Of a stretch of DNA of 57,027 nt, positions 1 through 57,027 are shown one piece after another. How positions within the stretch are numbered: position 1 is the stretch's first letter; the number at the start of each line of letters is the position of its first letter. Where the stretch lies: the IMG/VR virus record IMGVR_UViG_3300010371_000009, positions 1 to 57,027 of that record. One strand, 5' to 3'. The translations under genes were made by a program, and so were the position numbers. The notes under the pieces are model-generated. The model did not search any database and was not told the origin of the DNA. It saw only the letters and a list, made by a program, of their open reading frames with translations. The DNA is from a virus.

Positions 1-123
1 GCTATGCGTAATGCTGATAGTTTAATGTATGTAGATAATGAAAAAGGAAATTTAATAAGCTCTCATGTAATATCTGATATATTTAAAGATTTAGGATTTG
101 ATGGCATTGTTATGAATGCTAAA
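1..123. repeat. Terminal direct repeat, left copy
   Basis: Bases 1-123 are identical to 56905-57027. The polyvalent-protein reading frame continues uninterrupted across the join. This indicates a circular or circularly permuted assembly rather than a linear end. The repeat is short and lies inside a gene, so an assembler overlap is more likely than a physical terminal repeat. Confidence 0.95.
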
Positions 124-1938
124 GAAGCATTCCCACACATGAAAAATATTCCAGAAGGTACTTTGCACGCTGTTCCGTTAAAACAGAATACAGTTAAAGG
201 TAAATATAACGATAAAATTTTGTATTCAGACACTCGCAATCAAGTAGCCTCTCAAGTTAGCCATCAAATAGAAAAGAATGGTTTCTATTCTCAATTAGAA
301 CGCGCTGTTACTGATGCAAAGATGAATAAAGGTGATGCTAATCAATGGTTAGGTTATTTAAAGAACCAACCTGGTGTTAAGACAGAAGAAATAAATACAG
401 TTTTAAAAGATTTACCAGAAGGTCCGATTACAAAAGATCAATTGCAGAATATTGTCAATCAAAATAAAGTTGAGTTGAATGAAGTTGTGAAAGGCGGCGA
501 TCCTGAAAAAATAGCTGAAAATTATTATAATTCTATGCCAAACAATTCTGTAAAATGGGAAGATTTACCAGAAAAAACAAAAGATGTATTTAGAAGTAAA
601 GCTTTATATTCTAAAACTAAATATCATGATTATCAACTTCCAGGTGGTGAAAACTATAGAGAAATGTTATTGACGTTGCCACAGAAGGATAAAAAATATG
701 CATATGATGCTTTTAATCCAAAAACCCAACAAGCTAAACAATTTGTATCACGCAAAGAAGCAGAAGAATTTGCTAATAAAGATAAAACTGGCAACACTGT
801 TGTATCTGAAATAGAAATAGGTGAGCCAGATTATAAATCGTCCCATTGGGATGAACCAAATATTATTGCTCATGTTCGCATGAATGATAGAATGATTGAT
901 GGTAAGAAAACACTTCATCTTGAAGAAATTCAATCTGATTGGCATCAAGCAGGACGTAAGCAAGGTTATAAACTTTCTGATAAACAGAAAGGTGAATTAG
1001 AAAATATTGATGAAAAATTAATGAATGGTTTGTCTGAAAGCGATATTGGCAATCCAGATATTGACGCAGTTTTAAAAACTGCTGTTGATAAGAAGGTGTT
1101 AACACCTGATGAAGCTAAGAATTATAAAGAATATTCCAAAGGTGAAAATTCAAATATTCCAGATGCACCATTTAAAAAGAATTGGGATGATTTAGCTTTA
1201 AAGCGAATGATACGTCAAGCTGCTGAAAATGGATACGAAGGTATTAGTTGGACACCTGGGGAAGCACAAGCCGCGCGATATGATTTGAGTAAGCAAATAA
1301 GTAAAATAACTTACAATGCACCAAAATCAAAATTAGCAGATAAATACGGTACAGTTTTAAAAGCATATAATCATAATGGTGAAGAAGTAATAAACAAAGC
1401 TGCGACACCAGAACAATTACCAGATTTAATTGGCAAAGAAGCTGCTGAAAAACTTTTAAAAACTGAAGCTACAAAAGATAAACACGAATTATCAGGTTTG
1501 GATTTAAAGGTTGGTGGTGAAGGTATGAAAGCCTTCTATGATAAAATGCTTGTAGATAGAGCTAATGCGCTAGGTAAAAAGTATGGTGCTAAAGTTGAAC
1601 AGAAAGAAATTAAAGCTGCTCCAAAATATGAAATTAAAAATCCTATATTGAATAAAAAAGGTGAAGAAGTAGTTAGTGTTTATAAAGACGGTGTATTTCA
1701 AGCTGATATGGAAAAATCTGAAGCAGCCAGTTATATATCTAAAAAAGAGAAAAGCGACAAGCCTTCTATAGTTCACTATCTTCCATTGACACCTGAATTA
1801 AAGAACAAAGCTCTTAAAGAAGGCTTTCCGCTTTTTTCATCCACACCAATTCTTACACCAGTATCTCACAATCCATTTGACACTGATCGTAAAAAATATA
1901 AATTAAAAAAGGTTGACCACAACCCATTTGCTCAATAG
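1..1938 (+). CDS. Polyvalent ADP-ribosyltransferase-like protein, C-terminal part (crosses contig seam)
   Basis: This is the 3' part of the gene that begins at 55798. The 123-base end repeat joins the two pieces in frame into a 1014-aa protein, so the ATG at 4 is internal. About full-length residues 674-695 and 756-802 carry motifs I recognise from large phage polyvalent proteins (LPD-type): EEIQSDWHQAGRK, then LALKRMIRQAAENGYEGI and WTPGEAQAARYDLS, and a terminal region with PLFSS. The C-terminus carries two HNPF motifs. Position after the portal and before the scaffold suggests a virion-associated, perhaps injected, protein. The enzymatic role is inferred from family resemblance only. Confidence 0.8.
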   Translation, partial: AMRNADSLMYVDNEKGNLISSHVISDIFKDLGFDGIVMNAKEAFPHMKNIPEGTLHAVPLKQNTVKGKYNDKILYSDTRNQVASQVSHQIEKNGFYSQLERAVTDAKMNKGDANQWLGYLKNQPGVKTEEINTVLKDLPEGPITKDQLQNIVNQNKVELNEVVKGGDPEKIAENYYNSMPNNSVKWEDLPEKTKDVFRSKALYSKTKYHDYQLPGGENYREMLLTLPQKDKKYAYDAFNPKTQQAKQFVSRKEAEEFANKDKTGNTVVSEIEIGEPDYKSSHWDEPNIIAHVRMNDRMIDGKKTLHLEEIQSDWHQAGRKQGYKLSDKQKGELENIDEKLMNGLSESDIGNPDIDAVLKTAVDKKVLTPDEAKNYKEYSKGENSNIPDAPFKKNWDDLALKRMIRQAAENGYEGISWTPGEAQAARYDLSKQISKITYNAPKSKLADKYGTVLKAYNHNGEEVINKAATPEQLPDLIGKEAAEKLLKTEATKDKHELSGLDLKVGGEGMKAFYDKMLVDRANALGKKYGAKVEQKEIKAAPKYEIKNPILNKKGEEVVSVYKDGVFQADMEKSEAASYISKKEKSDKPSIVHYLPLTPELKNKALKEGFPLFSSTPILTPVSHNPFDTDRKKYKLKKVDHNPFAQ

Positions 1939-1947
1939 GAATTTTAA

Positions 1948-2385
1948 ATGTCAAAAAAAATTGTAAAGCCTATTAACCCATTGATTTTTAAAGTTGCTGG
2001 TGAATTTGCTGCGGTCTTTTATGAAACTGGTCGTTCACAAGGGATGACTTCTAAGCACAAGACGGCAAAAGCGTATGCGCGACACAACATTGAAAAGTTT
2101 GTACCATTAGCAATTAAACATCTTATAGATATGTTGAAGCCTACAAGCAATTGTACTGATTTTATGCGAATGGAAATTTATGAAGCTTTGCGCGATCCTA
2201 TCAACGATCCTGATTTGATGGAAGGTAAGAAGAATGGATTGCCAGATATTAATGCTGAAAAATTATCTAAGATATTAAATCAATACGATAAAAACAAAAT
2301 TAATTTACCTGTAACGTCAAATCCAAAAAGTTTAAAAGACAATACTGCTTTAACTCAAAATCCATTCACACCAAAGGCTAACTAA
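1948..2385 (+). CDS. Hypothetical virion-region protein, 145 aa
   Basis: No family recognised. It lies 9 bp after the polyvalent gene with a TTTTAAATG start context and runs straight into the next gene. The C-terminus has a QNPF motif close to the end, echoing the two HNPF motifs at the end of the upstream polyvalent protein. That could be a shared short docking motif. Its place between portal and scaffold suggests a minor head or packaged protein. Confidence 0.75.
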   Translation: MSKKIVKPINPLIFKVAGEFAAVFYETGRSQGMTSKHKTAKAYARHNIEKFVPLAIKHLIDMLKPTSNCTDFMRMEIYEALRDPINDPDLMEGKKNGLPDINAEKLSKILNQYDKNKINLPVTSNPKSLKDNTALTQNPFTPKAN

Positions 2386-2386
2386 A

Positions 2387-2614
2387 ATGGCAAAGAAAAA
2401 CAAGCTTCCAATTGCTAAACCTTCTACTGTTGAGGTTGCTCGACCTTATAAGCCTTCAAAAGAAGATCAAGCTAGGGAACGCCGTTATGCTGCTGAAGAT
2501 GGTTTAAGAGCCATTCAACGGGCTGAAGAAATCAAAAGAGATAACAAATTAATGAATGACATTAAGTCTCTTGCTCAAGAGCAAATGTCAAATCTAAAGA
2601 AGTTTGCGAAATGA
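2387..2614 (+). CDS. Small basic hypothetical protein, 75 aa
   Basis: Unrecognised. The protein is charged, rich in Lys, Arg and Glu, predicted largely helical, with no membrane segment. It starts 1 bp after the previous stop and overlaps the next start (ATGA), so translation is probably coupled within the head operon. Confidence 0.7.
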   Translation: MAKKNKLPIAKPSTVEVARPYKPSKEDQARERRYAAEDGLRAIQRAEEIKRDNKLMNDIKSLAQEQMSNLKKFAK

Positions 2615-2838
2615 AATATGGCGGAAAAGAAATAAAGGAAATGAGTGATGCAGAATTAGTGCAATTAAATGAACATTTGACTAGTGTGTTAAACAACACT
2701 CTGGAAAAAAGAAACGACGAACGGTTTAAACCTAAGTTTAAAAATTCTCCATCACCACAACTCAATCCTGCGTTCGTAGAAGTTAAGAATGCAGTTTTAG
2801 AAGAAATAAATAAAAGGAATATTAACAATGGCTACTGA
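2611..2838 (+). CDS. Small hypothetical protein, 75 aa
   Basis: Unrecognised. It begins in a 4-bp overlap with the upstream gene and ends 11 bp inside the scaffold start. N-terminal half is helical (about residues 10-32); a Pro/Ser-rich middle is followed by another helix. Tight packing supports a real, translationally coupled head-region gene. Confidence 0.7.
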   Translation: MKYGGKEIKEMSDAELVQLNEHLTSVLNNTLEKRNDERFKPKFKNSPSPQLNPAFVEVKNAVLEEINKRNINNGY

Positions 2839-3688
2839 TAAGTCTAAGGTTGAATTAGAACGTGAAAGCATTAAGGTTGATAGCACCAATAATGAACCAG
2901 AAAAAGAAGTTGATGCTGAAAAAGAAGAAGAAGTAGAAGCCGATGAAGAAGAAAAAGAAAAAGAAAAAGAAGAAGATAATGAAGATGTAGATAAAGAAGA
3001 AGATGGAGAAAAAGACCCTGAAGAAAAGCATGAATTAACTGCTGCTGAAAAAGAAGTTGAAAAGCTTAAGAATACAATTGAGCGTTTGAAGAAACGTGTG
3101 GGCAAGACAGTTGGTGAAAAAGAAGAAATTAAGAAGCAATTGGCAGATGCTAAGATCGCTTTAGAGAAGAAGAAAGAAGATGGTGAAGAAGTTTTAGATG
3201 AAGATACTGTTAATAAACGTGCTGAAGAATTAGCTAACGTCAAGGCTACTGAAAGGCAATTTATTGCAGATTGTAATAAATTAGCCGATGCAGCTACTAA
3301 AATTGATAAGGACTTTCCACAAAAAGTTAAAGTGGTTGGTGAAGAAATTTCACCCATTCCGTCTCAAATGGTAGGTATCCTTACTGATTTAGATAATGAT
3401 AATGGTGGTGCAGTTTTAGCACATTTAGTTGAAAATGTTGATGAATATGAAGATATTATTAAACTTCCATTGACTAAAATGACAAGCAAGCTGTTAAAAC
3501 TGTCTGATAAGCTTGCTGAAGAAGCTAAGCCTAAGCCTAGACCAATTTCTAAGGTTCCTGCACCTAATGAGACTGTTAATGGTAATAGAAGCTCTCCGCA
3601 AGTTCTTACCGATAAAATGCCAATGGATGAATGGGTAAGATTGCGTAATCAACAGGCTGAAGAACGCCGCAAGGCAAAATACCGATAA
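2828..3688 (+). CDS. Scaffolding protein (P22 gp8-like position)
   Basis: 286 aa, directly before the coat gene. Residues about 20-62 are almost wholly Glu, Asp and Lys. Residues about 68-125 read as a coiled coil, and the last 30 residues are Arg/Lys-rich (NQQAEERRKAKYR), as in P22-type scaffolds whose basic C-terminus binds coat. No cysteine-rich or enzymatic motif is seen. The call rests on composition and synteny rather than sequence identity. An intrinsic terminator follows. The start ATG has AAAAGGAAT upstream, a good ribosome site. Confidence 0.75.
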   Translation: MATDKSKVELERESIKVDSTNNEPEKEVDAEKEEEVEADEEEKEKEKEEDNEDVDKEEDGEKDPEEKHELTAAEKEVEKLKNTIERLKKRVGKTVGEKEEIKKQLADAKIALEKKKEDGEEVLDEDTVNKRAEELANVKATERQFIADCNKLADAATKIDKDFPQKVKVVGEEISPIPSQMVGILTDLDNDNGGAVLAHLVENVDEYEDIIKLPLTKMTSKLLKLSDKLAEEAKPKPRPISKVPAPNETVNGNRSSPQVLTDKMPMDEWVRLRNQQAEERRKAKYR

Positions 3689-3712
3689 TCTGTCTGAAAT
3701 TTAAAAATATTT

Positions 3713-3746
3713 AAAAGCCCCTATTGACTTAGGGGCTTTTTTATTT
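3713..3746 (+). terminator. Intrinsic terminator after scaffold gene
   Basis: Ten-base inverted repeat AAAAGCCCCT / AGGGGCTTTT with an 8-nt loop, running into a T-rich tract. It separates scaffold from coat transcription. Confidence 0.85.
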
Positions 3747-3912
3747 ATTGTGCGTGTTATTAGCCCCTGTATCGGCATCGTAGGTACTGTTTTAAAAGCC
3801 TTCTAGGGCTGGCATTAAATGCCCCTGGTAGCTGTTAAATTCCGGGTTCAGCAACCGGCTTTCACCAGATTATATTTTATTGCGCTAAGCGCATATTTAA
3901 AGGTTTAAGCCT
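3747..3912 (+). promoter_or_regulatory. Structured 5' leader of the coat gene
   Basis: No gene fits here. The stretch holds consecutive potential hairpins: AGCC/GGGCT around 3799-3812, GGCAT/ATGCC around 3813-3825, CCGG(GTT)/(AAC)CCGG around 3842-3859, and TGCGC/GCGCA around 3880-3893, just before the coat start. It probably carries the coat promoter and a stable or regulatory mRNA leader, but I see no convincing -35/-10 pair. Confidence 0.5.
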
Positions 3913-5142
3913 ATGGCTAACTCACTCTTAACTATTGACATGATTACTCGTGAAGCTGTGCGACTGTTTAAGAATAGCAATTTGTTTATTATGAATATGG
4001 ATACGCAATACGATAGTTCGTTTGCGGTGGATGGTGCTAAGATTGGTTCCAATCTTCGCATTCGCTTGCCTAACGATTATGTCGTTACGCAAGGGCCGGA
4101 AATGCAGCTTCAATCCACAACTGAACAGTTTACTAATTTAACTGTTAGCGATCAACGCAACGTTGCTGTGCCGTTCACTACAGCAGAACGCACAATGTCG
4201 ATTGACGATTATTCGGAAATTGTGCTTGCACCTATGATTAACAACTTGGCTGGTAAAGTTGCACAAGTTGTTATGGAAGGTTCTGAAGGTGGTGTTTGTA
4301 ACTTCGTTGCCAATAAAGACCAGAATGGCACTATCATTAATGTCGATAGCCTTCAATTCTTAGAAGCTAACGCCATTCTTGATAATCAGTCTGCTGATCC
4401 AATGACACGCCGCGTTGTCAATGATCCGTTAACTGATGCTCGCACTACTAAGTCTCTGCAAGGTCTTTTAAATCCTACACCAGAGATTAGCTCGCAATTC
4501 CGTACTGGCATGATGAAGTCTGGTTTAGGTTATGATCGTTGGTTCCGTGACCAGACTGTTATCAAGCATATTTCTGGTACTTATGATAGCGCGAATGCTC
4601 CATCTACTGTTGATGCTGCTGGTCAAACTGGCAACACCATCACTGTTACTGCGTTGAATGGCACACTTAAGAAGGGCGATATTTTCACTCTTGAAGGTGT
4701 GAATGAAGTCAACCGCGTTACCAAGCAAAACTTGGGAACACTTCGTCAGTTTGTTGTTACTGAAGATGTTGATGCTGCTGGAACAGAAGTTTCGTTCTAT
4801 CCAGCGTTAATTCCTTCTAACAATGGTGCTGATGTTCAATATCAGACAGTTGATGTTTCGCCTGATGCTGGTGCTGATTTCCTTATGGTTACTAAGTCTG
4901 GTGAAGTTTATCGCAAGTCGATTGCTTATGTTCAAAAAGCAGTTACACTTGCTACAGCAGATTTAGTTATTCCCCGTAAGGCTGTTGAAGAAGCTGCGCG
5001 CGCCAATTACGATGGTATCGCAATGCGTATCTTAACAGATTATCTGCCTGGATCGGACCAGTTAGCAACTCGTGTTGACGTTCTGTTTGGATATAAGTAT
5101 ATCCGTCCAGAATGGCTGTGCGTGGTTGCAGACGCCATCTAA
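3913..5142 (+). CDS. Major capsid (coat) protein, P22 gp5-like
   Basis: 409 aa, close to the P22 coat length. It starts MANSLLTIDMITREAVRLF and contains the pattern typical of P22-type coats: IRLPNDYVV and a QGPEMQLQ strand, then DQRNVAVPFTTAER and DDYSEIVLAPMINNLAGKVA. A central insertion-like beta region (about residues 225-320) fits the extra domain of this class. Codons are less AT-biased than in neighbours, which would fit high expression. It follows the scaffold and precedes the gp4-like connector gene, the normal P22 order. Confidence 0.88.
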   Translation: MANSLLTIDMITREAVRLFKNSNLFIMNMDTQYDSSFAVDGAKIGSNLRIRLPNDYVVTQGPEMQLQSTTEQFTNLTVSDQRNVAVPFTTAERTMSIDDYSEIVLAPMINNLAGKVAQVVMEGSEGGVCNFVANKDQNGTIINVDSLQFLEANAILDNQSADPMTRRVVNDPLTDARTTKSLQGLLNPTPEISSQFRTGMMKSGLGYDRWFRDQTVIKHISGTYDSANAPSTVDAAGQTGNTITVTALNGTLKKGDIFTLEGVNEVNRVTKQNLGTLRQFVVTEDVDAAGTEVSFYPALIPSNNGADVQYQTVDVSPDAGADFLMVTKSGEVYRKSIAYVQKAVTLATADLVIPRKAVEEAARANYDGIAMRILTDYLPGSDQLATRVDVLFGYKYIRPEWLCVVADAI

Positions 5143-5151
5143 TCTAAAATA

Positions 5152-5177
5152 GGGGAAGGAATTAAAAAGCCTTCCCC
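5152..5177 (+). terminator. Stem-loop after coat gene
   Basis: Perfect 8-bp stem GGGGAAGG / CCTTCCCC with a 10-nt loop. The following ACAATTTTAAC is only moderately T-rich, so it may act as a partial terminator or as a 3' stabiliser that keeps coat mRNA abundant relative to downstream genes. Confidence 0.55.
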
Positions 5178-5202
5178 ACAATTTTAACAAAGGAAATCTA
5201 AA

Positions 5203-5406
5203 ATGGCTGTTGATAAAAAAGGCAAGATTAAATTGCTTTATCCTAAGCTTGTTGTGGTTGGACAAGACAAGAGCGGTAAGAATATTAAAAAGCGCGTTAT
5301 GAATGAAGAAGAAGAAAAGGCTTTGCTTGGTGTTAAAGAGCCTGAAAAGAAAGAACTTGAAAAGAAAGAAGAAACTAAAACTACTCCTGCTTGGGGTACT
5401 AAGTAA
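5203..5406 (+). CDS. Small Lys/Glu-rich hypothetical protein, 67 aa
   Basis: Unrecognised. It has AAAGGAAATCTAAAATG at its start. The N-terminal 30 residues look like a small beta unit; the rest is a charged helix ending in TTPAWGTK. The C-terminal WG motif resembles Trp-Gly motifs in three replication-side and accessory proteins of this phage. It overlaps the next gene by one base. Confidence 0.7.
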   Translation: MAVDKKGKIKLLYPKLVVVGQDKSGKNIKKRVMNEEEEKALLGVKEPEKKELEKKEETKTTPAWGTK

Positions 5407-6377
5407 TGACTACAGCCCGTGATATTGTCAATCTTGCGTTTAAGCAAGCTGGCATACTTGGGCTAGGTCAAACACTTAATGCTGAAGATACCAATGATGG
5501 CTTTACATTATTAAATCAAATGGTGGCACAATGGCAAAAGCGACGTTGGCTTGTGCCATCATTACAAATTTTAAATAAGACTTTAACTGGTCAAAAATCT
5601 TATACTGTGGGTTTAGGTGGTTTTTTCGATATTAAGCGACCAAGTGATATTAAAGGTGCTTATGTAATTCAAAAAAATACTGGTCCTGTTCCAGTTAGTT
5701 TGCAGCTAACTAAATTGTTTTCTTATGAAGATTACATAAGAATTGCTGTTAAAGATTTACAATCTTTACCAGATCATTTTTTCTACGATGCTCAATATCC
5801 ATTAGCTAATTTGTATATTTGGCCAGTTGGCAATTCGCTATATGAATTGTATATTCTTTGTCAAAGTCAATTGGGTTTTGGTACAACCATCAGTCAAGGT
5901 GCTATTAGTTCTGGTGGTACTCTTTATACCGATGGAATTTACAATAATATTTTACTAACTGGTGGTTCCGGTACTGGTGCAACAGCAGACATTACTGTTA
6001 CTGCTGGTGTAGTAACTTTGTTTAATTTATTAACTGGTGGTCAAAACTACAATATTGGCGACATACTTTCTGTAAACAATGCAGATATTGGTGGCACTGG
6101 TGCTGGTTTTGCTTATGTTGTTCAAAACATATCTGCCAATTTGAACACAGATGTTGTAATGCCACCTGAATATGAAGAAGCTTTGTTTTTAAATTTGAGT
6201 ATAAGACTTTCTGCAATGTATCAATTAGAGCCTACTTCAGCTACAGTTGTTTTAGCTAAGAAATCTTTGAACACACTAAAAACTATTAACACTCAAGTTC
6301 CTCAATTATCTATGCCTCAAGCACCTGGATTGCGAACGGGTAAAGCTTTCAATATTTGGAATGCTGACGGATATTAA
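5406..6377 (+). CDS. Head-tail connector, P22 gp4-like, with inserted repeat module
   Basis: The first 160 residues read as the P22 gp4 (tail accessory factor) family: MTTARDIVNLAFKQAGILG, then LLNQMVAQWQKRR, LPDHFFYDAQYP and LYIWPVG. The last 75 residues complete the helical part (MPPEYEEALFLNLSIRL). Family members are usually about 160-220 aa; this one is 323 aa because residues about 164-242 hold a Gly-rich beta module (LTGGSGTGATADITV, GQNYNIGDILSV, IGGTGAGF). The same module is duplicated in the next gene. Acts at the portal ring, closing the packaged head. Confidence 0.8.
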   Translation: MTTARDIVNLAFKQAGILGLGQTLNAEDTNDGFTLLNQMVAQWQKRRWLVPSLQILNKTLTGQKSYTVGLGGFFDIKRPSDIKGAYVIQKNTGPVPVSLQLTKLFSYEDYIRIAVKDLQSLPDHFFYDAQYPLANLYIWPVGNSLYELYILCQSQLGFGTTISQGAISSGGTLYTDGIYNNILLTGGSGTGATADITVTAGVVTLFNLLTGGQNYNIGDILSVNNADIGGTGAGFAYVVQNISANLNTDVVMPPEYEEALFLNLSIRLSAMYQLEPTSATVVLAKKSLNTLKTINTQVPQLSMPQAPGLRTGKAFNIWNADGY

Positions 6378-6382
6378 AATTA

Positions 6383-8341
6383 ATGGGACGTGTCAATTTA
6401 CTTGGCCAGCCTTATTCTGGTAAAGGTTTGATTGCCAGCGCACAACGCTGTGTCAATCTCTATGGTGAAAGTAATAAGGATAGCCTTTCGCCTACTCCAA
6501 TGACATACTACCAGTTTCCTGGTACTGAATTATTAGGAACACCTTTAAATCAAGCTATAGCGCGTTGTATCTATAGAACAAGTATCGGTACTTGCTATGA
6601 AGTTGTTGGCTCCAATGTTTATTTTGTTCAACCAGATGGAGAAACAATTTTAATTGGTGTGATTGAAGATAAGCTTTCTCAAGTTTATATGGCTGATAAT
6701 GGGTTAGTAGCTGTTATAGTAGATGGTGTGAATGGATATGCAATAGATTTGTCTAATAATAATTTTGGACAAATTATTGATCCATCTTTTTATGGTGCAG
6801 ATTTTGCATTATTCTTAAATACATTTTTTGTTTTCAATCGTCCAGGTACAAATCAATTTTACATAAGCTTATCTATGGTCACATTCGGTATGTTGACCAA
6901 TACAGCTATTGCTACAGGTTCTATTACAAATCATGGTTCTAAATATACTAATGGAAATTATTTTAGTGTTCCTTTAACTGGCGGAAGTGGCGACGGAGCT
7001 TTAGCAGATATAACAATTGGCGGTACTAATCCTGCTGCTGGTGTTATAGTTGGTGGAACACTTTACACTAACGGTACATATTTAAATGTTCCTTTAACTG
7101 GTGGCGCTGGTACTGGCGCACACGCTGATATTACCGTCGCTGGTGGTGCTGTTACTGTAGTTAATTTAAAATTTGATGGTCAAAATTACGCTATCGGCAA
7201 TGTTCTATCTGCAACAGCAGCTAGCATTGGTGGTACTGGTTCTGGATTTACATTTACATTAACAGCTTTAGGACAAGTTGTCACTAATGTCTCTATAGTT
7301 TATGGTGGTGAAAATTATTTAATTGGTGATACATTATCTGTTAATAATTTAGAAATTGGTGGTGTTGGAGCAGGATTTATTTGGACTATTACAGGTGTAG
7401 ATACTGCGTTTAATCCATTAGACATAGCTGCTAAATCTAGTTCCGCCGATCCAATTGTGGGTATAGCTACAGTTCATAACGAATTGTGGTTGATTGGTGC
7501 TTTAACAACTGAAGTTTGGCTAGGTACTGGTGCTGCTGATTTCTTCTTTCAAATTGTTCAAGGTGCATTTATTGACCACGGCTCAATCGCGCCATATTCT
7601 ATAGCTAATCAAGACGTTATTGTATTTTGGATAAGTCAAGATAAACAAGGTTCTGGTATTATTGTTAAAGGTCAAGGCTACGATGTTACTGAAATTTCTA
7701 CACCTTACATCGTAAGTAAAATTAAAACTTATCCGACAATAGCAGATGCTATTGGAATGTGTTTCCAAATAGAAGATCACGCATTCTATTTATTACAATT
7801 TCCAACAGCAAACGCTACTTGGCTTTATGATTTAAAAACTGGATTTTGGGCAGAATTAGGAAAATGGAATACTGCTACAAATCAGTATAACAGATATAGA
7901 GCTAATTGTTGTGCATTTGCATTTGGTATGAATTTAATAGGTGATTATCAAACTGGAAAAATTTATAAATTAAATCCAAATGTATATACAGATGGTGGTG
8001 ATCCAATTAAATGGTTACGGACTTTTCCACACCTAATAGGCGATGAATTTGAACGCATTATCTATAATAGCTGTGATGCTGATATAGAAGTTGGCAATTC
8101 TGTTCAAGACGATTTAAACGCACCTGATCCACAAATATTTTTAAGCTGGTCAGATAATCGTGGAAAAAGTTTTGGCTTTCCTGTAGGTCAATCTATGGGA
8201 AGGCAAGGTGAATTTTATACAACTGTTTCTTGGAATAGATTAGGTTATGGTCGAGATAGAGTATTTCAATTAGAGTGGTCAGAACCTTGTAAAACAGCTT
8301 TGAATGGTGTTTTCGTTCAAAGCAAACAAGCTAAAACATAA
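6383..8341 (+). CDS. Packaged-DNA stabilisation / tail hub protein, P22 gp10-like
   Basis: 652 aa; starts GRVNLLGQPYSGKGLIASAQRCVNLYGE (positions 2-29), a start I associate with gp10-like stabilisation proteins. The ends carry the beta-propeller-like family features (for example NELWLIGALTTEVW, DGGDPIKWLRTFPH, WSDNRGKSFG). P22 gp10 is about 470 aa; the excess lies at residues 178-340, where the Gly-rich module of the gp4-like protein appears roughly two and a half times (PLTGGSGDGALADIT, PLTGGAGTGAHADITV, IGDTLSVNNLEIGG). It ends one base inside the next start. Confidence 0.8.
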   Translation: MGRVNLLGQPYSGKGLIASAQRCVNLYGESNKDSLSPTPMTYYQFPGTELLGTPLNQAIARCIYRTSIGTCYEVVGSNVYFVQPDGETILIGVIEDKLSQVYMADNGLVAVIVDGVNGYAIDLSNNNFGQIIDPSFYGADFALFLNTFFVFNRPGTNQFYISLSMVTFGMLTNTAIATGSITNHGSKYTNGNYFSVPLTGGSGDGALADITIGGTNPAAGVIVGGTLYTNGTYLNVPLTGGAGTGAHADITVAGGAVTVVNLKFDGQNYAIGNVLSATAASIGGTGSGFTFTLTALGQVVTNVSIVYGGENYLIGDTLSVNNLEIGGVGAGFIWTITGVDTAFNPLDIAAKSSSADPIVGIATVHNELWLIGALTTEVWLGTGAADFFFQIVQGAFIDHGSIAPYSIANQDVIVFWISQDKQGSGIIVKGQGYDVTEISTPYIVSKIKTYPTIADAIGMCFQIEDHAFYLLQFPTANATWLYDLKTGFWAELGKWNTATNQYNRYRANCCAFAFGMNLIGDYQTGKIYKLNPNVYTDGGDPIKWLRTFPHLIGDEFERIIYNSCDADIEVGNSVQDDLNAPDPQIFLSWSDNRGKSFGFPVGQSMGRQGEFYTTVSWNRLGYGRDRVFQLEWSEPCKTALNGVFVQSKQAKT

Positions 8342-8685
8342 TGCAGCCATTACCAAATACATTATCGCCACTTACTTTAAATGGTAGAGTTATTTCGCCT
8401 TGGGTTGAATATCTTCAGCAATTTACAATAGCTCCACCACCTATCATCACGATAAAGGTTACAGGTTCTATATTTAAATATATTGGAAAAGAGCCTGGAA
8501 ATTTAGTTGTAACTGATGGCACTATATCTCAAATATCTTTGACTAGAGGTAATGTGACTATCAATTTTGGTGCAGGAACAAACAAGATAATTCCAGTTGG
8601 AATTAAAGATACAATCTCTATTACTTATTCTGTCTTGCCCACACTTCAATTCATTCCTAGTTACGGTCAAAATACAAATCGTTAG
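8341..8685 (+). CDS. Small beta-rich tail-region protein, 114 aa
   Basis: Unrecognised. TAATG overlap with the gp10-like gene. Sequence is mostly alternating beta-strand and turn, with PSYGQNTNR at the end. In P22 the next gene is the tail needle, but this is far too short and shows no coiled coil, so I do not call it a needle. A minor tail component is the most likely role. Confidence 0.7.
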   Translation: MQPLPNTLSPLTLNGRVISPWVEYLQQFTIAPPPIITIKVTGSIFKYIGKEPGNLVVTDGTISQISLTRGNVTINFGAGTNKIIPVGIKDTISITYSVLPTLQFIPSYGQNTNR

Positions 8686-8694
8686 GAAAAATAA

Positions 8695-9249
8695 ATGCAG
8701 AATTTTCATTTGATAGCTCAAAACGTAAACATAGTTAATGTTATGCGTGAAATTAAAATGCAGCCTGATTTGTGGAATGAGAATGACTTAAGAACCAAAT
8801 TTCCTGGTACTCCGCACGCTGAAGCCGATGATATTTGGATTTGGTTTAATCATACTTTGTTAAAAGGTGCAGATGCAGAATACATTGTGAATGATTTAGA
8901 AGTTGTTCCTTATCGCGCTTGGAAAGATTTACCTTCGTTGCGACCATTGATTTTTGGATTGATGGCAGAAGTTCAAGCTGTTCGCTTAGGTCGTGTTATC
9001 ATTACAAAGCTTGCTCCTGGTAAAGCGATTGCTTCACATACAGATCAAGGTGCGCCAGCCACATATTATAAGCGTTATCAGATTGCAATCAATTGTTTAC
9101 CTGGAAATATATTTAAAATTGGTGATGAAGAAATTAGTTTTAAATCTGGTGACATTTGGTGGATTGATAATACTAAAGAACATTCAGTTATAAATAATTC
9201 TGCTGATGATCGTATAGTGTGTATTGTTGATTTAAGGCTTGGATTATGA
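8695..9249 (+). CDS. 2-oxoglutarate/Fe(II) oxygenase, aspartyl/asparaginyl hydroxylase-like
   Basis: 184 aa double-stranded beta-helix enzyme. Iron ligands are visible as H115-x-D117 (SHTDQG) and H163 (TKEHSVIN), with R173 eight or so residues on (DDRIVC) as the probable 2-oxoglutarate anchor. LPGNIFKIGDEEISF and SGDIWWIDN are typical of the aspartyl/asparaginyl beta-hydroxylase branch. The substrate is unknown; its place inside the virion gene block suggests a virion or host-surface protein. It overlaps the GNAT gene by 4 bp. Confidence 0.78.
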   Translation: MQNFHLIAQNVNIVNVMREIKMQPDLWNENDLRTKFPGTPHAEADDIWIWFNHTLLKGADAEYIVNDLEVVPYRAWKDLPSLRPLIFGLMAEVQAVRLGRVIITKLAPGKAIASHTDQGAPATYYKRYQIAINCLPGNIFKIGDEEISFKSGDIWWIDNTKEHSVINNSADDRIVCIVDLRLGL

Positions 9250-9704
9250 TTACTACATCAATTGAAAAGTTTTGTGATATTTTTGAAGAAATGAAATCCT
9301 TAAATAAGGTTCATTATGAAGAAATATCGGAACATGCTAAACACGGTATCAGTCTTAATCCTGATTATCCTGCTTATTTTGCTAAAGAGAACGCTGGTGA
9401 ATTATTAGTAATTGTGTTGCGTGACACTGGTAAATTAGTCGGCTATTACATTGGCTTGATAGGTCATTCGTTACATTACAAAGATTGCTTGCAATGCGCG
9501 ATGGATATAATTTACGTTGACCCAAATTTTAGGGGACAAAGCGGTGGAAAGCTGCTAATGGATCGTCTCAAATCAGAATGTGGGCAACGCGGCATCCGTG
9601 TAATGACGATGGGATGCAAAAATGCTCATAAAATTTACATGGAAAAATTATTAATAGAAAGCGGCTTTAATGCGTATGAAACGCATTATTCATTCTGGTT
9701 GTAA
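9246..9704 (+). CDS. GNAT-family N-acetyltransferase
   Basis: 152 aa. The acetyl-CoA loop is visible at about residues 92-105 (DPNFRGQSGGKLLM), preceded by the strand MDIIYV and followed by GIRVMTMGC and LLIESGFNAYETHYSFWL, a standard GNAT layout. ATGA overlap with the upstream oxygenase suggests the two are made together. The substrate cannot be read from the sequence. Genes of this type recur between the connector and ejection genes of podoviruses. Confidence 0.8.
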   Translation: MITTSIEKFCDIFEEMKSLNKVHYEEISEHAKHGISLNPDYPAYFAKENAGELLVIVLRDTGKLVGYYIGLIGHSLHYKDCLQCAMDIIYVDPNFRGQSGGKLLMDRLKSECGQRGIRVMTMGCKNAHKIYMEKLLIESGFNAYETHYSFWL

Positions 9705-9706
9705 TC

Positions 9707-10456
9707 ATGAAGATTTATACCGATTATGAAGATTTTAGGAATAGTCGGTTATGTAGTGTAGCAGTTGCAGTTATTGGTGCTGCTGGTGTTGGTGCTGCTG
9801 CTACGGCTTATTCAGCTAATAAAGCATCTGATGCACAACAAGCTGCTGCTGCACAAGCTGCTGCTACAGCACAAAAACAATATCAACAAACTCGCACAGA
9901 TTTGTCGCCTTATCGTGATTTAGGTCAAGGTGCTAGTACTCAATTAACAGATCAATTGCCGTTTTTAACTTCTCCAATTGTTATGGATCAAGCGACATTG
10001 GAGCAAACCCCTGGTTATCAATTTACAAAGACCCAGGGATTAAAAGCCGTTCAAAATTCCGCTGCTGCTAGAGGATTGGGCGTTTCTGGCGCGGCTTTAA
10101 AAGGCGCGGCCAATTTCGTTACCGGCTTAGCCGATAATACTTATCAAACACAATTCAATTTAGAAAATACCAATCGTACCAATACTTTTAATAGATTACA
10201 AGCGTTGGTAAGCACTGGTGAAAATGCTGCTGCACAAACTGGTGTATTAGGAGCTAATGCAGCTAATACTACGGCTGGTGCTCAAATTGGCGCTGGTAAC
10301 GCCGCTGCTGCTGGATATAATCAAATTGGCGCTGGTGTTACTGGTTTTGCTAATAATGTAGGCGGATATTACGCGGCTAAAGGTTTGTATGGCAATCCTT
10401 CATCTAATGCTAATTTTAGCAATGGTACTTTAAATAACATGCCAACGGATATTTAA
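9707..10456 (+). CDS. DNA ejection / transfer protein (P22 gp7-like position)
   Basis: 249 aa. N-terminus has a hydrophobic Ala/Gly segment (about residues 17-38) followed by an Ala/Gln-rich coil. The stretch QTPGYQFTKTQGLKAVQNSA and RGLGVSGAALKGAANF followed by NTYQTQFNLENTNRTN is a pattern I know from phage DNA-transfer proteins. The C-terminal half is Ala/Gly-rich and probably disordered. It is first of three consecutive ejection-type genes and likely leaves the capsid with DNA to help cross the envelope. Confidence 0.75.
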   Translation: MKIYTDYEDFRNSRLCSVAVAVIGAAGVGAAATAYSANKASDAQQAAAAQAAATAQKQYQQTRTDLSPYRDLGQGASTQLTDQLPFLTSPIVMDQATLEQTPGYQFTKTQGLKAVQNSAAARGLGVSGAALKGAANFVTGLADNTYQTQFNLENTNRTNTFNRLQALVSTGENAAAQTGVLGANAANTTAGAQIGAGNAAAAGYNQIGAGVTGFANNVGGYYAAKGLYGNPSSNANFSNGTLNNMPTDI

Positions 10457-10459
10457 ATC

Positions 10460-11854
10460 ATGGCTGAAGTTGACACAAGTAGTTATTTAAAGCCACAACA
10501 AACTAATATTTTGGATACTGCTGCTAAATTTCAAAATTTAGAACAGCAAAAGATTGGCATTGACCAATCTAAGCTTAAATTAATGAATGATCGCTATCAA
10601 GTTTTAAATAAAGAATTAATGTCTTTAGTTGGCCAACCTGATTTGTCGCACGATAAAATTCAACAGACTGGTCAACGATTAGTTAATTTAGGTATTATTC
10701 CTGCTGATATGTATGGTGAATTTGTAAAGCAAATTCCAACCAATCCTAAAGATTTAACTAATTATTTGCAACAAATAATTACTAAAAATCAAAATACTCA
10801 AGAAGCTATTAATTATCATTATGGTGCGGCTGGATTAACTCAAAATAATCAGCAAATTATTCCTACATTAACTAGCAATAAGCCTGGATTTGGTGGAACA
10901 ATTCGCAATCCTAATGCTAAACCATTTCAAATTCAAAATCCGCCTGATACAGTCGTTACTGATCCTAATACAAATCAAAGACGTTTGTTAGGTCCACAAG
11001 CTGAAATTCCTACACCTGGAACAGATAATAGATTGCCAGTTACACCAGTACCAACACAAGCTATTAAGCAGCCTTCAGGTAATATAAATGGATATAGCCC
11101 TAACATGGGCGGTACTGTAACAGGTATGAGTGTTGAACAACAGCAACCACAAAAAGGTCCATTACCTACTGATTTTAATTCCAGATTTACTGGTCAGCCA
11201 AGTGGTCCTGCTGTTGAACCACCACCTTTGTTTGAAGAAGGTAAGAAGCAAATAACAGAAGATAGAAATAACGCAGCAGCTAGAATGATGCGCGCTAAGC
11301 CTGCTATCGAAGCTCTACCTTTAATTCAAACACCTGGATTTTTAAGCGGACCATTGACAGAACAATTTACTAACGCTGCTGCTACATTAAAAAGTTTAGG
11401 TATTATTGATACTGCTGCTGAAAATGATCCAACAGCTATTAGGCAAGAAGTTTCTAAGAAACTTGCTCAATATGTTTCCGGTAGTCCAGTTGGGCAACGT
11501 TCTGATGCTGCACAAATTCTAGCTGAAGCTTCTAGCCCTAATCCAAAAACTCAAATTTTGCCAGCGTTATTAAAACTTACTAAAGATGCTGTTATATTAG
11601 ATCGTGTTGAAGCCGCTAGACCAAATTCATTTAAAGACAAAGATTATTCTAAGTATGGAGAGCATAAATCTAATTTCCCACAATCGATAGACGAAAGAGC
11701 ATTTGGTTTAGATTTAGAGCCTGAAGATAAAAGTGCTAAAATGGTTGACACTATGGCTAAGAAATTAAAATCTAGCAATAGCCGCGAACGCAACGAAGCT
11801 ACAAAATTCTTTAAGTCTTTGCGTATAGCTAAAGAGCAAGGATTTTATCAATAA
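10460..11854 (+). CDS. Ejection-region virion protein, 464 aa
   Basis: No named family. Helical Gln/Leu-rich N-terminus (1-130), Pro/Thr/Asn-rich linker (150-260), then a helical C-terminal part with charged ends. This pattern of long helices with a flexible middle is usual for podovirus internal proteins. It lies between the gp7-like gene and the 644-aa gene and ends one base inside the latter's start. Confidence 0.7.
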   Translation: MAEVDTSSYLKPQQTNILDTAAKFQNLEQQKIGIDQSKLKLMNDRYQVLNKELMSLVGQPDLSHDKIQQTGQRLVNLGIIPADMYGEFVKQIPTNPKDLTNYLQQIITKNQNTQEAINYHYGAAGLTQNNQQIIPTLTSNKPGFGGTIRNPNAKPFQIQNPPDTVVTDPNTNQRRLLGPQAEIPTPGTDNRLPVTPVPTQAIKQPSGNINGYSPNMGGTVTGMSVEQQQPQKGPLPTDFNSRFTGQPSGPAVEPPPLFEEGKKQITEDRNNAAARMMRAKPAIEALPLIQTPGFLSGPLTEQFTNAAATLKSLGIIDTAAENDPTAIRQEVSKKLAQYVSGSPVGQRSDAAQILAEASSPNPKTQILPALLKLTKDAVILDRVEAARPNSFKDKDYSKYGEHKSNFPQSIDERAFGLDLEPEDKSAKMVDTMAKKLKSSNSRERNEATKFFKSLRIAKEQGFYQ

Positions 11855-13788
11855 TGGCTAATGAATACGATGATTTAATTAATGAGTTTGGCTCTACAGG
11901 TGCTAAAAAGCCTGTAGAAATCGCTACGCCATATCATGATTTAATTAATGAATTTGGTAGCGGTAATACCGTTAAAGCTGTACCGCAAATAGCACAAGAC
12001 GTTTCTGGTAGCTCGCATTTTCCAAAACCAAATCAACCTATTACAGGCAATACTACAGGATTTGGTGATTTACCAGTAATTCAAGATTTAAAGAAAGCTC
12101 CTGCTTATGTTATTAATAAAAGCATAGAAGGCTTCAACGAAGGTAAAGCTACAGCTAGTAAAGGTATTAATGAAATTGCAACCAACAAATCTGCTTCAGG
12201 TGTTGGTAATTTTGCTTTAGGTACACTTCAAGAAGGTTTAAACTTAACCGGACTTCCTGCACTTGCGTCTGGTGCAACTAAATTTTTAGGTAAAGCTATC
12301 GGTAATAAACAAGCTGCTGAAACAGCCGAATTTGTGGGCACAAGTGGATTACCTATTTTAAAAGCTGGTAAAGTTCTAGGTTCTGCTATGCCTAGTACTA
12401 GAGCTTTAGACACATTGATTAGCAATGTTGGTGTTGAAAACATACCTTCCGTTATTAAACAATTGAAATCTAATCCACGATTGACATTAATGGATGTTGA
12501 TCCAAATGCTAAAATAATTGCGCAAGGTTTAGCTTCGGAACCTGGAAAGCCGCGCGATATTTTAGACAAGATTGTAAAAACAAGACAAGATACGCAATTA
12601 GATACTGTAGTTGGTGCGTTAGATGAAGCTATGGATGCACCTGTATCAGTTAAACAAAAAATGGATACTCTAAAATCCAACATTAAAAAAGTTGGACAAG
12701 AGATAAATCCAATTGTAGCTAACACAAAACCTGTTGATATTTCACCAGTAGTTGCAGATATTGATACTAAATTAAAGCCTGGAATTAATAGTGTAATAAC
12801 TGCTGGTGAACCTTTACCTTTAGGTGATATGGAAAAGACATTATCTAAAGTTAGAGATTTTATCTCTGATGATAAATCTTTTCGCACTGATCCTCAAAGC
12901 TTGCATATTTTTCAATCAGCGTTACGTTCTAAAGCTGAAGATTTATTAAATAGCTCTAGCGGTCAAGATAGACAATTAGGCTATGCTTTAATGAATGTGC
13001 GTAATCAAGTAGTAAACGCAATTGATAAAGCTTCCCCACAAGTTATGGACGCTGCTGGAAATCAAGTTGGTACTTATAAAACCGCTCTATCTAAATATCG
13101 TGATGAAAATGATATAAGCGATGCTTTCAAAAAAGGTCAATTGATAACTAAAAATCGCTTGGGACAATTAGACGATAATCCAGAATATTGGGCTGAATGG
13201 GTTAGCAAAGCAACTCCACAAGAATTAGAAGCTGCTAGGGAAGGTGCAAGATTAGCATTTGCACATCAAATGGGGTCTATGCGTTTTTCTGCTCGTAAAG
13301 GTATGGAAATTCCTGAAGTGCCTTTTAATACTGAAAAATTAAAACTTCTTTTTGGTAATAAAGAAGTTGAAAAGATGAATGATGCATTGAAAGATGAACG
13401 CAAGATAGCTGATACAAATACTAAATTATTTCAAAATTCTCAAACGGCTATGCGATTGTTAGGTGCTAAAGCAACAGAAGTAAGACAAGATTATAAACCA
13501 AATTTTACTAAAACTATTTTGCCAGCAGCTTTAGAAGCTGGTGGTCAATATGCTTTAGGCATTCCTGCTTTAGGAACAATGGCTGGTTTTGCTTATCCAT
13601 TTGCTCGCAGTAAAATTACTAAATTAGGTCAACATTTGGATAGACAAACCAATGCAGAGATTGCTAACTTGGCGTCTGCTACAGGTGAAGCGCGGGAAAA
13701 CTTAATTAAAGCATTAGAAGATCGACTACCAAAAAACAAATTGTCAATTGGACAAAAATTAAAACTTAGTTTGCCGGTAGCCCCTTAA
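11854..13788 (+). CDS. Large internal/ejection protein, 644 aa
   Basis: The N-terminus repeats a short acidic motif twice: YDDLINEFGS at residues 5-14 and YHDLINEFGS at about 28-37. Residues about 70-180 contain a Gly/Ala-rich amphipathic region; 200-430 is helical with DVDPNAKIIAQGLASEPGKP; near 545-585 an Ala/Gly hydrophobic stretch could contact membrane. Size and position match P22 gp16/gp20-type ejected proteins, though I cannot assign it to either. The YxDLINEFGS repeat may be a docking or packaging motif. Confidence 0.7.
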   Translation: MANEYDDLINEFGSTGAKKPVEIATPYHDLINEFGSGNTVKAVPQIAQDVSGSSHFPKPNQPITGNTTGFGDLPVIQDLKKAPAYVINKSIEGFNEGKATASKGINEIATNKSASGVGNFALGTLQEGLNLTGLPALASGATKFLGKAIGNKQAAETAEFVGTSGLPILKAGKVLGSAMPSTRALDTLISNVGVENIPSVIKQLKSNPRLTLMDVDPNAKIIAQGLASEPGKPRDILDKIVKTRQDTQLDTVVGALDEAMDAPVSVKQKMDTLKSNIKKVGQEINPIVANTKPVDISPVVADIDTKLKPGINSVITAGEPLPLGDMEKTLSKVRDFISDDKSFRTDPQSLHIFQSALRSKAEDLLNSSSGQDRQLGYALMNVRNQVVNAIDKASPQVMDAAGNQVGTYKTALSKYRDENDISDAFKKGQLITKNRLGQLDDNPEYWAEWVSKATPQELEAAREGARLAFAHQMGSMRFSARKGMEIPEVPFNTEKLKLLFGNKEVEKMNDALKDERKIADTNTKLFQNSQTAMRLLGAKATEVRQDYKPNFTKTILPAALEAGGQYALGIPALGTMAGFAYPFARSKITKLGQHLDRQTNAEIANLASATGEARENLIKALEDRLPKNKLSIGQKLKLSLPVAP

Positions 13789-13971
13789 TCTTATATACCA
13801 ATACAAAGGTTCAATTTTATACCAAAAATAAGAAGCAATAATGAATATTATAGGCATAAATACAAATCTATGATATTTAAAAGTCAAGAAAAATATTAAG
13901 CTTAATACAAAAAATATTGGATTGACTAGAGATATAACAACGGAAACTATTATGAAAATTTTAAATGCCAT
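13759..13971 (-). CDS. Possible antisense small membrane protein, 70 aa
   Basis: Reads across the 13789-13951 gap on the opposite strand, overlapping both neighbours. The product has two or three hydrophobic segments (IFIIVSVVISLV, FFVLSLIFFL, MPIIFIIASYFW) followed by a basic aromatic tail (YWYIRLRGYRQTKF), which looks like a genuine protein rather than a shadow. An AAGGA lies about 12 nt before its ATG, rather far. The alternative is an untranslated spacer. Confidence 0.35.
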   Translation of the reverse strand: MAFKIFIIVSVVISLVNPIFFVLSLIFFLTFKYHRFVFMPIIFIIASYFWYKIEPLYWYIRLRGYRQTKF

Positions 13972-16900
13972 TCGGTTTACATTCCTTTTTATATTTCTTT
14001 TAAATCCGAATATTGTATTGGCTCAAGATACAAGTGCTTCATTGTTGCCAAATGCAGTACAGCAATTTTTTGACAATAATGGTAATCCATTAGCTAGAGG
14101 TACAGTCACTACTTATCAGCCTGGAACAACTATATTAGCGACAACTTGGAAAGATGCACTTCAGCTTACACCTAACACAAATCCGATTATTTTAGATGGT
14201 GGTGGCAAAGCCATCATTTATGCTGCTACACCAATCCGACAGGTTGTCAAGGATCAAAATAATAATTTAATTTGGGATGCTGTGTCAACGCCGTCTGGTA
14301 GTGGCTTTAGTCCTACGTTTATTGGCGATGGTCAATTAGTTGGTACAATTAAACCTTGGGCTGGATTGATTGCACCAAATCAATATGCTTTTGCATTTGG
14401 TCAAGAGTTATCGCGTGTCACAAACAATGATTTATTTATTGCAATAACACAGACATTCAATGTTACTTGTGCATCTGGTAGTCCAACAATAACAGGTATT
14501 GGCGATACTACTCAAATTAGAATTGGTGAAGTTGTAGAAGTATCAGCTTGCATAATTAGTCCACCAACTGTTATTTCTAAAACAACCAATAGTGTTACTT
14601 TAAGTGCAAATTCTATTGTCTCTACTAGTACATCTGCTAGATTTTTTCCTTGGGGTAATGGTAATGGAAGTACAACATTCAATGTTCCTGATTTAAGAGG
14701 TTCTGTATTAGCTGGCCGTAACAATATGGGCGGCTCTGCTTCTACTAAGATTACAAGCACATTTTATGGTACTGATCCAAACGGACAAGGTGCTGCTGGT
14801 GGAAGTCAAACACAAAACTCGACTATATCACAAGCAAATTTACCTAATGTAAATTTTGCTGTTAATATTCCATCTGGTCAAGGATCGCATACCCACAGTC
14901 TTACTGGCACTAGCAATGATATGCTAGGTATTGGTGGTGGTACAATAGTTCGTGGTTCTACTGTTAATGGATTTGGTACACTATATAATCCAACAGTAGT
15001 TGCCAATACATTGCCAGCTATGACTGGTACTGCTGCATCAGGTGGTTCTGGTACAGCTTTTGCGAACAATGTAATTCAACCAACCTTAATGATAAATTAT
15101 ATCATTAAGGTTTTAGCTGATGTTCCTAATAGTTCGGCCAATGGTGTTGCGTCATTGGGTGGAATGACTGGTGTTATAGCTTGTGGAAACGGCTTAGTTT
15201 GTACTGGTAATGTTGTTTCTATTAGCTCTGCTGTGCCAGCAGGAACATTAAACCAAGTTCAATACAATAATGGATTTGCGTTTAACGCTTCTGCTAATTT
15301 TGTTTTTACCGATCCTACTTTAACTTTAGGAAAATCTGGTACAGCTACAGGACAATTAGAATTAGCTGGTGCTACAAGTGGTTCTGTAATTCAGCAAGCA
15401 CATAGTACTGCTGGTGCTCCTGTAATAACTTGGGGTAATTCTACTGGCACACCTGCTGTTGTAGCTACTTCGCCATTATCTTTAGATACTACAACTGGTG
15501 TGTTAAGTTGTCCTAGTTGTGGCGGTGCATCCATTATTGTTGGATCAACTGTTGTTTCTAGTGGAACAACTGGTAGAGTTCTTTTCGACAATGGCGGATT
15601 GTTAGGCGAATATACAACTATACCAGTTGGGTTTGGTGGTACTGGTGCTGCAACATTTACGTCTAATTTGCCATTATTAGGTAATGGCACATCAGCTTTA
15701 GCTCAAGGTACAATATCTGGAAATACAACTAAATTCGCAACAGTAAGTGGTAGTTTTACTTCTGGTAATTGTATCAAATCGGATGCTAGCGGAAACTTAA
15801 TTGACAATGGCGCTACTTGTGGCGGTGGTGGCGGTGGAAGTCCTGGTGGCACAAGCGGTCAAGTACAATATAATAATGCTGGATCATTTGGAGGTTTTAC
15901 AGCTTCAGGTGATGCTACGATAAATACATCAACTGGTGCTGTTGCTGTAACTAAGACTGGTGGTGTCGCATTCGCAGCTTCAGCCACAACAGATACAACA
16001 AATGCTTCTAATATTTCTTCTGGTACATTAGCTGCTGCTCGCGGTGGCGCTGGTACAATCACTGGTGCTCTTAAAGGCAATGGTGCTGGTGTTGTTTCTC
16101 AAGCAGCTTGTGCAGATTTATCTAATGGCTCTGCATCTTGTTCTACAGATACAACAAATGCTTCTAATATTTCTAGCGGTACTTTAAATACACTTAGATT
16201 ACCAAGTCCATTTACAAGCGGTACTAGGAATGGCAACACTTCTGTATTTGCTACAATAAGTGGAAGCTTAATTGCTGGTAATTGTTTAAAATCAGATGCT
16301 AGTGGCAATATCATAGATGATGGTGCAGTCTGTGGTGGTGGCGGTGGCGGTGGATCGCCAGGGGGAACCAATGGACAAATTCAATATAATAATTTAGGTG
16401 CGTTTGGTGGATTTACAGCAAGTGGTGATGCAACAATTACACCTTCTACAGGTGCAGTAATTGTTACAAAAACTAATGGTGTATCGTTCGCTGCTTCAGC
16501 AACCACTGACACTACAAACGCTTCTAACATTTCCTCTGGTACATTAAATACACTTAGACTTCCATCACCATTTACAAGTGGAACAGTCAGCGGAAATACA
16601 TCTGTATTTGCTACCACAACAGGAACATTAATTAATACGCATTGTGTTAGCTTGGATACCAATTTTAATTTTGTCGATGCTGGTGCGCCTTGTGGTGCTG
16701 GCACAGTGACAAGTGTGGGTATTACTGCTGGTACTGGTATAACTCAGTCTGGTTCTCCAATTACCAGTTCTGGCAATATCACAGTTAATGTTGATAAAGC
16801 TACAACAAGTAATGCTTGGGCTGCAACATCAAATAAAGTTCTAACCACTGATATTTTATTCAATGGTGTTGGTGCTCTTCAAAGCTTAAGCGGAACATCT

Positions 16901-17200
16901 TCTGTTACACCTGATTTAAGCCTTGGACGAAATTTTGTTTTTACAGCTACAAGTGCTACAAACTTTACTTTAAATACACCTACCAATACACACATTGGAG
17001 ATACTGGTTGTATCTTATTCTTTCAGCCTGCTTCTGGCACACCAGTTACAATAACATTTGGCACTAATTGGGTAACTCCATCTGGTGTAAGCGGTAAAGC
17101 TCTTACTTCTACATTAGGTGCTTTAGACACAGTTTGTTATTTAATTGTAAATTCTACCCCTAGTGTCTTATTTACATTAGCTAATAATTGGACACATTAA
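13952..17200 (+). CDS. Tail fibre with collar domain and N-terminal signal peptide
   Basis: 1082 aa from the ATG at 13952, which has GGAAAC upstream; an upstream TTG at 13922 is less likely. Residues 1-24 look like a Sec signal peptide (FTFLFIFLL, then VLAQ). Next comes a fibre N-terminal domain (LLPNAVQQFFDNNGNPLARG), then a tail-collar domain (PWAGLIAPNQYAFAFGQEL ... TTFNVPDLRGSVLAGRNN) interrupted by a small beta insertion with SKTTNSVTLS. The C-terminal half is tandem Gly/Ser/Thr-rich modules (QYNN, GGFTASGDATI, NASNISSGTL). It presumably binds the host surface. Confidence 0.8.
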   Translation: MKILNAIRFTFLFIFLLNPNIVLAQDTSASLLPNAVQQFFDNNGNPLARGTVTTYQPGTTILATTWKDALQLTPNTNPIILDGGGKAIIYAATPIRQVVKDQNNNLIWDAVSTPSGSGFSPTFIGDGQLVGTIKPWAGLIAPNQYAFAFGQELSRVTNNDLFIAITQTFNVTCASGSPTITGIGDTTQIRIGEVVEVSACIISPPTVISKTTNSVTLSANSIVSTSTSARFFPWGNGNGSTTFNVPDLRGSVLAGRNNMGGSASTKITSTFYGTDPNGQGAAGGSQTQNSTISQANLPNVNFAVNIPSGQGSHTHSLTGTSNDMLGIGGGTIVRGSTVNGFGTLYNPTVVANTLPAMTGTAASGGSGTAFANNVIQPTLMINYIIKVLADVPNSSANGVASLGGMTGVIACGNGLVCTGNVVSISSAVPAGTLNQVQYNNGFAFNASANFVFTDPTLTLGKSGTATGQLELAGATSGSVIQQAHSTAGAPVITWGNSTGTPAVVATSPLSLDTTTGVLSCPSCGGASIIVGSTVVSSGTTGRVLFDNGGLLGEYTTIPVGFGGTGAATFTSNLPLLGNGTSALAQGTISGNTTKFATVSGSFTSGNCIKSDASGNLIDNGATCGGGGGGSPGGTSGQVQYNNAGSFGGFTASGDATINTSTGAVAVTKTGGVAFAASATTDTTNASNISSGTLAAARGGAGTITGALKGNGAGVVSQAACADLSNGSASCSTDTTNASNISSGTLNTLRLPSPFTSGTRNGNTSVFATISGSLIAGNCLKSDASGNIIDDGAVCGGGGGGGSPGGTNGQIQYNNLGAFGGFTASGDATITPSTGAVIVTKTNGVSFAASATTDTTNASNISSGTLNTLRLPSPFTSGTVSGNTSVFATTTGTLINTHCVSLDTNFNFVDAGAPCGAGTVTSVGITAGTGITQSGSPITSSGNITVNVDKATTSNAWAATSNKVLTTDILFNGVGALQSLSGTSSVTPDLSLGRNFVFTATSATNFTLNTPTNTHIGDTGCILFFQPASGTPVTITFGTNWVTPSGVSGKALTSTLGALDTVCYLIVNSTPSVLFTLANNWTH
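15850..16600 (+). repeat. Tandem modules in the tail fibre
   Basis: The module QYNN-x-G-x-FGGFTASGDATI recurs at about 15862 and 16378. The segment encoding TDTTNASNIS recurs at about 15988, 16144 and 16504; the first two copies are nearly identical at DNA level. The pattern points to unit duplication or recombination within the fibre shaft. Confidence 0.75.
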
Positions 17201-17201
17201 T

Positions 17202-18056
17202 ATGAAAAAGTCCATTTATTTAAGCTTTGTATTTTTAATATTTTGTTGTATTGGATTTGTGCCAACACTTGCACAAATTCCAGGTATTCAAAATCCTTTA
17301 TTTTTTAATATTAATCCGACAGCTACAGCTTCTTGTACTGGCGGTACAATTACATCTTCTGGTGGATTTACTATCCACACTTTCACTTCTAATGGTACTT
17401 TAACTTGTAATGGTTCTTTATCACCATCTTATCTATTAATAGCTGGCGGCGGTGGTGGTGGTAAAGGAAATGGTGGCGGTGGTGGTGGTGCTGGTGGCGT
17501 TCTCTCCGGTACAACATCTTTAACAGCTACTTCTTATTCTATTGTTATTGGTGGTGGTGGCGCACGCGGTACATCTGGAAAAGGAAGTAATGGCTCTAAT
17601 AGTACATTTAATAGTTTTACATCAATTGGTGGTGGCGGTGGTGCAGGCACTTCTACTAATAATGGGCAAAATGGTGGAAGTGGTGGTGGTGCTGCTAGAA
17701 CAGGAACAGGTGGCGTTGCAACTGCTGGTCAAGGATTTAATGGTGGAACAGTTACAGTTATTAATCAAGGTGGCGGCGGTGGTGGTGGTGGTGGATTAGG
17801 TGGAAGCTCTACAACAACGGTTGGTGGCATTGGTGGAATTGGATTTACTAGTAGCATTTCAGGTACATCTATTTGTTATGCTGGCGGCGGTGGTGGTGGT
17901 AGCACTGGTGGTAGTCCTGGTACAGCTACTTGCGGCGGTGGTGCTGGTGGTGGAACCGCTGGTTCTGGTACTTCAAATACTGGTGGCGGTGGTGGTGGAT
18001 CGCCATCCGGAAGTGCTGGTGATGGTGGCTCTGGTATATTAATTATAAGTTATTAA
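17202..18056 (+). CDS. Polyglycine-rich secreted adhesin
   Basis: 284 aa. Residues 1-25 form a signal peptide (SFVFLIFCCIGF, cleavage near TLAQ). After a short beta domain (SSGGFTIHTFTSNGTLTC) the rest is runs of six to nine glycines separated by short Ser/Thr/Ala loops, ending GSGILIISY. Gly-run architecture resembles phage receptor-binding proteins built from packed polyglycine helices (as in Salmonella phage S16 gp38), with specificity in the loops. It follows the fibre with 1 bp spacing, so it is probably the fibre tip adhesin. Confidence 0.7.
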   Translation: MKKSIYLSFVFLIFCCIGFVPTLAQIPGIQNPLFFNINPTATASCTGGTITSSGGFTIHTFTSNGTLTCNGSLSPSYLLIAGGGGGGKGNGGGGGGAGGVLSGTTSLTATSYSIVIGGGGARGTSGKGSNGSNSTFNSFTSIGGGGGAGTSTNNGQNGGSGGGAARTGTGGVATAGQGFNGGTVTVINQGGGGGGGGGLGGSSTTTVGGIGGIGFTSSISGTSICYAGGGGGGSTGGSPGTATCGGGAGGGTAGSGTSNTGGGGGGSPSGSAGDGGSGILIISY

Positions 18057-18074
18057 TATTAAGGAATTAAATAT

Positions 18075-18884
18075 ATGTATCTAGTCAATCAATCTTTTAG
18101 TATAGCTGCTTTTGAAGATTATATCAATAAACTTAAATTCAACGGATGGACGCCAAATTTTATTGTTGTTCATAACACATCTGTTCCAAATCAAGCTTTA
18201 TACAAGAAATGGCATGAAGATAAAAGCTGGTATATGGAGCGATGGGGTAAGAATTTAGCAAGCTATTATGCAGGAATGGGTTGGAATGGTTGCCCACACT
18301 TTATTGTAGGCTATGATAAAATCTTAGTTTTAAATGATCCAACTAGACCTGGAACACATACACCTAGTTGGAATAAATTTACATGGGGTGTTGAAACTAT
18401 AGCTGAATTTGAAAATGAACCATTTGCAGATGGTGTAAAAGAAAATTTAATTGGAGCGTTGGCTATTCTTCATGAAAGAGTTGGTTTAAATCCAACTGAT
18501 TTTAAATTAGGCGTAAGAGGATTACACTTTCACAAAGAAGATAAAGCTACAACACATAAAACGTGTCCTGGTAAAAATTTAATCAAAGCTGATTTAGTCA
18601 AAGCTGTATTTAATAAAATGAATGAAGGAAACGATGGACATTTTGAACCAACCATAGAAGCACAAGAAAGCAAATCTATTAACTTGAGTATAGAAGAAGC
18701 CACAAGCATTTCAACTTTACAGTTGTGGCTTTCCAAGTCTTTAAAAAAAGACATAAGAGCCGATGGGATTTTAGGTCCGATTACCAAAGCAGCGGTCAAA
18801 GAATTTCAACAGCTTCACAATTTAAAAGTTGACGGCATCGCTGGTCCTGTGACACGTTCAGCCTTGAAATTGACTTTATATTAG
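18075..18884 (+). CDS. Endolysin: N-acetylmuramoyl-L-alanine amidase with peptidoglycan-binding domain
   Basis: 269 aa. Amidase_2-type domain at residues about 25-175: first zinc His in FIVVHNTS (H33), a second in the HFHKEDK region, and H161/C164 in THKTCPG. The C-terminal domain (about 205-268) is a PG_binding_1 repeat: LQLWLSKSLKKDIRADGILG, then TKAAVKEFQQLHNLKVDGIA and GPVTRSAL. No signal peptide, so release depends on the holin downstream. Good AAGGAATT ribosome site. First gene of the lysis cassette. Confidence 0.88.
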   Translation: MYLVNQSFSIAAFEDYINKLKFNGWTPNFIVVHNTSVPNQALYKKWHEDKSWYMERWGKNLASYYAGMGWNGCPHFIVGYDKILVLNDPTRPGTHTPSWNKFTWGVETIAEFENEPFADGVKENLIGALAILHERVGLNPTDFKLGVRGLHFHKEDKATTHKTCPGKNLIKADLVKAVFNKMNEGNDGHFEPTIEAQESKSINLSIEEATSISTLQLWLSKSLKKDIRADGILGPITKAAVKEFQQLHNLKVDGIAGPVTRSALKLTLY

Positions 18885-18897
18885 AGGGGATTTTAAT

Positions 18898-19194
18898 ATG
18901 TTTCCTAACTGGTCGCAATTATCTGGCGCTGTTGATCGTGTTACATTAATTGCATTGACTTATGCAGCTTCTAAAGGTTGGATCACTCCATCTGATGTTG
19001 CTGGCATAGCTACAATGGTGGTTGGCATTGCTGGTTCTGTTTATGCATTTTATGTCAATCGTAATACAAATCTTGCTAAACAAGCTGCTTCAATTCCAAA
19101 CACAACTGTTGTAACAACTCCTGAAATTGCAGCAGCTACACCACAATTAAATAACGTTGTTTCTACAACAGAAGTAAAGGTTACAAACAAATGA
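18898..19194 (+). CDS. Putative holin
   Basis: 98 aa with one clear membrane segment (about residues 36-55, ATMVVGIAGSVYAFYV) and a possible shorter one before it (LIALTYAASKGW). The tail is Thr/Ala-rich and soluble. Size, topology and position right after the endolysin resemble small phage holins of the Pam3 gp28 type. Strong AGGGGA ribosome site; overlaps the next start by 4 bp. Confidence 0.65.
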   Translation: MFPNWSQLSGAVDRVTLIALTYAASKGWITPSDVAGIATMVVGIAGSVYAFYVNRNTNLAKQAASIPNTTVVTTPEIAAATPQLNNVVSTTEVKVTNK

Positions 19195-19586
19195 AAAAGA
19201 TTTTATTGATTTGTATTCTATCTCTAGGCTTGGCTGCTTGCTCCGACACTATGACTAAGTTTCAATCTGGTTTGGATGAAGCTGGTCAAGTCGTTAAACA
19301 AGCAATCACACCAGACAATTATGATACTGTTACAGCTTTATATGGTTCCGCTCAAGCTGTGCTTCTTGCTTATCGTAATTCCTGCCAACGCAAAATTATC
19401 GCTAAAGTCTGTTGGAAAAACATTGCTCTTGTGCAGCCTTATGAAGCTAAGGCTTATACAGCATATGTTAATTTAAGAACATTTATTAAGAACAATCCAA
19501 GTGGCGATAGCTTTAGTTTAGTCCAAACAGCAAAGAACGCTATTTTAGCGTTCCAAAATGCTCAAGCTGCTAATGGAGTTAAATAA
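19191..19586 (+). CDS. Small lipoprotein in lysis cassette
   Basis: 131 aa with a lipoprotein signal: KKILLICILSLGLAAC, cysteine at residue 17 (lipobox LAAC). The mature part is helical. It could serve as the outer-membrane spanin partner of the coiled-coil membrane protein at 19804, but it is longer than typical o-spanins and not proline-rich, so this is only a positional suggestion. Confidence 0.7.
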   Translation: MKKILLICILSLGLAACSDTMTKFQSGLDEAGQVVKQAITPDNYDTVTALYGSAQAVLLAYRNSCQRKIIAKVCWKNIALVQPYEAKAYTAYVNLRTFIKNNPSGDSFSLVQTAKNAILAFQNAQAANGVK

Positions 19587-19817
19587 ATGGATGCTGCAAC
19601 AGCTATTGGACTTGTCACAACAGCTATTGATGTTTTCACTAAGGTAGAGCCTGTGCTTGCTCAAGCTATTACCGATTTGAAACCTTTCGCTGTAGCGTTA
19701 TTTGAAAAATTTACAGGACAAAATATTAGCGATACTGATCGTGCAGATTTAGAAGCTCGTATTGACGATATGCACAATCAAATTCAGGCACCAATTCCTT
19801 CTGATGAAGATCAATAA
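19587..19817 (+). CDS. Small acidic hypothetical protein, 76 aa
   Basis: Unrecognised. Mildly hydrophobic helical N-terminus (AIGLVTTAIDVFTKVEPVLA) and an acidic C-terminus (DRADLEARIDDMHNQ). It starts immediately after the lipoprotein stop and overlaps the next start by 14 bp. Possibly a lysis accessory. Confidence 0.6.
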   Translation: MDAATAIGLVTTAIDVFTKVEPVLAQAITDLKPFAVALFEKFTGQNISDTDRADLEARIDDMHNQIQAPIPSDEDQ

Positions 19818-20217
19818 GCCTGAAATGACTTATCAATTCTGGTTAACTTTAGGTGGAATGGTTGTAACGTTCTTATTTAGCGTTATCACGATCACAGCTA
19901 AAGTTACCAGAATTGTTACAACGCATGAAACTAATGTTGATGCAAAGCTAATAGCTCATGATGTTGAAGTGAAAACATTTGTTAGACAAAAGATAGAAGA
20001 TGACGGTAAGCTGCTACGCGATAATATTTCTGAAACTCTACGATCAATTAAAACTCACATAGAACGCTACGAAGAAAAGCATTATAAGCTAGAATTGTAC
20101 ATAAGAGATAATTATATTGAAGTACCAACTTTCAAAGATGCTTTGACAGATATTAAATCATTGATTGTTGAAGTCAAAGAAAAATTAGACAATCTCACAG
20201 AATTAAAACTACGATAG
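19804..20217 (+). CDS. Membrane-anchored coiled-coil protein (possible inner spanin)
   Basis: One N-terminal membrane segment (FWLTLGGMVVTFLFSVITI) followed by a long charged helix to the end (VKTFVRQKIEDDGKLL, IKTHIERYEEKHYKLELY). This type II topology with a coiled-coil periplasmic part is that of an i-spanin or of small phage holin-like proteins. The start is ambiguous: ATG 19804 or ATG 19825 are both possible, while upstream codons from 19762 would lie inside the previous gene and give a basic extension unlikely to be translated. Confidence 0.6.
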   Translation: MKINKPEMTYQFWLTLGGMVVTFLFSVITITAKVTRIVTTHETNVDAKLIAHDVEVKTFVRQKIEDDGKLLRDNISETLRSIKTHIERYEEKHYKLELYIRDNYIEVPTFKDALTDIKSLIVEVKEKLDNLTELKLR

Positions 20218-20232
20218 CCGGGGGATTTTTAA

Positions 20233-20793
20233 ATGATAAAGTCTATACTCGCTATAACCATGTTTGCTGCTTTAACAAGTTCCGCTAATGCCAATCCAAC
20301 AATTGATTTAAAAAATGAATTTTGTGGAGCTAGATATTGTGGGCAAGTCTCAACCTACTCGAAACGTAAAGTTATAGCTCATAAACACAAGCGTTATTTA
20401 AAAAAGCGTGTCGCTCATAAGGCTAAAAAAATTCACCTAGCCTCGCTAGGTCCGATCACGAATGAGCCAACCCATAATAATCTAATAGCCAAGGCGAGCC
20501 AATATATCGGCATGAATGCGCGTCAAGTTGGCGTGCGGCTTAACCTTTGGTGCAGCGCCTTTTTGCGTAAATTAACCAATGCTAAAGGTGTTGATGATCG
20601 TGCAATTAGTTGGTTAAAACGTCCGCGTACAGCTAAACGCATTGGCGCTATCGCTGTAATGGCGCACCATGTCGGCATTGTAAAAGGATTTGATAGGAGT
20701 GGTAATCCAATTCTTATAAGTGGCAATCACGGTCATAGGGTTGGTGTAGGAGTTTATTCAAAATATCGCATATTAGCTTATGTTGAAGCTTAA
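20233..20793 (+). CDS. Secreted Cys/His peptidoglycan hydrolase-like protein
   Basis: 186 aa. Residues 1-21 are a Sec signal peptide (ILAITMFAALTSSANA). A Lys/His-rich stretch (about 43-68) follows, then an NlpC/P60- or TIGR02594-like domain: catalytic Cys in LWCSAFLRK (C107), His in HHVGIVKGF (H145/H146), and SGNHGHRVGVGVYSKYRI. It ends the lysis cassette before a bidirectional terminator. A second wall hydrolase with its own export signal is notable beside a holin-dependent amidase. Ribosome site GGGGGAT. Confidence 0.72.
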   Translation: MIKSILAITMFAALTSSANANPTIDLKNEFCGARYCGQVSTYSKRKVIAHKHKRYLKKRVAHKAKKIHLASLGPITNEPTHNNLIAKASQYIGMNARQVGVRLNLWCSAFLRKLTNAKGVDDRAISWLKRPRTAKRIGAIAVMAHHVGIVKGFDRSGNPILISGNHGHRVGVGVYSKYRILAYVEA

Positions 20794-20795
20794 AA

Positions 20796-20826
20796 AGAAA
20801 AAGCCCCAATTAAGGGGCTTTTTAAT
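20796..20826. terminator. Bidirectional terminator between convergent operons
   Basis: Symmetric stem AAAAAGCCCC / GGGGCTTTTT with a 6-nt loop. T-tracts exist on both strands. It closes the + strand lysis cassette and the - strand unit ending at 20826. Confidence 0.88.
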
Positions 20827-21134
20827 TACCATCTACCGCCTTCACACCAATAATAAAAATTATGTGGAAATGCACCTACCGGACTAACTCTAGCCCCACC
20901 TTTATTTTTAGTCATCCATTTAAGAAAATCAGGATATTCAGGACGTTGCGTTGCATCTTCAGCAATCTTATTTCTTTCGTATTGATATTTCCAATCTTGA
21001 AAATCATCACTATTTACCATCAACCTCGACATATTAGAACGATGTTGTTGATACAATGGAAAAAGAGGATGATTTTCATCTGCTTTAGAAGCATGACCAT
21101 ATTTAGCTGGCAACGCTGCTTTAGACATATCCAT
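20826..21134 (-). CDS. Hypothetical protein, 102 aa
   Basis: Unrecognised. Rich in aromatic, His, Lys and Asp residues, ending FYYWCEGGRW. A good ribosome site (AGGAGGAATGAC) precedes the ATG and a sigma70-like promoter lies just upstream at 21167-21195, so it is probably a monocistronic gene ended by the bidirectional terminator. Confidence 0.7.
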   Translation of the reverse strand: MDMSKAALPAKYGHASKADENHPLFPLYQQHRSNMSRLMVNSDDFQDWKYQYERNKIAEDATQRPEYPDFLKWMTKNKGGARVSPVGAFPHNFYYWCEGGRW

Positions 21135-21166
21135 TTGTCATTCCTCCTGTTTCATTTAACAAAGCC

Positions 21167-21195
21167 AATATACATTTAAACCTTCAGGCTGTCAA
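21167..21195 (-). promoter_or_regulatory. Sigma70-type promoter for 20826-21134
   Basis: On the minus strand: TTGACA, 17-nt spacer, TATATT. Nearly consensus. The core GTTTAAATGTATATTG is shared with the promoter at 39722-39750. Confidence 0.75.
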
Positions 21196-21199
21196 GCAC

Positions 21200-21460
21200 T
21201 CAAAATGGGCTAAAATTACCCATTGATTGTCCAGCATCACGCGGTTCACAATAATTAAGCTTTCCAGACATTTTTGCAGCTTCAGGATTCAAATTCCAAC
21301 GTTGATATTCTGGAACATCGTTAATATCATCTGGATTGACATAAAGCGTCACCAAACAACGATTTGAAATCTTCACAATTGTACCAATCCAACCATCATT
21401 AGATTTAACCCGTTGGCCAACAAAGAAAGTTTGATTGTTGCAATTAGTTACCTTGTTCAT
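21200..21460 (-). CDS. Hypothetical protein, 86 aa
   Basis: Unrecognised. The core (VGQRVKSNDGWIGTIVKIS) reads like a small SH3-like beta-barrel of the kind that starts with a KOW-style turn; the tail is polar. AGGAGCTAG precedes the ATG at good spacing, and its own promoter sits at 21488-21515. Confidence 0.7.
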   Translation of the reverse strand: MNKVTNCNNQTFFVGQRVKSNDGWIGTIVKISNRCLVTLYVNPDDINDVPEYQRWNLNPEAAKMSGKLNYCEPRDAGQSMGNFSPF

Positions 21461-21487
21461 GTGACTAGCTCCTGTTTGATATTCAAG

Positions 21488-21515
21488 AGTATATACATTT
21501 TAAAGCTTCAGTCAA
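21488..21515 (-). promoter_or_regulatory. Sigma70-type promoter for 21200-21460
   Basis: On the minus strand: TTGACT, 16-nt spacer, TATACT. The -35 box overlaps the end of the upstream gene at 21512. Confidence 0.65.
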
Positions 21516-21754
21516 CTATAAAAACGATTTGATTTTTTACGAAACCTTGAAACGTCAACAGACGCAGCAGCTTGAATTTCTTTTTCTGAAGCCTTTCTAG
21601 CAGGCTGCATCGAACGAAATCCATTATCCCAATCAATACCACCTTCAGAGAATTTGATTGAGCCAAGCTTTGTGGTTCCACAAATATAAGGATTGTCTGA
21701 AGCTTGTTTGCCTTCTTTAGCAGCTTTCATTCCATCTTTGTAGGCTTCAGACAT
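21512..21754 (-). CDS. Hypothetical protein, 80 aa
   Basis: Unrecognised. Starts SEAYKDGMKAAKEGKQASDN and continues WDNGFRSMQPA, a pattern resembling ribosome-modulation-factor-like phage proteins (A-x-x-x-G), with a basic end. I do not assign it. Promoter at 21780-21808; GGGAGCAAGAT before the ATG. Confidence 0.65.
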   Translation of the reverse strand: MSEAYKDGMKAAKEGKQASDNPYICGTTKLGSIKFSEGGIDWDNGFRSMQPARKASEKEIQAAASVDVSRFRKKSNRFYS

Positions 21755-21779
21755 ATCTTGCTCCCATTTGATGTTTTAG

Positions 21780-21808
21780 ATCATACAGGAATTAAAATTA
21801 TTAGTCAA
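21780..21808 (-). promoter_or_regulatory. Sigma70-type promoter for 21512-21754
   Basis: On the minus strand: TTGACT, 17-nt spacer, TATGAT. It starts right at the end of the polymerase gene, so downstream small genes can be transcribed apart from the replication operon. Confidence 0.65.
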
Positions 21809-23740
21809 CTAGAAAAATGATACTTGCTTAGGTTTTTTCATGTACCCACAATCTTGAAGCATTTCCAACGTTTTATTGATGTACCAAGCATAATTTATAT
21901 CGTCTGGAAAGGCTTCTGGTAAGTCCATACAAGGCTTGGCACCTTCTGTATCTGGTACTTTATAATTATTTGATACCTTGTTAATAGTTCCGACTACATT
22001 TTTAGCAAAGTACCAACGTACTACTTTGCCCAAATATTCACCATCTTTGTGGGCACCACCTGTAACATTCCGTATTTCGACAAATCGCGTTATATCTTTG
22101 CATTCTTTAATTGTTTTTTCAATAGGAATGCCTTTACCAAGCAATAATTTTATAGCATCTGCACAAATTAAATATTGACAATTTTTGTCTAATTGTGTTC
22201 CGCTTTGTGATCCTACTTCAGCGTAACTACCTTTAACTTTAACCGATCCGTCTAACTTTAATGCAAAATAAGAATTAACATCGCGTGCATGATATTCTTT
22301 GTATTGAGTTTCTTCAGTCTTGAATTTTGTTTCTTTTTCCCAAAAGTCAATCCAATATAATAATTTTTCATATTCATTTCGTTTACAATAAATGACAATA
22401 CCATCTGTGTTACCAGATATTATTTTAAATCCATTACAAGTTAGAATTTCAACTAGCATAAGAATTGATAATTGTCCTGTTATCGTCATATGAATATATG
22501 ATTTAGGAGAATACAAGCGGCTATGCTGCGAATTTAATTTTCCGCTTGTACCATTGATAAGAATTTTCAAACCTTTATCATATGTAAATTGTTTTGTCTT
22601 TTTAGCTTCTACTCGTTCATCTTTGAAGCCTTTGTAAATACTTAGAAAAGACGGACCAAGCTGTTCTGGATATAGACCAAGCGTCAAGAGAATATCTGGA
22701 TAATAGCTAGTTACATCGCGATCAACAATAATGTAATCTTCATCAGCTTTGTATGTGATACATTTTTCACAGCTATGTAATCCACCAATACCAAATGAAA
22801 ATTCCAATCCATTTATGGTCACACTTCTATCTTTTAACAATCGTGGAGTATCAATGGTGCCAAATTCATTGACAACAAAATCTGACTTTAAAACAGCATT
22901 TAATAATTTTTTCAATTCGTCAGTAGCATAGCGAATGTAGCTTGGCTTTTCATATTTGAAAGAATATCCAGCTTTAATATCGCTTTTGGGAGGATACTTG
23001 CCTAGAGCTTTTCCTACTTCTTTAGATATGACAACTTCTGCAATTTGAGCATCAGATTTGCTCATAAGATTTTCATGATAGCGCAAGCTCATATCTTTGC
23101 GTAACTCTAAGCGTTCCTTCATAAAATGAAAAAGTAATTCGGTAGTGTCAAGATCATTAAAATTGTAATGTTTGATTATTAGCTTTTCTTCTTCAGTTAG
23201 TTCTTTCTCAATATCAAATGGCAACTCTTGAATGCGTGGAGCGTGAAGCCTAGCACCATAAAGCTTTAAGCTACCTTTTAAAGGTGCAACTTCAATCAAG
23301 TCTATTGTGTTTGTTGGAAATATCTTAAATTGAAATTGAGATTGTGCTTGCTGATAATAAAGATTTTCAAAAATAATAGCGTTAGACAATTGTTGTAAAT
23401 CTCGAACATCTTGCGTTACATAGCTATACCAAATGATCGGAAGATCGTACTTTAACCAATTGAAACCAACTGTTGTATAGTTGTGCATCAACCATGATAA
23501 TTTTCGTTCATTGAACGGTGGTTCAAATACTATATATTTTTTTGTCTTTACATCTTTGAATGAAATCAGAAAATAATTTTTAAACGTTTCAGTATCACCA
23601 ATAAGAATACCGCCAGCACCAGAAAGAATTTCCTGGTCTGTCATGTATTCTACAGTTTTAAATGGCCTAGGTTTATAAGGCTTTAACTTAACTTTGTCTT
23701 GAGAGAGTTCTATAAAGCCTTCATCATTTAAGATTGGCAT
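21809..23740 (-). CDS. Family B-type DNA polymerase with 3'-5' exonuclease
   Basis: 643 aa. Exonuclease motifs: Exo I GDTETF (D49, E51), Exo II GFNWLKYDLP (92-101), Exo III YNFNDLDTT (192-200). Polymerase motif A DRDVTSYYPDILL (340-352), motif B KILINGTSGKLN (392-403), motif C SGNTDGIVI (442-450). Motif C has NTD in place of the usual DTD; the second Asp is kept. It is short for the family, so it is a compact replicase. It overlaps the zinc-ribbon gene by 13 bp and follows the clamp-like gene, a sensible replisome operon. Confidence 0.85.
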   Translation of the reverse strand: MPILNDEGFIELSQDKVKLKPYKPRPFKTVEYMTDQEILSGAGGILIGDTETFKNYFLISFKDVKTKKYIVFEPPFNERKLSWLMHNYTTVGFNWLKYDLPIIWYSYVTQDVRDLQQLSNAIIFENLYYQQAQSQFQFKIFPTNTIDLIEVAPLKGSLKLYGARLHAPRIQELPFDIEKELTEEEKLIIKHYNFNDLDTTELLFHFMKERLELRKDMSLRYHENLMSKSDAQIAEVVISKEVGKALGKYPPKSDIKAGYSFKYEKPSYIRYATDELKKLLNAVLKSDFVVNEFGTIDTPRLLKDRSVTINGLEFSFGIGGLHSCEKCITYKADEDYIIVDRDVTSYYPDILLTLGLYPEQLGPSFLSIYKGFKDERVEAKKTKQFTYDKGLKILINGTSGKLNSQHSRLYSPKSYIHMTITGQLSILMLVEILTCNGFKIISGNTDGIVIYCKRNEYEKLLYWIDFWEKETKFKTEETQYKEYHARDVNSYFALKLDGSVKVKGSYAEVGSQSGTQLDKNCQYLICADAIKLLLGKGIPIEKTIKECKDITRFVEIRNVTGGAHKDGEYLGKVVRWYFAKNVVGTINKVSNNYKVPDTEGAKPCMDLPEAFPDDINYAWYINKTLEMLQDCGYMKKPKQVSFF

Positions 23741-23880
23741 CTATAGCAAATCCAAAGGTCTTTAGTCGGTTCATATTTAGCTGCTACATTTGAAATAAAC
23801 TGCCCACAACGCGAACATTTTACATACGTTATAGTTTGATCCGGCTTTGTTGATAAGTCCCAACCTACATATTTAACCAT
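23728..23880 (-). CDS. Small zinc-ribbon protein, 50 aa
   Basis: Not obvious because it is short, but the frame starts in an 8-bp overlap with the clamp-like gene stop and ends 13 bp inside the polymerase start. Two Cys pairs (CSRC at residues 22-25 and CYRC at 45-48) form a zinc ribbon. Exact packing between clamp and polymerase suggests a replisome accessory or a conserved coupling peptide. Confidence 0.7.
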   Translation of the reverse strand: MVKYVGWDLSTKPDQTITYVKCSRCGQFISNVAAKYEPTKDLWICYRCQS

Positions 23881-24874
23881 ATCCTGCTATAACCCCTCTA
23901 ATGTTCTTTCCATAAAACACTAGCATAGAATGGCGACCAGATACATTGAAATCTATGGTGTTGACATAAGGCTTAATCATTTGAAGATAGCGAATTGAAA
24001 ATTCAGGTGCAGCTTTCAATCCGTCAATTTCATAGATAGCGCCTTTTCCTTCTTCTTTATGCGTTCGCATTTTACCATCTTCTAAAAATATAGAGCCTTT
24101 TTCAGAAAATGAAGCGATGGTATCCAACCCATTAAAAAAATCAGCCGGTATTGGTGCAGGATGGCATGGCGTTTCTAATATGTGGGCAAGCGTTGGCCAT
24201 TTCTCTGCATATAGCTGACTTCTAACCCATGAATTGTCATCAAAGAAAAAAGTCACAGTTGAATTACTAAAACCAATTTTAGTAAGCTGTTTTTTAGTTT
24301 TTGTCACAGAAGGAATTATAGACTTTGGAATTGGAATATCAGTTGGTAAATTCAAACCATGCCAATATTCAAATATGATTTTTCCATCTGTAGCTACTAT
24401 GGATTGGCCGTTTAAAAGAAATGATTGTGTAACCAGTCTTTGAGCATTTTCAGTTTTGATAGCTTCGATTACTTCCATCGCTTCTTTTAAACGATTATCA
24501 ACATCGTATGAAGGTGCATCTGGATTTTGAAATCCTAATAGAGTTGGATCAATACACGGAATGATAGCTTTAAATTTTCCAGCTTTGATAGAAAGTTTAG
24601 AAGCGTCTAATTGAGTAAGAGAATAATTATCCCCACACTTTTTCAACGCTTCTAGTAAGATTTTAGCTCTAGGCGCAGCATATATTTCTTCATCTATAAT
24701 TTGACCACCTGCTATAATCCCATTGAACGCCGTTGCTGTTTTATTGCTTAACAGCAAATGACATTCGTAAGGTGCGCCTTCATCTTTCATAAACAATGAA
24801 AGAAATTCAACAGCTTCTAAAAGCTTCGATTTTTCTTGTATCTTTTCTGAAGGCTTAGCAGATTTGCGCGCCAT
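23873..24874 (-). CDS. Sliding-clamp-like DNA polymerase processivity factor
   Basis: 333 aa. N-terminal beta-alpha pattern and LSIKAGKFKAIIP resemble the bacterial beta clamp; the C-terminus HSMLVFYGKNIRGVIAGYG closely recalls the DnaN end (P-M-x(n)-P-like). It is shorter than DnaN (about 366 aa), and residues between are too diverged for certainty. Its location just before the polymerase supports a clamp role. The alternative is an unrelated DNA-binding protein with chance similarity. Confidence 0.65.
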   Translation of the reverse strand: MARKSAKPSEKIQEKSKLLEAVEFLSLFMKDEGAPYECHLLLSNKTATAFNGIIAGGQIIDEEIYAAPRAKILLEALKKCGDNYSLTQLDASKLSIKAGKFKAIIPCIDPTLLGFQNPDAPSYDVDNRLKEAMEVIEAIKTENAQRLVTQSFLLNGQSIVATDGKIIFEYWHGLNLPTDIPIPKSIIPSVTKTKKQLTKIGFSNSTVTFFFDDNSWVRSQLYAEKWPTLAHILETPCHPAPIPADFFNGLDTIASFSEKGSIFLEDGKMRTHKEEGKGAIYEIDGLKAAPEFSIRYLQMIKPYVNTIDFNVSGRHSMLVFYGKNIRGVIAGYG

Positions 24875-24885
24875 GATTTACCTAT

Positions 24886-25212
24886 TCACGCCATATAGTG
24901 CCATTCTTGTAAACGCTTTTCTTTTAAAAGACTTCTTTCACTAATAAATTTAGCATCTAATTTAAATCTTTCTATAGTCAAATTTATTCCTGCTAGAACA
25001 TCTGCTATTTCTTGTTCTAGCCAAACCTTATTTGGCTTTTTAGTAACAGGCTCGCATTCGTCAACACCTTGAATAATACAACGTGCGATAGCTGCACCTA
25101 ATTCATTGACTTCTTCAGCTAACTTACCTAGATGCTTTAAGTCAATCGAATTTTTTATAGGGTGCCAAGGATTTAATTTTGTATCGGCGTTATCCATTTT
25201 TATTTCTTTCAT
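24886..25212 (-). CDS. MazG-like nucleotide pyrophosphohydrolase
   Basis: 108 aa all-alpha protein. Metal-binding helices are seen as KLAEEVNELGAAIARCI (E-E-x-x-E) and LEQEIADVLAGIN (E-x-x-D). Likely hydrolyses NTPs or dNTPs, tuning the nucleotide pool during replication. The ATG at 25197 (MDNADTK), overlapping the upstream stop as ATGGATAA, is an equally good start. Confidence 0.75.
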   Translation of the reverse strand: MKEIKMDNADTKLNPWHPIKNSIDLKHLGKLAEEVNELGAAIARCIIQGVDECEPVTKKPNKVWLEQEIADVLAGINLTIERFKLDAKFISERSLLKEKRLQEWHYMA

Positions 25213-25543
25213 TTTCAGCTTCTACAGCTTCTTTAATTTGCTTTTCTGTTTTATCATGCCAAAGCTTTAAAGTAGAAGCGTTTGCAGCAACTCTAATCTT
25301 TTCTAAAAATTCAAATACATTCTTTTCTTTTTCACCACACCAGAAAGTAACAGCAGACCTATCATCATCACGTCCAGGAATATAATGTAATTCAGGTGCA
25401 GACTTTAAGAAAATTCTAAGTCCATAGTTTTTCATTGGCAAGCCTGTTCGGCTGCTAACGTATTCTGCTGTTACAATTTCAGCGCGCGGCATTTCTGCAA
25501 TTTCTTCATTAATCAATTCTTCTGTATAGACATTAATTCGCAT
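25190..25543 (-). CDS. Hypothetical protein, 117 aa
   Basis: Unrecognised conserved-looking phage protein: beta-rich N-terminal half (RTGLPMKNYGLRIFLKS, HYIPGRDDDRSAVTFW) and a helical charged C-terminus. It overlaps both neighbours, so it is cotranslated with the MazG and DUF3310 genes. Confidence 0.7.
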   Translation of the reverse strand: MRINVYTEELINEEIAEMPRAEIVTAEYVSSRTGLPMKNYGLRIFLKSAPELHYIPGRDDDRSAVTFWCGEKEKNVFEFLEKIRVAANASTLKLWHDKTEKQIKEAVEAENERNKNG

Positions 25544-25871
25544 TGCTATTCCCCATAAATTCTACAAGATAGTTTTGAAACCAAGCTGCCTTCTGATAAT
25601 CTTCAGCTTCATTTCCTTTGTGCTTGGCTCTATCATTGTAAGTGTAAACACAGCCTTTCAGATAACCAATAAATTCTTCTTTTGTCATACGATTGCGCAT
25701 GACTTTGATCGCTTCATATATGTTATCAGCACCACCATAATGTGACGGATGATTAACGTTATCTCTAACTACATAATCATCAGGAAGTTTAATTTTTAAA
25801 GATGATCCTATTTTAGGAAAAATGCTTTTATCTACAGTAATTTTATTACGTTTTGATTTTAGCTTAGCCAT
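25533..25871 (-). CDS. DUF3310 (SaV-like) protein
   Basis: 112 aa. Signature VNHPSHYGG then IYEAIKV and FIGYLKGCVYTYNDRAKHKG, NEAEDYQKAAWF is that of DUF3310 proteins, common in phage replication and nucleotide modules. Function is not established. Overlaps its neighbours by a few bases. Confidence 0.8.
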   Translation of the reverse strand: MAKLKSKRNKITVDKSIFPKIGSSLKIKLPDDYVVRDNVNHPSHYGGADNIYEAIKVMRNRMTKEEFIGYLKGCVYTYNDRAKHKGNEAEDYQKAAWFQNYLVEFMGNSNAN

Positions 25872-26163
25872 TCTCTATGATCCTTCTTGCTTCTGCTATA
25901 CTTAATTTAATTCCAGCGTCTTTGGCTTTTCTAGTTAGTCGATAAGCCTTTTTGTTTTTCTTGTACCACTTACGTCTGCTTAGGTTGTGCTTCTCTTTAT
26001 TGTTTTTCCACCATAACAAAGAAGCCTTATTCTTCTTTTCTTTATGTGATTGATAATAATTTTTAAAATATTCAGTACGTTTTCCATTGTAAGATTTATT
26101 GTGCTCTGCTTTATCAAAATGGAATTTCGTCGTGGCATTCCCATTTAACGCAACCATAAGCAA
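25864..26163 (-). CDS. Basic hypothetical protein, 99 aa
   Basis: Very Lys/Asn/Tyr-rich with repeats of the type YYQSHKEKKNKASL and WWKNNKEKHNLSRRKWYKKNKK. Such YKxNKEK repeats occur at the N-terminus of phage HNH endonucleases, but no HNH catalytic part is visible. Its ATG lies 50 bp inside the upstream gene; no closer start exists, so the true start is uncertain. Confidence 0.55.
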   Translation of the reverse strand: MLMVALNGNATTKFHFDKAEHNKSYNGKRTEYFKNYYQSHKEKKNKASLLWWKNNKEKHNLSRRKWYKKNKKAYRLTRKAKDAGIKLSIAEARRIIENG

Positions 26164-26350
26164 TAATCCTAGCTGGTGGTTTTAATCCATTAGCCAATTT
26201 ACAACTTTCGTTTTGCTCATTAAAATGAATGCAATTGATACAAGATCGAAGCAAACCGTTTTCTTTTGTAGCTTTTTCCAAAGCATAAATCAGTGACGAT
26301 TGAATATCATAAAAGGCATCTGATCTAATTTTAGGTGTCATTTTTTCCAT
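26114..26350 (-). CDS. Cys-rich hypothetical protein, 78 aa
   Basis: Contains CINC, then C at NESCKL, GCVKW and ECHDE: a CxxC plus three further Cys suggests a small zinc or metal site. A resemblance to short phage Cys-rich proteins in replication operons is noted, but no function is assigned. Overlaps the upstream gene by 13 bp. Confidence 0.65.
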   Translation of the reverse strand: MEKMTPKIRSDAFYDIQSSLIYALEKATKENGLLRSCINCIHFNEQNESCKLANGLKPPARIIAYGCVKWECHDEIPF

Positions 26351-26610
26351 ACACCATTATCTGCTATGAGCATTCTAACATCAGTTTCAGTACCTACGAA
26401 CAAAGGTGGCTGACTTGGGCCACTCCAAATACTAACGTAAATTCTTTTGTTCTTTAAAATATATTCTATTTCTTCTTCTGAAAATTCCCAACATGAAACA
26501 CAGTTAACACCATTCTTAAAAATAGGCAATTCAGTACATTGTAAATCATCCATATTAGGCGGCTTTTTTAACTTTACATTTGAACCTTCAAATTTAACCG
26601 GATATGCCAT
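26338..26610 (-). CDS. Hypothetical protein, 90 aa
   Basis: Unrecognised. Beta-rich, with CVSCWEFSEEEIEYILKNKR and YVSIWSGPSQPPLFVG. The pattern of a strand, a helix and WSGPSQPP occurs in small phage proteins of unknown role. TTTAAATG start context; 12-13 bp overlap downstream. Confidence 0.65.
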   Translation of the reverse strand: MAYPVKFEGSNVKLKKPPNMDDLQCTELPIFKNGVNCVSCWEFSEEEIEYILKNKRIYVSIWSGPSQPPLFVGTETDVRMLIADNGVWKK

Positions 26611-26793
26611 TTAAATATTTTCCATACTTTTTGATAAAATGCAAAGCGCAATTTGAAGTGTTTTATCATCACAAGGTTTATAAAGATAAACGCATTTCTG
26701 ATTACCATTATCTAAAGTGATACATATGCGTATATATGTTTCTGCTTTGTTATTTTTTAAATTAAGATTTTCTAACACTTCTATGTTTGCCAT
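26611..26793 (-). CDS. Hypothetical protein, 60 aa
   Basis: Unrecognised. Short alpha/beta protein (TYIRICITLDNGNQKCVYLY). Packed against both neighbours in the replication operon with TTTTAAAAATGG at its start. Confidence 0.6.
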   Translation of the reverse strand: MANIEVLENLNLKNNKAETYIRICITLDNGNQKCVYLYKPCDDKTLQIALCILSKSMENI

Positions 26794-26795
26794 TT

Positions 26796-28379
26796 TTAAA
26801 ATTCAGCACTTAAAACTTCTGGAAACTTTTTATTAACCCATACTTTGATTTTCTTAGGGCAACGCAATTGAGCTATATAATTCAAAGCTTCATCGGTTGT
26901 AGCTGGTGGCACAGTTTCATGACGCTGTTTCCACCATTGATGAAATTTATGCCTTCCAAGGCCACCTAACGATTGTGGGAATACCCATTCGTTAAAAGAT
27001 CGAATACCGCAAAAATATGTTACCTTAATGGAGGGTGCTTTGCCAATCTTTTCTTGTTTTAAATATATGGCTCTTTCAACGTCAAATTGCTCTACAATTG
27101 GTAAGTCTGATTTTATAAGCTCTGCTGATCCAGAAACTTTAGTAATTTTAATTTCAAATTCAAATTCCATGCCGCACGAAACACAGTGCTTAACTTTAAT
27201 ATGATTGAAAGTCCCACAAGCATCACAGATTTTAATAGGAATGTCGCCTGTACCTTCCCCCTTCTTTCTAGGAATTATAGGATCGTTTATTGGTCCTAGG
27301 CGCGGTGTATTGCGTGCGAAATCCAATACAAGACAGTTAGGCTTACCGTCTGCTGGTCGCGTGCCTCTCCCAAGCATCTGTACCCATAAAGGAACAGACA
27401 TTGTTGGACGAAACATGCCTATAAGATCAATCGCAGGATGGTTGAAACCTGTTGTAAGTTTTCCATAGTTGACAATAGATCGTAGCGAGCCATCTTTAAA
27501 AGCTCTAATAGCTTTGTCATTAAATTCACCAGTGTTTTTAGAATGAACAGCAGCGCAATCTATGCCAAATTGACCAAGCATTTGAGCTATGTGTTCGGCA
27601 TGTTCAATTCCAGAAGCAAATAACAACCATGAACGTCTATCATGCCCACACTCTACCAACTCTCGCAAACCTTGAAACGTGACTTCAGCAACATCAACAG
27701 CGTGTTGCAATTGGCTTTGAATGTATTCGCCTTTGACCATTCCAACATTTGAAACATCTAGCTCTATTTTAGTTCGCCTTGGAATAAGTGCTGATAAGTA
27801 ACCTTCAGCCAAAAGACGATTAAAATTATCCATGCTACAAAGATCATGAACAATGTCTGTAAATAAGCCACCATCGGTTATATATCCTTGTCCCATGCGA
27901 AATGGCGTTGCGGTCATGCCAATAATTTTTACATTTGGATTTATCAATTTTATCGTAGTGAGAAAAGTTTGATACATGCTCGCTTCATCTTGATTAATCA
28001 AATGCGCTTCATCTATAAATACAATATCGCGCCAACCAAATAGACTTGGATTTTTGATACCAGATTGAATGCCAGCATACACTACAGGCATTACAGGGTT
28101 TTTCTCTTTTAGTCCTGCTGAATAAATGCCAAGTGGTGCTGTTGGCCATACTTCTTTTAATACTCCTGCATTTTGTTCGATTAATTCTTTAACATGTGTC
28201 ACCAACAGAAAGCGTTGTGTTGGCCATAGTTTCATTACACTTTCAATAAAAATAGCTGGCACGATTGATTTACCAGTACCAGTTGGCCACGCTAAAACCG
28301 GATTGCCTTTATTACCATTCTGAAAATAATGCCAGATGGCATCAAGACCTTCACGTTGATATGGTCGCAATTTAATCAT
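26796..28379 (-). CDS. SF2 DEAH-box helicase with C-terminal zinc ribbon
   Basis: 527 aa. Q-like start (LRPYQREGLDAIW), Walker A WPTGTGKS (31-38), motif Ia LLVTHVKELIEQ, Walker B DEAH (123-126), motif III MTATPF (155-160), and motif VI in VQMLGRGTRPADGK. A CxxC-x(n)-CxxC ribbon (CDACG ... CVSCG) follows at about 375-395. Such type III-restriction-like helicases without methylase or nuclease are common phage replication or recombination helicases; no methyltransferase is next to it, so I do not call it a restriction enzyme. Confidence 0.87.
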   Translation of the reverse strand: MIKLRPYQREGLDAIWHYFQNGNKGNPVLAWPTGTGKSIVPAIFIESVMKLWPTQRFLLVTHVKELIEQNAGVLKEVWPTAPLGIYSAGLKEKNPVMPVVYAGIQSGIKNPSLFGWRDIVFIDEAHLINQDEASMYQTFLTTIKLINPNVKIIGMTATPFRMGQGYITDGGLFTDIVHDLCSMDNFNRLLAEGYLSALIPRRTKIELDVSNVGMVKGEYIQSQLQHAVDVAEVTFQGLRELVECGHDRRSWLLFASGIEHAEHIAQMLGQFGIDCAAVHSKNTGEFNDKAIRAFKDGSLRSIVNYGKLTTGFNHPAIDLIGMFRPTMSVPLWVQMLGRGTRPADGKPNCLVLDFARNTPRLGPINDPIIPRKKGEGTGDIPIKICDACGTFNHIKVKHCVSCGMEFEFEIKITKVSGSAELIKSDLPIVEQFDVERAIYLKQEKIGKAPSIKVTYFCGIRSFNEWVFPQSLGGLGRHKFHQWWKQRHETVPPATTDEALNYIAQLRCPKKIKVWVNKKFPEVLSAEF

Positions 28380-28384
28380 AAAGA

Positions 28385-28780
28385 TTACTTCGTAGTAAGG
28401 AATTCTGCAATCATATGTGTGTTACGTCTATGTAGCATGTTTAACATATCAGCAGCTTGATATTTATTCATCGGCTCTGGATCAACAAAATATTGCATAC
28501 CAAATTGTTTAGGATTATCTTTAAAATGAACGCTTTGAAATATTTCTAGCTTGCCCATATTATCAACAGCGCAATGAACACGCGCGGTATAAGGCAAAGA
28601 TATAGTTGCAAACATTGATTTAGAATGTAACTCTATAGGTTGATTTTTATCAACGCTAACGCCTAAACCTTTTTCATGTTGTAATAGTTCCATTTGATAT
28701 TCTAGCTGTCGTATCTTACCTAACAACACCATTTCGACTGGTGTGTTAGCTTCAAAATTTAGATCAAATTTATCTATCAT
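28385..28780 (-). CDS. Hypothetical protein, 131 aa
   Basis: Unrecognised. A helical start (LGKIRQLEYQMELLQHEK) is followed by a beta domain (SLPYTARVHCAVDN) and a helical end. Lies between helicase and exonuclease with tight spacing. Confidence 0.65.
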   Translation of the reverse strand: MIDKFDLNFEANTPVEMVLLGKIRQLEYQMELLQHEKGLGVSVDKNQPIELHSKSMFATISLPYTARVHCAVDNMGKLEIFQSVHFKDNPKQFGMQYFVDPEPMNKYQAADMLNMLHRRNTHMIAEFLTTK

Positions 28781-29683
28781 TTAGATTATTCCTTTGTGCT
28801 CATTACAGCCTTTTGGAATGAAATCTTTTGGTATCACTTGACCAAACTTATTACATTTCCATTGTGCGTTTTCAACAGGCTCGCTAAAGACGCAACTTCT
28901 ACAATTCTTTTCAACAGGCTCATTATAAAAACATATTGACTGAAAATGGCAATACTGACATTTCCAGAAGCTTGATTGCTGACTTATCTTTTCTGGTGGA
29001 AGCTTGGCATAGATTATATCAGTAGCTTTCTTTTCAAGCTCTATAGCATAATTCCAATCAAGAGTTTTAAACTCAAAATCCATAGTTTCATCGTCTTTAT
29101 TTACAGCAACATAAAGACCATGTTGAATTTTAAATTCCTTTCCATAACCGCACATTTGCGCCCAATGTTCTGGTTTGGATTTTACCACACCATCGGCTTT
29201 CCACTTATCAAAACTTTTCTTATTGTGAGTTTTAAATTCACAAATGACAGGTAGATTATCGGCAAATCCTAGTGTTGCTATCCCATCCGTTTCGCCACCA
29301 TAATGTCCATCAATCAATGATGCTTTATGCTGATCGCCTGTAGATGGATCAATAACCGCTCTAAAACTAATTCCAGCCCACAATAAGAATTGCTCAATCT
29401 TAGCTTCTTCATCTTTACCGCGTTGAAACAATCGACGCATTCTAGGATCAAATTGATTGAGCTTAGCCCAACGAAACGTAAGCCAAATTTTGCGCCAACA
29501 TTCATCACCAATCAACGATATACCCAAATGACTGCGATGCTTAGCCGGATATTTTTCAATTGAATATTCTTCAAGACTATCGCGTAAAGTCTTTACAATT
29601 TCATCAGGTGTCATTGTGGGCATACTATCGTCTATCTCTCTAGGTTTCCATCGCCCATTTATGTAATCTTGAATGACAGGCAT
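28781..29683 (-). CDS. PD-(D/E)XK (RecB/Cas4-like) nuclease
   Basis: 300 aa. Catalytic core visible: helix RRLFQRGKDEEAKIEQFL (Gly and Glu of motif I), GGETDGIA (Asp of motif II) and VICEFKTHNKKSF (E-x-K of motif III). Near the C-terminus Cys residues (CQYCHFQSIC and CRSC, with CNEH further on) could hold an Fe-S or zinc site as in Cas4/AddB-type nucleases. With the Sak4-like ATPase and SSB-like protein it would form a recombination set. Confidence 0.78.
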   Translation of the reverse strand: MPVIQDYINGRWKPREIDDSMPTMTPDEIVKTLRDSLEEYSIEKYPAKHRSHLGISLIGDECWRKIWLTFRWAKLNQFDPRMRRLFQRGKDEEAKIEQFLLWAGISFRAVIDPSTGDQHKASLIDGHYGGETDGIATLGFADNLPVICEFKTHNKKSFDKWKADGVVKSKPEHWAQMCGYGKEFKIQHGLYVAVNKDDETMDFEFKTLDWNYAIELEKKATDIIYAKLPPEKISQQSSFWKCQYCHFQSICFYNEPVEKNCRSCVFSEPVENAQWKCNKFGQVIPKDFIPKGCNEHKGII

Positions 29684-29931
29684 TAAAGTTCATCAATGTG
29701 AGCAGCTACAATCAATAGCTCTAAATGAATTGCTAGCCAGGGTTGTTCATTAAGTTTGATGGCTTCAGTAGCAGATTTATTAAAATATTCAGGATTTAGA
29801 ATTTTAATGTAACAAGCACCATCGATTATGTCAATTTCAAATCCTTTAGCATTCATGAGCTTTAGAATTTTCTTTGCTTCTTCTAAATCTTTTTCTTGAT
29901 CTGCTTTTGTACAGTAACGACGTGTTGACAT
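29683..29931 (-). CDS. Hypothetical protein, 82 aa
   Basis: Unrecognised. Helical charged N-terminus (TKADQEKDLEEAKKIL) then a beta segment and IHLELLIVAAHIDEL. It is the first gene after an intrinsic terminator on this strand and overlaps the nuclease start by one base. Confidence 0.6.
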   Translation of the reverse strand: MSTRRYCTKADQEKDLEEAKKILKLMNAKGFEIDIIDGACYIKILNPEYFNKSATEAIKLNEQPWLAIHLELLIVAAHIDEL

Positions 29932-29941
29932 TTTTAATTCC

Positions 29942-29979
29942 TTTTTTGAAAAAATAGCGGGATATTTCTACCCCGCTAT
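29942..29979 (-). terminator. Terminator after the SSB-like gene
   Basis: On the minus strand an 8-bp stem ATAGCGGG / CCCGCTAT is followed by T6. It marks the end of the 32473-30029 transcript, with partial read-through or a further promoter needed for the genes from 29931 onward. Confidence 0.8.
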
Positions 29980-30028
29980 AAAGTTTACTTTTGCAGTTTA
30001 AAAATATTTATAAAACTATCTGCAAAAG

Positions 30029-30703
30029 TTATTGACTACCCCAAGGTGGCGATCCGCCTTGCGGCTGATTAGGCTGTGGCTGTTGCTGTTGTGGAGCGGG
30101 TTGACCCCAACCGCCAGCGTTATTTTGCTGCATTGGCTGCTGCGACGGCTGATTGTTTTGTGGCTGTGCTTGTGGCTGTTGATTAGTCCAACCCGCATTA
30201 GGCTGTGCTTGTCCATTAGACTGTTGTGCAGGTTGGATTGGCTGTGCAGCTTGTGGTGCCTTTCCAGGTTCATTACCTTGCGCGTCATAGACCTTCTTAA
30301 TTTCAACATAACCTGTATCTTCAAGCTGGCCACTAGAGTTCTTACGCTTCTGTGGCACAACTTCCATTCGACCGCGTGCGCCACGCAATTCAAACGCAGC
30401 TTTATCAACAATAGGCGATCCATCTGGATTTTTAGGAAATGAAAGCTTGAAAACATTCGTAGCATAGCAGAGTGCAGAAAGTTCTTTTTGTGCAATCTCT
30501 ACAGCTTGCGGGCTGCTATTCCACAAATTATAACGCTTTTCAATGCGTCCAACTGGCGAAGTAAATTCAATAACCAACATTCCACCAGTGTTATCTTTTG
30601 TGCCTTTCGCATAGGTATTAGAGATAGTGAAATCATACATTCCGAGTGGATGTGCTTCACCACCTTGAGAAGGTGTAAAATTTCTAGCGTCAAAGGTGTC
30701 CAT
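30029..30703 (-). CDS. DUF669/SSB-like protein with Gln/Pro-rich tail
   Basis: 224 aa. Residues 1-135 are beta-rich and resemble phage DUF669-type single-strand-binding-like proteins (GMYDFTISNTYAKGT, MLVIEFTSPVGRIEKRYNLW). Residues about 140-224 are disordered, full of Gln, Pro, Asn, with Trp-Gly motifs (GGWGQP, PPWGSQ). This mirrors SSB layout: an OB-like core plus a protein-recruiting tail, though the tail is not acidic. Position next to Sak4 supports a recombination or replication role. Confidence 0.65.
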   Translation of the reverse strand: MDTFDARNFTPSQGGEAHPLGMYDFTISNTYAKGTKDNTGGMLVIEFTSPVGRIEKRYNLWNSSPQAVEIAQKELSALCYATNVFKLSFPKNPDGSPIVDKAAFELRGARGRMEVVPQKRKNSSGQLEDTGYVEIKKVYDAQGNEPGKAPQAAQPIQPAQQSNGQAQPNAGWTNQQPQAQPQNNQPSQQPMQQNNAGGWGQPAPQQQQPQPNQPQGGSPPWGSQ

Positions 30704-30704
30704 G

Positions 30705-31055
30705 TTATTTCCAATCCTTGCTTGTTGTAGCTAATGGTTCAACTCTATCTTTGTTTTCTGCTGGCTGTGGTAATGTCCCCTCTAATACCCATTGTAAAAC
30801 AGTGTTCATATGATTTAGAAAATGCTCTGTGTTAGTTACAGAATGATTATCATCGAATGGTGAATGATATGTTTTAGACGCTTCTGTCATAACATCGCGT
30901 CTAATAGCAATCATTCTATAATCATATGGTGGTGCAAAATGCGTTCCTTTTTCAAGAGTAAGAGGCATACCACTATTTATTTTTACCCCTTGCTGTTCTA
31001 ATTGTGCAGCAATTTCCGAATAGCAAGTTGCACTAATTTTAAGATTGAGTGGCAT
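30705..31055 (-). CDS. Hypothetical protein, 116 aa
   Basis: Unrecognised. It contains FAPPYDYRMIAIRRDVM and HSVTNTEHFLNHMNTVLQWV. Located 1 bp from the Sak4-like gene and next to the SSB-like gene, so it is probably part of the recombination operon. Confidence 0.65.
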   Translation of the reverse strand: MPLNLKISATCYSEIAAQLEQQGVKINSGMPLTLEKGTHFAPPYDYRMIAIRRDVMTEASKTYHSPFDDNHSVTNTEHFLNHMNTVLQWVLEGTLPQPAENKDRVEPLATTSKDWK

Positions 31056-31056
31056 T

Positions 31057-31719
31057 CTACACCATCGCTTTCTTTACGATTAAGCCAAAATCAGGCGGTT
31101 CAAATTCATTTAAATTTCCAGTTCTATGGCGTGCAAGTACGTCGATAGTTTCGTTGCATCTAAAAGCTTTCACTTGCCCCATAGCAGGAACGTTTTGAAT
31201 ACCTAGATGCAAGATGAAATCATACATATGAGGTACATCGACGTTTAATTGATTGCCTGGAAAATATGGACGGCGAACACCTTCAAATATACCTTCTTTG
31301 GCAATCAAATATGTATGTTTATGCTGCGTATAGAACAGGGGTCTTAAATGATCCATCACAGCAGTAGCCATATCACCATAAGCTTTCAAACCATGCTTCT
31401 GGATTTTTAAAGCTTTCTGTAAATAAGTATCAGCCATCTGTGAAATACTATCGACGGCCAGCGTATCATAATTTTTAGTTTCTGCTGAATTAAAAAACCA
31501 TTTAAAAAAATCATCAATAGCTTCTGGTGTAAACGCTTGACACGTTGGAACCATAGAACCACGCATAGATAGCAATCCAGGTTCGCAAGCTAATAGTACA
31601 GGTCTAGGCGCAGTATTAATGATTGGTGTTTTACCGCTTCCAGGTGCTCCATACACAATGGCTTTTACACCATACTGAATTGCAAAATCTTTAGCGGGCT
31701 TAAGCTGTGAAGCTTGCAT
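31057..31719 (-). CDS. Sak4-like RecA-fold ATPase (AAA_24)
   Basis: 220 aa. Walker A YGAPGSGKT (23-31), LLACEPGLLSMRG, and a Walker B-like strand YDTLAVDSISQMAD. Size and motifs match phage Sak4 single-strand annealing/recombination ATPases. It acts with SSB and exonuclease, both encoded beside it. Overlaps the next gene by one base. Confidence 0.8.
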   Translation of the reverse strand: MQASQLKPAKDFAIQYGVKAIVYGAPGSGKTPIINTAPRPVLLACEPGLLSMRGSMVPTCQAFTPEAIDDFFKWFFNSAETKNYDTLAVDSISQMADTYLQKALKIQKHGLKAYGDMATAVMDHLRPLFYTQHKHTYLIAKEGIFEGVRRPYFPGNQLNVDVPHMYDFILHLGIQNVPAMGQVKAFRCNETIDVLARHRTGNLNEFEPPDFGLIVKKAMV

Positions 31720-31949
31720 TAAAAATATCCTGCTTCTTCAAATGATTTAATTTGCATAACTGTTTCTATTTTTTTCATTTCCTTAAGAGCAATCTCACAA
31801 GTATGTCTAATTTCAACAAGCCCGTAATTGTGATCTTTCATAAATTCTAAATCATTCTTTAGTTTAAACCACATTTCCTTATAAACAGGACTTTCTTGAT
31901 AAACGTGAATTTTCCAAATTTTAACTTTACTTCTTTTAAAAATATTCAT
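31719..31949 (-). CDS. Hypothetical protein, 76 aa
   Basis: Unrecognised; charged, mostly helical, no cysteine pair or membrane segment. Both ends overlap neighbours by 1-4 bp, supporting translation within the operon. Confidence 0.6.
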   Translation of the reverse strand: MNIFKRSKVKIWKIHVYQESPVYKEMWFKLKNDLEFMKDHNYGLVEIRHTCEIALKEMKKIETVMQIKSFEEAGYF

Positions 31950-32473
31950 TTCTTTTTAGCTTTCGGCTCTTTAATCTCAAGACTTGGCGCAGCTTCGGTA
32001 ATTTCAAGAAATGAATTTATGATCTTCATAATGCCGATAGCTTTGGTGTCGCCTTTCTCACAATCTTCTTGAAGCTGGCGATATTCAGTAAGCAAGAAAT
32101 TAGGTGTCCAGCTTACCAATCTATCAGCGATGAATGAACCATCATTACCGATTTTGGCAATCTCTGCCAAACCAAGCTTCACTGTATCATTATCTTTAAG
32201 TTTGTAATTGAATTTGATACCGGCTTTAAGCTGATAACCGTTGCCAAGCTCTTGCGTATTAGTGCCTTCAGTAGGATTAGGAAATGCACGCTTTACAACA
32301 TACTTTCTAAATTCCATTTCAGCTTCTTTAGCAGCAGCTAAATCTTTCTGTAACTTCTGCCATTGCATCAAAACAGCATCGCGCCCAAAGCTATCCCAAG
32401 CTTCTGCAATAGGGTCTTTGGGTACAGGGTTTGATTGTGGGGAAGGTTGACCCCATACATTAGGTGTATTCAT
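31946..32473 (-). CDS. Conserved phage protein of the Sak4 operon, 175 aa
   Basis: First gene of the replication operon. N-terminus is disordered with a Trp-Gly motif (NVWGQPSPQSNPVP); the folded part has a coil (WQKLQKDLAAAKEAEMEF) followed by a beta unit (LGNGYQLKAGIKFNYKL) and ends in a Lys-rich tail. I recognise this layout from phage genes next to Sak4/SSB genes but know no function. Confidence 0.7.
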   Translation of the reverse strand: MNTPNVWGQPSPQSNPVPKDPIAEAWDSFGRDAVLMQWQKLQKDLAAAKEAEMEFRKYVVKRAFPNPTEGTNTQELGNGYQLKAGIKFNYKLKDNDTVKLGLAEIAKIGNDGSFIADRLVSWTPNFLLTEYRQLQEDCEKGDTKAIGIMKIINSFLEITEAAPSLEIKEPKAKKK

Positions 32474-32506
32474 TTTAATTCCTTATTTGATTTTTATTCG
32501 TCCAAA

Positions 32507-32615
32507 AGCCTATAGATGGTATTTTCCCTTGTCAAGCAAATAATTCCGCTTGACGGCAATTTATTATTGTAGCAGCTTAGCAGCGAAATTGCAATAATAG
32601 GGAAAAATTCCCACA
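32507..32615. promoter_or_regulatory. Divergent promoter/operator between replication operon and HTH gene
   Basis: Minus-strand promoter TTGACA at 32530-32535 with TAGGCT 17 nt on (or TATAGG at 15). A perfect inverted repeat TCAAGC / GCTTGA (32532-32537, 32548-32553) covers that -35 box and an opposed TTGACG (32550-32555). A wider repeat ATTATTG / CAATAAT flanks GCAGCTTAGCAGC. The HTH protein at 32616 is the obvious candidate ligand. Confidence 0.55.
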
Positions 32616-32822
32616 ATGAACCTTTATGAAAAAACGTTAAGTTTAATCAAAAATCGTCCAGCAAGAATATCGCTGCAACAAATTACAGATGATTTAAATA
32701 AGAAAAACATTGAAGTTAGTTATAGCTGGATATGTAAATTTCATCAAGGTGAAATTACTAATCCAAGCTATTTAACTTTGCAAGCTTTACATGACTATTT
32801 AGTGAGCGTCGTTAAACATTAA
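32616..32822 (+). CDS. Small HTH (Cro/CI-like) DNA-binding protein
   Basis: 68 aa, one domain. The helix-turn-helix reads ISLQQITDDLNKKNIEVSYS then WICKFHQGEITNPS and a final helix LQALHDYLVSVV, close to the Cro/C1 or Arc-type XRE layout. Product is a likely repressor of the divergent early promoters. With no companion integrase or second repressor, a Cro-like switch role is more likely than lysogeny control. Confidence 0.7.
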   Translation: MNLYEKTLSLIKNRPARISLQQITDDLNKKNIEVSYSWICKFHQGEITNPSYLTLQALHDYLVSVVKH

Positions 32823-32835
32823 CCACGCTTGCTAA

Positions 32836-35301
32836 GTGGGGGATATTTTGTATAATCCATATCAGCCTGACATGCAGGCTCAACTAAATAATTTCAATAA
32901 TATTCCAGAAGAATTAAAGGTTCTTCCACAATGGCTCGTATGGAAGTTTGAAGATATTGGTGCAGCAAAGCCTACTAAGGTTCCGTACAATCCCATTAGT
33001 GGTGAAAAAGCAAGCACAACTAATCCTAATACATGGGTAAAATTTGAAGAAGCTGTAGAAGCTTTTAAAACTTGTAAATGGGATGGCATTGGTTTTGTTT
33101 TTTCAGATAAAGACCCATACACATTTATAGATTTAGACGATACGCATGGCGATGCTATTGCATTAGATAAACAAATTAAAATCTTTCGTGAATTCGATAG
33201 CTACAGTGAAAAATCACCATCTGGTACAGGCTTACACATTATTATCAAAGGTGAAATTCCTGTAGGACGTAGAAGAAATTTTATTGAAATGTATAGCAGC
33301 GGTAGATATGCAACTTTTACAGGTGATATTTATCATAAAAAAGGTATTGAATATCGTCAAGAATTATTGACACAATTATTTGAACAAATTGGTTCGTCTG
33401 TTCCGCAAACTAATTTGTTTGTTGGTGATGCTCAAGAGAAAGAAACTGACGAAGTTATAATTGAGCGTGCAGCTAATGCTGACAATGGAATTAAATTTTC
33501 AGATTTATTTTCTGGTAGCTGGAACACTTATTATCCAAGTCAATCTGAAGCAGATTTGGCGCTTATCAACATCATTGCTTTCTATACGCAAAATAGAAAT
33601 CAAATTAAAAGAATATTTCACAAATCAGATTTAGGAAAACGTTTAAAAGCACAACGTCAAGATTATCTGAATTGGATGATTGACAAATCATTTGATAAAA
33701 TGTTACCTGATCTTGATTTTGATGGTTTTACAAATGTCCTAAAAGATCACATTCAAGAAATTAAAAATGAAGGTGCTGTAGCTCAAAGGTTAGAGCCATC
33801 CGCTCATAACGGATTGGTTGTAGGTTCAAGTCCTACCAGCACCACCACTAAAGAGGCATCGGTTAAAGGTAAGCCTGCACCCTTTGAAGGTGTTAATCCT
33901 GGTTCAAATCCAGGTGCCTCTACCAATTCAAAGCCACATTTAAATTTGCCACCTGGATTGTTAGGTGAAATTGCTCTTTTCATTTATCAATCATCGCCAC
34001 GTCCTGTACCTGAAATTGCATTAGCAGCGGCTATAGGTTTAATGAGCGGCATAACCGGACGTGCCTACAATGTATCTGGTACAGGTTTAAATCAATATGT
34101 TTTGCTTCTTGCTGGCACTGGTAGCGGTAAGGAAGGAATGGCTTTAGGCATCGACAAGTTAATGCACGAAATACGTCAACAGGTGCCTACTGCAATGAAT
34201 TTTATAGGACCATCTGAAATTGCATCTGGTCAAGCACTTATAAAATATATTGCAAACAACTCACAATGCTTTGTCACGATCCTTGGTGAATTTGGTTTGC
34301 GCCTTTTGCAGATGGCCAACTACAATGCCAATGGTGCGGAAGTTTCATTAAGAAGAATGCTGTTAGATTTATATAACAAATCTGGATTTGGACAAATAGC
34401 TAGACCTTCTGTTTATGCAGATAAAGATAAAAATACAAGCGCAATTCCGTCACCTTCGTTTAGCATTCTAGGTGAAAGCACACCAGAACGTTTTTATGGT
34501 GCGCTGAATGAAGATATGATTAGTGAGGGATTGCTGCCACGGTTTCTTCTAATTGAATACAATGGTTATCGCGTGCCATTCAATAAAATCCACGGCGAGA
34601 TAAAGCCAACTTTCAGCTTAATTGAAAAGCTGACTACCGTTTGCGCCAACGCTGAAATGATCCAAAATTCAAATCCGCGCAAAGTTATCAATGTAAAATT
34701 TACAAGAGAAGCAGAACAAATTTCAGATAGTTATGATCGTTATGCAGATAGTCAAATAAATTTAAATGGACAAAAAGATGTTGTTAAGCAGCTATGGAAT
34801 AGAGCGCATATTAAAGTTTTAAAATTGGCTGCAATCATAGCTGTGGGCATAAATATGTTTGAACCATTGATAGAAGCAGATCACATGAATTGGGCTATAT
34901 CAATGGTCAATAATGATATTGAAACTCTTAGCCTTAAGTTTGAAGAAGGCAAAATAGGAATGAACACTAGCGAGATAAAACAGATTGATGACATTATTAG
35001 AATTATAAAAGAATATGTCATGCAAGATTGGGAATATGTAAAGAAATATTCAGATAAAAGCGAAAAGTCTGAAAAGATGTATAATGACAAGGTAATCAGC
35101 TATTCATATATTAGCCGTCGATTGGTCGCGCAATCAGCATTCAAGAATGACAAGCTAGGTGCTACAGCAGCGATCAAACGTTGCTTACAAATTATGATTG
35201 ATAGAGATTACATTCGGGAAATGAGCAAAGGTGAATTGGGAAATCGCTTTGGGACTTCACAACGCGCATTCATTGTCACCAATCCAACTATTTTAAAATA
35301 G
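32836..35301 (+). CDS. Prim-pol primase/DUF3987-like helicase fusion containing two tRNA genes
   Basis: 821 aa. N-terminal bifunctional prim-pol region: LPQWLVWKFE, KVPYNPISGEKAS, catalytic FIDLDD (98-102), SPSGTGLHIII, EMYSSGRYATFTGD. The C-terminal half is a DUF3987-type ATPase: LAGTGSGKEGM (Walker A, about 424-434), then a typical Glu-rich core and ERFYGALNEDM. Residues about 313-364 are encoded by two complete tRNA genes (33772-33925) read in frame, which make an interdomain linker with AQRLEP and NPGSNPGAS. The TTG at 32848 with GGGGGA upstream may be the actual start. Confidence 0.82.
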   Translation: MGDILYNPYQPDMQAQLNNFNNIPEELKVLPQWLVWKFEDIGAAKPTKVPYNPISGEKASTTNPNTWVKFEEAVEAFKTCKWDGIGFVFSDKDPYTFIDLDDTHGDAIALDKQIKIFREFDSYSEKSPSGTGLHIIIKGEIPVGRRRNFIEMYSSGRYATFTGDIYHKKGIEYRQELLTQLFEQIGSSVPQTNLFVGDAQEKETDEVIIERAANADNGIKFSDLFSGSWNTYYPSQSEADLALINIIAFYTQNRNQIKRIFHKSDLGKRLKAQRQDYLNWMIDKSFDKMLPDLDFDGFTNVLKDHIQEIKNEGAVAQRLEPSAHNGLVVGSSPTSTTTKEASVKGKPAPFEGVNPGSNPGASTNSKPHLNLPPGLLGEIALFIYQSSPRPVPEIALAAAIGLMSGITGRAYNVSGTGLNQYVLLLAGTGSGKEGMALGIDKLMHEIRQQVPTAMNFIGPSEIASGQALIKYIANNSQCFVTILGEFGLRLLQMANYNANGAEVSLRRMLLDLYNKSGFGQIARPSVYADKDKNTSAIPSPSFSILGESTPERFYGALNEDMISEGLLPRFLLIEYNGYRVPFNKIHGEIKPTFSLIEKLTTVCANAEMIQNSNPRKVINVKFTREAEQISDSYDRYADSQINLNGQKDVVKQLWNRAHIKVLKLAAIIAVGINMFEPLIEADHMNWAISMVNNDIETLSLKFEEGKIGMNTSEIKQIDDIIRIIKEYVMQDWEYVKKYSDKSEKSEKMYNDKVISYSYISRRLVAQSAFKNDKLGATAAIKRCLQIMIDRDYIREMSKGELGNRFGTSQRAFIVTNPTILK
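33772..33847 (+). tRNA. tRNA-Met/Ile2 (anticodon CAT), inside primase frame
   Basis: Complete cloverleaf by eye: acceptor GGTGCTG / CAGCACC, D stem GCTC/GAGC, anticodon stem ATCCG/CGGAT with loop CTCATAA, T stem GTAGG/CCTAC with TTCAAGT, discriminator A and encoded CCA. Loop sequence fits elongator Met or lysidine-modified Ile2; I cannot distinguish them. It lies wholly inside the primase-helicase reading frame. Confidence 0.9.
33852..33925 (+). tRNA. tRNA-Gln (anticodon TTG), inside primase frame
   Basis: Acceptor AGAGGCA / TGCCTCT, D stem GGTT/AGCC, anticodon stem GCACC/GGTGT with loop CTTTGAA, T stem CCTGG/CCAGG with TTCAAAT, discriminator A, encoded CCA. Four bases after the preceding tRNA; both share the primase reading frame. 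Confidence 0.9.
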
Positions 35302-35529
35302 CTATATAAAAAATCTGTCATTACCTTTCATAATATCATTAGCTATCAACTCGCTAAGCCTTTTGCTTTCTTGCTCTAAGAATTTAGCGTAGTGCTCATA
35401 AATATCTTCCATTGAAAGCGGCTTAGGAACTAGCGCCTTTATAGGCATTAGATTGCCAGCATGAACAATAGCTGGCGCAGCTAGCATAGAGCCTAATCCG
35501 ATTAAGAATGATCGTCTAGCTATTAGCAT
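35302..35529 (-). CDS. Small protein with Tat-type signal peptide, 75 aa
   Basis: N-terminus IARRSFLIGLGSMLAAPAIV then HAGN: a twin-arginine motif (ARRSFL), hydrophobic core and probable cleavage after HA. The mature part is about 50 aa with a helical end (YEHYAKFLEQESKRLSELI). Ends one base from the prim-pol stop, convergent. Tat-like short proteins are familiar from alphaproteobacterial phages, so it is a host clue. Function unknown. Confidence 0.65.
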   Translation of the reverse strand: MLIARRSFLIGLGSMLAAPAIVHAGNLMPIKALVPKPLSMEDIYEHYAKFLEQESKRLSELIANDIMKGNDRFFI

Positions 35530-35827
35530 TATCGCATTCCTTATCTACCCAATCTGTAGAGAGATTGCGAATATCTCGTGCAATTGCTCGCGTAACATTG
35601 ATGATTGTTAAACGACGATTATAGTCGTTGTGTGCATTATCGGCAATAAGTGCAGAGCGAACTTGCATATCTTTTTGTCCTTCAACCCACGCTGCTTCGA
35701 TTAGAGGGGCGATAGCGTTAACTATCTCAAGAATAAGACTATTTGGGTTGCCCTCAAGATCAACGTAGATTGGTGCTATTTTTTGCTCGATTATCTGCGT
35801 TATCTCGTGCAAGCGTTCATTTGTCAT
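35516..35827 (-). CDS. Hypothetical protein, 103 aa
   Basis: Unrecognised; mostly helical (HEITQIIEQKIAPIYVD, VEGQKDMQVRSALI). It overlaps the Tat-signal gene by 14 bp, so the two are probably translated together. Confidence 0.6.
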   Translation of the reverse strand: MTNERLHEITQIIEQKIAPIYVDLEGNPNSLILEIVNAIAPLIEAAWVEGQKDMQVRSALIADNAHNDYNRRLTIINVTRAIARDIRNLSTDWVDKECDNANS

Positions 35828-35833
35828 TTCAAA

Positions 35834-35992
35834 TTATCTCCAATTGGCTAGCATGTTTATGATGACAAAACCAATGAAACAAAGAAACCACATAGCAGCA
35901 GCTTCTTGATTTTGATGTGCAATGGCATTGCCAAGTGAAAAAGCAAAGATGGATACAGATATTAACAAAATAAATGTAAATAGATTTTCCAT
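35834..35992 (-). CDS. Small membrane protein, 52 aa
   Basis: Two hydrophobic segments, FTFILLISVSIFAFSLG (residues 5-21) and MWFLCFIGFVIINML (34-48), separated by a short polar loop. Ends 6 bp before the next gene on this strand. TTTTAAAATG start context. Confidence 0.6.
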   Translation of the reverse strand: MENLFTFILLISVSIFAFSLGNAIAHQNQEAAAMWFLCFIGFVIINMLANWR

Positions 35993-36005
35993 TTTAAAAC
36001 TTTCT

Positions 36006-36039
36006 ATTTAAAAATAAATGGGGGATTTTATCCCCCATT
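36006..36039 (-). terminator. Terminator after the L7/L12-like gene
   Basis: On the minus strand, a 10-bp stem AATGGGGGAT / ATCCCCCATT with a 3-nt loop is followed by TTATTTTTA. Strong intrinsic terminator. Confidence 0.85.
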
Positions 36040-36043
36040 CACA

Positions 36044-36364
36044 TTAGCAAACTTTAGTATCAGCATACATTGCATCTTCAACCACATCTTTAGCATCTTT
36101 CAAACCAAGTCCGTGTACTTCACGCACAATCTTAATGGCTTCAATTTTTTTACCGTCTCGCATCGCATTCACAAGATCGTGCGCAAGAGCAATAAATTTT
36201 TTACCATCTTCGACTGTGCCAATCTTGCGATTATTGGCCATCATATTCAATTCGGTTGCCTTAGCTCGCAACTCAATTTCTAACATTTCAATGTTAGATT
36301 GCATTCTACCAATCTTAACATAAGATTGCTCAAGTCTATCAAAAATTTCACAATCATCAATCAT
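36044..36364 (-). CDS. Protein with ribosomal L7/L12 C-terminal-like domain
   Basis: 106 aa. The N-terminal half is a coiled coil (SNIEMLEIELRAKATELNMM). Residues about 62-97 (AHDLVNAMRDGKKIEAIKI and VREVHGLGLKDAKDVVED) match the alpha-beta turn of the ribosomal L7/L12 C-terminal domain, the part that recruits translation GTPases. A phage copy might act on host translation, but that is inference. It is followed by a terminator. Confidence 0.7.
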   Translation of the reverse strand: MIDDCEIFDRLEQSYVKIGRMQSNIEMLEIELRAKATELNMMANNRKIGTVEDGKKFIALAHDLVNAMRDGKKIEAIKIVREVHGLGLKDAKDVVEDAMYADTKVC

Positions 36365-36383
36365 TTTTAAATTCCTTGTTTGA

Positions 36384-36420
36384 TTTTAAAAGAGTTGTGG
36401 AGCATTTGCGCTCCACTCTC
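36384..36420 (-). terminator. Probable terminator after 36424-36642
   Basis: On the minus strand, stem GTGGAGC / GCTCCAC (extended by AGAG/CTCT) followed by CTCTTTTAAAA. Moderate T-tract. Confidence 0.6.
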
Positions 36421-36423
36421 TAA

Positions 36424-36642
36424 TTAGACAACAGCCTGTTCACTCTTGCGAACATACTTGCGAGGCTTAGCATGATAAGCTTCAGAAACCTTCCAACCAA
36501 GACCGCCATCCTTAGCCGCTTCACGCTGACGCATATAAAAGGTCATATACTTCAATTCAGGGTTAAGCTTCTTTGCACTCTCGTAAGCAGCCTTGAGAGA
36601 CTTAAACTTAACCGCACCCTTCATCACGATAACCATTTTCAT
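36424..36642 (-). CDS. Basic hypothetical protein, 72 aa
   Basis: Unrecognised. Lys/Ala-rich: MKGAVKFKSLKAAYESAKKL, TFYMRQREAAKDGGLGWKVS. The middle resembles a small DNA-binding helix pair. Its own promoter lies at 36694-36721 and a hairpin terminator follows, so it is monocistronic and probably strongly expressed. Confidence 0.65.
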   Translation of the reverse strand: MKMVIVMKGAVKFKSLKAAYESAKKLNPELKYMTFYMRQREAAKDGGLGWKVSEAYHAKPRKYVRKSEQAVV

Positions 36643-36693
36643 TCTCCATTTACATTTGAATTAGGACTTGCTTGATTGCCGTCCGATGATTTG

Positions 36694-36721
36694 AATATAC
36701 ACCTTTCAATTTTAAATGCAA
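36694..36721 (-). promoter_or_regulatory. Sigma70-type promoter for 36424-36642
   Basis: On the minus strand: TTGCAT, 16-nt spacer, TATATT. Weaker -35 than the other minus-strand promoters; no gene lies between 36643 and 36759. Confidence 0.5.
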
Positions 36722-36759
36722 GCTTGAAATTCAATTATTTGAGTAATTTTATTGCTTTC

Positions 36760-36954
36760 TTATTCCATCCAATTTAGCTTGTCGCAATCTCGATAAGCAA
36801 TCAATCTAGGCTTATTGATAGGCTTTGGCTTCATCTTGACATGAATGCAATATAAAAGCTTGCATTCCTTTCCAAGCAGCAACCAAAAAGGAATGGAATA
36901 TCGAACAACCCCATATTCATCTTCATAAACACTGACGCGATAATGTGTTTGCAT
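36760..36954 (-). CDS. Hypothetical protein, 64 aa
   Basis: Unrecognised. Beta-rich (YRVSVYEDEYGVVRYSIPFWL) with a basic C-terminus. The frame opens at 36966 but the ATG at 36954 (MQTHYRV) follows TTTAAAATG and may be the true start; the longer form would overlap the previous gene by 11 bp. Confidence 0.55.
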   Translation of the reverse strand: MQTHYRVSVYEDEYGVVRYSIPFWLLLGKECKLLYCIHVKMKPKPINKPRLIAYRDCDKLNWME

Positions 36955-36955
36955 T

Positions 36956-37090
36956 TTAAATCTCATTCCATGCGAAACAAAATTTCTTCAAATAGTGACC
37001 TGATGTTATCCAATAGAACGCATTAAGATTTGGATGCATTGGCAGCAACCTAACGTATCGCAAAGGGATTTTAAACCAATTGCTAGCCAT
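36956..37090 (-). CDS. Small basic aromatic hypothetical protein, 44 aa
   Basis: Short open frame in an otherwise empty gap: starts MASNWFKIPLRYVRLLPMHP and ends KKFCFAWNEI. It abuts the genes on either side, so the operon is contiguous. Product unknown. Confidence 0.5.
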   Translation of the reverse strand: MASNWFKIPLRYVRLLPMHPNLNAFYWITSGHYLKKFCFAWNEI

Positions 37091-37095
37091 ATTGA

Positions 37096-37566
37096 TTAAT
37101 CCTTAAACGATGTTCTAGGACCAGCCTTAAGCCAACCTTCAGCAAGCATTGCATCAACTGCGCTAGGATCAACACGTTGCTTCTGCTTCAGGTTATGATT
37201 GATAAGCCATACCTTCCCTGCCAGCCCATGACCGCGCCCAATGCCGCTAGGGCTGTCACCAGTAGGCTTTCCCCAAACAGGGGTAGTTGGCTGACCCCAT
37301 TGGGCCTTTTTATCATCAGCGGCTTTATATGGTCCGGCAGGCACGTCATCTTCTTCAATCTCATGCCTGCCCACAATCCGAGCTTGATGGGCACTTTCGT
37401 TGATCCACCAATTCTTAGCCCGTTCGATTGCAGCAGCTTCAGTTGATCCAACCATTCTGACAAGCAATTGCTCGCCTTTCAATTCAATGTAGGCAAGCCA
37501 AGCTTCATGAGGCTTTGCGTTCTTTGAATGATAGGTGACGATGTTAGGAATAATTTGTTCGGTCAT
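37096..37566 (-). CDS. Hypothetical protein with Trp-Gly motifs, 156 aa
   Basis: Starts at the ATG preceded by GGAGAACGAC (37566), not the ORF-opening ATG. An N-terminal domain (NAKPHEAWLAYIELKGEQLL) is followed by a linker holding two Trp-Gly motifs (AQWGQPTTPVWGKPT) and a basic C-terminus (GKVWLINHNLKQKQRVD). The Trp-Gly linker resembles those of the SSB-like protein and the protein encoded at 31946-32473. Confidence 0.65.
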   Translation of the reverse strand: MTEQIIPNIVTYHSKNAKPHEAWLAYIELKGEQLLVRMVGSTEAAAIERAKNWWINESAHQARIVGRHEIEEDDVPAGPYKAADDKKAQWGQPTTPVWGKPTGDSPSGIGRGHGLAGKVWLINHNLKQKQRVDPSAVDAMLAEGWLKAGPRTSFKD

Positions 37567-37577
37567 GTCGTTCTCCA

Positions 37578-37724
37578 TTAATAGACGGTTTTGTTAGTGT
37601 CAAGCTTGATAATAAATGCCTTAATACCTTTAGCGTTTAGAGCAAGCCAAATTTGAAAAGCAAGAGTGTAAGAGCATCCAACATATTGCCTCTTGCCAGA
37701 ATTAGTTTCATAAACTTGGATCAT
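37578..37724 (-). CDS. Small hypothetical protein, 48 aa
   Basis: Short frame (MIQVYETNSGKRQYVG, LAFQIWLALNAKGIK) filling the gap upstream of the 37096 gene. Ribosome site GGAGGAATG precedes its start, and promoter 37749-37777 lies upstream. Confidence 0.6.
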   Translation of the reverse strand: MIQVYETNSGKRQYVGCSYTLAFQIWLALNAKGIKAFIIKLDTNKTVY

Positions 37725-37748
37725 AACATTCCTCCATCTGATACATTC

Positions 37749-37777
37749 AACATATCAAACTAGAATTTGTTAGTCAA
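37749..37777 (-). promoter_or_regulatory. Sigma70-type promoter upstream of 37578-37724
   Basis: On the minus strand: TTGACT, 17-nt spacer, TATGTT. Confidence 0.65.
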
Positions 37778-37784
37778 GCGTTAT

Positions 37785-37973
37785 TTAAATCTCTCCACGT
37801 TTAGGCAAGCGCCCATTGGTTTCATAAAATTGCCGTGTCAAATGCAAGCGATACCATTTCCAGCATTTAACATGAAAATCGTATTGCTCATTCTTAACAG
37901 TCTTGACAAACCGATTTGGATTGCGCCAAAGACCAGAACGTTCGTTACAGAATTGACCATACGTTTGATACAT
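37785..37973 (-). CDS. Hypothetical protein, 62 aa
   Basis: The ATG at 37973 (MYQTYGQFCNE) has GGAGCTAAGCAA before it, whereas the frame's first ATG at 38027 lies inside a promoter. Basic and aromatic (YDFHVKCWKWYRLHLTRQFY). Unrecognised. Confidence 0.6.
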   Translation of the reverse strand: MYQTYGQFCNERSGLWRNPNRFVKTVKNEQYDFHVKCWKWYRLHLTRQFYETNGRLPKRGEI

Positions 37974-37998
37974 TTGCTTAGCTCCATTCGATAAATTG

Positions 37999-38027
37999 AG
38001 ACTAGCAAATTTTAATATGTATGTCAA
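37999..38027 (-). promoter_or_regulatory. Sigma70-type promoter for 37785-37973
   Basis: On the minus strand: TTGACA, 17-nt spacer, TAGTCT. It decides the downstream start. Confidence 0.6.
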
Positions 38028-38036
38028 CTGTTAAAA

Positions 38037-38756
38037 TCACTTCAATCTTAATACAGCGTTAGAACCTGTAACAGGTCGCCCAAAGCTCGCACGATCACCA
38101 GCAGTTCTACCAGCAGCAAAACTATCGCTTTCAATCTTATTCTTACGTCCGCGATTATCAGCGGCTTTGATGTTAATTCCATTCATAGCGTCTTTAATAA
38201 GAGATTGCTTGGCAATCACCAATGCTGTGGAATTGGCCGATACCTTGTGATTATCAACCAATTCTTTAAGCCGCTGATTAATGCGCGAGCAGCAGCCAAT
38301 CACAAAGCTTGAAACAACTCTATGCCGCTCTGCGCCTTGTAGAACGGTCAAATTGTTGCTCCACAAATAATCTTTCAATTGATTGCGAACAAATTGAATA
38401 AGGCTATCATGAAGGAATATTGCAAATTCAACATCAGCCTTCAAGCCGACAAACTTCATCGTCTCTTTACGATCAAACGATCTTGAACGATAGCACAAAG
38501 TTTCGGTAAATTTACCGATAAAATATCCAAGCTTATAACCAATCTTGTGGGTATCCTTGGTGTTGGAAAAATCAATGATTGCGCTTTCTTCTTCACGCAC
38601 AATCCGCAAATCTTCATCAGTGACTTCGTAAGCATCCATCATGGCTTGAGCCATGCTAAGAGCACTCATGGCTTCAGCTTCAGTGCAGCCATTATCCGTA
38701 GTCTTACTCATAAGAGCGCGGATTTTGTTCAGAAGCTTTTCGCGATTGTCAGACAT
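38037..38756 (-). CDS. DUF2786-domain protein, 239 aa
   Basis: The N-terminal 45 residues (REKLLNKIRALMSKTTDNGC then TEAEAMSALSMAQAMMDAYE) are the DUF2786 motif, found at the N-terminus of many phage and bacterial proteins. The rest is helical and basic (RNQLKDYLWSN, SRINQRLKELVDNHK). Function not established. It has a TGATTACC spacer to the next gene upstream and is probably cotranscribed with it. Confidence 0.72.
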   Translation of the reverse strand: MSDNREKLLNKIRALMSKTTDNGCTEAEAMSALSMAQAMMDAYEVTDEDLRIVREEESAIIDFSNTKDTHKIGYKLGYFIGKFTETLCYRSRSFDRKETMKFVGLKADVEFAIFLHDSLIQFVRNQLKDYLWSNNLTVLQGAERHRVVSSFVIGCCSRINQRLKELVDNHKVSANSTALVIAKQSLIKDAMNGINIKAADNRGRKNKIESDSFAAGRTAGDRASFGRPVTGSNAVLRLK

Positions 38757-38758
38757 GA

Positions 38759-38974
38759 TTACCTCTTTATTTGTGCTATTGCGCGTTCAATGTCGCGCCT
38801 TACCTTGCGAGCAATTCCCGCTCTTGCGTCATTACCTTGAGACATTATAATCGTTTTTGAATAGCCGTCAAGATAAAACTTAATATGATTGGTTCCACTC
38901 CATTTATAGTCGTACCTGATATTGTGCTTTTTACATACTTCAATGGCTGTTTCAAGAGTAACAATTTTGGTCAT
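38759..38974 (-). CDS. Small HicA-like hypothetical protein, 71 aa
   Basis: Fold resembles the small double-strand-RNA-binding-like (HicA) shape: a strand with HIKFYLDGYSKTIIMS, then a helix KVRRDIERAIAQIKR. The catalytic-site His that HicA uses is only partly matched (GTNHIKF), and no HicB antitoxin lies beside it, so it is not called a toxin. Adjacent to the DUF2786 gene. Confidence 0.55.
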   Translation of the reverse strand: MTKIVTLETAIEVCKKHNIRYDYKWSGTNHIKFYLDGYSKTIIMSQGNDARAGIARKVRRDIERAIAQIKR

Positions 38975-38985
38975 ATGTCACCTTG

Positions 38986-39017
38986 CTAAAAAGAAGCCCG
39001 CATTTGCGCGGGCTTTA
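38986..39017 (-). terminator. Terminator after 39027-39311
   Basis: On the minus strand, 8-bp stem AAGCCCGC / GCGGGCTT with a 6-nt loop, then TCTTTTTAGC. Confidence 0.8.
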
Positions 39018-39026
39018 AGGTTCCTC

Positions 39027-39311
39027 TTATACTTCAACTTTTGGCAAAGCCGCCTTCATTTCATCAGCCCATACCTTCACATCTTCAGCAGCTTTTGTTG
39101 CTTCAGAACGCTTGTACTTCTTACCTGTATATTGAGTGGCCAATTCGAGCATTTTAGTAATGCCAAAACCCCGAGTAGGAATAATGCGGCCATTTGAGTT
39201 TACATAGAGCTTCAAAGCACTCGCAAGTGTTTCAGCTTGAATGTAACGCATTGCATCAGGTCCAACGAAAGCTACACATTTACCGTCTTTAATTCTGATT
39301 AGGTTATCCAT
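39027..39311 (-). CDS. Hypothetical protein, 94 aa
   Basis: The ATG at 39311 (MDNLIRIKDGK) has AGGAGA eight bases upstream; the longer frame starting at 39338 is less likely. The protein has a helical C-terminus (SEATKAAEDVKVWADEM) after a GFGITKMLELATQYTGKK core. Unrecognised; with promoter 39339-39367 and terminator 38986-39017 it forms a one-gene unit. Confidence 0.65.
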   Translation of the reverse strand: MDNLIRIKDGKCVAFVGPDAMRYIQAETLASALKLYVNSNGRIIPTRGFGITKMLELATQYTGKKYKRSEATKAAEDVKVWADEMKAALPKVEV

Positions 39312-39338
39312 CTTGTGCTTCTCCTGTTCAACAATCAT

Positions 39339-39367
39339 ACCTTACTTTAAATGTTACAGCTTGTCAA
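39339..39367 (-). promoter_or_regulatory. Sigma70-type promoter for 39027-39311
   Basis: On the minus strand: TTGACA, 17-nt spacer, TAAGGT. A TATGAT lies 5 nt further; either could be the -10. Confidence 0.55.
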
Positions 39368-39693
39368 CTAAATCCTTCCATATCTTCACGCACCATTTCA
39401 TCATAGCTTTCTACATCATTTTCAATATAATTATAATAGGCTCGCTCTGAAGCAGCTTCAGCAGCATGTTCCGCTTCCATATTAGAAATATAGTTTAAAT
39501 ATCCAACCTTAACTGCTGCGAGCATTTCAGGAATGCTCATATCAGCTTCAAGATGAATATAATCATTCAACATGCTATCAGAAGAAGTAAACACATGAGC
39601 AATTTCACAATTAGAAAGGCGACCAAATTCACAACCATCAACTTTAAGAACATAATCGCCAGTTGAATTTATCTTGCTAGCTGTGAAGTTCAT
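39364..39693 (-). CDS. Acidic hypothetical protein, 109 aa
   Basis: The ATG at 39693 (MNFTASKINSTGD) follows AAGGGAGATACAAA, so the longer frame to 39738 is set aside. Strongly acidic with many Glu, Ala and Tyr (EAEHAAEAASERAYYNYIEN). Could be a DNA mimic or a scaffold of some kind; no family recognised. Confidence 0.65.
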   Translation of the reverse strand: MNFTASKINSTGDYVLKVDGCEFGRLSNCEIAHVFTSSDSMLNDYIHLEADMSIPEMLAAVKVGYLNYISNMEAEHAAEAASERAYYNYIENDVESYDEMVREDMEGFS

Positions 39694-39721
39694 TTTGTAT
39701 CTCCCTTGCTTCAGTCTCAAC

Positions 39722-39750
39722 AATATACATTTAAACAATTAGCTTGTCAA
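39722..39750 (-). promoter_or_regulatory. Sigma70-type promoter for 39364-39693
   Basis: On the minus strand: TTGACA, 17-nt spacer, TATATT. It shares GTTTAAATGTATATTG with the promoter at 21167-21195. Confidence 0.75.
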
Positions 39751-39964
39751 GCGATAATGGTACAAATTCATCAGGATAAAAATACATCACAGAAGGATAC
39801 TTTTTGTTTACCTTTCGTGGTCGTTTTGCTGCATAGATGTATTTGACTTTGACATTCTCTGGCGCTGTTCGCTTTGTTCTATTTTTGCGCTTCAAACGAT
39901 CTATGCGCTTAAGTTGCGATTGCCTTGCTTCATTCAAAACTGTCTGTCTGGATACGTAAACCAT
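39731..39964 (-). CDS. Basic hypothetical protein, 77 aa
   Basis: Very Arg/Lys-rich (QSQLKRIDRLKRKNRTKR, AAKRPRKVNKKYP) with a helical N-terminus. It may bind nucleic acid. First minus-strand gene next to the origin-like region, with promoter 40002-40029. Confidence 0.6.
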   Translation of the reverse strand: MVYVSRQTVLNEARQSQLKRIDRLKRKNRTKRTAPENVKVKYIYAAKRPRKVNKKYPSVMYFYPDEFVPLSLDKLIV

Positions 39965-40001
39965 AATGTGCCCACAAAATCAATAGGTTGTTGAACAGGT
40001 C

Positions 40002-40029
40002 ACGATAACACAACCGGCTCAAAAGTCAA
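40002..40029 (-). promoter_or_regulatory. Promoter for 39731-39964
   Basis: On the minus strand: TTGACT, 16-nt spacer, TATCGT. Imperfect -10. Confidence 0.45.
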
Positions 40030-40392
40030 GCGTCTCGTAAGCTATTGAAATGTAAAGGTTTTTTGGACTATATTTTTTATATTAGCATTTATAATGGTGG
40101 GGGTATCATAAGCTATTGATATTGCTTCATATATATTTTTATAGTGATTTATTATAAATATAACGGCAGGGGGAGGGGAGGGGGGGATAGCCATCTGTTG
40201 CCATCTGATATGCCATTCGCTTAATTGTCGCTATCTCTATGCTATATTTATATATATTAATATATTTATAATAAAAGAATATAAAAGTAAGTAAGACAGG
40301 CATTCCATCGTTATACTTTCTGCTGATTTTCCTTACAAAACGTGGCTTTTCAGATAGCGACTGATAAGTTTATTGTGGGCAACAGAATAGAC

Positions 40393-40421
40393 TTGACATG
40401 GCAAAATCATCGCGATAAAAG
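40393..40421 (+). promoter_or_regulatory. Promoter for the + strand accessory operon
   Basis: TTGACA, then GATAAA at 15-nt or TAAAAG at 17-nt spacing. It precedes the 40515 gene by about 90 nt and is the only good match in the region reading rightward. Confidence 0.5.
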
Positions 40422-40514
40422 GTTTTCTTCATGGCTTGTTCTGGCATTAGTTTTAAATAGCTAATGGTTTTAGTCGTAAGTCATATAGCGCAAGTCGCAA
40501 GCGGAGGGTTTTAA

Positions 40515-40832
40515 ATGGCGGAAATCGTTGGTCGAAGTGCTGAAGCAATGGCGGCATATAGCGAGAAGAAGGCGAACGGACAGCAACGAAAGGGTAGGAA
40601 TGCAACTTATCCTTGGCATGATCTTGAAATAGGTCAATCGTTTCCAGTAAGTAAAGAAAGCATTAAAAAATCAAGCTTAATTACATTAGCTGCTAGGACT
40701 AGCAAGCGATTGGGTAAAGAATTTTTTGTTTATGAGCATAAGAATGTGTATGAAGTCACAAGAGTTGATGATTTGAAGAATGAACAAATTCAACCTGTTC
40801 GTAAGGTTGATTTTGGATTTGGAAAGGATTAA
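40515..40832 (+). CDS. Hypothetical protein sharing a YP-L-G-SF-V motif, 105 aa
   Basis: First gene of the rightward accessory operon, with GGAGGGTTTTAAATGG. Basic N-terminus (KKANGQQRKGRNAT) leads to YPWHDLEIGQSFPVS. The pattern Y-P-[WF]-x-x-L-x-[IV]-G-x-S-F-x-V recurs in the protein at 48219-48848, so the two may be paralogous or share a fold. Function unknown. Confidence 0.7.
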   Translation: MAEIVGRSAEAMAAYSEKKANGQQRKGRNATYPWHDLEIGQSFPVSKESIKKSSLITLAARTSKRLGKEFFVYEHKNVYEVTRVDDLKNEQIQPVRKVDFGFGKD

Positions 40833-40834
40833 AA

Positions 40835-41035
40835 ATGGATAGTGAAAAGCGATGGTTTGTGTTTAGAACACATTTAAATTATGCAAATTTTGGCAAGCTT
40901 GGTCAATCATTTTTAAATACTCAATTGATTGGTGGGCCATTTGAAAAGTCAGAAGGGGAAGAATATTGTAGAGATTTGATTAAAGATAAATGCGCTGATG
41001 AATTTTACGGATTGATTGAATACATAGGAGAATAA
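40835..41035 (+). CDS. Hypothetical protein, 66 aa
   Basis: Unrecognised small alpha/beta protein (RWFVFRTHLNYANFGKLG, GEEYCRDLIKDKCADEF). Two bp from the previous gene. Confidence 0.6.
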   Translation: MDSEKRWFVFRTHLNYANFGKLGQSFLNTQLIGGPFEKSEGEEYCRDLIKDKCADEFYGLIEYIGE

Positions 41036-41037
41036 AA

Positions 41038-41223
41038 ATGATGGAAGATAAGCAATATTTTGTTATCAAGCAAGTTGTAGTAGGTATGTTCATATCTAAA
41101 TATATTGTTGTAGATGGTCCGTTTGAGTATGCTAGCGCATGTTTGCGTGTAAAGCATTTATCTAATAAATGTCGATCTAAAAATTTAAATTATAGTATAG
41201 CTGAATATGAAAGGGAAGATTAA
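41038..41223 (+). CDS. Hypothetical protein, 61 aa
   Basis: Unrecognised; beta-strand start (YFVIKQVVVGMFISKYIVVD) like its upstream neighbour, which has a comparable layout (strand, FxxxxGGPFE or DGPFEYASACL, helix). The two may be diverged tandem duplicates. Confidence 0.6.
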   Translation: MMEDKQYFVIKQVVVGMFISKYIVVDGPFEYASACLRVKHLSNKCRSKNLNYSIAEYERED

Positions 41224-41430
41224 ATGTCACATGATTTAATAAAAACTATGGTTAAAAATGCTATGAAAGTGCTCGCAACAGCCTTGACTATTGCTCCTAC
41301 TCGTGAAGAAGCTTTTAGAGGATTGGAGCTATTGAATGATGATTTTAAAGAAATTATCAATCATTGTTATGATGTTAAGGAAGGAAAGAATGTTGTCAAG
41401 ATGGTTGTGAATAACGATAAAAAGGCTTGA
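41224..41430 (+). CDS. Hypothetical protein, 68 aa
   Basis: Unrecognised, mostly helical (MVKNAMKVLATALTIAPTRE, AFRGLELLNDDFKEIIN). Follows the previous stop with no gap, so it is probably translated by coupling. Confidence 0.6.
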   Translation: MSHDLIKTMVKNAMKVLATALTIAPTREEAFRGLELLNDDFKEIINHCYDVKEGKNVVKMVVNNDKKA

Positions 41431-41433
41431 TAG

Positions 41434-41661
41434 ATGACAAATTTAATGGATGACAGTATTGCTAAATTTGTGCATGGTGAAAGATATAGAAATTTAAATA
41501 TTATATGTCATATTAATTCTTATGGATCATTAAGTGTTGTAGTTGTCGATAGCTACAATAAGTATCTGTTTGGTGGAAATAACATACTTGACGCTAGAAC
41601 ATTTATTGATATTTATATCAAGATATGTAAAGAAAAAGGCTTGACAATGAAGATACATTAA
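41434..41661 (+). CDS. Hypothetical protein, 75 aa
   Basis: Unrecognised small alpha/beta protein: ICHINSYGSLSVVVVDS then FIDIYIKICKEKG. Three bp after the previous stop. Confidence 0.6.
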   Translation: MTNLMDDSIAKFVHGERYRNLNIICHINSYGSLSVVVVDSYNKYLFGGNNILDARTFIDIYIKICKEKGLTMKIH

Positions 41662-41700
41662 GATATGTTCTACTTGTCTAACGACAAATGGAGATTACCG

Positions 41701-41910
41701 ATGGCTTACACAACTTTCAATTTTAAGAGCAAGAAGGCTTTGAAAGAAGCAATCAAGAGTGAGCAAATTCGCTGCTATCAGCCTGGATTAGGACCAGACC
41801 TTTCAAACTTCACTGGTAGGGTTTCTCTTGAAGGCCCGCATTATCCCAAGCCACATACATGGTATGCTGAAGCTGAATTGGTGAATGGTGTTGTTGTGAA
41901 GGTGAAATGA
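41701..41910 (+). CDS. Hypothetical protein, 69 aa
   Basis: The ATG at 41701 has GGAG nine bases upstream; the frame's earlier ATG at 41665 is set aside. The protein starts AYTTFNFKSKKALKEAIKS (after Met) and has RVSLEGPHYPKPHTWY, a small beta unit. Base composition is less AT-rich than neighbours, so expression may be higher. Confidence 0.65.
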   Translation: MAYTTFNFKSKKALKEAIKSEQIRCYQPGLGPDLSNFTGRVSLEGPHYPKPHTWYAEAELVNGVVVKVK

Positions 41911-41911
41911 C

Positions 41912-42100
41912 ATGATGATTTTTAGTAGCAATATAGATAATGAATATAAAGATAAAATTTTAGAAGCTGCTAAGCGAAGTGGTTGTTATATTGAAATAAG
42001 ACTACCTACTAATGAGCTTTTAAAAGATACTCATTTTAGTTTGTGGCGTAAAGAATTTGATATTAGTAAGTTTTGGCGTGAATATGAGAAGTTGGAGTAG
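41912..42100 (+). CDS. Hypothetical protein, 62 aa
   Basis: Unrecognised. Charged helix-strand layout (DKILEAAKRSGCYIEIRLP, FDISKFWREYEKLE). Starts one base from the previous stop. Confidence 0.55.
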   Translation: MMIFSSNIDNEYKDKILEAAKRSGCYIEIRLPTNELLKDTHFSLWRKEFDISKFWREYEKLE

Positions 42101-42106
42101 TTTTAA

Positions 42107-42193
42107 ATGATCTATGATATTTTAAATGTTTTGTTTTGGATTTGTTTTCTTGTAATTTGCGCGCGTTTGATGTATCTTGAATTGAAGCAATAG
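42107..42193 (+). CDS. Tiny membrane peptide, 28 aa
   Basis: One hydrophobic helix (ILNVLFWICFLVICARLMYL) with a short polar tail. The stop codon lies inside the first arm of the inverted repeat at 42189, so reading the peptide would run into the RNA stem. Confidence 0.4.
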   Translation: MIYDILNVLFWICFLVICARLMYLELKQ

Positions 42194-42294
42194 GAAGGTA
42201 GAGCTTACTTTATTGATATATACCAGTTTGGTAAGTCACAGTATGTTGATAAAGGACAAGGCTTGCGCGCGAAAGGCTGCTCTACCTTCCTATT
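42189..42294 (+). ncRNA. Structured RNA element closed by a 16-bp perfect stem
   Basis: AATAGGAAGGTAGAGC (42189-42204) is the exact complement of GCTCTACCTTCCTATT (42279-42294). Within it, CTTTAT (42208-42213) pairs ATAAAG (42249-42254), capping TACCA/TGGTA (42221-42225, 42229-42233) with a GTT loop. The remaining arm holds GCGCGC. There is no gene in the 74-nt interior. Either a small RNA or a cis element of the gene at 42310. Confidence 0.6.
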
Positions 42295-42309
42295 ATTTTG
42301 AGATATATA

Positions 42310-42498
42310 ATGAAACATAAATATGTAATAAGTGGTGATGGCACAGGTAGAACCTATGGTATCTACAAAGTGCTATCTGGTGTTTTTGTTTTTCCAATTG
42401 ATAGAGATTTAGTGGAAGGTGGATTGAAAAATCTAACTGCTGCGCGAAAGCGTGTTAAAGAATTGAATAAACAAGATGGAGAGAGCTTGGATGATTAA
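42310..42498 (+). CDS. Hypothetical protein, 62 aa
   Basis: The ATG at 42310 (MKHKYVISGDG) is chosen over the TTG at 42298. Unrecognised alpha/beta protein with TYGIYKVLSGVFVFP and TAARKRVKELNKQ. It lies 15 nt after the RNA stem, which could regulate it. Confidence 0.6.
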   Translation: MKHKYVISGDGTGRTYGIYKVLSGVFVFPIDRDLVEGGLKNLTAARKRVKELNKQDGESLDD

Positions 42499-42664
42499 GA
42501 TTACTCATACAGACAATACAGTTGGATATGTTTGTAAGCGCGAAATTAGCTCTATGTTTTGGGACGTTTCTACAAAAAATACAAGAATTAGAATGACCAA
42601 TGGCGATACCATTTATGTTAATGAGCCGCCAGAATTTCTTTTAATTCTTAATGGAGAAGGGTAA
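42491..42664 (+). CDS. Hypothetical protein, 57 aa
   Basis: ATG at 42491 follows GGAGAGCTTGG; the earlier start at 42476 is poorer. Beta-rich (MIKITHTDNTVGYVCKREI, NTRIRMTNGDTIYVNEPP). It resembles the next gene's product in layout, which suggests duplication. Confidence 0.6.
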   Translation: MIKITHTDNTVGYVCKREISSMFWDVSTKNTRIRMTNGDTIYVNEPPEFLLILNGEG

Positions 42665-42849
42665 TGCTTAAACTTAAAGATGCAGATAATAATAAAAAAT
42701 GTATTTATCTTCATCCTCCACACATTGTTTATATGTGTAATTATAATGATGGAGAAACAATGGTAAATATGATTGACAATACTGCTCTTTATGTTAAAGA
42801 AAGCTGTGAGGAAATTCTAGCTATGATGGAGAAACTTAAAAATGTCTGA
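42664..42849 (+). CDS. Hypothetical protein, 61 aa
   Basis: TAATG overlap with the previous gene. Same beta plan as its neighbour (KKCIYLHPPHIVYMCNYN, TMVNMIDNTALYVKES), so the pair are probably paralogues. No function assigned. Confidence 0.6.
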   Translation: MLKLKDADNNKKCIYLHPPHIVYMCNYNDGETMVNMIDNTALYVKESCEEILAMMEKLKNV

Positions 42850-43072
42850 TCTTAAATCGCACATTCTTGAAGAAGCGATTGAAGCTGGTGTAGAGTGTTT
42901 TAAGAAAGGTGTTAAGATTATTTTAATTACAACTAACAGCAAAGGACGCGCGTTGGAAGTTCTTAGGCTAGCTAATATTGCAATGACTAAAGAAATCGAA
43001 GAATTTTATAAGGATGAAATTTCTAAGACAACGTTGGATGAATTTATAGAGAGCTTCAAAGAAATCTATTGA
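42842..43072 (+). CDS. Hypothetical protein, 76 aa
   Basis: Unrecognised helical protein (SHILEEAIEAGVECFKKGVK, ISKTTLDEFIESFKEIY). Its stop overlaps the -35 box of the ncRNA promoter at 43069. Confidence 0.6.
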   Translation: MSDLKSHILEEAIEAGVECFKKGVKIILITTNSKGRALEVLRLANIAMTKEIEEFYKDEISKTTLDEFIESFKEIY

Positions 43073-43097
43073 CAGCTTATTGTGGGTATAGTATAAG
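43069..43097 (+). promoter_or_regulatory. Sigma70 promoter of the 43.1-43.4 kb ncRNA
   Basis: TTGACA (43069-43074), exactly 17 nt, TATAAG (43092-43097). The best + strand promoter match in the accessory region, and it reads into a stretch with no gene. Confidence 0.75.
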
Positions 43098-43103
43098 AGC
43101 TAC

Positions 43104-43432
43104 AAGTAACTGAAAGGAAAACCCTTTAGTGGTGAAAGCGACTATAGCTTTCTTCCGAGTAAGTGAAACAAACATTGGAGGTACGTTATGTGCGGGATAT
43201 TAAAGCCCGCTAATTAGAACGCGGTTTAGAAGTGCCAGAAATGAAATAGCGAAAGCACAAGTTACCGCAGAGACAAATAAACTGACTTGATTTATGAAAT
43301 AAACTTGCAAGATTATTTATAGCCTTGGCGTCGGGCAGATAGCAATAGACGTTAATTTAACCAAGGTGGTTAAAATGAAGATGATCTAATTAGAAATGAG
43401 GGGTAGCGACGCACACTCGCTACCCTTTTTTT
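43104..43432 (+). ncRNA. Free-standing structured ncRNA, about 330 nt, class unknown
   Basis: No credible ORF. It lies between a strong promoter and an intrinsic terminator. Potential helices include AAAGG/CCTTT (near 43122-43136), GAAAGC/GCTTTC (43134-43152), GCGGG/CCCGC (43193-43211), GCGGT/ACCGC (43221-43268) enclosing GTGC/GCAC with a GCGAAAGC tetraloop, and CCTTGG/CCAAGG (43323-43366) enclosing CGTC/GACG. The density of paired elements, several with GNRA-like loops, argues for a folded functional RNA. I do not match it to tmRNA, 6S, RNase P or a known riboswitch. Confidence 0.7.
43399..43432 (+). terminator. Terminator of the ncRNA
   Basis: Perfect 9-bp stem GGGTAGCGA / TCGCTACCC with a 7-nt loop and T7 directly after. 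Confidence 0.9.
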
Positions 43433-43455
43433 ATTTATATTGTTGGATATTTTAA

Positions 43456-43653
43456 ATGATACTTCAACTTGATCCACCATTAATTTTAAATACACCTAAA
43501 GGTAAAGCAATCTGTCATTTGGTGATTGACTATGGTATAGAACATGACTTAGAATGGGTTTGTTTTATCCATGAAACTGGCGAATGTTGGACGTATCGTA
43601 ATCAAGATGTAAGAATAATTGAGAATGTAACAATAGGACGAACATTTAAATGA
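43456..43653 (+). CDS. Hypothetical protein, 65 aa
   Basis: Unrecognised; beta-rich (LILNTPKGKAICHLVIDYG, WVCFIHETGECWTYRN). TTTTAAATG start context. It begins a coupled series of very small genes. Confidence 0.6.
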   Translation: MILQLDPPLILNTPKGKAICHLVIDYGIEHDLEWVCFIHETGECWTYRNQDVRIIENVTIGRTFK

Positions 43654-43811
43654 ACAATGTTATAGAAGTAATTTCACAAATTGCTGTTGTAATTGCTCTT
43701 ATTGTGCTTGCTGAAATGCTCCTGCTTGTGAATATCTTGCTCGCATCATTGATTTGTATGATAATTAAAGAGCGGTGGTTGTGGTTTAAGGAAAAGTTTA
43801 AGAAAGTTTAA
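43650..43811 (+). CDS. Small membrane protein, 53 aa
   Basis: ATGA overlap with the upstream gene. Long hydrophobic stretch (about residues 10-38, IAVVIALIVLAEMLLLVNIL and further) then a basic tail (ERWLWFKEKFKK). First of nine tiny ORFs in a row, eight of them hydrophobic. Confidence 0.55.
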   Translation: MNNVIEVISQIAVVIALIVLAEMLLLVNILLASLICMIIKERWLWFKEKFKKV

Positions 43812-43928
43812 ATGATGTATTTAGAATTTTTGTATTGGATGAATGTGATTTTGATCTTGATTACATCATTGTTTGTGGTATTAACTATTAGAGAAGCCTT
43901 TATAGATTTTAAGGACAAGTCTAAATGA
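43812..43928 (+). CDS. Tiny membrane protein, 38 aa
   Basis: One helix (FLYWMNVILILITSLFVVLT) and a charged tail (REAFIDFKDKSK). Abuts the preceding stop; ATGA overlap with the next. Confidence 0.5.
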   Translation: MMYLEFLYWMNVILILITSLFVVLTIREAFIDFKDKSK

Positions 43929-44068
43929 AATCTCACAGTGTCCTACCATCGCGCAAACAAAGTAAGAAAGCTGTTCATAAGGTCTTGAAAGCGACTAAGA
44001 ACCATCATGACCGCACAGCTATCAATTATAGCAAGCAAAAGAAATCTAAGCTTGGATTGATGAAATGA
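43925..44068 (+). CDS. Small basic peptide, 47 aa
   Basis: Soluble and very Lys/Ser/His-rich (LPSRKQSKKAVHKVLKATKN, INYSKQKKSKLG), the only non-membrane member of the series. ATGA overlaps at both ends. It might bind nucleic acid. Confidence 0.5.
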   Translation: MKSHSVLPSRKQSKKAVHKVLKATKNHHDRTAINYSKQKKSKLGLMK

Positions 44069-44160
44069 ACAATAAGCTTGACTGGATTACAATAGTGTGT
44101 ACAATAGACATTGTAATATCAACTTTAGCTTTGTATTGTCTTTATTCAAAAGGAATGTAA
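44065..44160 (+). CDS. Tiny membrane protein, 31 aa
   Basis: Single helix (WITIVCTIDIVISTLALYCL) between short polar ends. Overlaps its upstream neighbour by ATGA. Confidence 0.45.
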   Translation: MNNKLDWITIVCTIDIVISTLALYCLYSKGM

Positions 44161-44162
44161 AC

Positions 44163-44285
44163 ATGAATGCTCGTTTTGTATTTGAATTGATGGAAGATGT
44201 TGCTTTGGTAATCGGTACTGTGCTGGTTGGTGCGGCTATTGGGCTTGGTGCAGCAATGATTGTCATTTTTAATTTCTTTCTGTAG
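44163..44285 (+). CDS. Tiny membrane protein, 40 aa
   Basis: ATG at 44163 is used; a longer frame to 44097 overlaps the preceding gene. Gly/Ala-rich helix (LVIGTVLVGAAIGLGAAMI) of a kind that packs into oligomers. Confidence 0.5.
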   Translation: MNARFVFELMEDVALVIGTVLVGAAIGLGAAMIVIFNFFL

Positions 44286-44293
44286 GTGATGAA

Positions 44294-44398
44294 ATGTATT
44301 TATCTTTTGCAGAATTAATAGTTTTATCACTCTTGCTTACAACTTTAGGATTTATTATTGGAATGGTTTGCGCCGCAGCTATATTCTTGAAGGACTAA
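44294..44398 (+). CDS. Tiny membrane protein, 34 aa
   Basis: One helix (LIVLSLLLTTLGFIIGMVCA) with a short charged end (FLKD). Eight bp after the previous stop, with GTGATGAA as its weak ribosome site. Confidence 0.45.
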   Translation: MYLSFAELIVLSLLLTTLGFIIGMVCAAAIFLKD

Positions 44399-44401
44399 GC
44401 G

Positions 44402-44488
44402 ATGATCTATGAATTTTTAATTTCTAGCATCGTTGGTGGTGTGATTGGTGCTCTTATTGTCAATATTACAATTTATTTAAATAGGTGA
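44402..44488 (+). CDS. Tiny membrane protein, 28 aa
   Basis: Single helix (FLISSIVGGVIGALIVNITI) with Gly-x-x-x-Gly spacing. Three bp after the previous stop. Confidence 0.45.
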   Translation: MIYEFLISSIVGGVIGALIVNITIYLNR

Positions 44489-44493
44489 TAACA

Positions 44494-44634
44494 ATGCCAT
44501 ATCTATTTATATTTTTAACTTACATTTTTGGATTTAGTTGTGGAATTATGTTTATTTGCTTCCTTGCATATTTGGTTGAAATCAAGCATATTCGTTCTAT
44601 GAATGATAATCCTTATAAGTTGTGGCCAACATGA
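44494..44634 (+). CDS. Small membrane protein, 46 aa
   Basis: One long helix (LFIFLTYIFGFSCGIMFICF) then a polar tail (EIKHIRSMNDNPYKLWPT). AGGTGATAAC upstream is a plausible ribosome site. Confidence 0.5.
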   Translation: MPYLFIFLTYIFGFSCGIMFICFLAYLVEIKHIRSMNDNPYKLWPT

Positions 44635-44717
44635 TTACTGATATGTGGTCTATTATTTATTGCGCCGCACCACTCTTTTCGCTTGCAATGTTAATCGTTG
44701 TGGGTAAGCTGTTCTAA
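44631..44717 (+). CDS. Tiny membrane peptide, 28 aa
   Basis: One helix (MWSIIYCAAPLFSLAMLIVV). ATGA overlap with its upstream neighbour; last of the tiny series, ending one base before the structured element at 44718. Confidence 0.45.
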   Translation: MITDMWSIIYCAAPLFSLAMLIVVGKLF

Positions 44718-44932
44718 TCGGGGGACACTCCTGATAGCAGGTGAATGTTAGCATCAGCTAAATAAAAAGATTGCTTGCCTACATTGTTATTGACGCGACA
44801 AGCCCCTTTAATAATGTTGGTTAAAATGTAGTCCCTTTGATACTTCATCGTTTACATTAAAGCAATCGAGATACTTTGAGGCAGAATAACCTTAGAATTA
44901 GCTAAGACTAACCTTGAAGGTAGCTAACATAA
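44718..44932 (+). ncRNA. Multi-branched structured RNA element, about 215 nt
   Basis: No credible gene. A closing stem ATGTTAGC (44745-44752) / GCTAACAT (44923-44930) encloses GATTGCTT (44769-44776) / AAGCAATC (44860-44867), inside which CTACATT (44779-44785) pairs AATGTAG (44825-44831). Two hairpins follow, CTTAG/CTAAG (44891-44906) and ACCT/AGGT (44911-44921). The next ATG lies just 2 nt beyond the closing stem, so it could be a leader that gates that gene. No terminator or promoter is obvious. Confidence 0.6.
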
Positions 44933-45124
44933 ATGTCTTATATAATTCAAGAAGAAGATGGGATGATACTTTACTATAAGAAATGTAAAAATAAAGATTG
45001 TAATAATCAAATAGCAATAGGGTTGTCTAAAGAATATTGTTTTAAATGTGCGGGTTTCTCTAAGAAAGATTATCGTGATAAGAAGTGGCTCTTGAGCTTT
45101 CATCGTCAGGAAAGGTTGTATTGA
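44933..45124 (+). CDS. Small Cys-rich hypothetical protein, 63 aa
   Basis: Two Cys pairs, CKNKDC (residues 18-23) and CFKC (36-39), suggest a zinc finger. A basic C-terminus follows (WLLSFHRQERLY). The start lies 2 nt after the closing stem of the RNA element. The TGATG overlap at its end couples it to the next gene. Confidence 0.65.
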   Translation: MSYIIQEEDGMILYYKKCKNKDCNNQIAIGLSKEYCFKCAGFSKKDYRDKKWLLSFHRQERLY

Positions 45125-45480
45125 TGTTTAAAAATGTAATGTCAGCTTTGTTGAAAGCTCGTGAAAGCACACCTTATGTTATCAAATCCATCTACGATAG
45201 TCAGAAAGATGTTCTTGAATGGCAAGTGTGGAACAAAGAAGATTTAATCTTTGTTTGTCTTAGCCATGAAAAGACTGAAGCTGTTTGTGATACTTTGAAC
45301 GACGTTTATGTTACTGAAAAAGTTATTGAAGCTATGTTTGAGCCTGATATAGAAATGATAAGGTGTGCTAATAAAATAATGAGTTTTTCTAATGATACAA
45401 AATTGATATATCAATCAATGATTAGAACAGCGTTGAGTGGTAAGAATGTCATTGCTATTAAATCAACACCTAACAATTGA
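45124..45480 (+). CDS. Hypothetical protein, 118 aa
   Basis: Starts at the ATG at 45124 (MFKNVMSALLKARE). An N-terminal beta-type unit (VIKSIYDSQKDVLEWQVWNK) is followed by a helical half with Met- and Cys-containing stretches. Unrecognised. It overlaps the DnaA-like gene by 35 bp in another frame. Confidence 0.6.
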   Translation: MFKNVMSALLKARESTPYVIKSIYDSQKDVLEWQVWNKEDLIFVCLSHEKTEAVCDTLNDVYVTEKVIEAMFEPDIEMIRCANKIMSFSNDTKLIYQSMIRTALSGKNVIAIKSTPNN

Positions 45481-45721
45481 CCAAATTTTAAAATACTATG
45501 AATGTGATTACGATACGATTTTTACAATTAAAAATTTATATAGGTATCATGTTAAGATTAGGTTTATCATCTACTATATTTTAAAAGATTATTATGGCGC
45601 TACGCACAAAGGGATTGCCAAACTTTGCAATTCTGATAGAGCCTGTGTCATTCGTGGCATTAGAAAAGCTGTTCGCTATAAAGATGAAATTGATTTGGTT
45701 TATAAGCATTTGAATGGCTAA
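45446..45721 (+). CDS. DnaA domain IV-like DNA-binding protein
   Basis: 91 aa from the ATG at 45446. Residues about 36-78 (KIRFIIYYILKDYYGATHKG then IAKLCNSDRACVIRGIRKAV) resemble the C-terminal DNA-binding domain of DnaA (TrpR-like), where a helix-turn-helix ends with a DHSTV-like turn (here SDRACVI). The ATPase is absent. It may recognise origin-type boxes of the phage or compete at the host origin. It ends inside the nuclease start. Confidence 0.65.
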   Translation: MSLLLNQHLTIDQILKYYECDYDTIFTIKNLYRYHVKIRFIIYYILKDYYGATHKGIAKLCNSDRACVIRGIRKAVRYKDEIDLVYKHLNG

Positions 45722-46124
45722 AAAAATAACACCAGAACAGCTAGCTTCTAACGGTACAGAAGATGGCCATCAGCTTGCGCTTATGTGTTGGTGCGCCGAT
45801 AATGTGCAAATATATCCAGAATTGAAATGGTTGTATGCTGTTCCTAATGGCGGATCGAGACATAAAGCTGAAGCTGGTAAGCTTGTAGCTATGGGCGTTA
45901 AAACTGGTGTACCTGATTTATGCTTGCCTATTAAGCGCGGCAAATTCAGCGGCATTTATATTGAATTGAAACGTCCTGATAGTGTGGGTAAGAAGAAAGG
46001 TATTCCATCTGACGAACAGTTAGGATGGATTGACTTCTTAAGATCGCAGGATTATGGTGCAATTGTATGTTATGGATGGGAAAACGCAAGAGATACACTA
46101 ATTAAATATTTAAAATGGAGTTGA
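45714..46124 (+). CDS. VRR-NUC domain nuclease
   Basis: 136 aa, one domain. Motifs: LYAVPNGGSRHKAEAGKLV (about 42-60), TGVPDLCLP with the active Asp, YIELKRPDS (E-x-K), then DEQLGWIDFLRSQDY. This is the VRR-NUC nuclease fold, found in phage as Holliday-junction or replication-associated nucleases. Overlaps the DnaA-like gene by 8 bp. Confidence 0.85.
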   Translation: MAKKITPEQLASNGTEDGHQLALMCWCADNVQIYPELKWLYAVPNGGSRHKAEAGKLVAMGVKTGVPDLCLPIKRGKFSGIYIELKRPDSVGKKKGIPSDEQLGWIDFLRSQDYGAIVCYGWENARDTLIKYLKWS

Positions 46125-46128
46125 TGAA

Positions 46129-46314
46129 ATGGTTAATAAATTCGTTCAAGAAGTCATTGATCGCATTAAAAACATTCAAGCAATGATTGAAGAAGAATTG
46201 GCAAGTCCAAATCCATCATTGAATTTTATTGACGATTGCAAACTTACACTTGCCCAATGTCAACATCAAATTGGATATTTTAATGAAAATCCAAGCGGTG
46301 TAGAGGTTATTTAA
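46129..46314 (+). CDS. Small coiled-coil protein, 61 aa
   Basis: Helical (EVIDRIKNIQAMIEEELASP, LNFIDDCKLTLAQCQHQIG). Unrecognised. Four bp after the nuclease gene. Confidence 0.6.
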   Translation: MVNKFVQEVIDRIKNIQAMIEEELASPNPSLNFIDDCKLTLAQCQHQIGYFNENPSGVEVI

Positions 46315-46926
46315 ATGGTTGGTATTTTTAATATTCTTGATTGGATTGGTATTTACAATCCATCTTTACCTCCATCAAGCTTAGATCAATATGAAGCTGA
46401 AAAGCAAAAGGTTAATAAGACAATGGAAAATGAAACGAATGTATCTTATGATTATGTGCAGAAAGCTTTAGAATATTTTAAATATTTTCTAGCTATTAGA
46501 GGTTACACGAATATCACGCTTGAAGTTCAACCTGAATGTAATTTTGGTATTAAAACAATTCGTGTTATAAATAATTTACATAAAAATCTTTATTTCTCTT
46601 TTGATGTATCTCCTGCTGTTTTATCACTCACAGCAGATGCTTTTAGAGTAATTTATTATGAACCTGTTATGAATATGATGCAATTGAGAATAGCTCAAGA
46701 GGAACAATGGACAGAAGAAGAATTGCAACATATGCGCGATAAATCAAATTATGACAAGATGCAAAAAAAGATAAATGATGCAATTAAAGCTCTTGAAGAA
46801 TGTGGTTATGAAGTGAAGAAGAAAGCGACATGTAATGTAAGATTTAATATTTGTGGTGTATTTATAGATAAATCTACTCTGGAAACTGAATTAGATTTGA
46901 ATGGCTATAAGATGGTAGAGAAATGA
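46315..46926 (+). CDS. Hypothetical protein, 203 aa
   Basis: Unrecognised. Hydrophobic/Pro start (FNILDWIGIYNPSLPPSSLD), a helical part (VQKALEYFKYFLAIRGYTN), a beta core and a charged helix (EEELQHMRDKSNYDKMQKK). TTTAAATGG start context. Confidence 0.6.
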   Translation: MVGIFNILDWIGIYNPSLPPSSLDQYEAEKQKVNKTMENETNVSYDYVQKALEYFKYFLAIRGYTNITLEVQPECNFGIKTIRVINNLHKNLYFSFDVSPAVLSLTADAFRVIYYEPVMNMMQLRIAQEEQWTEEELQHMRDKSNYDKMQKKINDAIKALEECGYEVKKKATCNVRFNICGVFIDKSTLETELDLNGYKMVEK

Positions 46927-47129
46927 AAACACCTAAGTTTGTTGTCTCTCGTAATGTCAATAATACATCTTACTATTTTAAAATTAGTAAAGGTGAAATT
47001 TGGTGGATTAAGGATAGCAAAGACGCCAATTCTTATTCATCAAAATATGCTGCTAAAAAGCATATCAAAACTATTGACAACATACCAGAAGATGTTAAAG
47101 TAGTAGAGCTAGAAACTATCAGTGCGTAG
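46923..47129 (+). CDS. Hypothetical protein, 68 aa
   Basis: Unrecognised beta-rich protein (KFVVSRNVNNTSYYFKIS, ISKGEIWWIKDSKDAN). Its TAG stop is supplied by bases 8-10 of tRNA-Pro. Confidence 0.6.
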   Translation: MKTPKFVVSRNVNNTSYYFKISKGEIWWIKDSKDANSYSSKYAAKKHIKTIDNIPEDVKVVELETISA

Positions 47130-47196
47130 CTCAGCTTGGTAGAGCGATTGCTTTGGGAGCAATAGGTCGTAGGTTCAAATCCTACTGCACTGACCA
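47120..47196 (+). tRNA. tRNA-Pro (anticodon TGG)
   Basis: Acceptor CAGTGCG / TGCACTG (one G-T), D stem GCTC/GAGC, anticodon stem ATTGC/GCAAT with loop TTTGGGA, T stem GTAGG/CCTAC, discriminator A, encoded CCA. First ten bases overlap the upstream gene. Confidence 0.92.
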
Positions 47197-47224
47197 AATT
47201 TTAAATAGCAAAAAGGAAATTTAA

Positions 47225-47371
47225 ATGATTACTGTTAGTAAGACTGTTCATAGTGCAATGAAGCGTGACTTGGAAAAGAAGCGCAAGCGAGTTGCTAAGG
47301 AAATTAACGAATTGAAGCAGATGGAAGCAGCATTTAAGTCTGTCAAGCCAATCAAGCTTGGCAAGCGATAG
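47225..47371 (+). CDS. Small basic coiled-coil protein, 48 aa
   Basis: Helical and Lys/Arg-rich (VHSAMKRDLEKKRKRVAKEI, NELKQMEAAFKSVKP). AAAAGGAAATTTAAATG upstream is a good start. Ends just before an intrinsic terminator. Confidence 0.6.
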   Translation: MITVSKTVHSAMKRDLEKKRKRVAKEINELKQMEAAFKSVKPIKLGKR

Positions 47372-47377
47372 GAGGAT

Positions 47378-47406
47378 AAAGGGGCGAGAACGCCCCTTTA
47401 TTTTTT
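47378..47406 (+). terminator. Intrinsic terminator
   Basis: Stem AAAGGGGCG / CGCCCCTTT with a 4-nt loop and ATTTTTT following. It ends the transcript carrying tRNA-Pro. Confidence 0.85.
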
Positions 47407-47409
47407 AAA

Positions 47410-47502
47410 ATGTCTGTTGACAAACATAATTTAATTATGTCAGGGATGATTATAGGCGCTTTGATTGTAATCCTATTAATTACAGGTATGGTTTATGTCT
47501 GA
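47410..47502 (+). CDS. Tiny membrane protein, 30 aa
   Basis: One helix (MSGMIIGALIVILLITGMVY). Overlaps the next gene by 8 bp. Confidence 0.5.
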   Translation: MSVDKHNLIMSGMIIGALIVILLITGMVYV

Positions 47503-47716
47503 AGTTTTTAATTTAGAGAATAGCAAGTCAACAAATAATTATAAGTCGATTGTAGTTGAATTGTCGCTAATTGATCCTAAAACTGATAAAGTTATTCATC
47601 ATTATATTCGGACCATTGATGGCAAACAACGTCGTGAGTGGTTGAATAAGACTATAATGTGGGCAATGTTTCAAGGGTTTGATATTGAAATCACTAGAAA
47701 GAAGGAAAATCAATGA
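47495..47716 (+). CDS. Hypothetical protein, 73 aa
   Basis: Beta start (YKSIVVELSLIDPKTDKVIH) and helix (REWLNKTIMWAMFQGFDIEI). A similar plan recurs in the proteins at 48934-49176 and 49288-49521, so the three may be a small paralogue set. No function assigned. Confidence 0.6.
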   Translation: MSEVFNLENSKSTNNYKSIVVELSLIDPKTDKVIHHYIRTIDGKQRREWLNKTIMWAMFQGFDIEITRKKENQ

Positions 47717-47982
47717 TTAAGTCTCTTTTAGTTGCTATCGCTGCTTCTTGCATTATTTTTGCTTGTGCTAATGCTCAAGCTCAACAGCCTTCTACATCTT
47801 ACAATATTAAAGTTGATAATTCACAACTTGATTTGATTGGTAAGGCTTTGGGTAAGATGCCTTATGAAGATGTAGCGGTATTGATGCAAGTTTTGCGTCA
47901 ACAGGTTGTGGAACAATCTAAGCTACCGGAAATTAAGACACCTGAAGCTAAAGCACCTGATACTGCGAAAAAGGCAGAATGA
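47713..47982 (+). CDS. Small secreted protein, 89 aa
   Basis: Sec signal peptide (SLLVAIAASCIIFACANA, cleavage near AQAQ). The mature part is a short amphipathic helix set (IGKALGKMPYEDVAVLMQVL) with an Ala/Pro/Lys-rich C-terminus. Perhaps a periplasmic factor; unrecognised. ATGA overlaps on both sides. Confidence 0.65.
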   Translation: MIKSLLVAIAASCIIFACANAQAQQPSTSYNIKVDNSQLDLIGKALGKMPYEDVAVLMQVLRQQVVEQSKLPEIKTPEAKAPDTAKKAE

Positions 47983-48161
47983 TGGATCATCCTACCCACA
48001 AACTTAACGCATATCAAGACACAGCCTTTAAATGGGTTACTTATTGCGTGAAATGTGGTTTAGAGGAAAATAACCTTGACATGCAATGCCTTGGTTATTT
48101 GGATCGAAAAAAGATGAAAGAGAATAAAATTACTGTTGACACTCATAATCACTCTGCTTAG
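47979..48161 (+). CDS. Small Cys/His hypothetical protein, 60 aa
   Basis: CVKCG (residues 22-26), C35 and several His suggest a metal site. Unrecognised. Ends before the strong gene at 48219. Confidence 0.55.
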   Translation: MMDHPTHKLNAYQDTAFKWVTYCVKCGLEENNLDMQCLGYLDRKKMKENKITVDTHNHSA

Positions 48162-48218
48162 ATTGTCAGCATTGATTGGTTGACTACTCAAATCAAAATC
48201 GTGAAAAAGGGATTACAA

Positions 48219-48848
48219 ATGGCTGCAAATAAGAATGTCATTGCTGCGTTGAAGGCTATTAAGGAAACAGGTCGTGTTAGTAAGGAAGTTGGCGAGCCGC
48301 TGCTTAAGCAGGGGCTTATCAATGTCAACATGAATGATGTTGATCCTGCTGGCAATGCCGCTGCTATTCTTACCGATAGTGGTAATGCTGAATTGGCTCC
48401 TAAGAGCAAGAAGAAAGCTGAAAGTGTTATGAGCAATACTTCATTTGAAGTGATTACCAATGCTGTTCCGCCTGAAAGCCGTCGTGGCGCTGGTCGGACG
48501 GCTGGTCCGTCTAAGTACCCATTCGATCAACTTCCTGTTGGTGGTTCGTTCTTTGTTGCTGCTAGTGAGGAAATGCAGAACGTCGTTAAGGCTTTGGGTA
48601 GTTCTGTTTCTAATGCGAATAATAAGTACAAGGTCGAGACTGGCGAAAGCAAGTCTGTTACTCGTACTAAGCGTGGTCCTGGTAACAAGGCTGTGCTTGA
48701 TGAAGCTGGTCACAAGGTCAAGGAAACTGTCACTGTGCCAGTTTATAAGGCAGAGCGTCATTTTATTATCCGTGGCGTGGAAGCTGGCAAGAAGTATGGC
48801 GATTGGGTTGCCCCTGCAAATGGTGCGCTTATTAGCCGTCAAGCCTAA
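48219..48848 (+). CDS. Probable abundant protein with a YP-L-G-SF-V motif, 209 aa
   Basis: ATG at 48219 (MAANKNVIAALK) follows AAAGGGATTACAA; the opening TTG of the frame is not used. Ala-rich helical N-terminus; then an Arg/Gly stretch (RRGAGRTAGPSK) and YPFDQLPVGGSFFVA, the motif also seen in the gene at 40515. Codons are richer in G and C than those of neighbours, which suggests high expression. Followed by a strong terminator. Function unknown. Confidence 0.68.
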   Translation: MAANKNVIAALKAIKETGRVSKEVGEPLLKQGLINVNMNDVDPAGNAAAILTDSGNAELAPKSKKKAESVMSNTSFEVITNAVPPESRRGAGRTAGPSKYPFDQLPVGGSFFVAASEEMQNVVKALGSSVSNANNKYKVETGESKSVTRTKRGPGNKAVLDEAGHKVKETVTVPVYKAERHFIIRGVEAGKKYGDWVAPANGALISRQA

Positions 48849-48874
48849 TTTTATTACCTAGTGATTGCAAATGG

Positions 48875-48913
48875 CCCCTGCTGATGCTATCGTGTCAGCA
48901 GGGGTTTTAATTT
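48875..48913 (+). terminator. Intrinsic terminator after 48219-48848
   Basis: Perfect 10-bp stem CCCCTGCTGA / TCAGCAGGGG, 10-nt loop, then TTTTAATTT. Confidence 0.9.
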
Positions 48914-48933
48914 AATTAAAAGGAATAATAAAA

Positions 48934-49176
48934 ATGCCACCAACACTAGGCGCTGAAGTTCTACCAAATAAAATTTATGTGAGTGATTTACCTTTGGTGG
49001 TGTTAGTGAAAGATAAAGATGGTAAGGTAAATCGAATTGAGCATATCAATTATAGTAATAGTGAAGAACGCAAATGGTTAGGTAAGCTCACATATCACGC
49101 TGTTACAAGTGGTATGTCTGTAGTCACAATGGCTCAAAAAGATTATAAACCAGAATTGACAACTAGCAAGCTTTAA
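48934..49176 (+). CDS. Hypothetical protein, 80 aa
   Basis: AAAGGAATAATAAAA before the ATG. Beta-rich start (LPLVVLVKDKDGKVNRIEH) then helix (ERKWLGKLTYHAVTSGMSV). Its plan matches the gene at 47495, suggesting a diverged duplicate. tRNA-Leu starts 16 nt after its stop. Confidence 0.6.
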   Translation: MPPTLGAEVLPNKIYVSDLPLVVLVKDKDGKVNRIEHINYSNSEERKWLGKLTYHAVTSGMSVVTMAQKDYKPELTTSKL

Positions 49177-49192
49177 TGTATTCTTTGAATAA

Positions 49193-49269
49193 GCTTGCGT
49201 AGCCCAACCGGCAGAGGCAAAAGACTTAAAATCTTTACAGTGTCGGTTCAAATCCGACCGCAAGCACCA
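49193..49269 (+). tRNA. tRNA-Leu (anticodon TAA), short variable arm
   Basis: Acceptor GCTTGCG / CGCAAGC, anticodon stem AAAGA/TCTTT with loop CTTAAAA, T stem GTCGG/CCGAC, discriminator A, encoded CCA. The variable region is only about 5 nt (ACAGT), whereas bacterial tRNA-Leu is a class II tRNA with a long variable arm. The anticodon reads UUA. Confidence 0.85.
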
Positions 49270-49287
49270 ATCATACAATGGTGATGA

Positions 49288-49521
49288 ATGGGATTAAATA
49301 TCAAGGAAGAAGTCAATAAGAAGATAAACGATTTAGCAATTCTAAATTATGAAGGCAAGATTAGGTCTATAGCTTTCGTTTATTTAGATGAAAATAACCA
49401 ACTTCAAATGAATACGGTTATTGCTCAAAATACAGAATTAGTTATGCTAGCAGCTACAGAAGTGTTACACGATCAAATAAAGATTATCATCAATAGTAAT
49501 TTTAAACCAAAGGTGGAATAA
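49288..49521 (+). CDS. Hypothetical protein, 77 aa
   Basis: Same strand-then-helix plan as the 47495 and 48934 products (IRSIAFVYLDENNQLQMNTV, MLAATEVLHDQIKIIIN). Unrecognised. Confidence 0.55.
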   Translation: MGLNIKEEVNKKINDLAILNYEGKIRSIAFVYLDENNQLQMNTVIAQNTELVMLAATEVLHDQIKIIINSNFKPKVE

Positions 49522-49524
49522 TCA

Positions 49525-49743
49525 ATGTCAAATAAGCATGAATTTCCAATGTCAACTAGTTTGCAATCGTGCGACTATAATGACGAAACTAAAGAAATGC
49601 ACATTACGTTTTGTTCTGGTGGTACACATAAATTTCACGATGTTGATAAGGAAACTTACGAAGGTTTGAAATCTGCTAAGTCTCCTGGTTCATATTTTCA
49701 CGCCAACATTCGACGTAGCTATAAGTCTAGTAAGGTTGATTAA
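49525..49743 (+). CDS. KTSC-domain protein, 72 aa
   Basis: The middle (SLQSCDYNDETKEMHITF, HKFHDVDKETYEGLKSA then GSYFHANIRRSY) is a KTSC domain, a small RNA- or nucleotide-related fold often next to phage and mobile-element genes. Three bp from the preceding stop. Confidence 0.72.
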   Translation: MSNKHEFPMSTSLQSCDYNDETKEMHITFCSGGTHKFHDVDKETYEGLKSAKSPGSYFHANIRRSYKSSKVD

Positions 49744-49744
49744 G

Positions 49745-49906
49745 ATGTGGAAATTTGAACAGGAATGTACTAATTCAGGTGTATTTATTAAAGATGATGA
49801 ACGTACTAATTTGCAAATCATTAATGATGATAATGATTTGTCAAGTGAAGATTTAGAGCTAGCTAATACAATTTGCGATTTGTTAAATAATCTTAAGCTG
49901 GATTAG
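49745..49906 (+). CDS. Small acidic hypothetical protein, 53 aa
   Basis: Acidic (IINDDNDLSSEDLELANTI). Its TAG stop is bases 8-10 of tRNA-Thr, a repeat of the arrangement at tRNA-Pro. Confidence 0.55.
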   Translation: MWKFEQECTNSGVFIKDDERTNLQIINDDNDLSSEDLELANTICDLLNNLKLD

Positions 49907-49971
49907 CACAGTGGTAGTGCAATCGCCTTGTAAGCGATAGGTCAGAAGTTCAAATCTTCTATCCAGCACCA
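49897..49971 (+). tRNA. tRNA-Thr (anticodon TGT)
   Basis: Acceptor GCTGGAT / ATCCAGC, D stem GCAC/GTGC, anticodon stem ATCGC/GCGAT with loop CTTGTAA, T stem AGAAG/CTTCT, discriminator A, encoded CCA. Confidence 0.92.
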
Positions 49972-49973
49972 TA

Positions 49974-50017
49974 AAGCCTCTTGCAGATTAACCCCCCCCT
50001 GCAAGGGGCTTTTCATT
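49974..50017 (+). terminator. Intrinsic terminator after tRNA-Thr
   Basis: A 12-bp stem AGCCTCTTGCAG / CTGCAAGGGGCT with one T-G pair, loop with a C8 run, and TTTTCATTTTT after. It ends the accessory operon before the terminase genes. Confidence 0.85.
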
Positions 50018-50043
50018 TTTAAAATTTGTGCTACATCTAAAGA

Positions 50044-50610
50044 ATGTGGGCATATCCAGACACTTTTGAAGTAGAGAAGCCAAAAGCTTTAAATCCTGAA
50101 GCTTTAAAGCCCCACATTGAAGATGAAGATAACAAGAAAAAGCTGTTTGGCATAGAGCTAGCTAAAGGTGTACCTTCATTTCAAGCTGCTTGTAATGTAG
50201 CTAATCAGAACAATGCTCATGCTTTGTGGATTGTTCGTATGTGGATCAACGATCCAATTGTATTAGCAGCTAAAGATACTTATACAGAAGCTTCAGCAAA
50301 TAAAAATTCTCTACTTGACAAAAACGAATTAGCTGCGTTATTGCTTTCAATGGCGCGGGAAAAGTCGGCTAATGGTACTTTTTATACATTAGACGGTAAA
50401 GACAGAATTAAAGTCTTAGAATTATATGCAGACGTAATGGGGCTTAGAGACAATAAGAACAATTTACAACAAACTAATTTTACTTTCAATAAGATCGCTG
50501 TTCGATTTATTGAACCAGAAAACAAAAAAGAAGAAACAAAAACAATTGACAATAATGAATTTAAAAATTCAGAATTAAAATCACCATTAAAATTAAAATT
50601 AATCGGTTAA
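50044..50610 (+). CDS. Terminase small subunit
   Basis: 188 aa. It precedes the large terminase gene by 1.5 kb. The core is helical with a DNA-binding type pattern (AKGVPSFQAACNVANQNN and AHALWIVRMWINDP), followed by KNELAALLLSMAREKS and KDRIKVLELYADVMGL, the motif typical of terminase small subunits. A disordered charged C-terminus ends KLKLIG. Start context is weak (AAAGAATG). Recognises the packaging site and loads the large subunit. Confidence 0.75.
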   Translation: MWAYPDTFEVEKPKALNPEALKPHIEDEDNKKKLFGIELAKGVPSFQAACNVANQNNAHALWIVRMWINDPIVLAAKDTYTEASANKNSLLDKNELAALLLSMAREKSANGTFYTLDGKDRIKVLELYADVMGLRDNKNNLQQTNFTFNKIAVRFIEPENKKEETKTIDNNEFKNSELKSPLKLKLIG

Positions 50611-50648
50611 ACCGCTCGCATTATGCGAGTTATTTGGAGATTATACAA

Positions 50649-51206
50649 ATGATTAAGCGCGTAATGCTTGCAGCTTTAGGAATTGCTGCTTTAACTACAA
50701 CTGCTTTTGCTCAAAATGGAATGTGGTCTAATTTCCCTATCGCTGGCGGTAACGCTTATTCTTGCGGTAGTGTGAATGGTGTTAGCAATTGTACTGTTCC
50801 TGCTGGTCCTGCTTTGACTGGTAGTGAGAATATGCCTGCTAATACCAATGCTGCTAGTGGTGCTGCTGTTCCACAGAATGTTCTTATTCCAGTGGTTGCG
50901 TTAGGTGCTGGTGCAGCGCAGTTTGCTAGTCCTTTAACTGGTACTACTGTTGCTGTGAACGCTGGTGTTACTCGTGTTATGTTAACACCTGCTGGCACTA
51001 TTTCTACACTTACTCTTACGTTGCCACCTGTTGCAGGATTGGTTGATAATCAACTTATTTCAGTTGGTTCGAGCCAAACTGTTACAACTTTAACAGTTGG
51101 TGGTAATGGTGCATCGTTAGTTGGTGCTCCTACAACGGTTGGCGCTACATCTGGTTTTCAGCTTGTATATCGCAAGTCTAATACCACTTGGTATCGCATT
51201 CAGTAA
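50649..51206 (+). CDS. Secreted beta-rich protein in terminase operon, 185 aa
   Basis: ATG at 50649 (GGAGATTATACAA upstream) gives a Sec signal peptide (IKRVMLAALGIAALTTTAFA). The mature protein is Ala/Gly/Thr-rich, beta-type, with two Cys (SYSCG is absent; Cys in YSCGSVNG and SNCTVP) and long hydrophobic strands. First of three consecutive secreted genes between the terminase subunits. Possible roles: decoration, host-surface blocking or cargo; none can be read from the sequence. Confidence 0.65.
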   Translation: MIKRVMLAALGIAALTTTAFAQNGMWSNFPIAGGNAYSCGSVNGVSNCTVPAGPALTGSENMPANTNAASGAAVPQNVLIPVVALGAGAAQFASPLTGTTVAVNAGVTRVMLTPAGTISTLTLTLPPVAGLVDNQLISVGSSQTVTTLTVGGNGASLVGAPTTVGATSGFQLVYRKSNTTWYRIQ

Positions 51207-51233
51207 TTTACACATTTAAAAAGGATTAATTTT

Positions 51234-51641
51234 ATGCGTAAATTACTAATTGGTCTTGCAGCGTGCCTTAGCTTTGCTGTCTTAGCTAAGGCTGCTGATA
51301 TTCCTTACTTTGGTCCTGGTTTTGCACTTCAGGATGGCGGTAAGTTGAATGTGATGGTTGATGCTATCAACGCATTGACTAACAACAAAGTGGCTGGTGA
51401 AATCGCTTTAGATGGCACCAATCCTACAGCGGTAGCTACAGGTTTAAGCTCTATTACATCTTGTAATGTGAATTTGAAGCTCGCTACCGCTCCTGGTGTT
51501 GGTACGTCCAACATTACTTATTCTACAACTGCTGGAACGCTTAATATTTATGGCTGGAAAGTTACAAGCTCTAGCGATAATACACTAATTGCTTCTACAG
51601 GTACAGAAACAATTGGTTATAGCTGTTCTGGTGTGAAGTAA
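51234..51641 (+). CDS. Secreted protein in terminase operon, 135 aa
   Basis: Signal peptide (RKLLIGLAACLSFAVLAKA, cleavage near KAAD). Mature part beta-rich with TSCNVNLKLATAPGVGTS and TETIGYSCSGVK, so a likely disulphide. Good ribosome site AAAAGGATTAATTTT. Unrecognised. Confidence 0.68.
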   Translation: MRKLLIGLAACLSFAVLAKAADIPYFGPGFALQDGGKLNVMVDAINALTNNKVAGEIALDGTNPTAVATGLSSITSCNVNLKLATAPGVGTSNITYSTTAGTLNIYGWKVTSSSDNTLIASTGTETIGYSCSGVK

Positions 51642-51653
51642 GGGATTAAACAA

Positions 51654-52073
51654 ATGAAGCGTCTATTACTTGGATTTTTAATTTATCTAAGCTTGGGCGC
51701 TTCATTTGCCCACAGTCAAGGCACTCAATTGTGCTTTACAACAAATGGGACTAATTGCATTGCAGTTAGTCCTACCAATCCTTTACCAGTTGCAAGCGGT
51801 ACAGTAAATTTTAAAAATATAACGACAAATGCCAGCACTGAAGTTAAAGCTAGTCCTGGTACAGTGTTTGGTATTGTTGTTAATACTGCTGGTGCTACAT
51901 CAAACGTTAAACTTTATGACGATGCTGATGGTACTTGTAGTAGCAATTTAGTTGGTACTTTTTCTACATTATCACAAACCGCAATTACCAATTTAAATAT
52001 TTCTATGTCAATTGGAATTTGCGCTCTTACTGCTGGTGGTACGCCAGCCGATATAACAATTTTGTATCGTTAA
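51654..52073 (+). CDS. Secreted protein in terminase operon, 139 aa
   Basis: Signal peptide (KRLLLGFLIYLSLGASFAHS). Mature beta-rich domain with several Cys (TQLCFTTNGTNC, DDADGTCSSNL, IGICALTAGG), consistent with an oxidised secreted fold. Its TAA stop overlaps the terminase ATG (TAATG), so the two are translationally coupled, which is odd for a secreted protein and a cytoplasmic packaging motor. Confidence 0.7.
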   Translation: MKRLLLGFLIYLSLGASFAHSQGTQLCFTTNGTNCIAVSPTNPLPVASGTVNFKNITTNASTEVKASPGTVFGIVVNTAGATSNVKLYDDADGTCSSNLVGTFSTLSQTAITNLNISMSIGICALTAGGTPADITILYR

Positions 52074-53488
52074 TGAATGCAATTGCTGCACAATTGTTAC
52101 CAGAAGAAGAAAAGGAAGTTGAAATTAGACTTCCTAAGAAATTTCATTTTTTATTAAATGAACCTGCTCGATTTAAAGTTATCTATGGTGGTCGTGGTGG
52201 AGCTAAGACAGAAACAGCAGCAAGAGCTTTAATTATCTTAGCTTTACAATTAAAACTTCGTATTGCCTGCTTTCGTGAATTTCAAAACTCTATTGACGAA
52301 AGTGTTTATCAAACAATTAAAAATTGTATTTTTGATCTAGGTTTAGAAGATCAATTTTCAATTTTAAGAACAAGTATTATCTGTACTCGCACTGGTACAG
52401 AATTTATCTTTTCAGGATTAAGACATAAAATCGACGCTATTAAATCTATGGCACGCATTGACATTGCGTGGATAGATGAAGCTCGCAATGCTTCTAAAAC
52501 TTCACTTGATAAGCTAATGCCTACCATTCGCGGTATGCACAAAGATAGTCCAACTGGTCGCGGTGGTCCTTTCGGTAAAGGACCAGAAATCTGGATTACT
52601 TATAATCCAGAATTAGAAGATGATCCAGTTCATAAAATGTTTGTTGTGCAACGTGAAAAGTATGCTCCTGAATTTATCAAGAATGAAGAAACAGGCGAAA
52701 TGGAGCGTTATGCAATTGTTGTAAAAATCAACTGGTCAGACAATCCATTCTTTCCAGAAGATTTAAGACAACAGATGGCTGTTTCTAAAGCGGCTGATGA
52801 AGATGAGTGGTTACATATTTGGGAAGGTAATACAAAGCAAGTTTTAGCTGGTGCCATCTATGCTAAAGAAATTAAAAAAATCTTACTTGATGGAAGGCGA
52901 GGTAAAGTACCATATAATCCTAATAAACCAGTCTATACATTTTGGGATTTAGGACACAACGATAAAACAGCTATCTGGTTTATGCAGCAAGCAGGTTTTG
53001 AATTTAATTTCATAAATTATTATGAAAATAGCCTGCAAAAAATGCCTCACTACATCAAGTATCTTCAATCTTTAGAATACAACTATGGAATGCACTATTT
53101 GCCGCATGATGGTGATGCAGAGACTTTATCAAATATTACCCCGCGAAAACAGTTACAAGATTGTGGGTATAAAGTTAAGATTGTTGATAGACCTTCTAAA
53201 AAATTAGTTGCTATCAACGCTGTTAGAACACTTTTAGATTTGTGTAATTTTGATGAAGAATTTACCGCTGATGGATGGCAATGTATTTGCAATTATGCTT
53301 ATGAAATTAAAAAGAGTGGTCAATTTAGTAATGAGCCAGATCATGATACGCCGTGGTCGCATGGTGCTGATGGTTTGACTACATTTGCATTAGCTTTTAA
53401 ACCTGAAAAGAAAAAGAAGCCTGAAGATAAGACCGTAACTTCAGGCCGTGTTTTAAACTTACGCGGTGGCAATGGGTGGATGGGTTAA
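52073..53488 (+). CDS. Terminase large subunit (PBSX/P22-type)
   Basis: 471 aa from the ATG at 52073, coupled to the upstream stop. ATPase: Walker A YGGRGGAKT (38-46), Walker B DIAWIDEA (130-137), coupling motif near TYNPE. C-terminal nuclease: TFWDLGHNDKTAIWF (active Asp), HYLPHDGDAE (second acidic), and later DHDTPWSHGADGL (third). Packages concatemeric DNA into the head through the portal. The PBSX-like terminase_3 family suggests headful packaging, consistent with the circularly permuted assembly. Confidence 0.88.
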   Translation: MNAIAAQLLPEEEKEVEIRLPKKFHFLLNEPARFKVIYGGRGGAKTETAARALIILALQLKLRIACFREFQNSIDESVYQTIKNCIFDLGLEDQFSILRTSIICTRTGTEFIFSGLRHKIDAIKSMARIDIAWIDEARNASKTSLDKLMPTIRGMHKDSPTGRGGPFGKGPEIWITYNPELEDDPVHKMFVVQREKYAPEFIKNEETGEMERYAIVVKINWSDNPFFPEDLRQQMAVSKAADEDEWLHIWEGNTKQVLAGAIYAKEIKKILLDGRRGKVPYNPNKPVYTFWDLGHNDKTAIWFMQQAGFEFNFINYYENSLQKMPHYIKYLQSLEYNYGMHYLPHDGDAETLSNITPRKQLQDCGYKVKIVDRPSKKLVAINAVRTLLDLCNFDEEFTADGWQCICNYAYEIKKSGQFSNEPDHDTPWSHGADGLTTFALAFKPEKKKKPEDKTVTSGRVLNLRGGNGWMG

Positions 53489-55798
53489 ATGAATTGGTCA
53501 AGCACATGGGATGATAAGCCATCCAGCTTCTTATTAGCACCTATTTCGCCAGAAGATACTAAAATTATAGAGCGTGTAAAAGGTCGCTATCAAATATGTG
53601 AAAGTTGGGAAGCCAATGCAAGATTATTATGGGATTATGATTATAAGTTTGCTAATGCTGATGCTCATAATAAATATCAGTGGGATAACGATTTGGTTAT
53701 GGCTAGGGAGTTAGAAGATAAACCTTGCCTAACTATTAATAAAACTCAACAGCATAATTTGATGGTTATCAACGATGCTAAGCAAAATAAGCCGGGCATT
53801 CGCATTAGACCTGTTGGCGATGAAGCTACTTATGATGGTGCTCAAATCTATCAAGATTTAGTCTATCATATTGAATACATTTCAAACGCTGAAGCTGTTT
53901 ATGATTATGCAACTAAATTTCAAGTTGACGCTGGTATGGGATATTGGCGTGTTTGCACTGATTATGTAAGCGATGATAGTTTCGATCAAGAAATTTATAT
54001 TCGACGTATTCGCGATCCTAGAGCGGTTTATTTAGACCCTGATATTAATGAGATTGATGGTTCTGATGCACGCTTTGGATATATTTTTGAAGATATAGCA
54101 AAAGATTTATTTAAAGAAAAGTATCCAAAATTTGCAGATATTGGTAGCAGCCAAGTCTTAGGTAATAATTTAGATGGTTGGATAACTCAAAATCATATTC
54201 GTGTTGCTGAATATTATGAAAAGGAAGAAAAAGAAGATAAGCTTGTTACTTGGATTAACAATCAAACAGGTATTCAAGTCTTAAGTCGTTTGAGCAAGTT
54301 AGATGATACTAACAAGCTTATGTATAAAGAAATCATTGCTGGTGGAAAACCAGTAAAGGAAATGGTTCAATATCAAGAACGTCGTGTTCTTACTACCAAT
54401 ATTAAATGGTATAAAATTGCTGGTGATAGAATTATTGATCGTGGAGATTGGTTAGGTAAATATATTCCAATTGTTCGCCTTCCTGGTACTGAAACTGTTA
54501 TTGATGGTATTTGGGATAGCAAAGGCCATACGCGTGCATTAATCAATGCTCAACAGATGTATAACTACAATACCTCTGCAAACGTTGAATATGGAGCGTT
54601 GCAAACTAAAGCACCTTGGGTTGCGCCAAGTGCAGCTATTGAAAATTTTGAAGAATATTACAAAACTGCAAATCGTGTTAATCACGCATATTTACCATAT
54701 AATCATATTGATGAAGATGGTAATCCAATTCCGCCACCGCAACGTCCAGCAGCACCGCAAGCATCGCCAGCTTATGTTGAGCAAATGAAGATTGCTCAAA
54801 ATGAAATGATGATGGCTACTGGTCAATATCAAGCTCAATTGGGCGAAAATGAAAATGCTAAATCAGGTGTCGCAATTAACGCGCGTCAACGTCAAGGCGA
54901 TAGAGCAACATATCACTTCATTGATAATCAAGCTATTGCTATTCGCTTTACTGGTAAAATTGTTATCGACCTTATTCCTAAGATTTACGATACTGCTCGT
55001 ATTAAAAAAATAATTGCTCGTGATGGAACACGAATGGATGTTAAGATTGATCCTAATTTTAAAGGTGCTACACAAGACATTACACCAGAGCCACCAAAAA
55101 TGGATGCTGGTCAAAAAATTAAAGAAGTCATGTTTAATCCTGATTTTGGAATGTATGACATTCAATCCGATACAGGACCAAGTTTTGCAACACGCCGCTT
55201 AGAAGCATTTAATGCTTTAACTCAGATTGCTTCTAGCAATGAAAAATTTATGGACATTGCTGGTGATATTCTTTGGAAAGTTGCTGACTTCCCTGAAGCT
55301 GATATTTTAGCACAACGTTGGAATAGAATTATTCCACCTAATGTTAAAGGTGAAGGCATTGATCCACAAATCGAACAATTGATGCAAGGTGCTGAAGCTA
55401 AGATTACTCAGCTAAGTGCATTGGTTGCTAAGCAAGCTCAACAGATTGCTGACAAAGATCGCGAATTAACACAAGCTGGCCAAAAGATTGATCTTGAGTT
55501 TAGAAAGGCTGGCGCTACTGAAGCTAGAGAGGATTACAAGGCTGAAACTCAGCGTATGAAAGATATTATGAATACTGCTGATGATAATACTGGCATTGAT
55601 CCTGCTTTAGAAAAAGTTTTAAAACAGCTTATTCGCGGTATGCTAGCTAATGGTGAATTAGACAGCGGCAAAGAAATGGAAGATGCTTACACAGATAAAA
55701 TAGATGAAGATTTACCAGAAGGTGCTAAGCTTGCACCTGATGGAAATCATTATGTGCAAAATGAAGATGGTTCGCATAGCTTAGTGGAAATGCAGTAA
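53489..55798 (+). CDS. Portal protein, P22-like
   Basis: 769 aa, close to P22 portal (725 aa). N-terminal region with PISPEDTKIIERVKGRYQIC and KPCLTINKTQQHNLMV, then DPRAVYLDPDINEIDGSDA, the classic P22-portal pattern. A long helical barrel-type C-terminus (QIEQLMQGAEAKITQLSALV, QQIADKDRELTQAGQK) ends in an acidic tail. Follows the terminase with no gap. Forms the dodecameric vertex and binds the gp4-like protein. It ends one base inside the polyvalent gene. Confidence 0.88.
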   Translation: MNWSSTWDDKPSSFLLAPISPEDTKIIERVKGRYQICESWEANARLLWDYDYKFANADAHNKYQWDNDLVMARELEDKPCLTINKTQQHNLMVINDAKQNKPGIRIRPVGDEATYDGAQIYQDLVYHIEYISNAEAVYDYATKFQVDAGMGYWRVCTDYVSDDSFDQEIYIRRIRDPRAVYLDPDINEIDGSDARFGYIFEDIAKDLFKEKYPKFADIGSSQVLGNNLDGWITQNHIRVAEYYEKEEKEDKLVTWINNQTGIQVLSRLSKLDDTNKLMYKEIIAGGKPVKEMVQYQERRVLTTNIKWYKIAGDRIIDRGDWLGKYIPIVRLPGTETVIDGIWDSKGHTRALINAQQMYNYNTSANVEYGALQTKAPWVAPSAAIENFEEYYKTANRVNHAYLPYNHIDEDGNPIPPPQRPAAPQASPAYVEQMKIAQNEMMMATGQYQAQLGENENAKSGVAINARQRQGDRATYHFIDNQAIAIRFTGKIVIDLIPKIYDTARIKKIIARDGTRMDVKIDPNFKGATQDITPEPPKMDAGQKIKEVMFNPDFGMYDIQSDTGPSFATRRLEAFNALTQIASSNEKFMDIAGDILWKVADFPEADILAQRWNRIIPPNVKGEGIDPQIEQLMQGAEAKITQLSALVAKQAQQIADKDRELTQAGQKIDLEFRKAGATEAREDYKAETQRMKDIMNTADDNTGIDPALEKVLKQLIRGMLANGELDSGKEMEDAYTDKIDEDLPEGAKLAPDGNHYVQNEDGSHSLVEMQ

Positions 55799-57027
55799 TG
55801 ATTAAATATACTGCTGATGGCTTTCCGTATGATGATAATACTGAAGAAGGTAATCAATTAGATTGGGTTGATAATACTAATCACGCTATGACAGCACAAG
55901 CGCCAGCGCCAGACGATCCTTTTGCTATGGCTGCTGCTAGACTTAAAGCAGCGGTGCAACGTGGAAACCCATTGCCGATTGAAGATGACAGATACAAGCT
56001 ATTCGGTCCTGAAAATAAAGAGCATCCATCTTATATCGTAGAGCCTGATTTATTTGAAACTCAATCACAGCAAATGGCTTTGCCTGCGGATATGATGCAG
56101 GATGACAGCGGACGTTTTTATTATAAAGACAATCCAGATAAAACCATTCCGATGATTAAGCGTCCAGGTGTGCTGCCTTTAATAAATACACCTGAAGGCA
56201 TTAAATTTGCTACGCCAAAGATGCTTGATATTGTGGGCAACGTTATGGGCAACGTTGGCGGTGTTGTTAGTGTTCCAGCTAAAGCTGGTGAAATGATATT
56301 AGGTAGTGGATTAGTTAAAGCATCTAAAAATATACCTTGGGAAGTTAAAGGTTTTGAAGATGCTAATTGGTTTCATGGTACAACTCATGAGTTTGATAAA
56401 TTTAGTAAAGCTAAAGGCAATCCTGAAAATCACTTAGGTCAATATCCTCATTTCACATCAAATGCTGAAGATGCTAGTGCAAATTATGCTGGTATTGGTC
56501 CAGATTTAACAGGACGTATTGAAAGAAGAACAGATGATATAATGAGTGAAAAAGGATGGGACGCTGATAAATTCAATAGTGATGAATACAAATCTAATTA
56601 TTTTAAAGCTAAAGAAATTGCCACAAATGAATTAAAAGGTCATGAAGGCGCTATTATTCCAGCTAAAATGAAATTACAAAATCCAGCTAGCTTAGTCGAT
56701 AATAAACCAACTTGGTTAGATTTTACTCCTAAATATGATAAAAATGGTGAATGGATTAAAGATGCACCATTGATGGATAAGCTACATAAATCTTTTATAA
56801 AACAAGGTCAAAAATATAATTTTGATGGACAAAAAGCTTTTGATGAAGTAATAGAAAAATCTAATGCTTATGATGGTGAAATTAAAGCTTCTGATTTAAA
56901 TAAAGCTATGCGTAATGCTGATAGTTTAATGTATGTAGATAATGAAAAAGGAAATTTAATAAGCTCTCATGTAATATCTGATATATTTAAAGATTTAGGA
57001 TTTGATGGCATTGTTATGAATGCTAAA
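55798..57027 (+). CDS. Polyvalent ADP-ribosyltransferase-like protein, N-terminal part
   Basis: First 410 codons of the gene that continues at base 1 (1014 aa in all). ATG overlaps the portal stop (TAATG). N-terminal part is acidic with DDPFAMAAARLKAA; about residues 140-170 are hydrophobic Gly/Val-rich. From residue 191 there is an ART-PolyVal-like pattern: WFHGTTHEFDKFS, then YPHFTSNAEDASANYAG and later FKDLGFDGIVM, which fits an H-Y-type NAD-binding fold. Targets are unknown. Polyvalent phage proteins are often packaged and injected; location by the portal agrees. Confidence 0.78.
   Translation, partial: MIKYTADGFPYDDNTEEGNQLDWVDNTNHAMTAQAPAPDDPFAMAAARLKAAVQRGNPLPIEDDRYKLFGPENKEHPSYIVEPDLFETQSQQMALPADMMQDDSGRFYYKDNPDKTIPMIKRPGVLPLINTPEGIKFATPKMLDIVGNVMGNVGGVVSVPAKAGEMILGSGLVKASKNIPWEVKGFEDANWFHGTTHEFDKFSKAKGNPENHLGQYPHFTSNAEDASANYAGIGPDLTGRIERRTDDIMSEKGWDADKFNSDEYKSNYFKAKEIATNELKGHEGAIIPAKMKLQNPASLVDNKPTWLDFTPKYDKNGEWIKDAPLMDKLHKSFIKQGQKYNFDGQKAFDEVIEKSNAYDGEIKASDLNKAMRNADSLMYVDNEKGNLISSHVISDIFKDLGFDGIVMNAK
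56905..57027. repeat. Terminal direct repeat, right copy
   Basis: Identical to bases 1-123. See left copy. Confidence 0.95.

Follow-up and report, generated by a model that had tools for sequence, protein, structure and literature searches.

Complete tRNA genes recurrently embedded in frame within the interdomain linker of a phage primase-helicase gene

Complete tRNA genes lie in frame within a primase-helicase gene, at one interdomain linker site, in 21 distinct loci of uncultured phages in IMG/VR. These loci carry 32 such tRNAs, which are intact and covarying, lie in sense orientation at a fixed site within an open frame, and have turned over repeatedly. They present a clear and recurrent phage case of one stretch of RNA that selection maintains in two roles, as structured tRNA and as coding sequence for the central part of a replication enzyme. 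The reference locus is in the window, the whole 57,027-nucleotide stretch of DNA that was analyzed; it is a contig of a tailed phage and carries genes for terminase, portal, major head protein, and DNA polymerase.

Two tRNA genes had been proposed at the window locus in an earlier, sequence-only reading, and ARAGORN and Rfam RF00005 agree exactly on the positions of both: a 76-nt tRNA-Met/Ile2(CAT) at positions 33772 to 33847 (plus strand) and a 74-nt tRNA-Gln(TTG) at positions 33852 to 33925 (plus strand). As that reading had stated, they are 4 nt apart (spacer at positions 33848 to 33851, plus strand), and CCA is encoded in each. Both programs accepted the cloverleafs; each has four stems and an anticodon and lies above the RF00005 threshold, with scores of 71.7 and 58.7 bits against a gathering score of 29. 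The CAT tRNA is read in codon phase 0, its sole stop-free phase, and tRNA-Gln is read in codon phase 2, which is common to all 13 Gln homologues. In the window Rfam matched tRNA models only, with no match to a self-splicing RNA, and a Pfam search found no intein domain in the primase-helicase protein; an intron or intein was ruled out on these grounds.

Compared with E. coli tRNAs, the CAT tRNA is presumably closer to tRNA-Ile2, which decodes AUA, than to elongator tRNA-Met. If it is Ile2, all five tRNAs of the window read A-ending codons. The window phage has a G+C content of 36%, and CAA makes up 79% of its Gln codons and AUA 23% of its Ile codons. The three other tRNAs, also for A-ending codons, are intergenic: Pro TGG (47120 to 47196), Leu TAA (49193 to 49269), and Thr TGT (49897 to 49971).

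The host open reading frame (positions 32836 to 35301, plus strand) starts with GTG and encodes 821 amino acids, and the 821-codon frame indeed runs through both tRNAs with no stop. Its product matches phrog_3022 over residues 18 to 811 and has the order of an NrS-1-like primase-helicase, a prim-pol fold and HBD followed by an AAA+ ATPase. Pfam matches were PF22763 and PF13148 (NrS-1-type HBD and DUF3987). Foldseek matched NrS-1 N300 (E value of 1.6e-15) and MCM (E value of 1.1e-6); the NrS-1 prim-pol was matched in PDB by both sequence and fold, and the second half is MCM-like AAA+ by fold. The tRNAs encode residues 313 to 364, exactly the segment that joins the prim-pol/HBD half to the ATPase half. 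This places them at the linker where the sequence-only reading had put them, and 457 codons follow. The AlphaFold model has a mean pLDDT of 83.3. A helix ends at residue 313, directly ahead of residues 313 to 367 (positions 33772 to 33936, plus strand), the sole internal stretch to fall under a pLDDT of 50; the tRNA cassette encodes almost the whole of it. Since this stretch matches the tRNA-encoded residues, the tRNAs are predicted to encode a disordered tether of the primase-helicase. Two PHROG families of unknown function, 27748 and 23857, weakly match the peptide encoded at positions 33772 to 33925 and, because of these matches, may be translated tRNA genes.

Loci were gathered from IMG/VR by a profile search and by a DNA pattern (T-arm plus PPGLxGE); the pattern picks tRNA-bearing loci, so that the 21 loci, window included, give no prevalence estimate. 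The profile search alone found linker tRNAs in 12 of 80 loci, including L056 and L057, which have an identical tRNA and flanks and were entered once among the 21. All 32 embedded tRNAs (17 CAT, 13 Gln, 1 Tyr, and 1 Leu) are on the coding strand, each entirely within the in-frame sense open reading frame, and the frame is open in all 21 loci. Number, order, identity, and codon phase of the tRNAs differ among loci. Met precedes Gln in the window and in L031, L033, L035, L059, L113, and L134; Gln precedes Met in L044, L092, L125, and L235; Gln stands alone in L057 and L131, Met alone in L100, L108, L121, L122, L124, and L135, Tyr alone in L047, and Leu alone in L065. An assembly error at the window, against which the earlier reading had cautioned, was not borne out, the same site and an open frame being found in 20 further distinct metagenomic phage loci.

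Among cultured phages, peptide probes that spanned the tRNAs and the start of the helicase turned up no embedded case; the match with the best coverage, in Sphingomonas phage Kharn, was rejected, having no tRNA. A pattern scan of genome contigs for prophage or host copies returned 81 stretches, none with the primase. We also rejected as an embedded case the tRNA-Gln ahead of MazG in L030 (Xanthomonas phage Langgrundblatt2; positions 2061 to 2135) and L062 (positions 4561 to 4635). It belongs to the leader ahead of the ATG start of a MazG-like gene, with a promoter-like site of its own, and the annotated long coding sequence that covers it is probably a start-site error.

The tRNA folds are closely kept. 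In the CAT tRNAs (n = 16), 99.4% of stem cells are paired, with two-sided changes at 15 of 21 pairs; in the Gln tRNAs (n = 12), 98.8% are paired, with two-sided changes at 18 of 21 pairs. None of 500 shuffles came as high on these measures, and a shift of the partner by a single column destroyed them, so the homologues covary along the stems of the RF00005 fold. Rfam confirmed 30 of the 32 embedded tRNAs at 48.7 to 71.7 bits, including one in L108 (55.3 bits) that was detected only by a targeted scan; for L235, both calls come from ARAGORN alone. Anticodon loops are conserved, and the CCA end is encoded in 31 of 32. Because the stems covary strongly, selection maintains the tRNA folds.

The reading frame is kept along with the folds. 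Twenty-four of the 32 embedded tRNAs have one stop-free phase and eight have two, and in every one the frame uses a phase free of stops. The product of the open-phase fractions over the 32 tRNAs is 1.4e-13, a value that assumes independence among loci that are related. No open phase exists in 19 of 102 other tRNAs of the fetched loci, versus none of the embedded ones (Fisher P value of 0.007, calculated for the first 30 embedded). Spacers in paired cassettes range from -1 to 25 nt, with differences within each order that are multiples of three: the seven Met-Gln spacers (1, 4, 4, 4, 7, 7, and 25 nt) are all 1 modulo 3, and the Gln-Met spacers (5, 5, 2, and -1 nt) are likewise constant modulo three. 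One L035 tRNA is a base shorter (75 nt); its open phase is shifted, and the codon phase is shifted along with it. The need for an open frame is not by itself a full explanation of the sense orientation of all 32 tRNAs, since 14 of them could be read antisense in some phase. The 21 loci, the stem covariation, and the conserved frame strongly support the central point of the sequence-only reading, the joint retention of structured tRNAs and a coding frame at this linker. In L235 (positions 4496 to 4644), tRNA-Gln and tRNA-Met overlap by 1 base, the last A of CCA being the first base of the next tRNA; the two therefore could not both be excised whole from one transcript without CCA repair.

Related phages with and without linker tRNAs were both found. 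A quick tree of 95 primases placed 18 of its 19 tRNA-bearing rows in one 27-member clade (SH-aLRT of 99) that mixes tRNA-bearing and tRNA-free members; L065, with tRNA-Leu, lies outside it. The recurrent cases are not independent, since most tRNA-bearing loci share this clade. The tRNA-type labels require at least 8 changes on the tree, and the linker is therefore a cassette position that has been remodeled repeatedly. No tRNA match or remnant was detected in the linkers of the tRNA-free sisters, and those that were read have ordinary linkers; the linker tRNAs are dispensable, since some phages of the clade do without them. Cultured relatives (Septimatrevirus and others), with proteins 35 to 50% identical, have short, tRNA-free linkers, and those examined encode one fused primase-helicase.

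In the window, the nearest upstream sense promoter-like site is at positions 32829 to 32856, more than 900 nt from the tRNAs, and a scan for sigma-70-type sites found no sense site between position 32856 and the tRNAs. Because this is the nearest such site, the primase transcript is the most likely source of the embedded tRNAs. A small HTH repressor-like gene (positions 32616 to 32822, plus strand) lies directly upstream of the primase-helicase, with the same small neighbor in relatives, and is likely the first gene of a two-gene transcript. Excision of a tRNA by RNase P would be expected to leave an upstream piece that lacks a stop codon and a downstream piece that cannot be translated; each transcript would therefore give tRNA or protein.

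We think it probable that the transcript has a dual use, each copy giving tRNAs by processing or else primase-helicase by translation. The tRNAs would be transcribed within the primase-helicase mRNA, with no recognizable sense promoter of their own nearby. On some transcripts they would fold, host RNase P would cut their 5′ ends, and 3′ nucleases would then expose the encoded CCA, yielding phage tRNAs that would serve AUA and CAA, A-ending codons of which this AT-rich genome has many; an mRNA copy cut in this way would be destroyed. On other transcripts, ribosomes would translate straight across the tRNA sequence in its unfolded state to give the full-length enzyme, in which the tRNA-encoded peptide would act as a flexible tether. 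Both the cloverleafs and the open frame are kept by selection. We infer the tRNA processing, the translation through the tRNAs, and their either/or relation from sequence patterns.

The sequence-only reading had raised, as one option, that cleavage would split primase from helicase. Downstream of the cassette in the window, no Shine-Dalgarno-led start precedes the conserved helicase domain, and the only candidate elsewhere, a weak one, is in L121 (GGAG ahead of an internal ATG at +117). A productive split is unlikely, since the helicase half has no preceding ribosome-binding site. The position of the cassette, exactly at the domain boundary, and the ability of the NrS-1 prim-pol half to fold alone (N300 structures) would suit two separate working proteins, but the 5′ piece would have no stop codon, the window's 3′ piece has no suitable start, and the cultured relatives examined encode a single fused protein. 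An open frame through the tRNAs is also needless for splitting, yet it is kept in 21 of 21 loci, and we give two separate proteins a slim chance. The tRNAs could alternatively come from short transcripts of an internal promoter while the full-length mRNA stays intact because translating ribosomes hold its tRNA region unfolded, with no either/or relation. Phage tRNAs can carry promoters of their own, and a TTGACA/TAGCCT promoter-like site lies directly before the leader tRNA-Gln in L030 and L062. The distance of more than 900 nt to the nearest sigma-70-type sense site in the window speaks against such a source, which we regard as unlikely.

That the tRNAs are nonfunctional passengers, captured by recombination and tolerated as a supply of linker codons, would fit a linker that is disordered and tolerates variation in length and sequence. 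Against it stand the strong compensatory covariation of the stems, the conserved anticodon loops, the encoded CCA, and the high scores of the tRNAs. Moreover, a passenger kept for coding alone should decay, and the tRNA-less sisters examined hold no decayed copy; we consider passengers quite improbable. In favor of an assembly artifact or chance overlap, every case comes from metagenomic assemblies. However, independent assemblies with proteins 44 to 60% identical to that of the window have different tRNAs at the same site, and the other tRNAs of these loci are mostly outside long frames. An artifact is very unlikely, with a probability close to nil, because the arrangement recurs in 21 assemblies.

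The dual-use transcript might further be a regulatory switch or timer, in which competition between ribosomes and RNase P on each transcript sets the ratio of primase-helicase to tRNA and cassettes are swapped according to host. We offer this tentatively and rate it somewhat doubtful; if true, it would tie genome replication to the translation state. Demand-sensing attenuation through AUA or CAA codons ahead of the cassette was rejected, since the 25 codons upstream of it are not enriched in either (ATA, 2.0% versus 1.9%; CAA, 2.6% versus 3.2%).

The closest precedent is selB/selC. Mukai (2021; PMC8124441) predicted that selC (tRNA-Sec) is nested at the 3′ end of selB in Alphaproteobacteria, proposed tRNA and protein as alternative products, and termed it the first bacterial case. 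In both systems an entire sense-strand tRNA is read in frame as protein, alternative products are proposed, and the evidence is bioinformatic (PMC8124441). Whereas selC lies at the 3′ end and supplies only a C-terminal tail, the phage tRNAs are no such extension; they lie midgene, before a conserved and probably essential domain, and about 450 helicase codons can be translated only by reading through them. selC is one special tRNA, overlaps the start of the next gene, and has degenerate remnants (PMC8124441), and selB is a cellular gene. The phage loci carry an exchangeable set of ordinary tRNAs, often two in tandem, in a replication gene to whose protein they have no functional tie (Ile2/Met, Gln, Tyr, or Leu), unlike tRNA-Sec with SelB. 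A tRNA-Lys of the Armadillidium vulgare mitochondrion lies fully inside the cox1 coding region in the same orientation, and a comparable either/or mechanism has reportedly been put forward for it (Doublet 2015, as cited in PMC8124441); that case concerns a single tRNA in a compact mitochondrial genome, whereas the phage genomes span tens of kilobases and have intergenic tRNAs too. The embedded tRNAs resemble ordinary phage tRNAs in being canonical, with CCA, and in matching A-ending codons of an AT-rich phage, but ordinary phage tRNAs, like the window's Pro, Leu, and Thr, are normally intergenic. The protein shares the prim-pol, HBD, and ATPase fusion of NrS-1-type and Septimatrevirus primase-helicases (the latter 48 to 50% identical); those examined have short, tRNA-free linkers, unlike that of the window.

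A search of open-licence papers found no phage report of a tRNA within an open reading frame and only the selB/selC precedent. What is new here is the occurrence of exchangeable multi-tRNA cassettes midprotein in a phage replication gene. The loci make the sharing of one transcript between ribosomes and RNase P testable and show that disordered protein linkers can be landing sites of RNA genes. Gene and tRNA callers usually exclude overlaps, and real biology may stay hidden as a result.

Some further irregularities were seen in these genomes. The primase-helicase of Pseudomonas phage PSV3 (L020 and L021) is in pieces with short duplicated segments; we rejected a relation of these split genes to tRNAs, as they look like assembly errors in the deposited records. 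In L067 (positions 4980 to 6323), the primase frame stops at 448 codons while similarity runs on, possibly through a sequencing error or a real truncation. The window itself has about 4 kb (positions 40833 to 45084) without an open reading frame of 90 amino acids or more, which is unusual in a phage.
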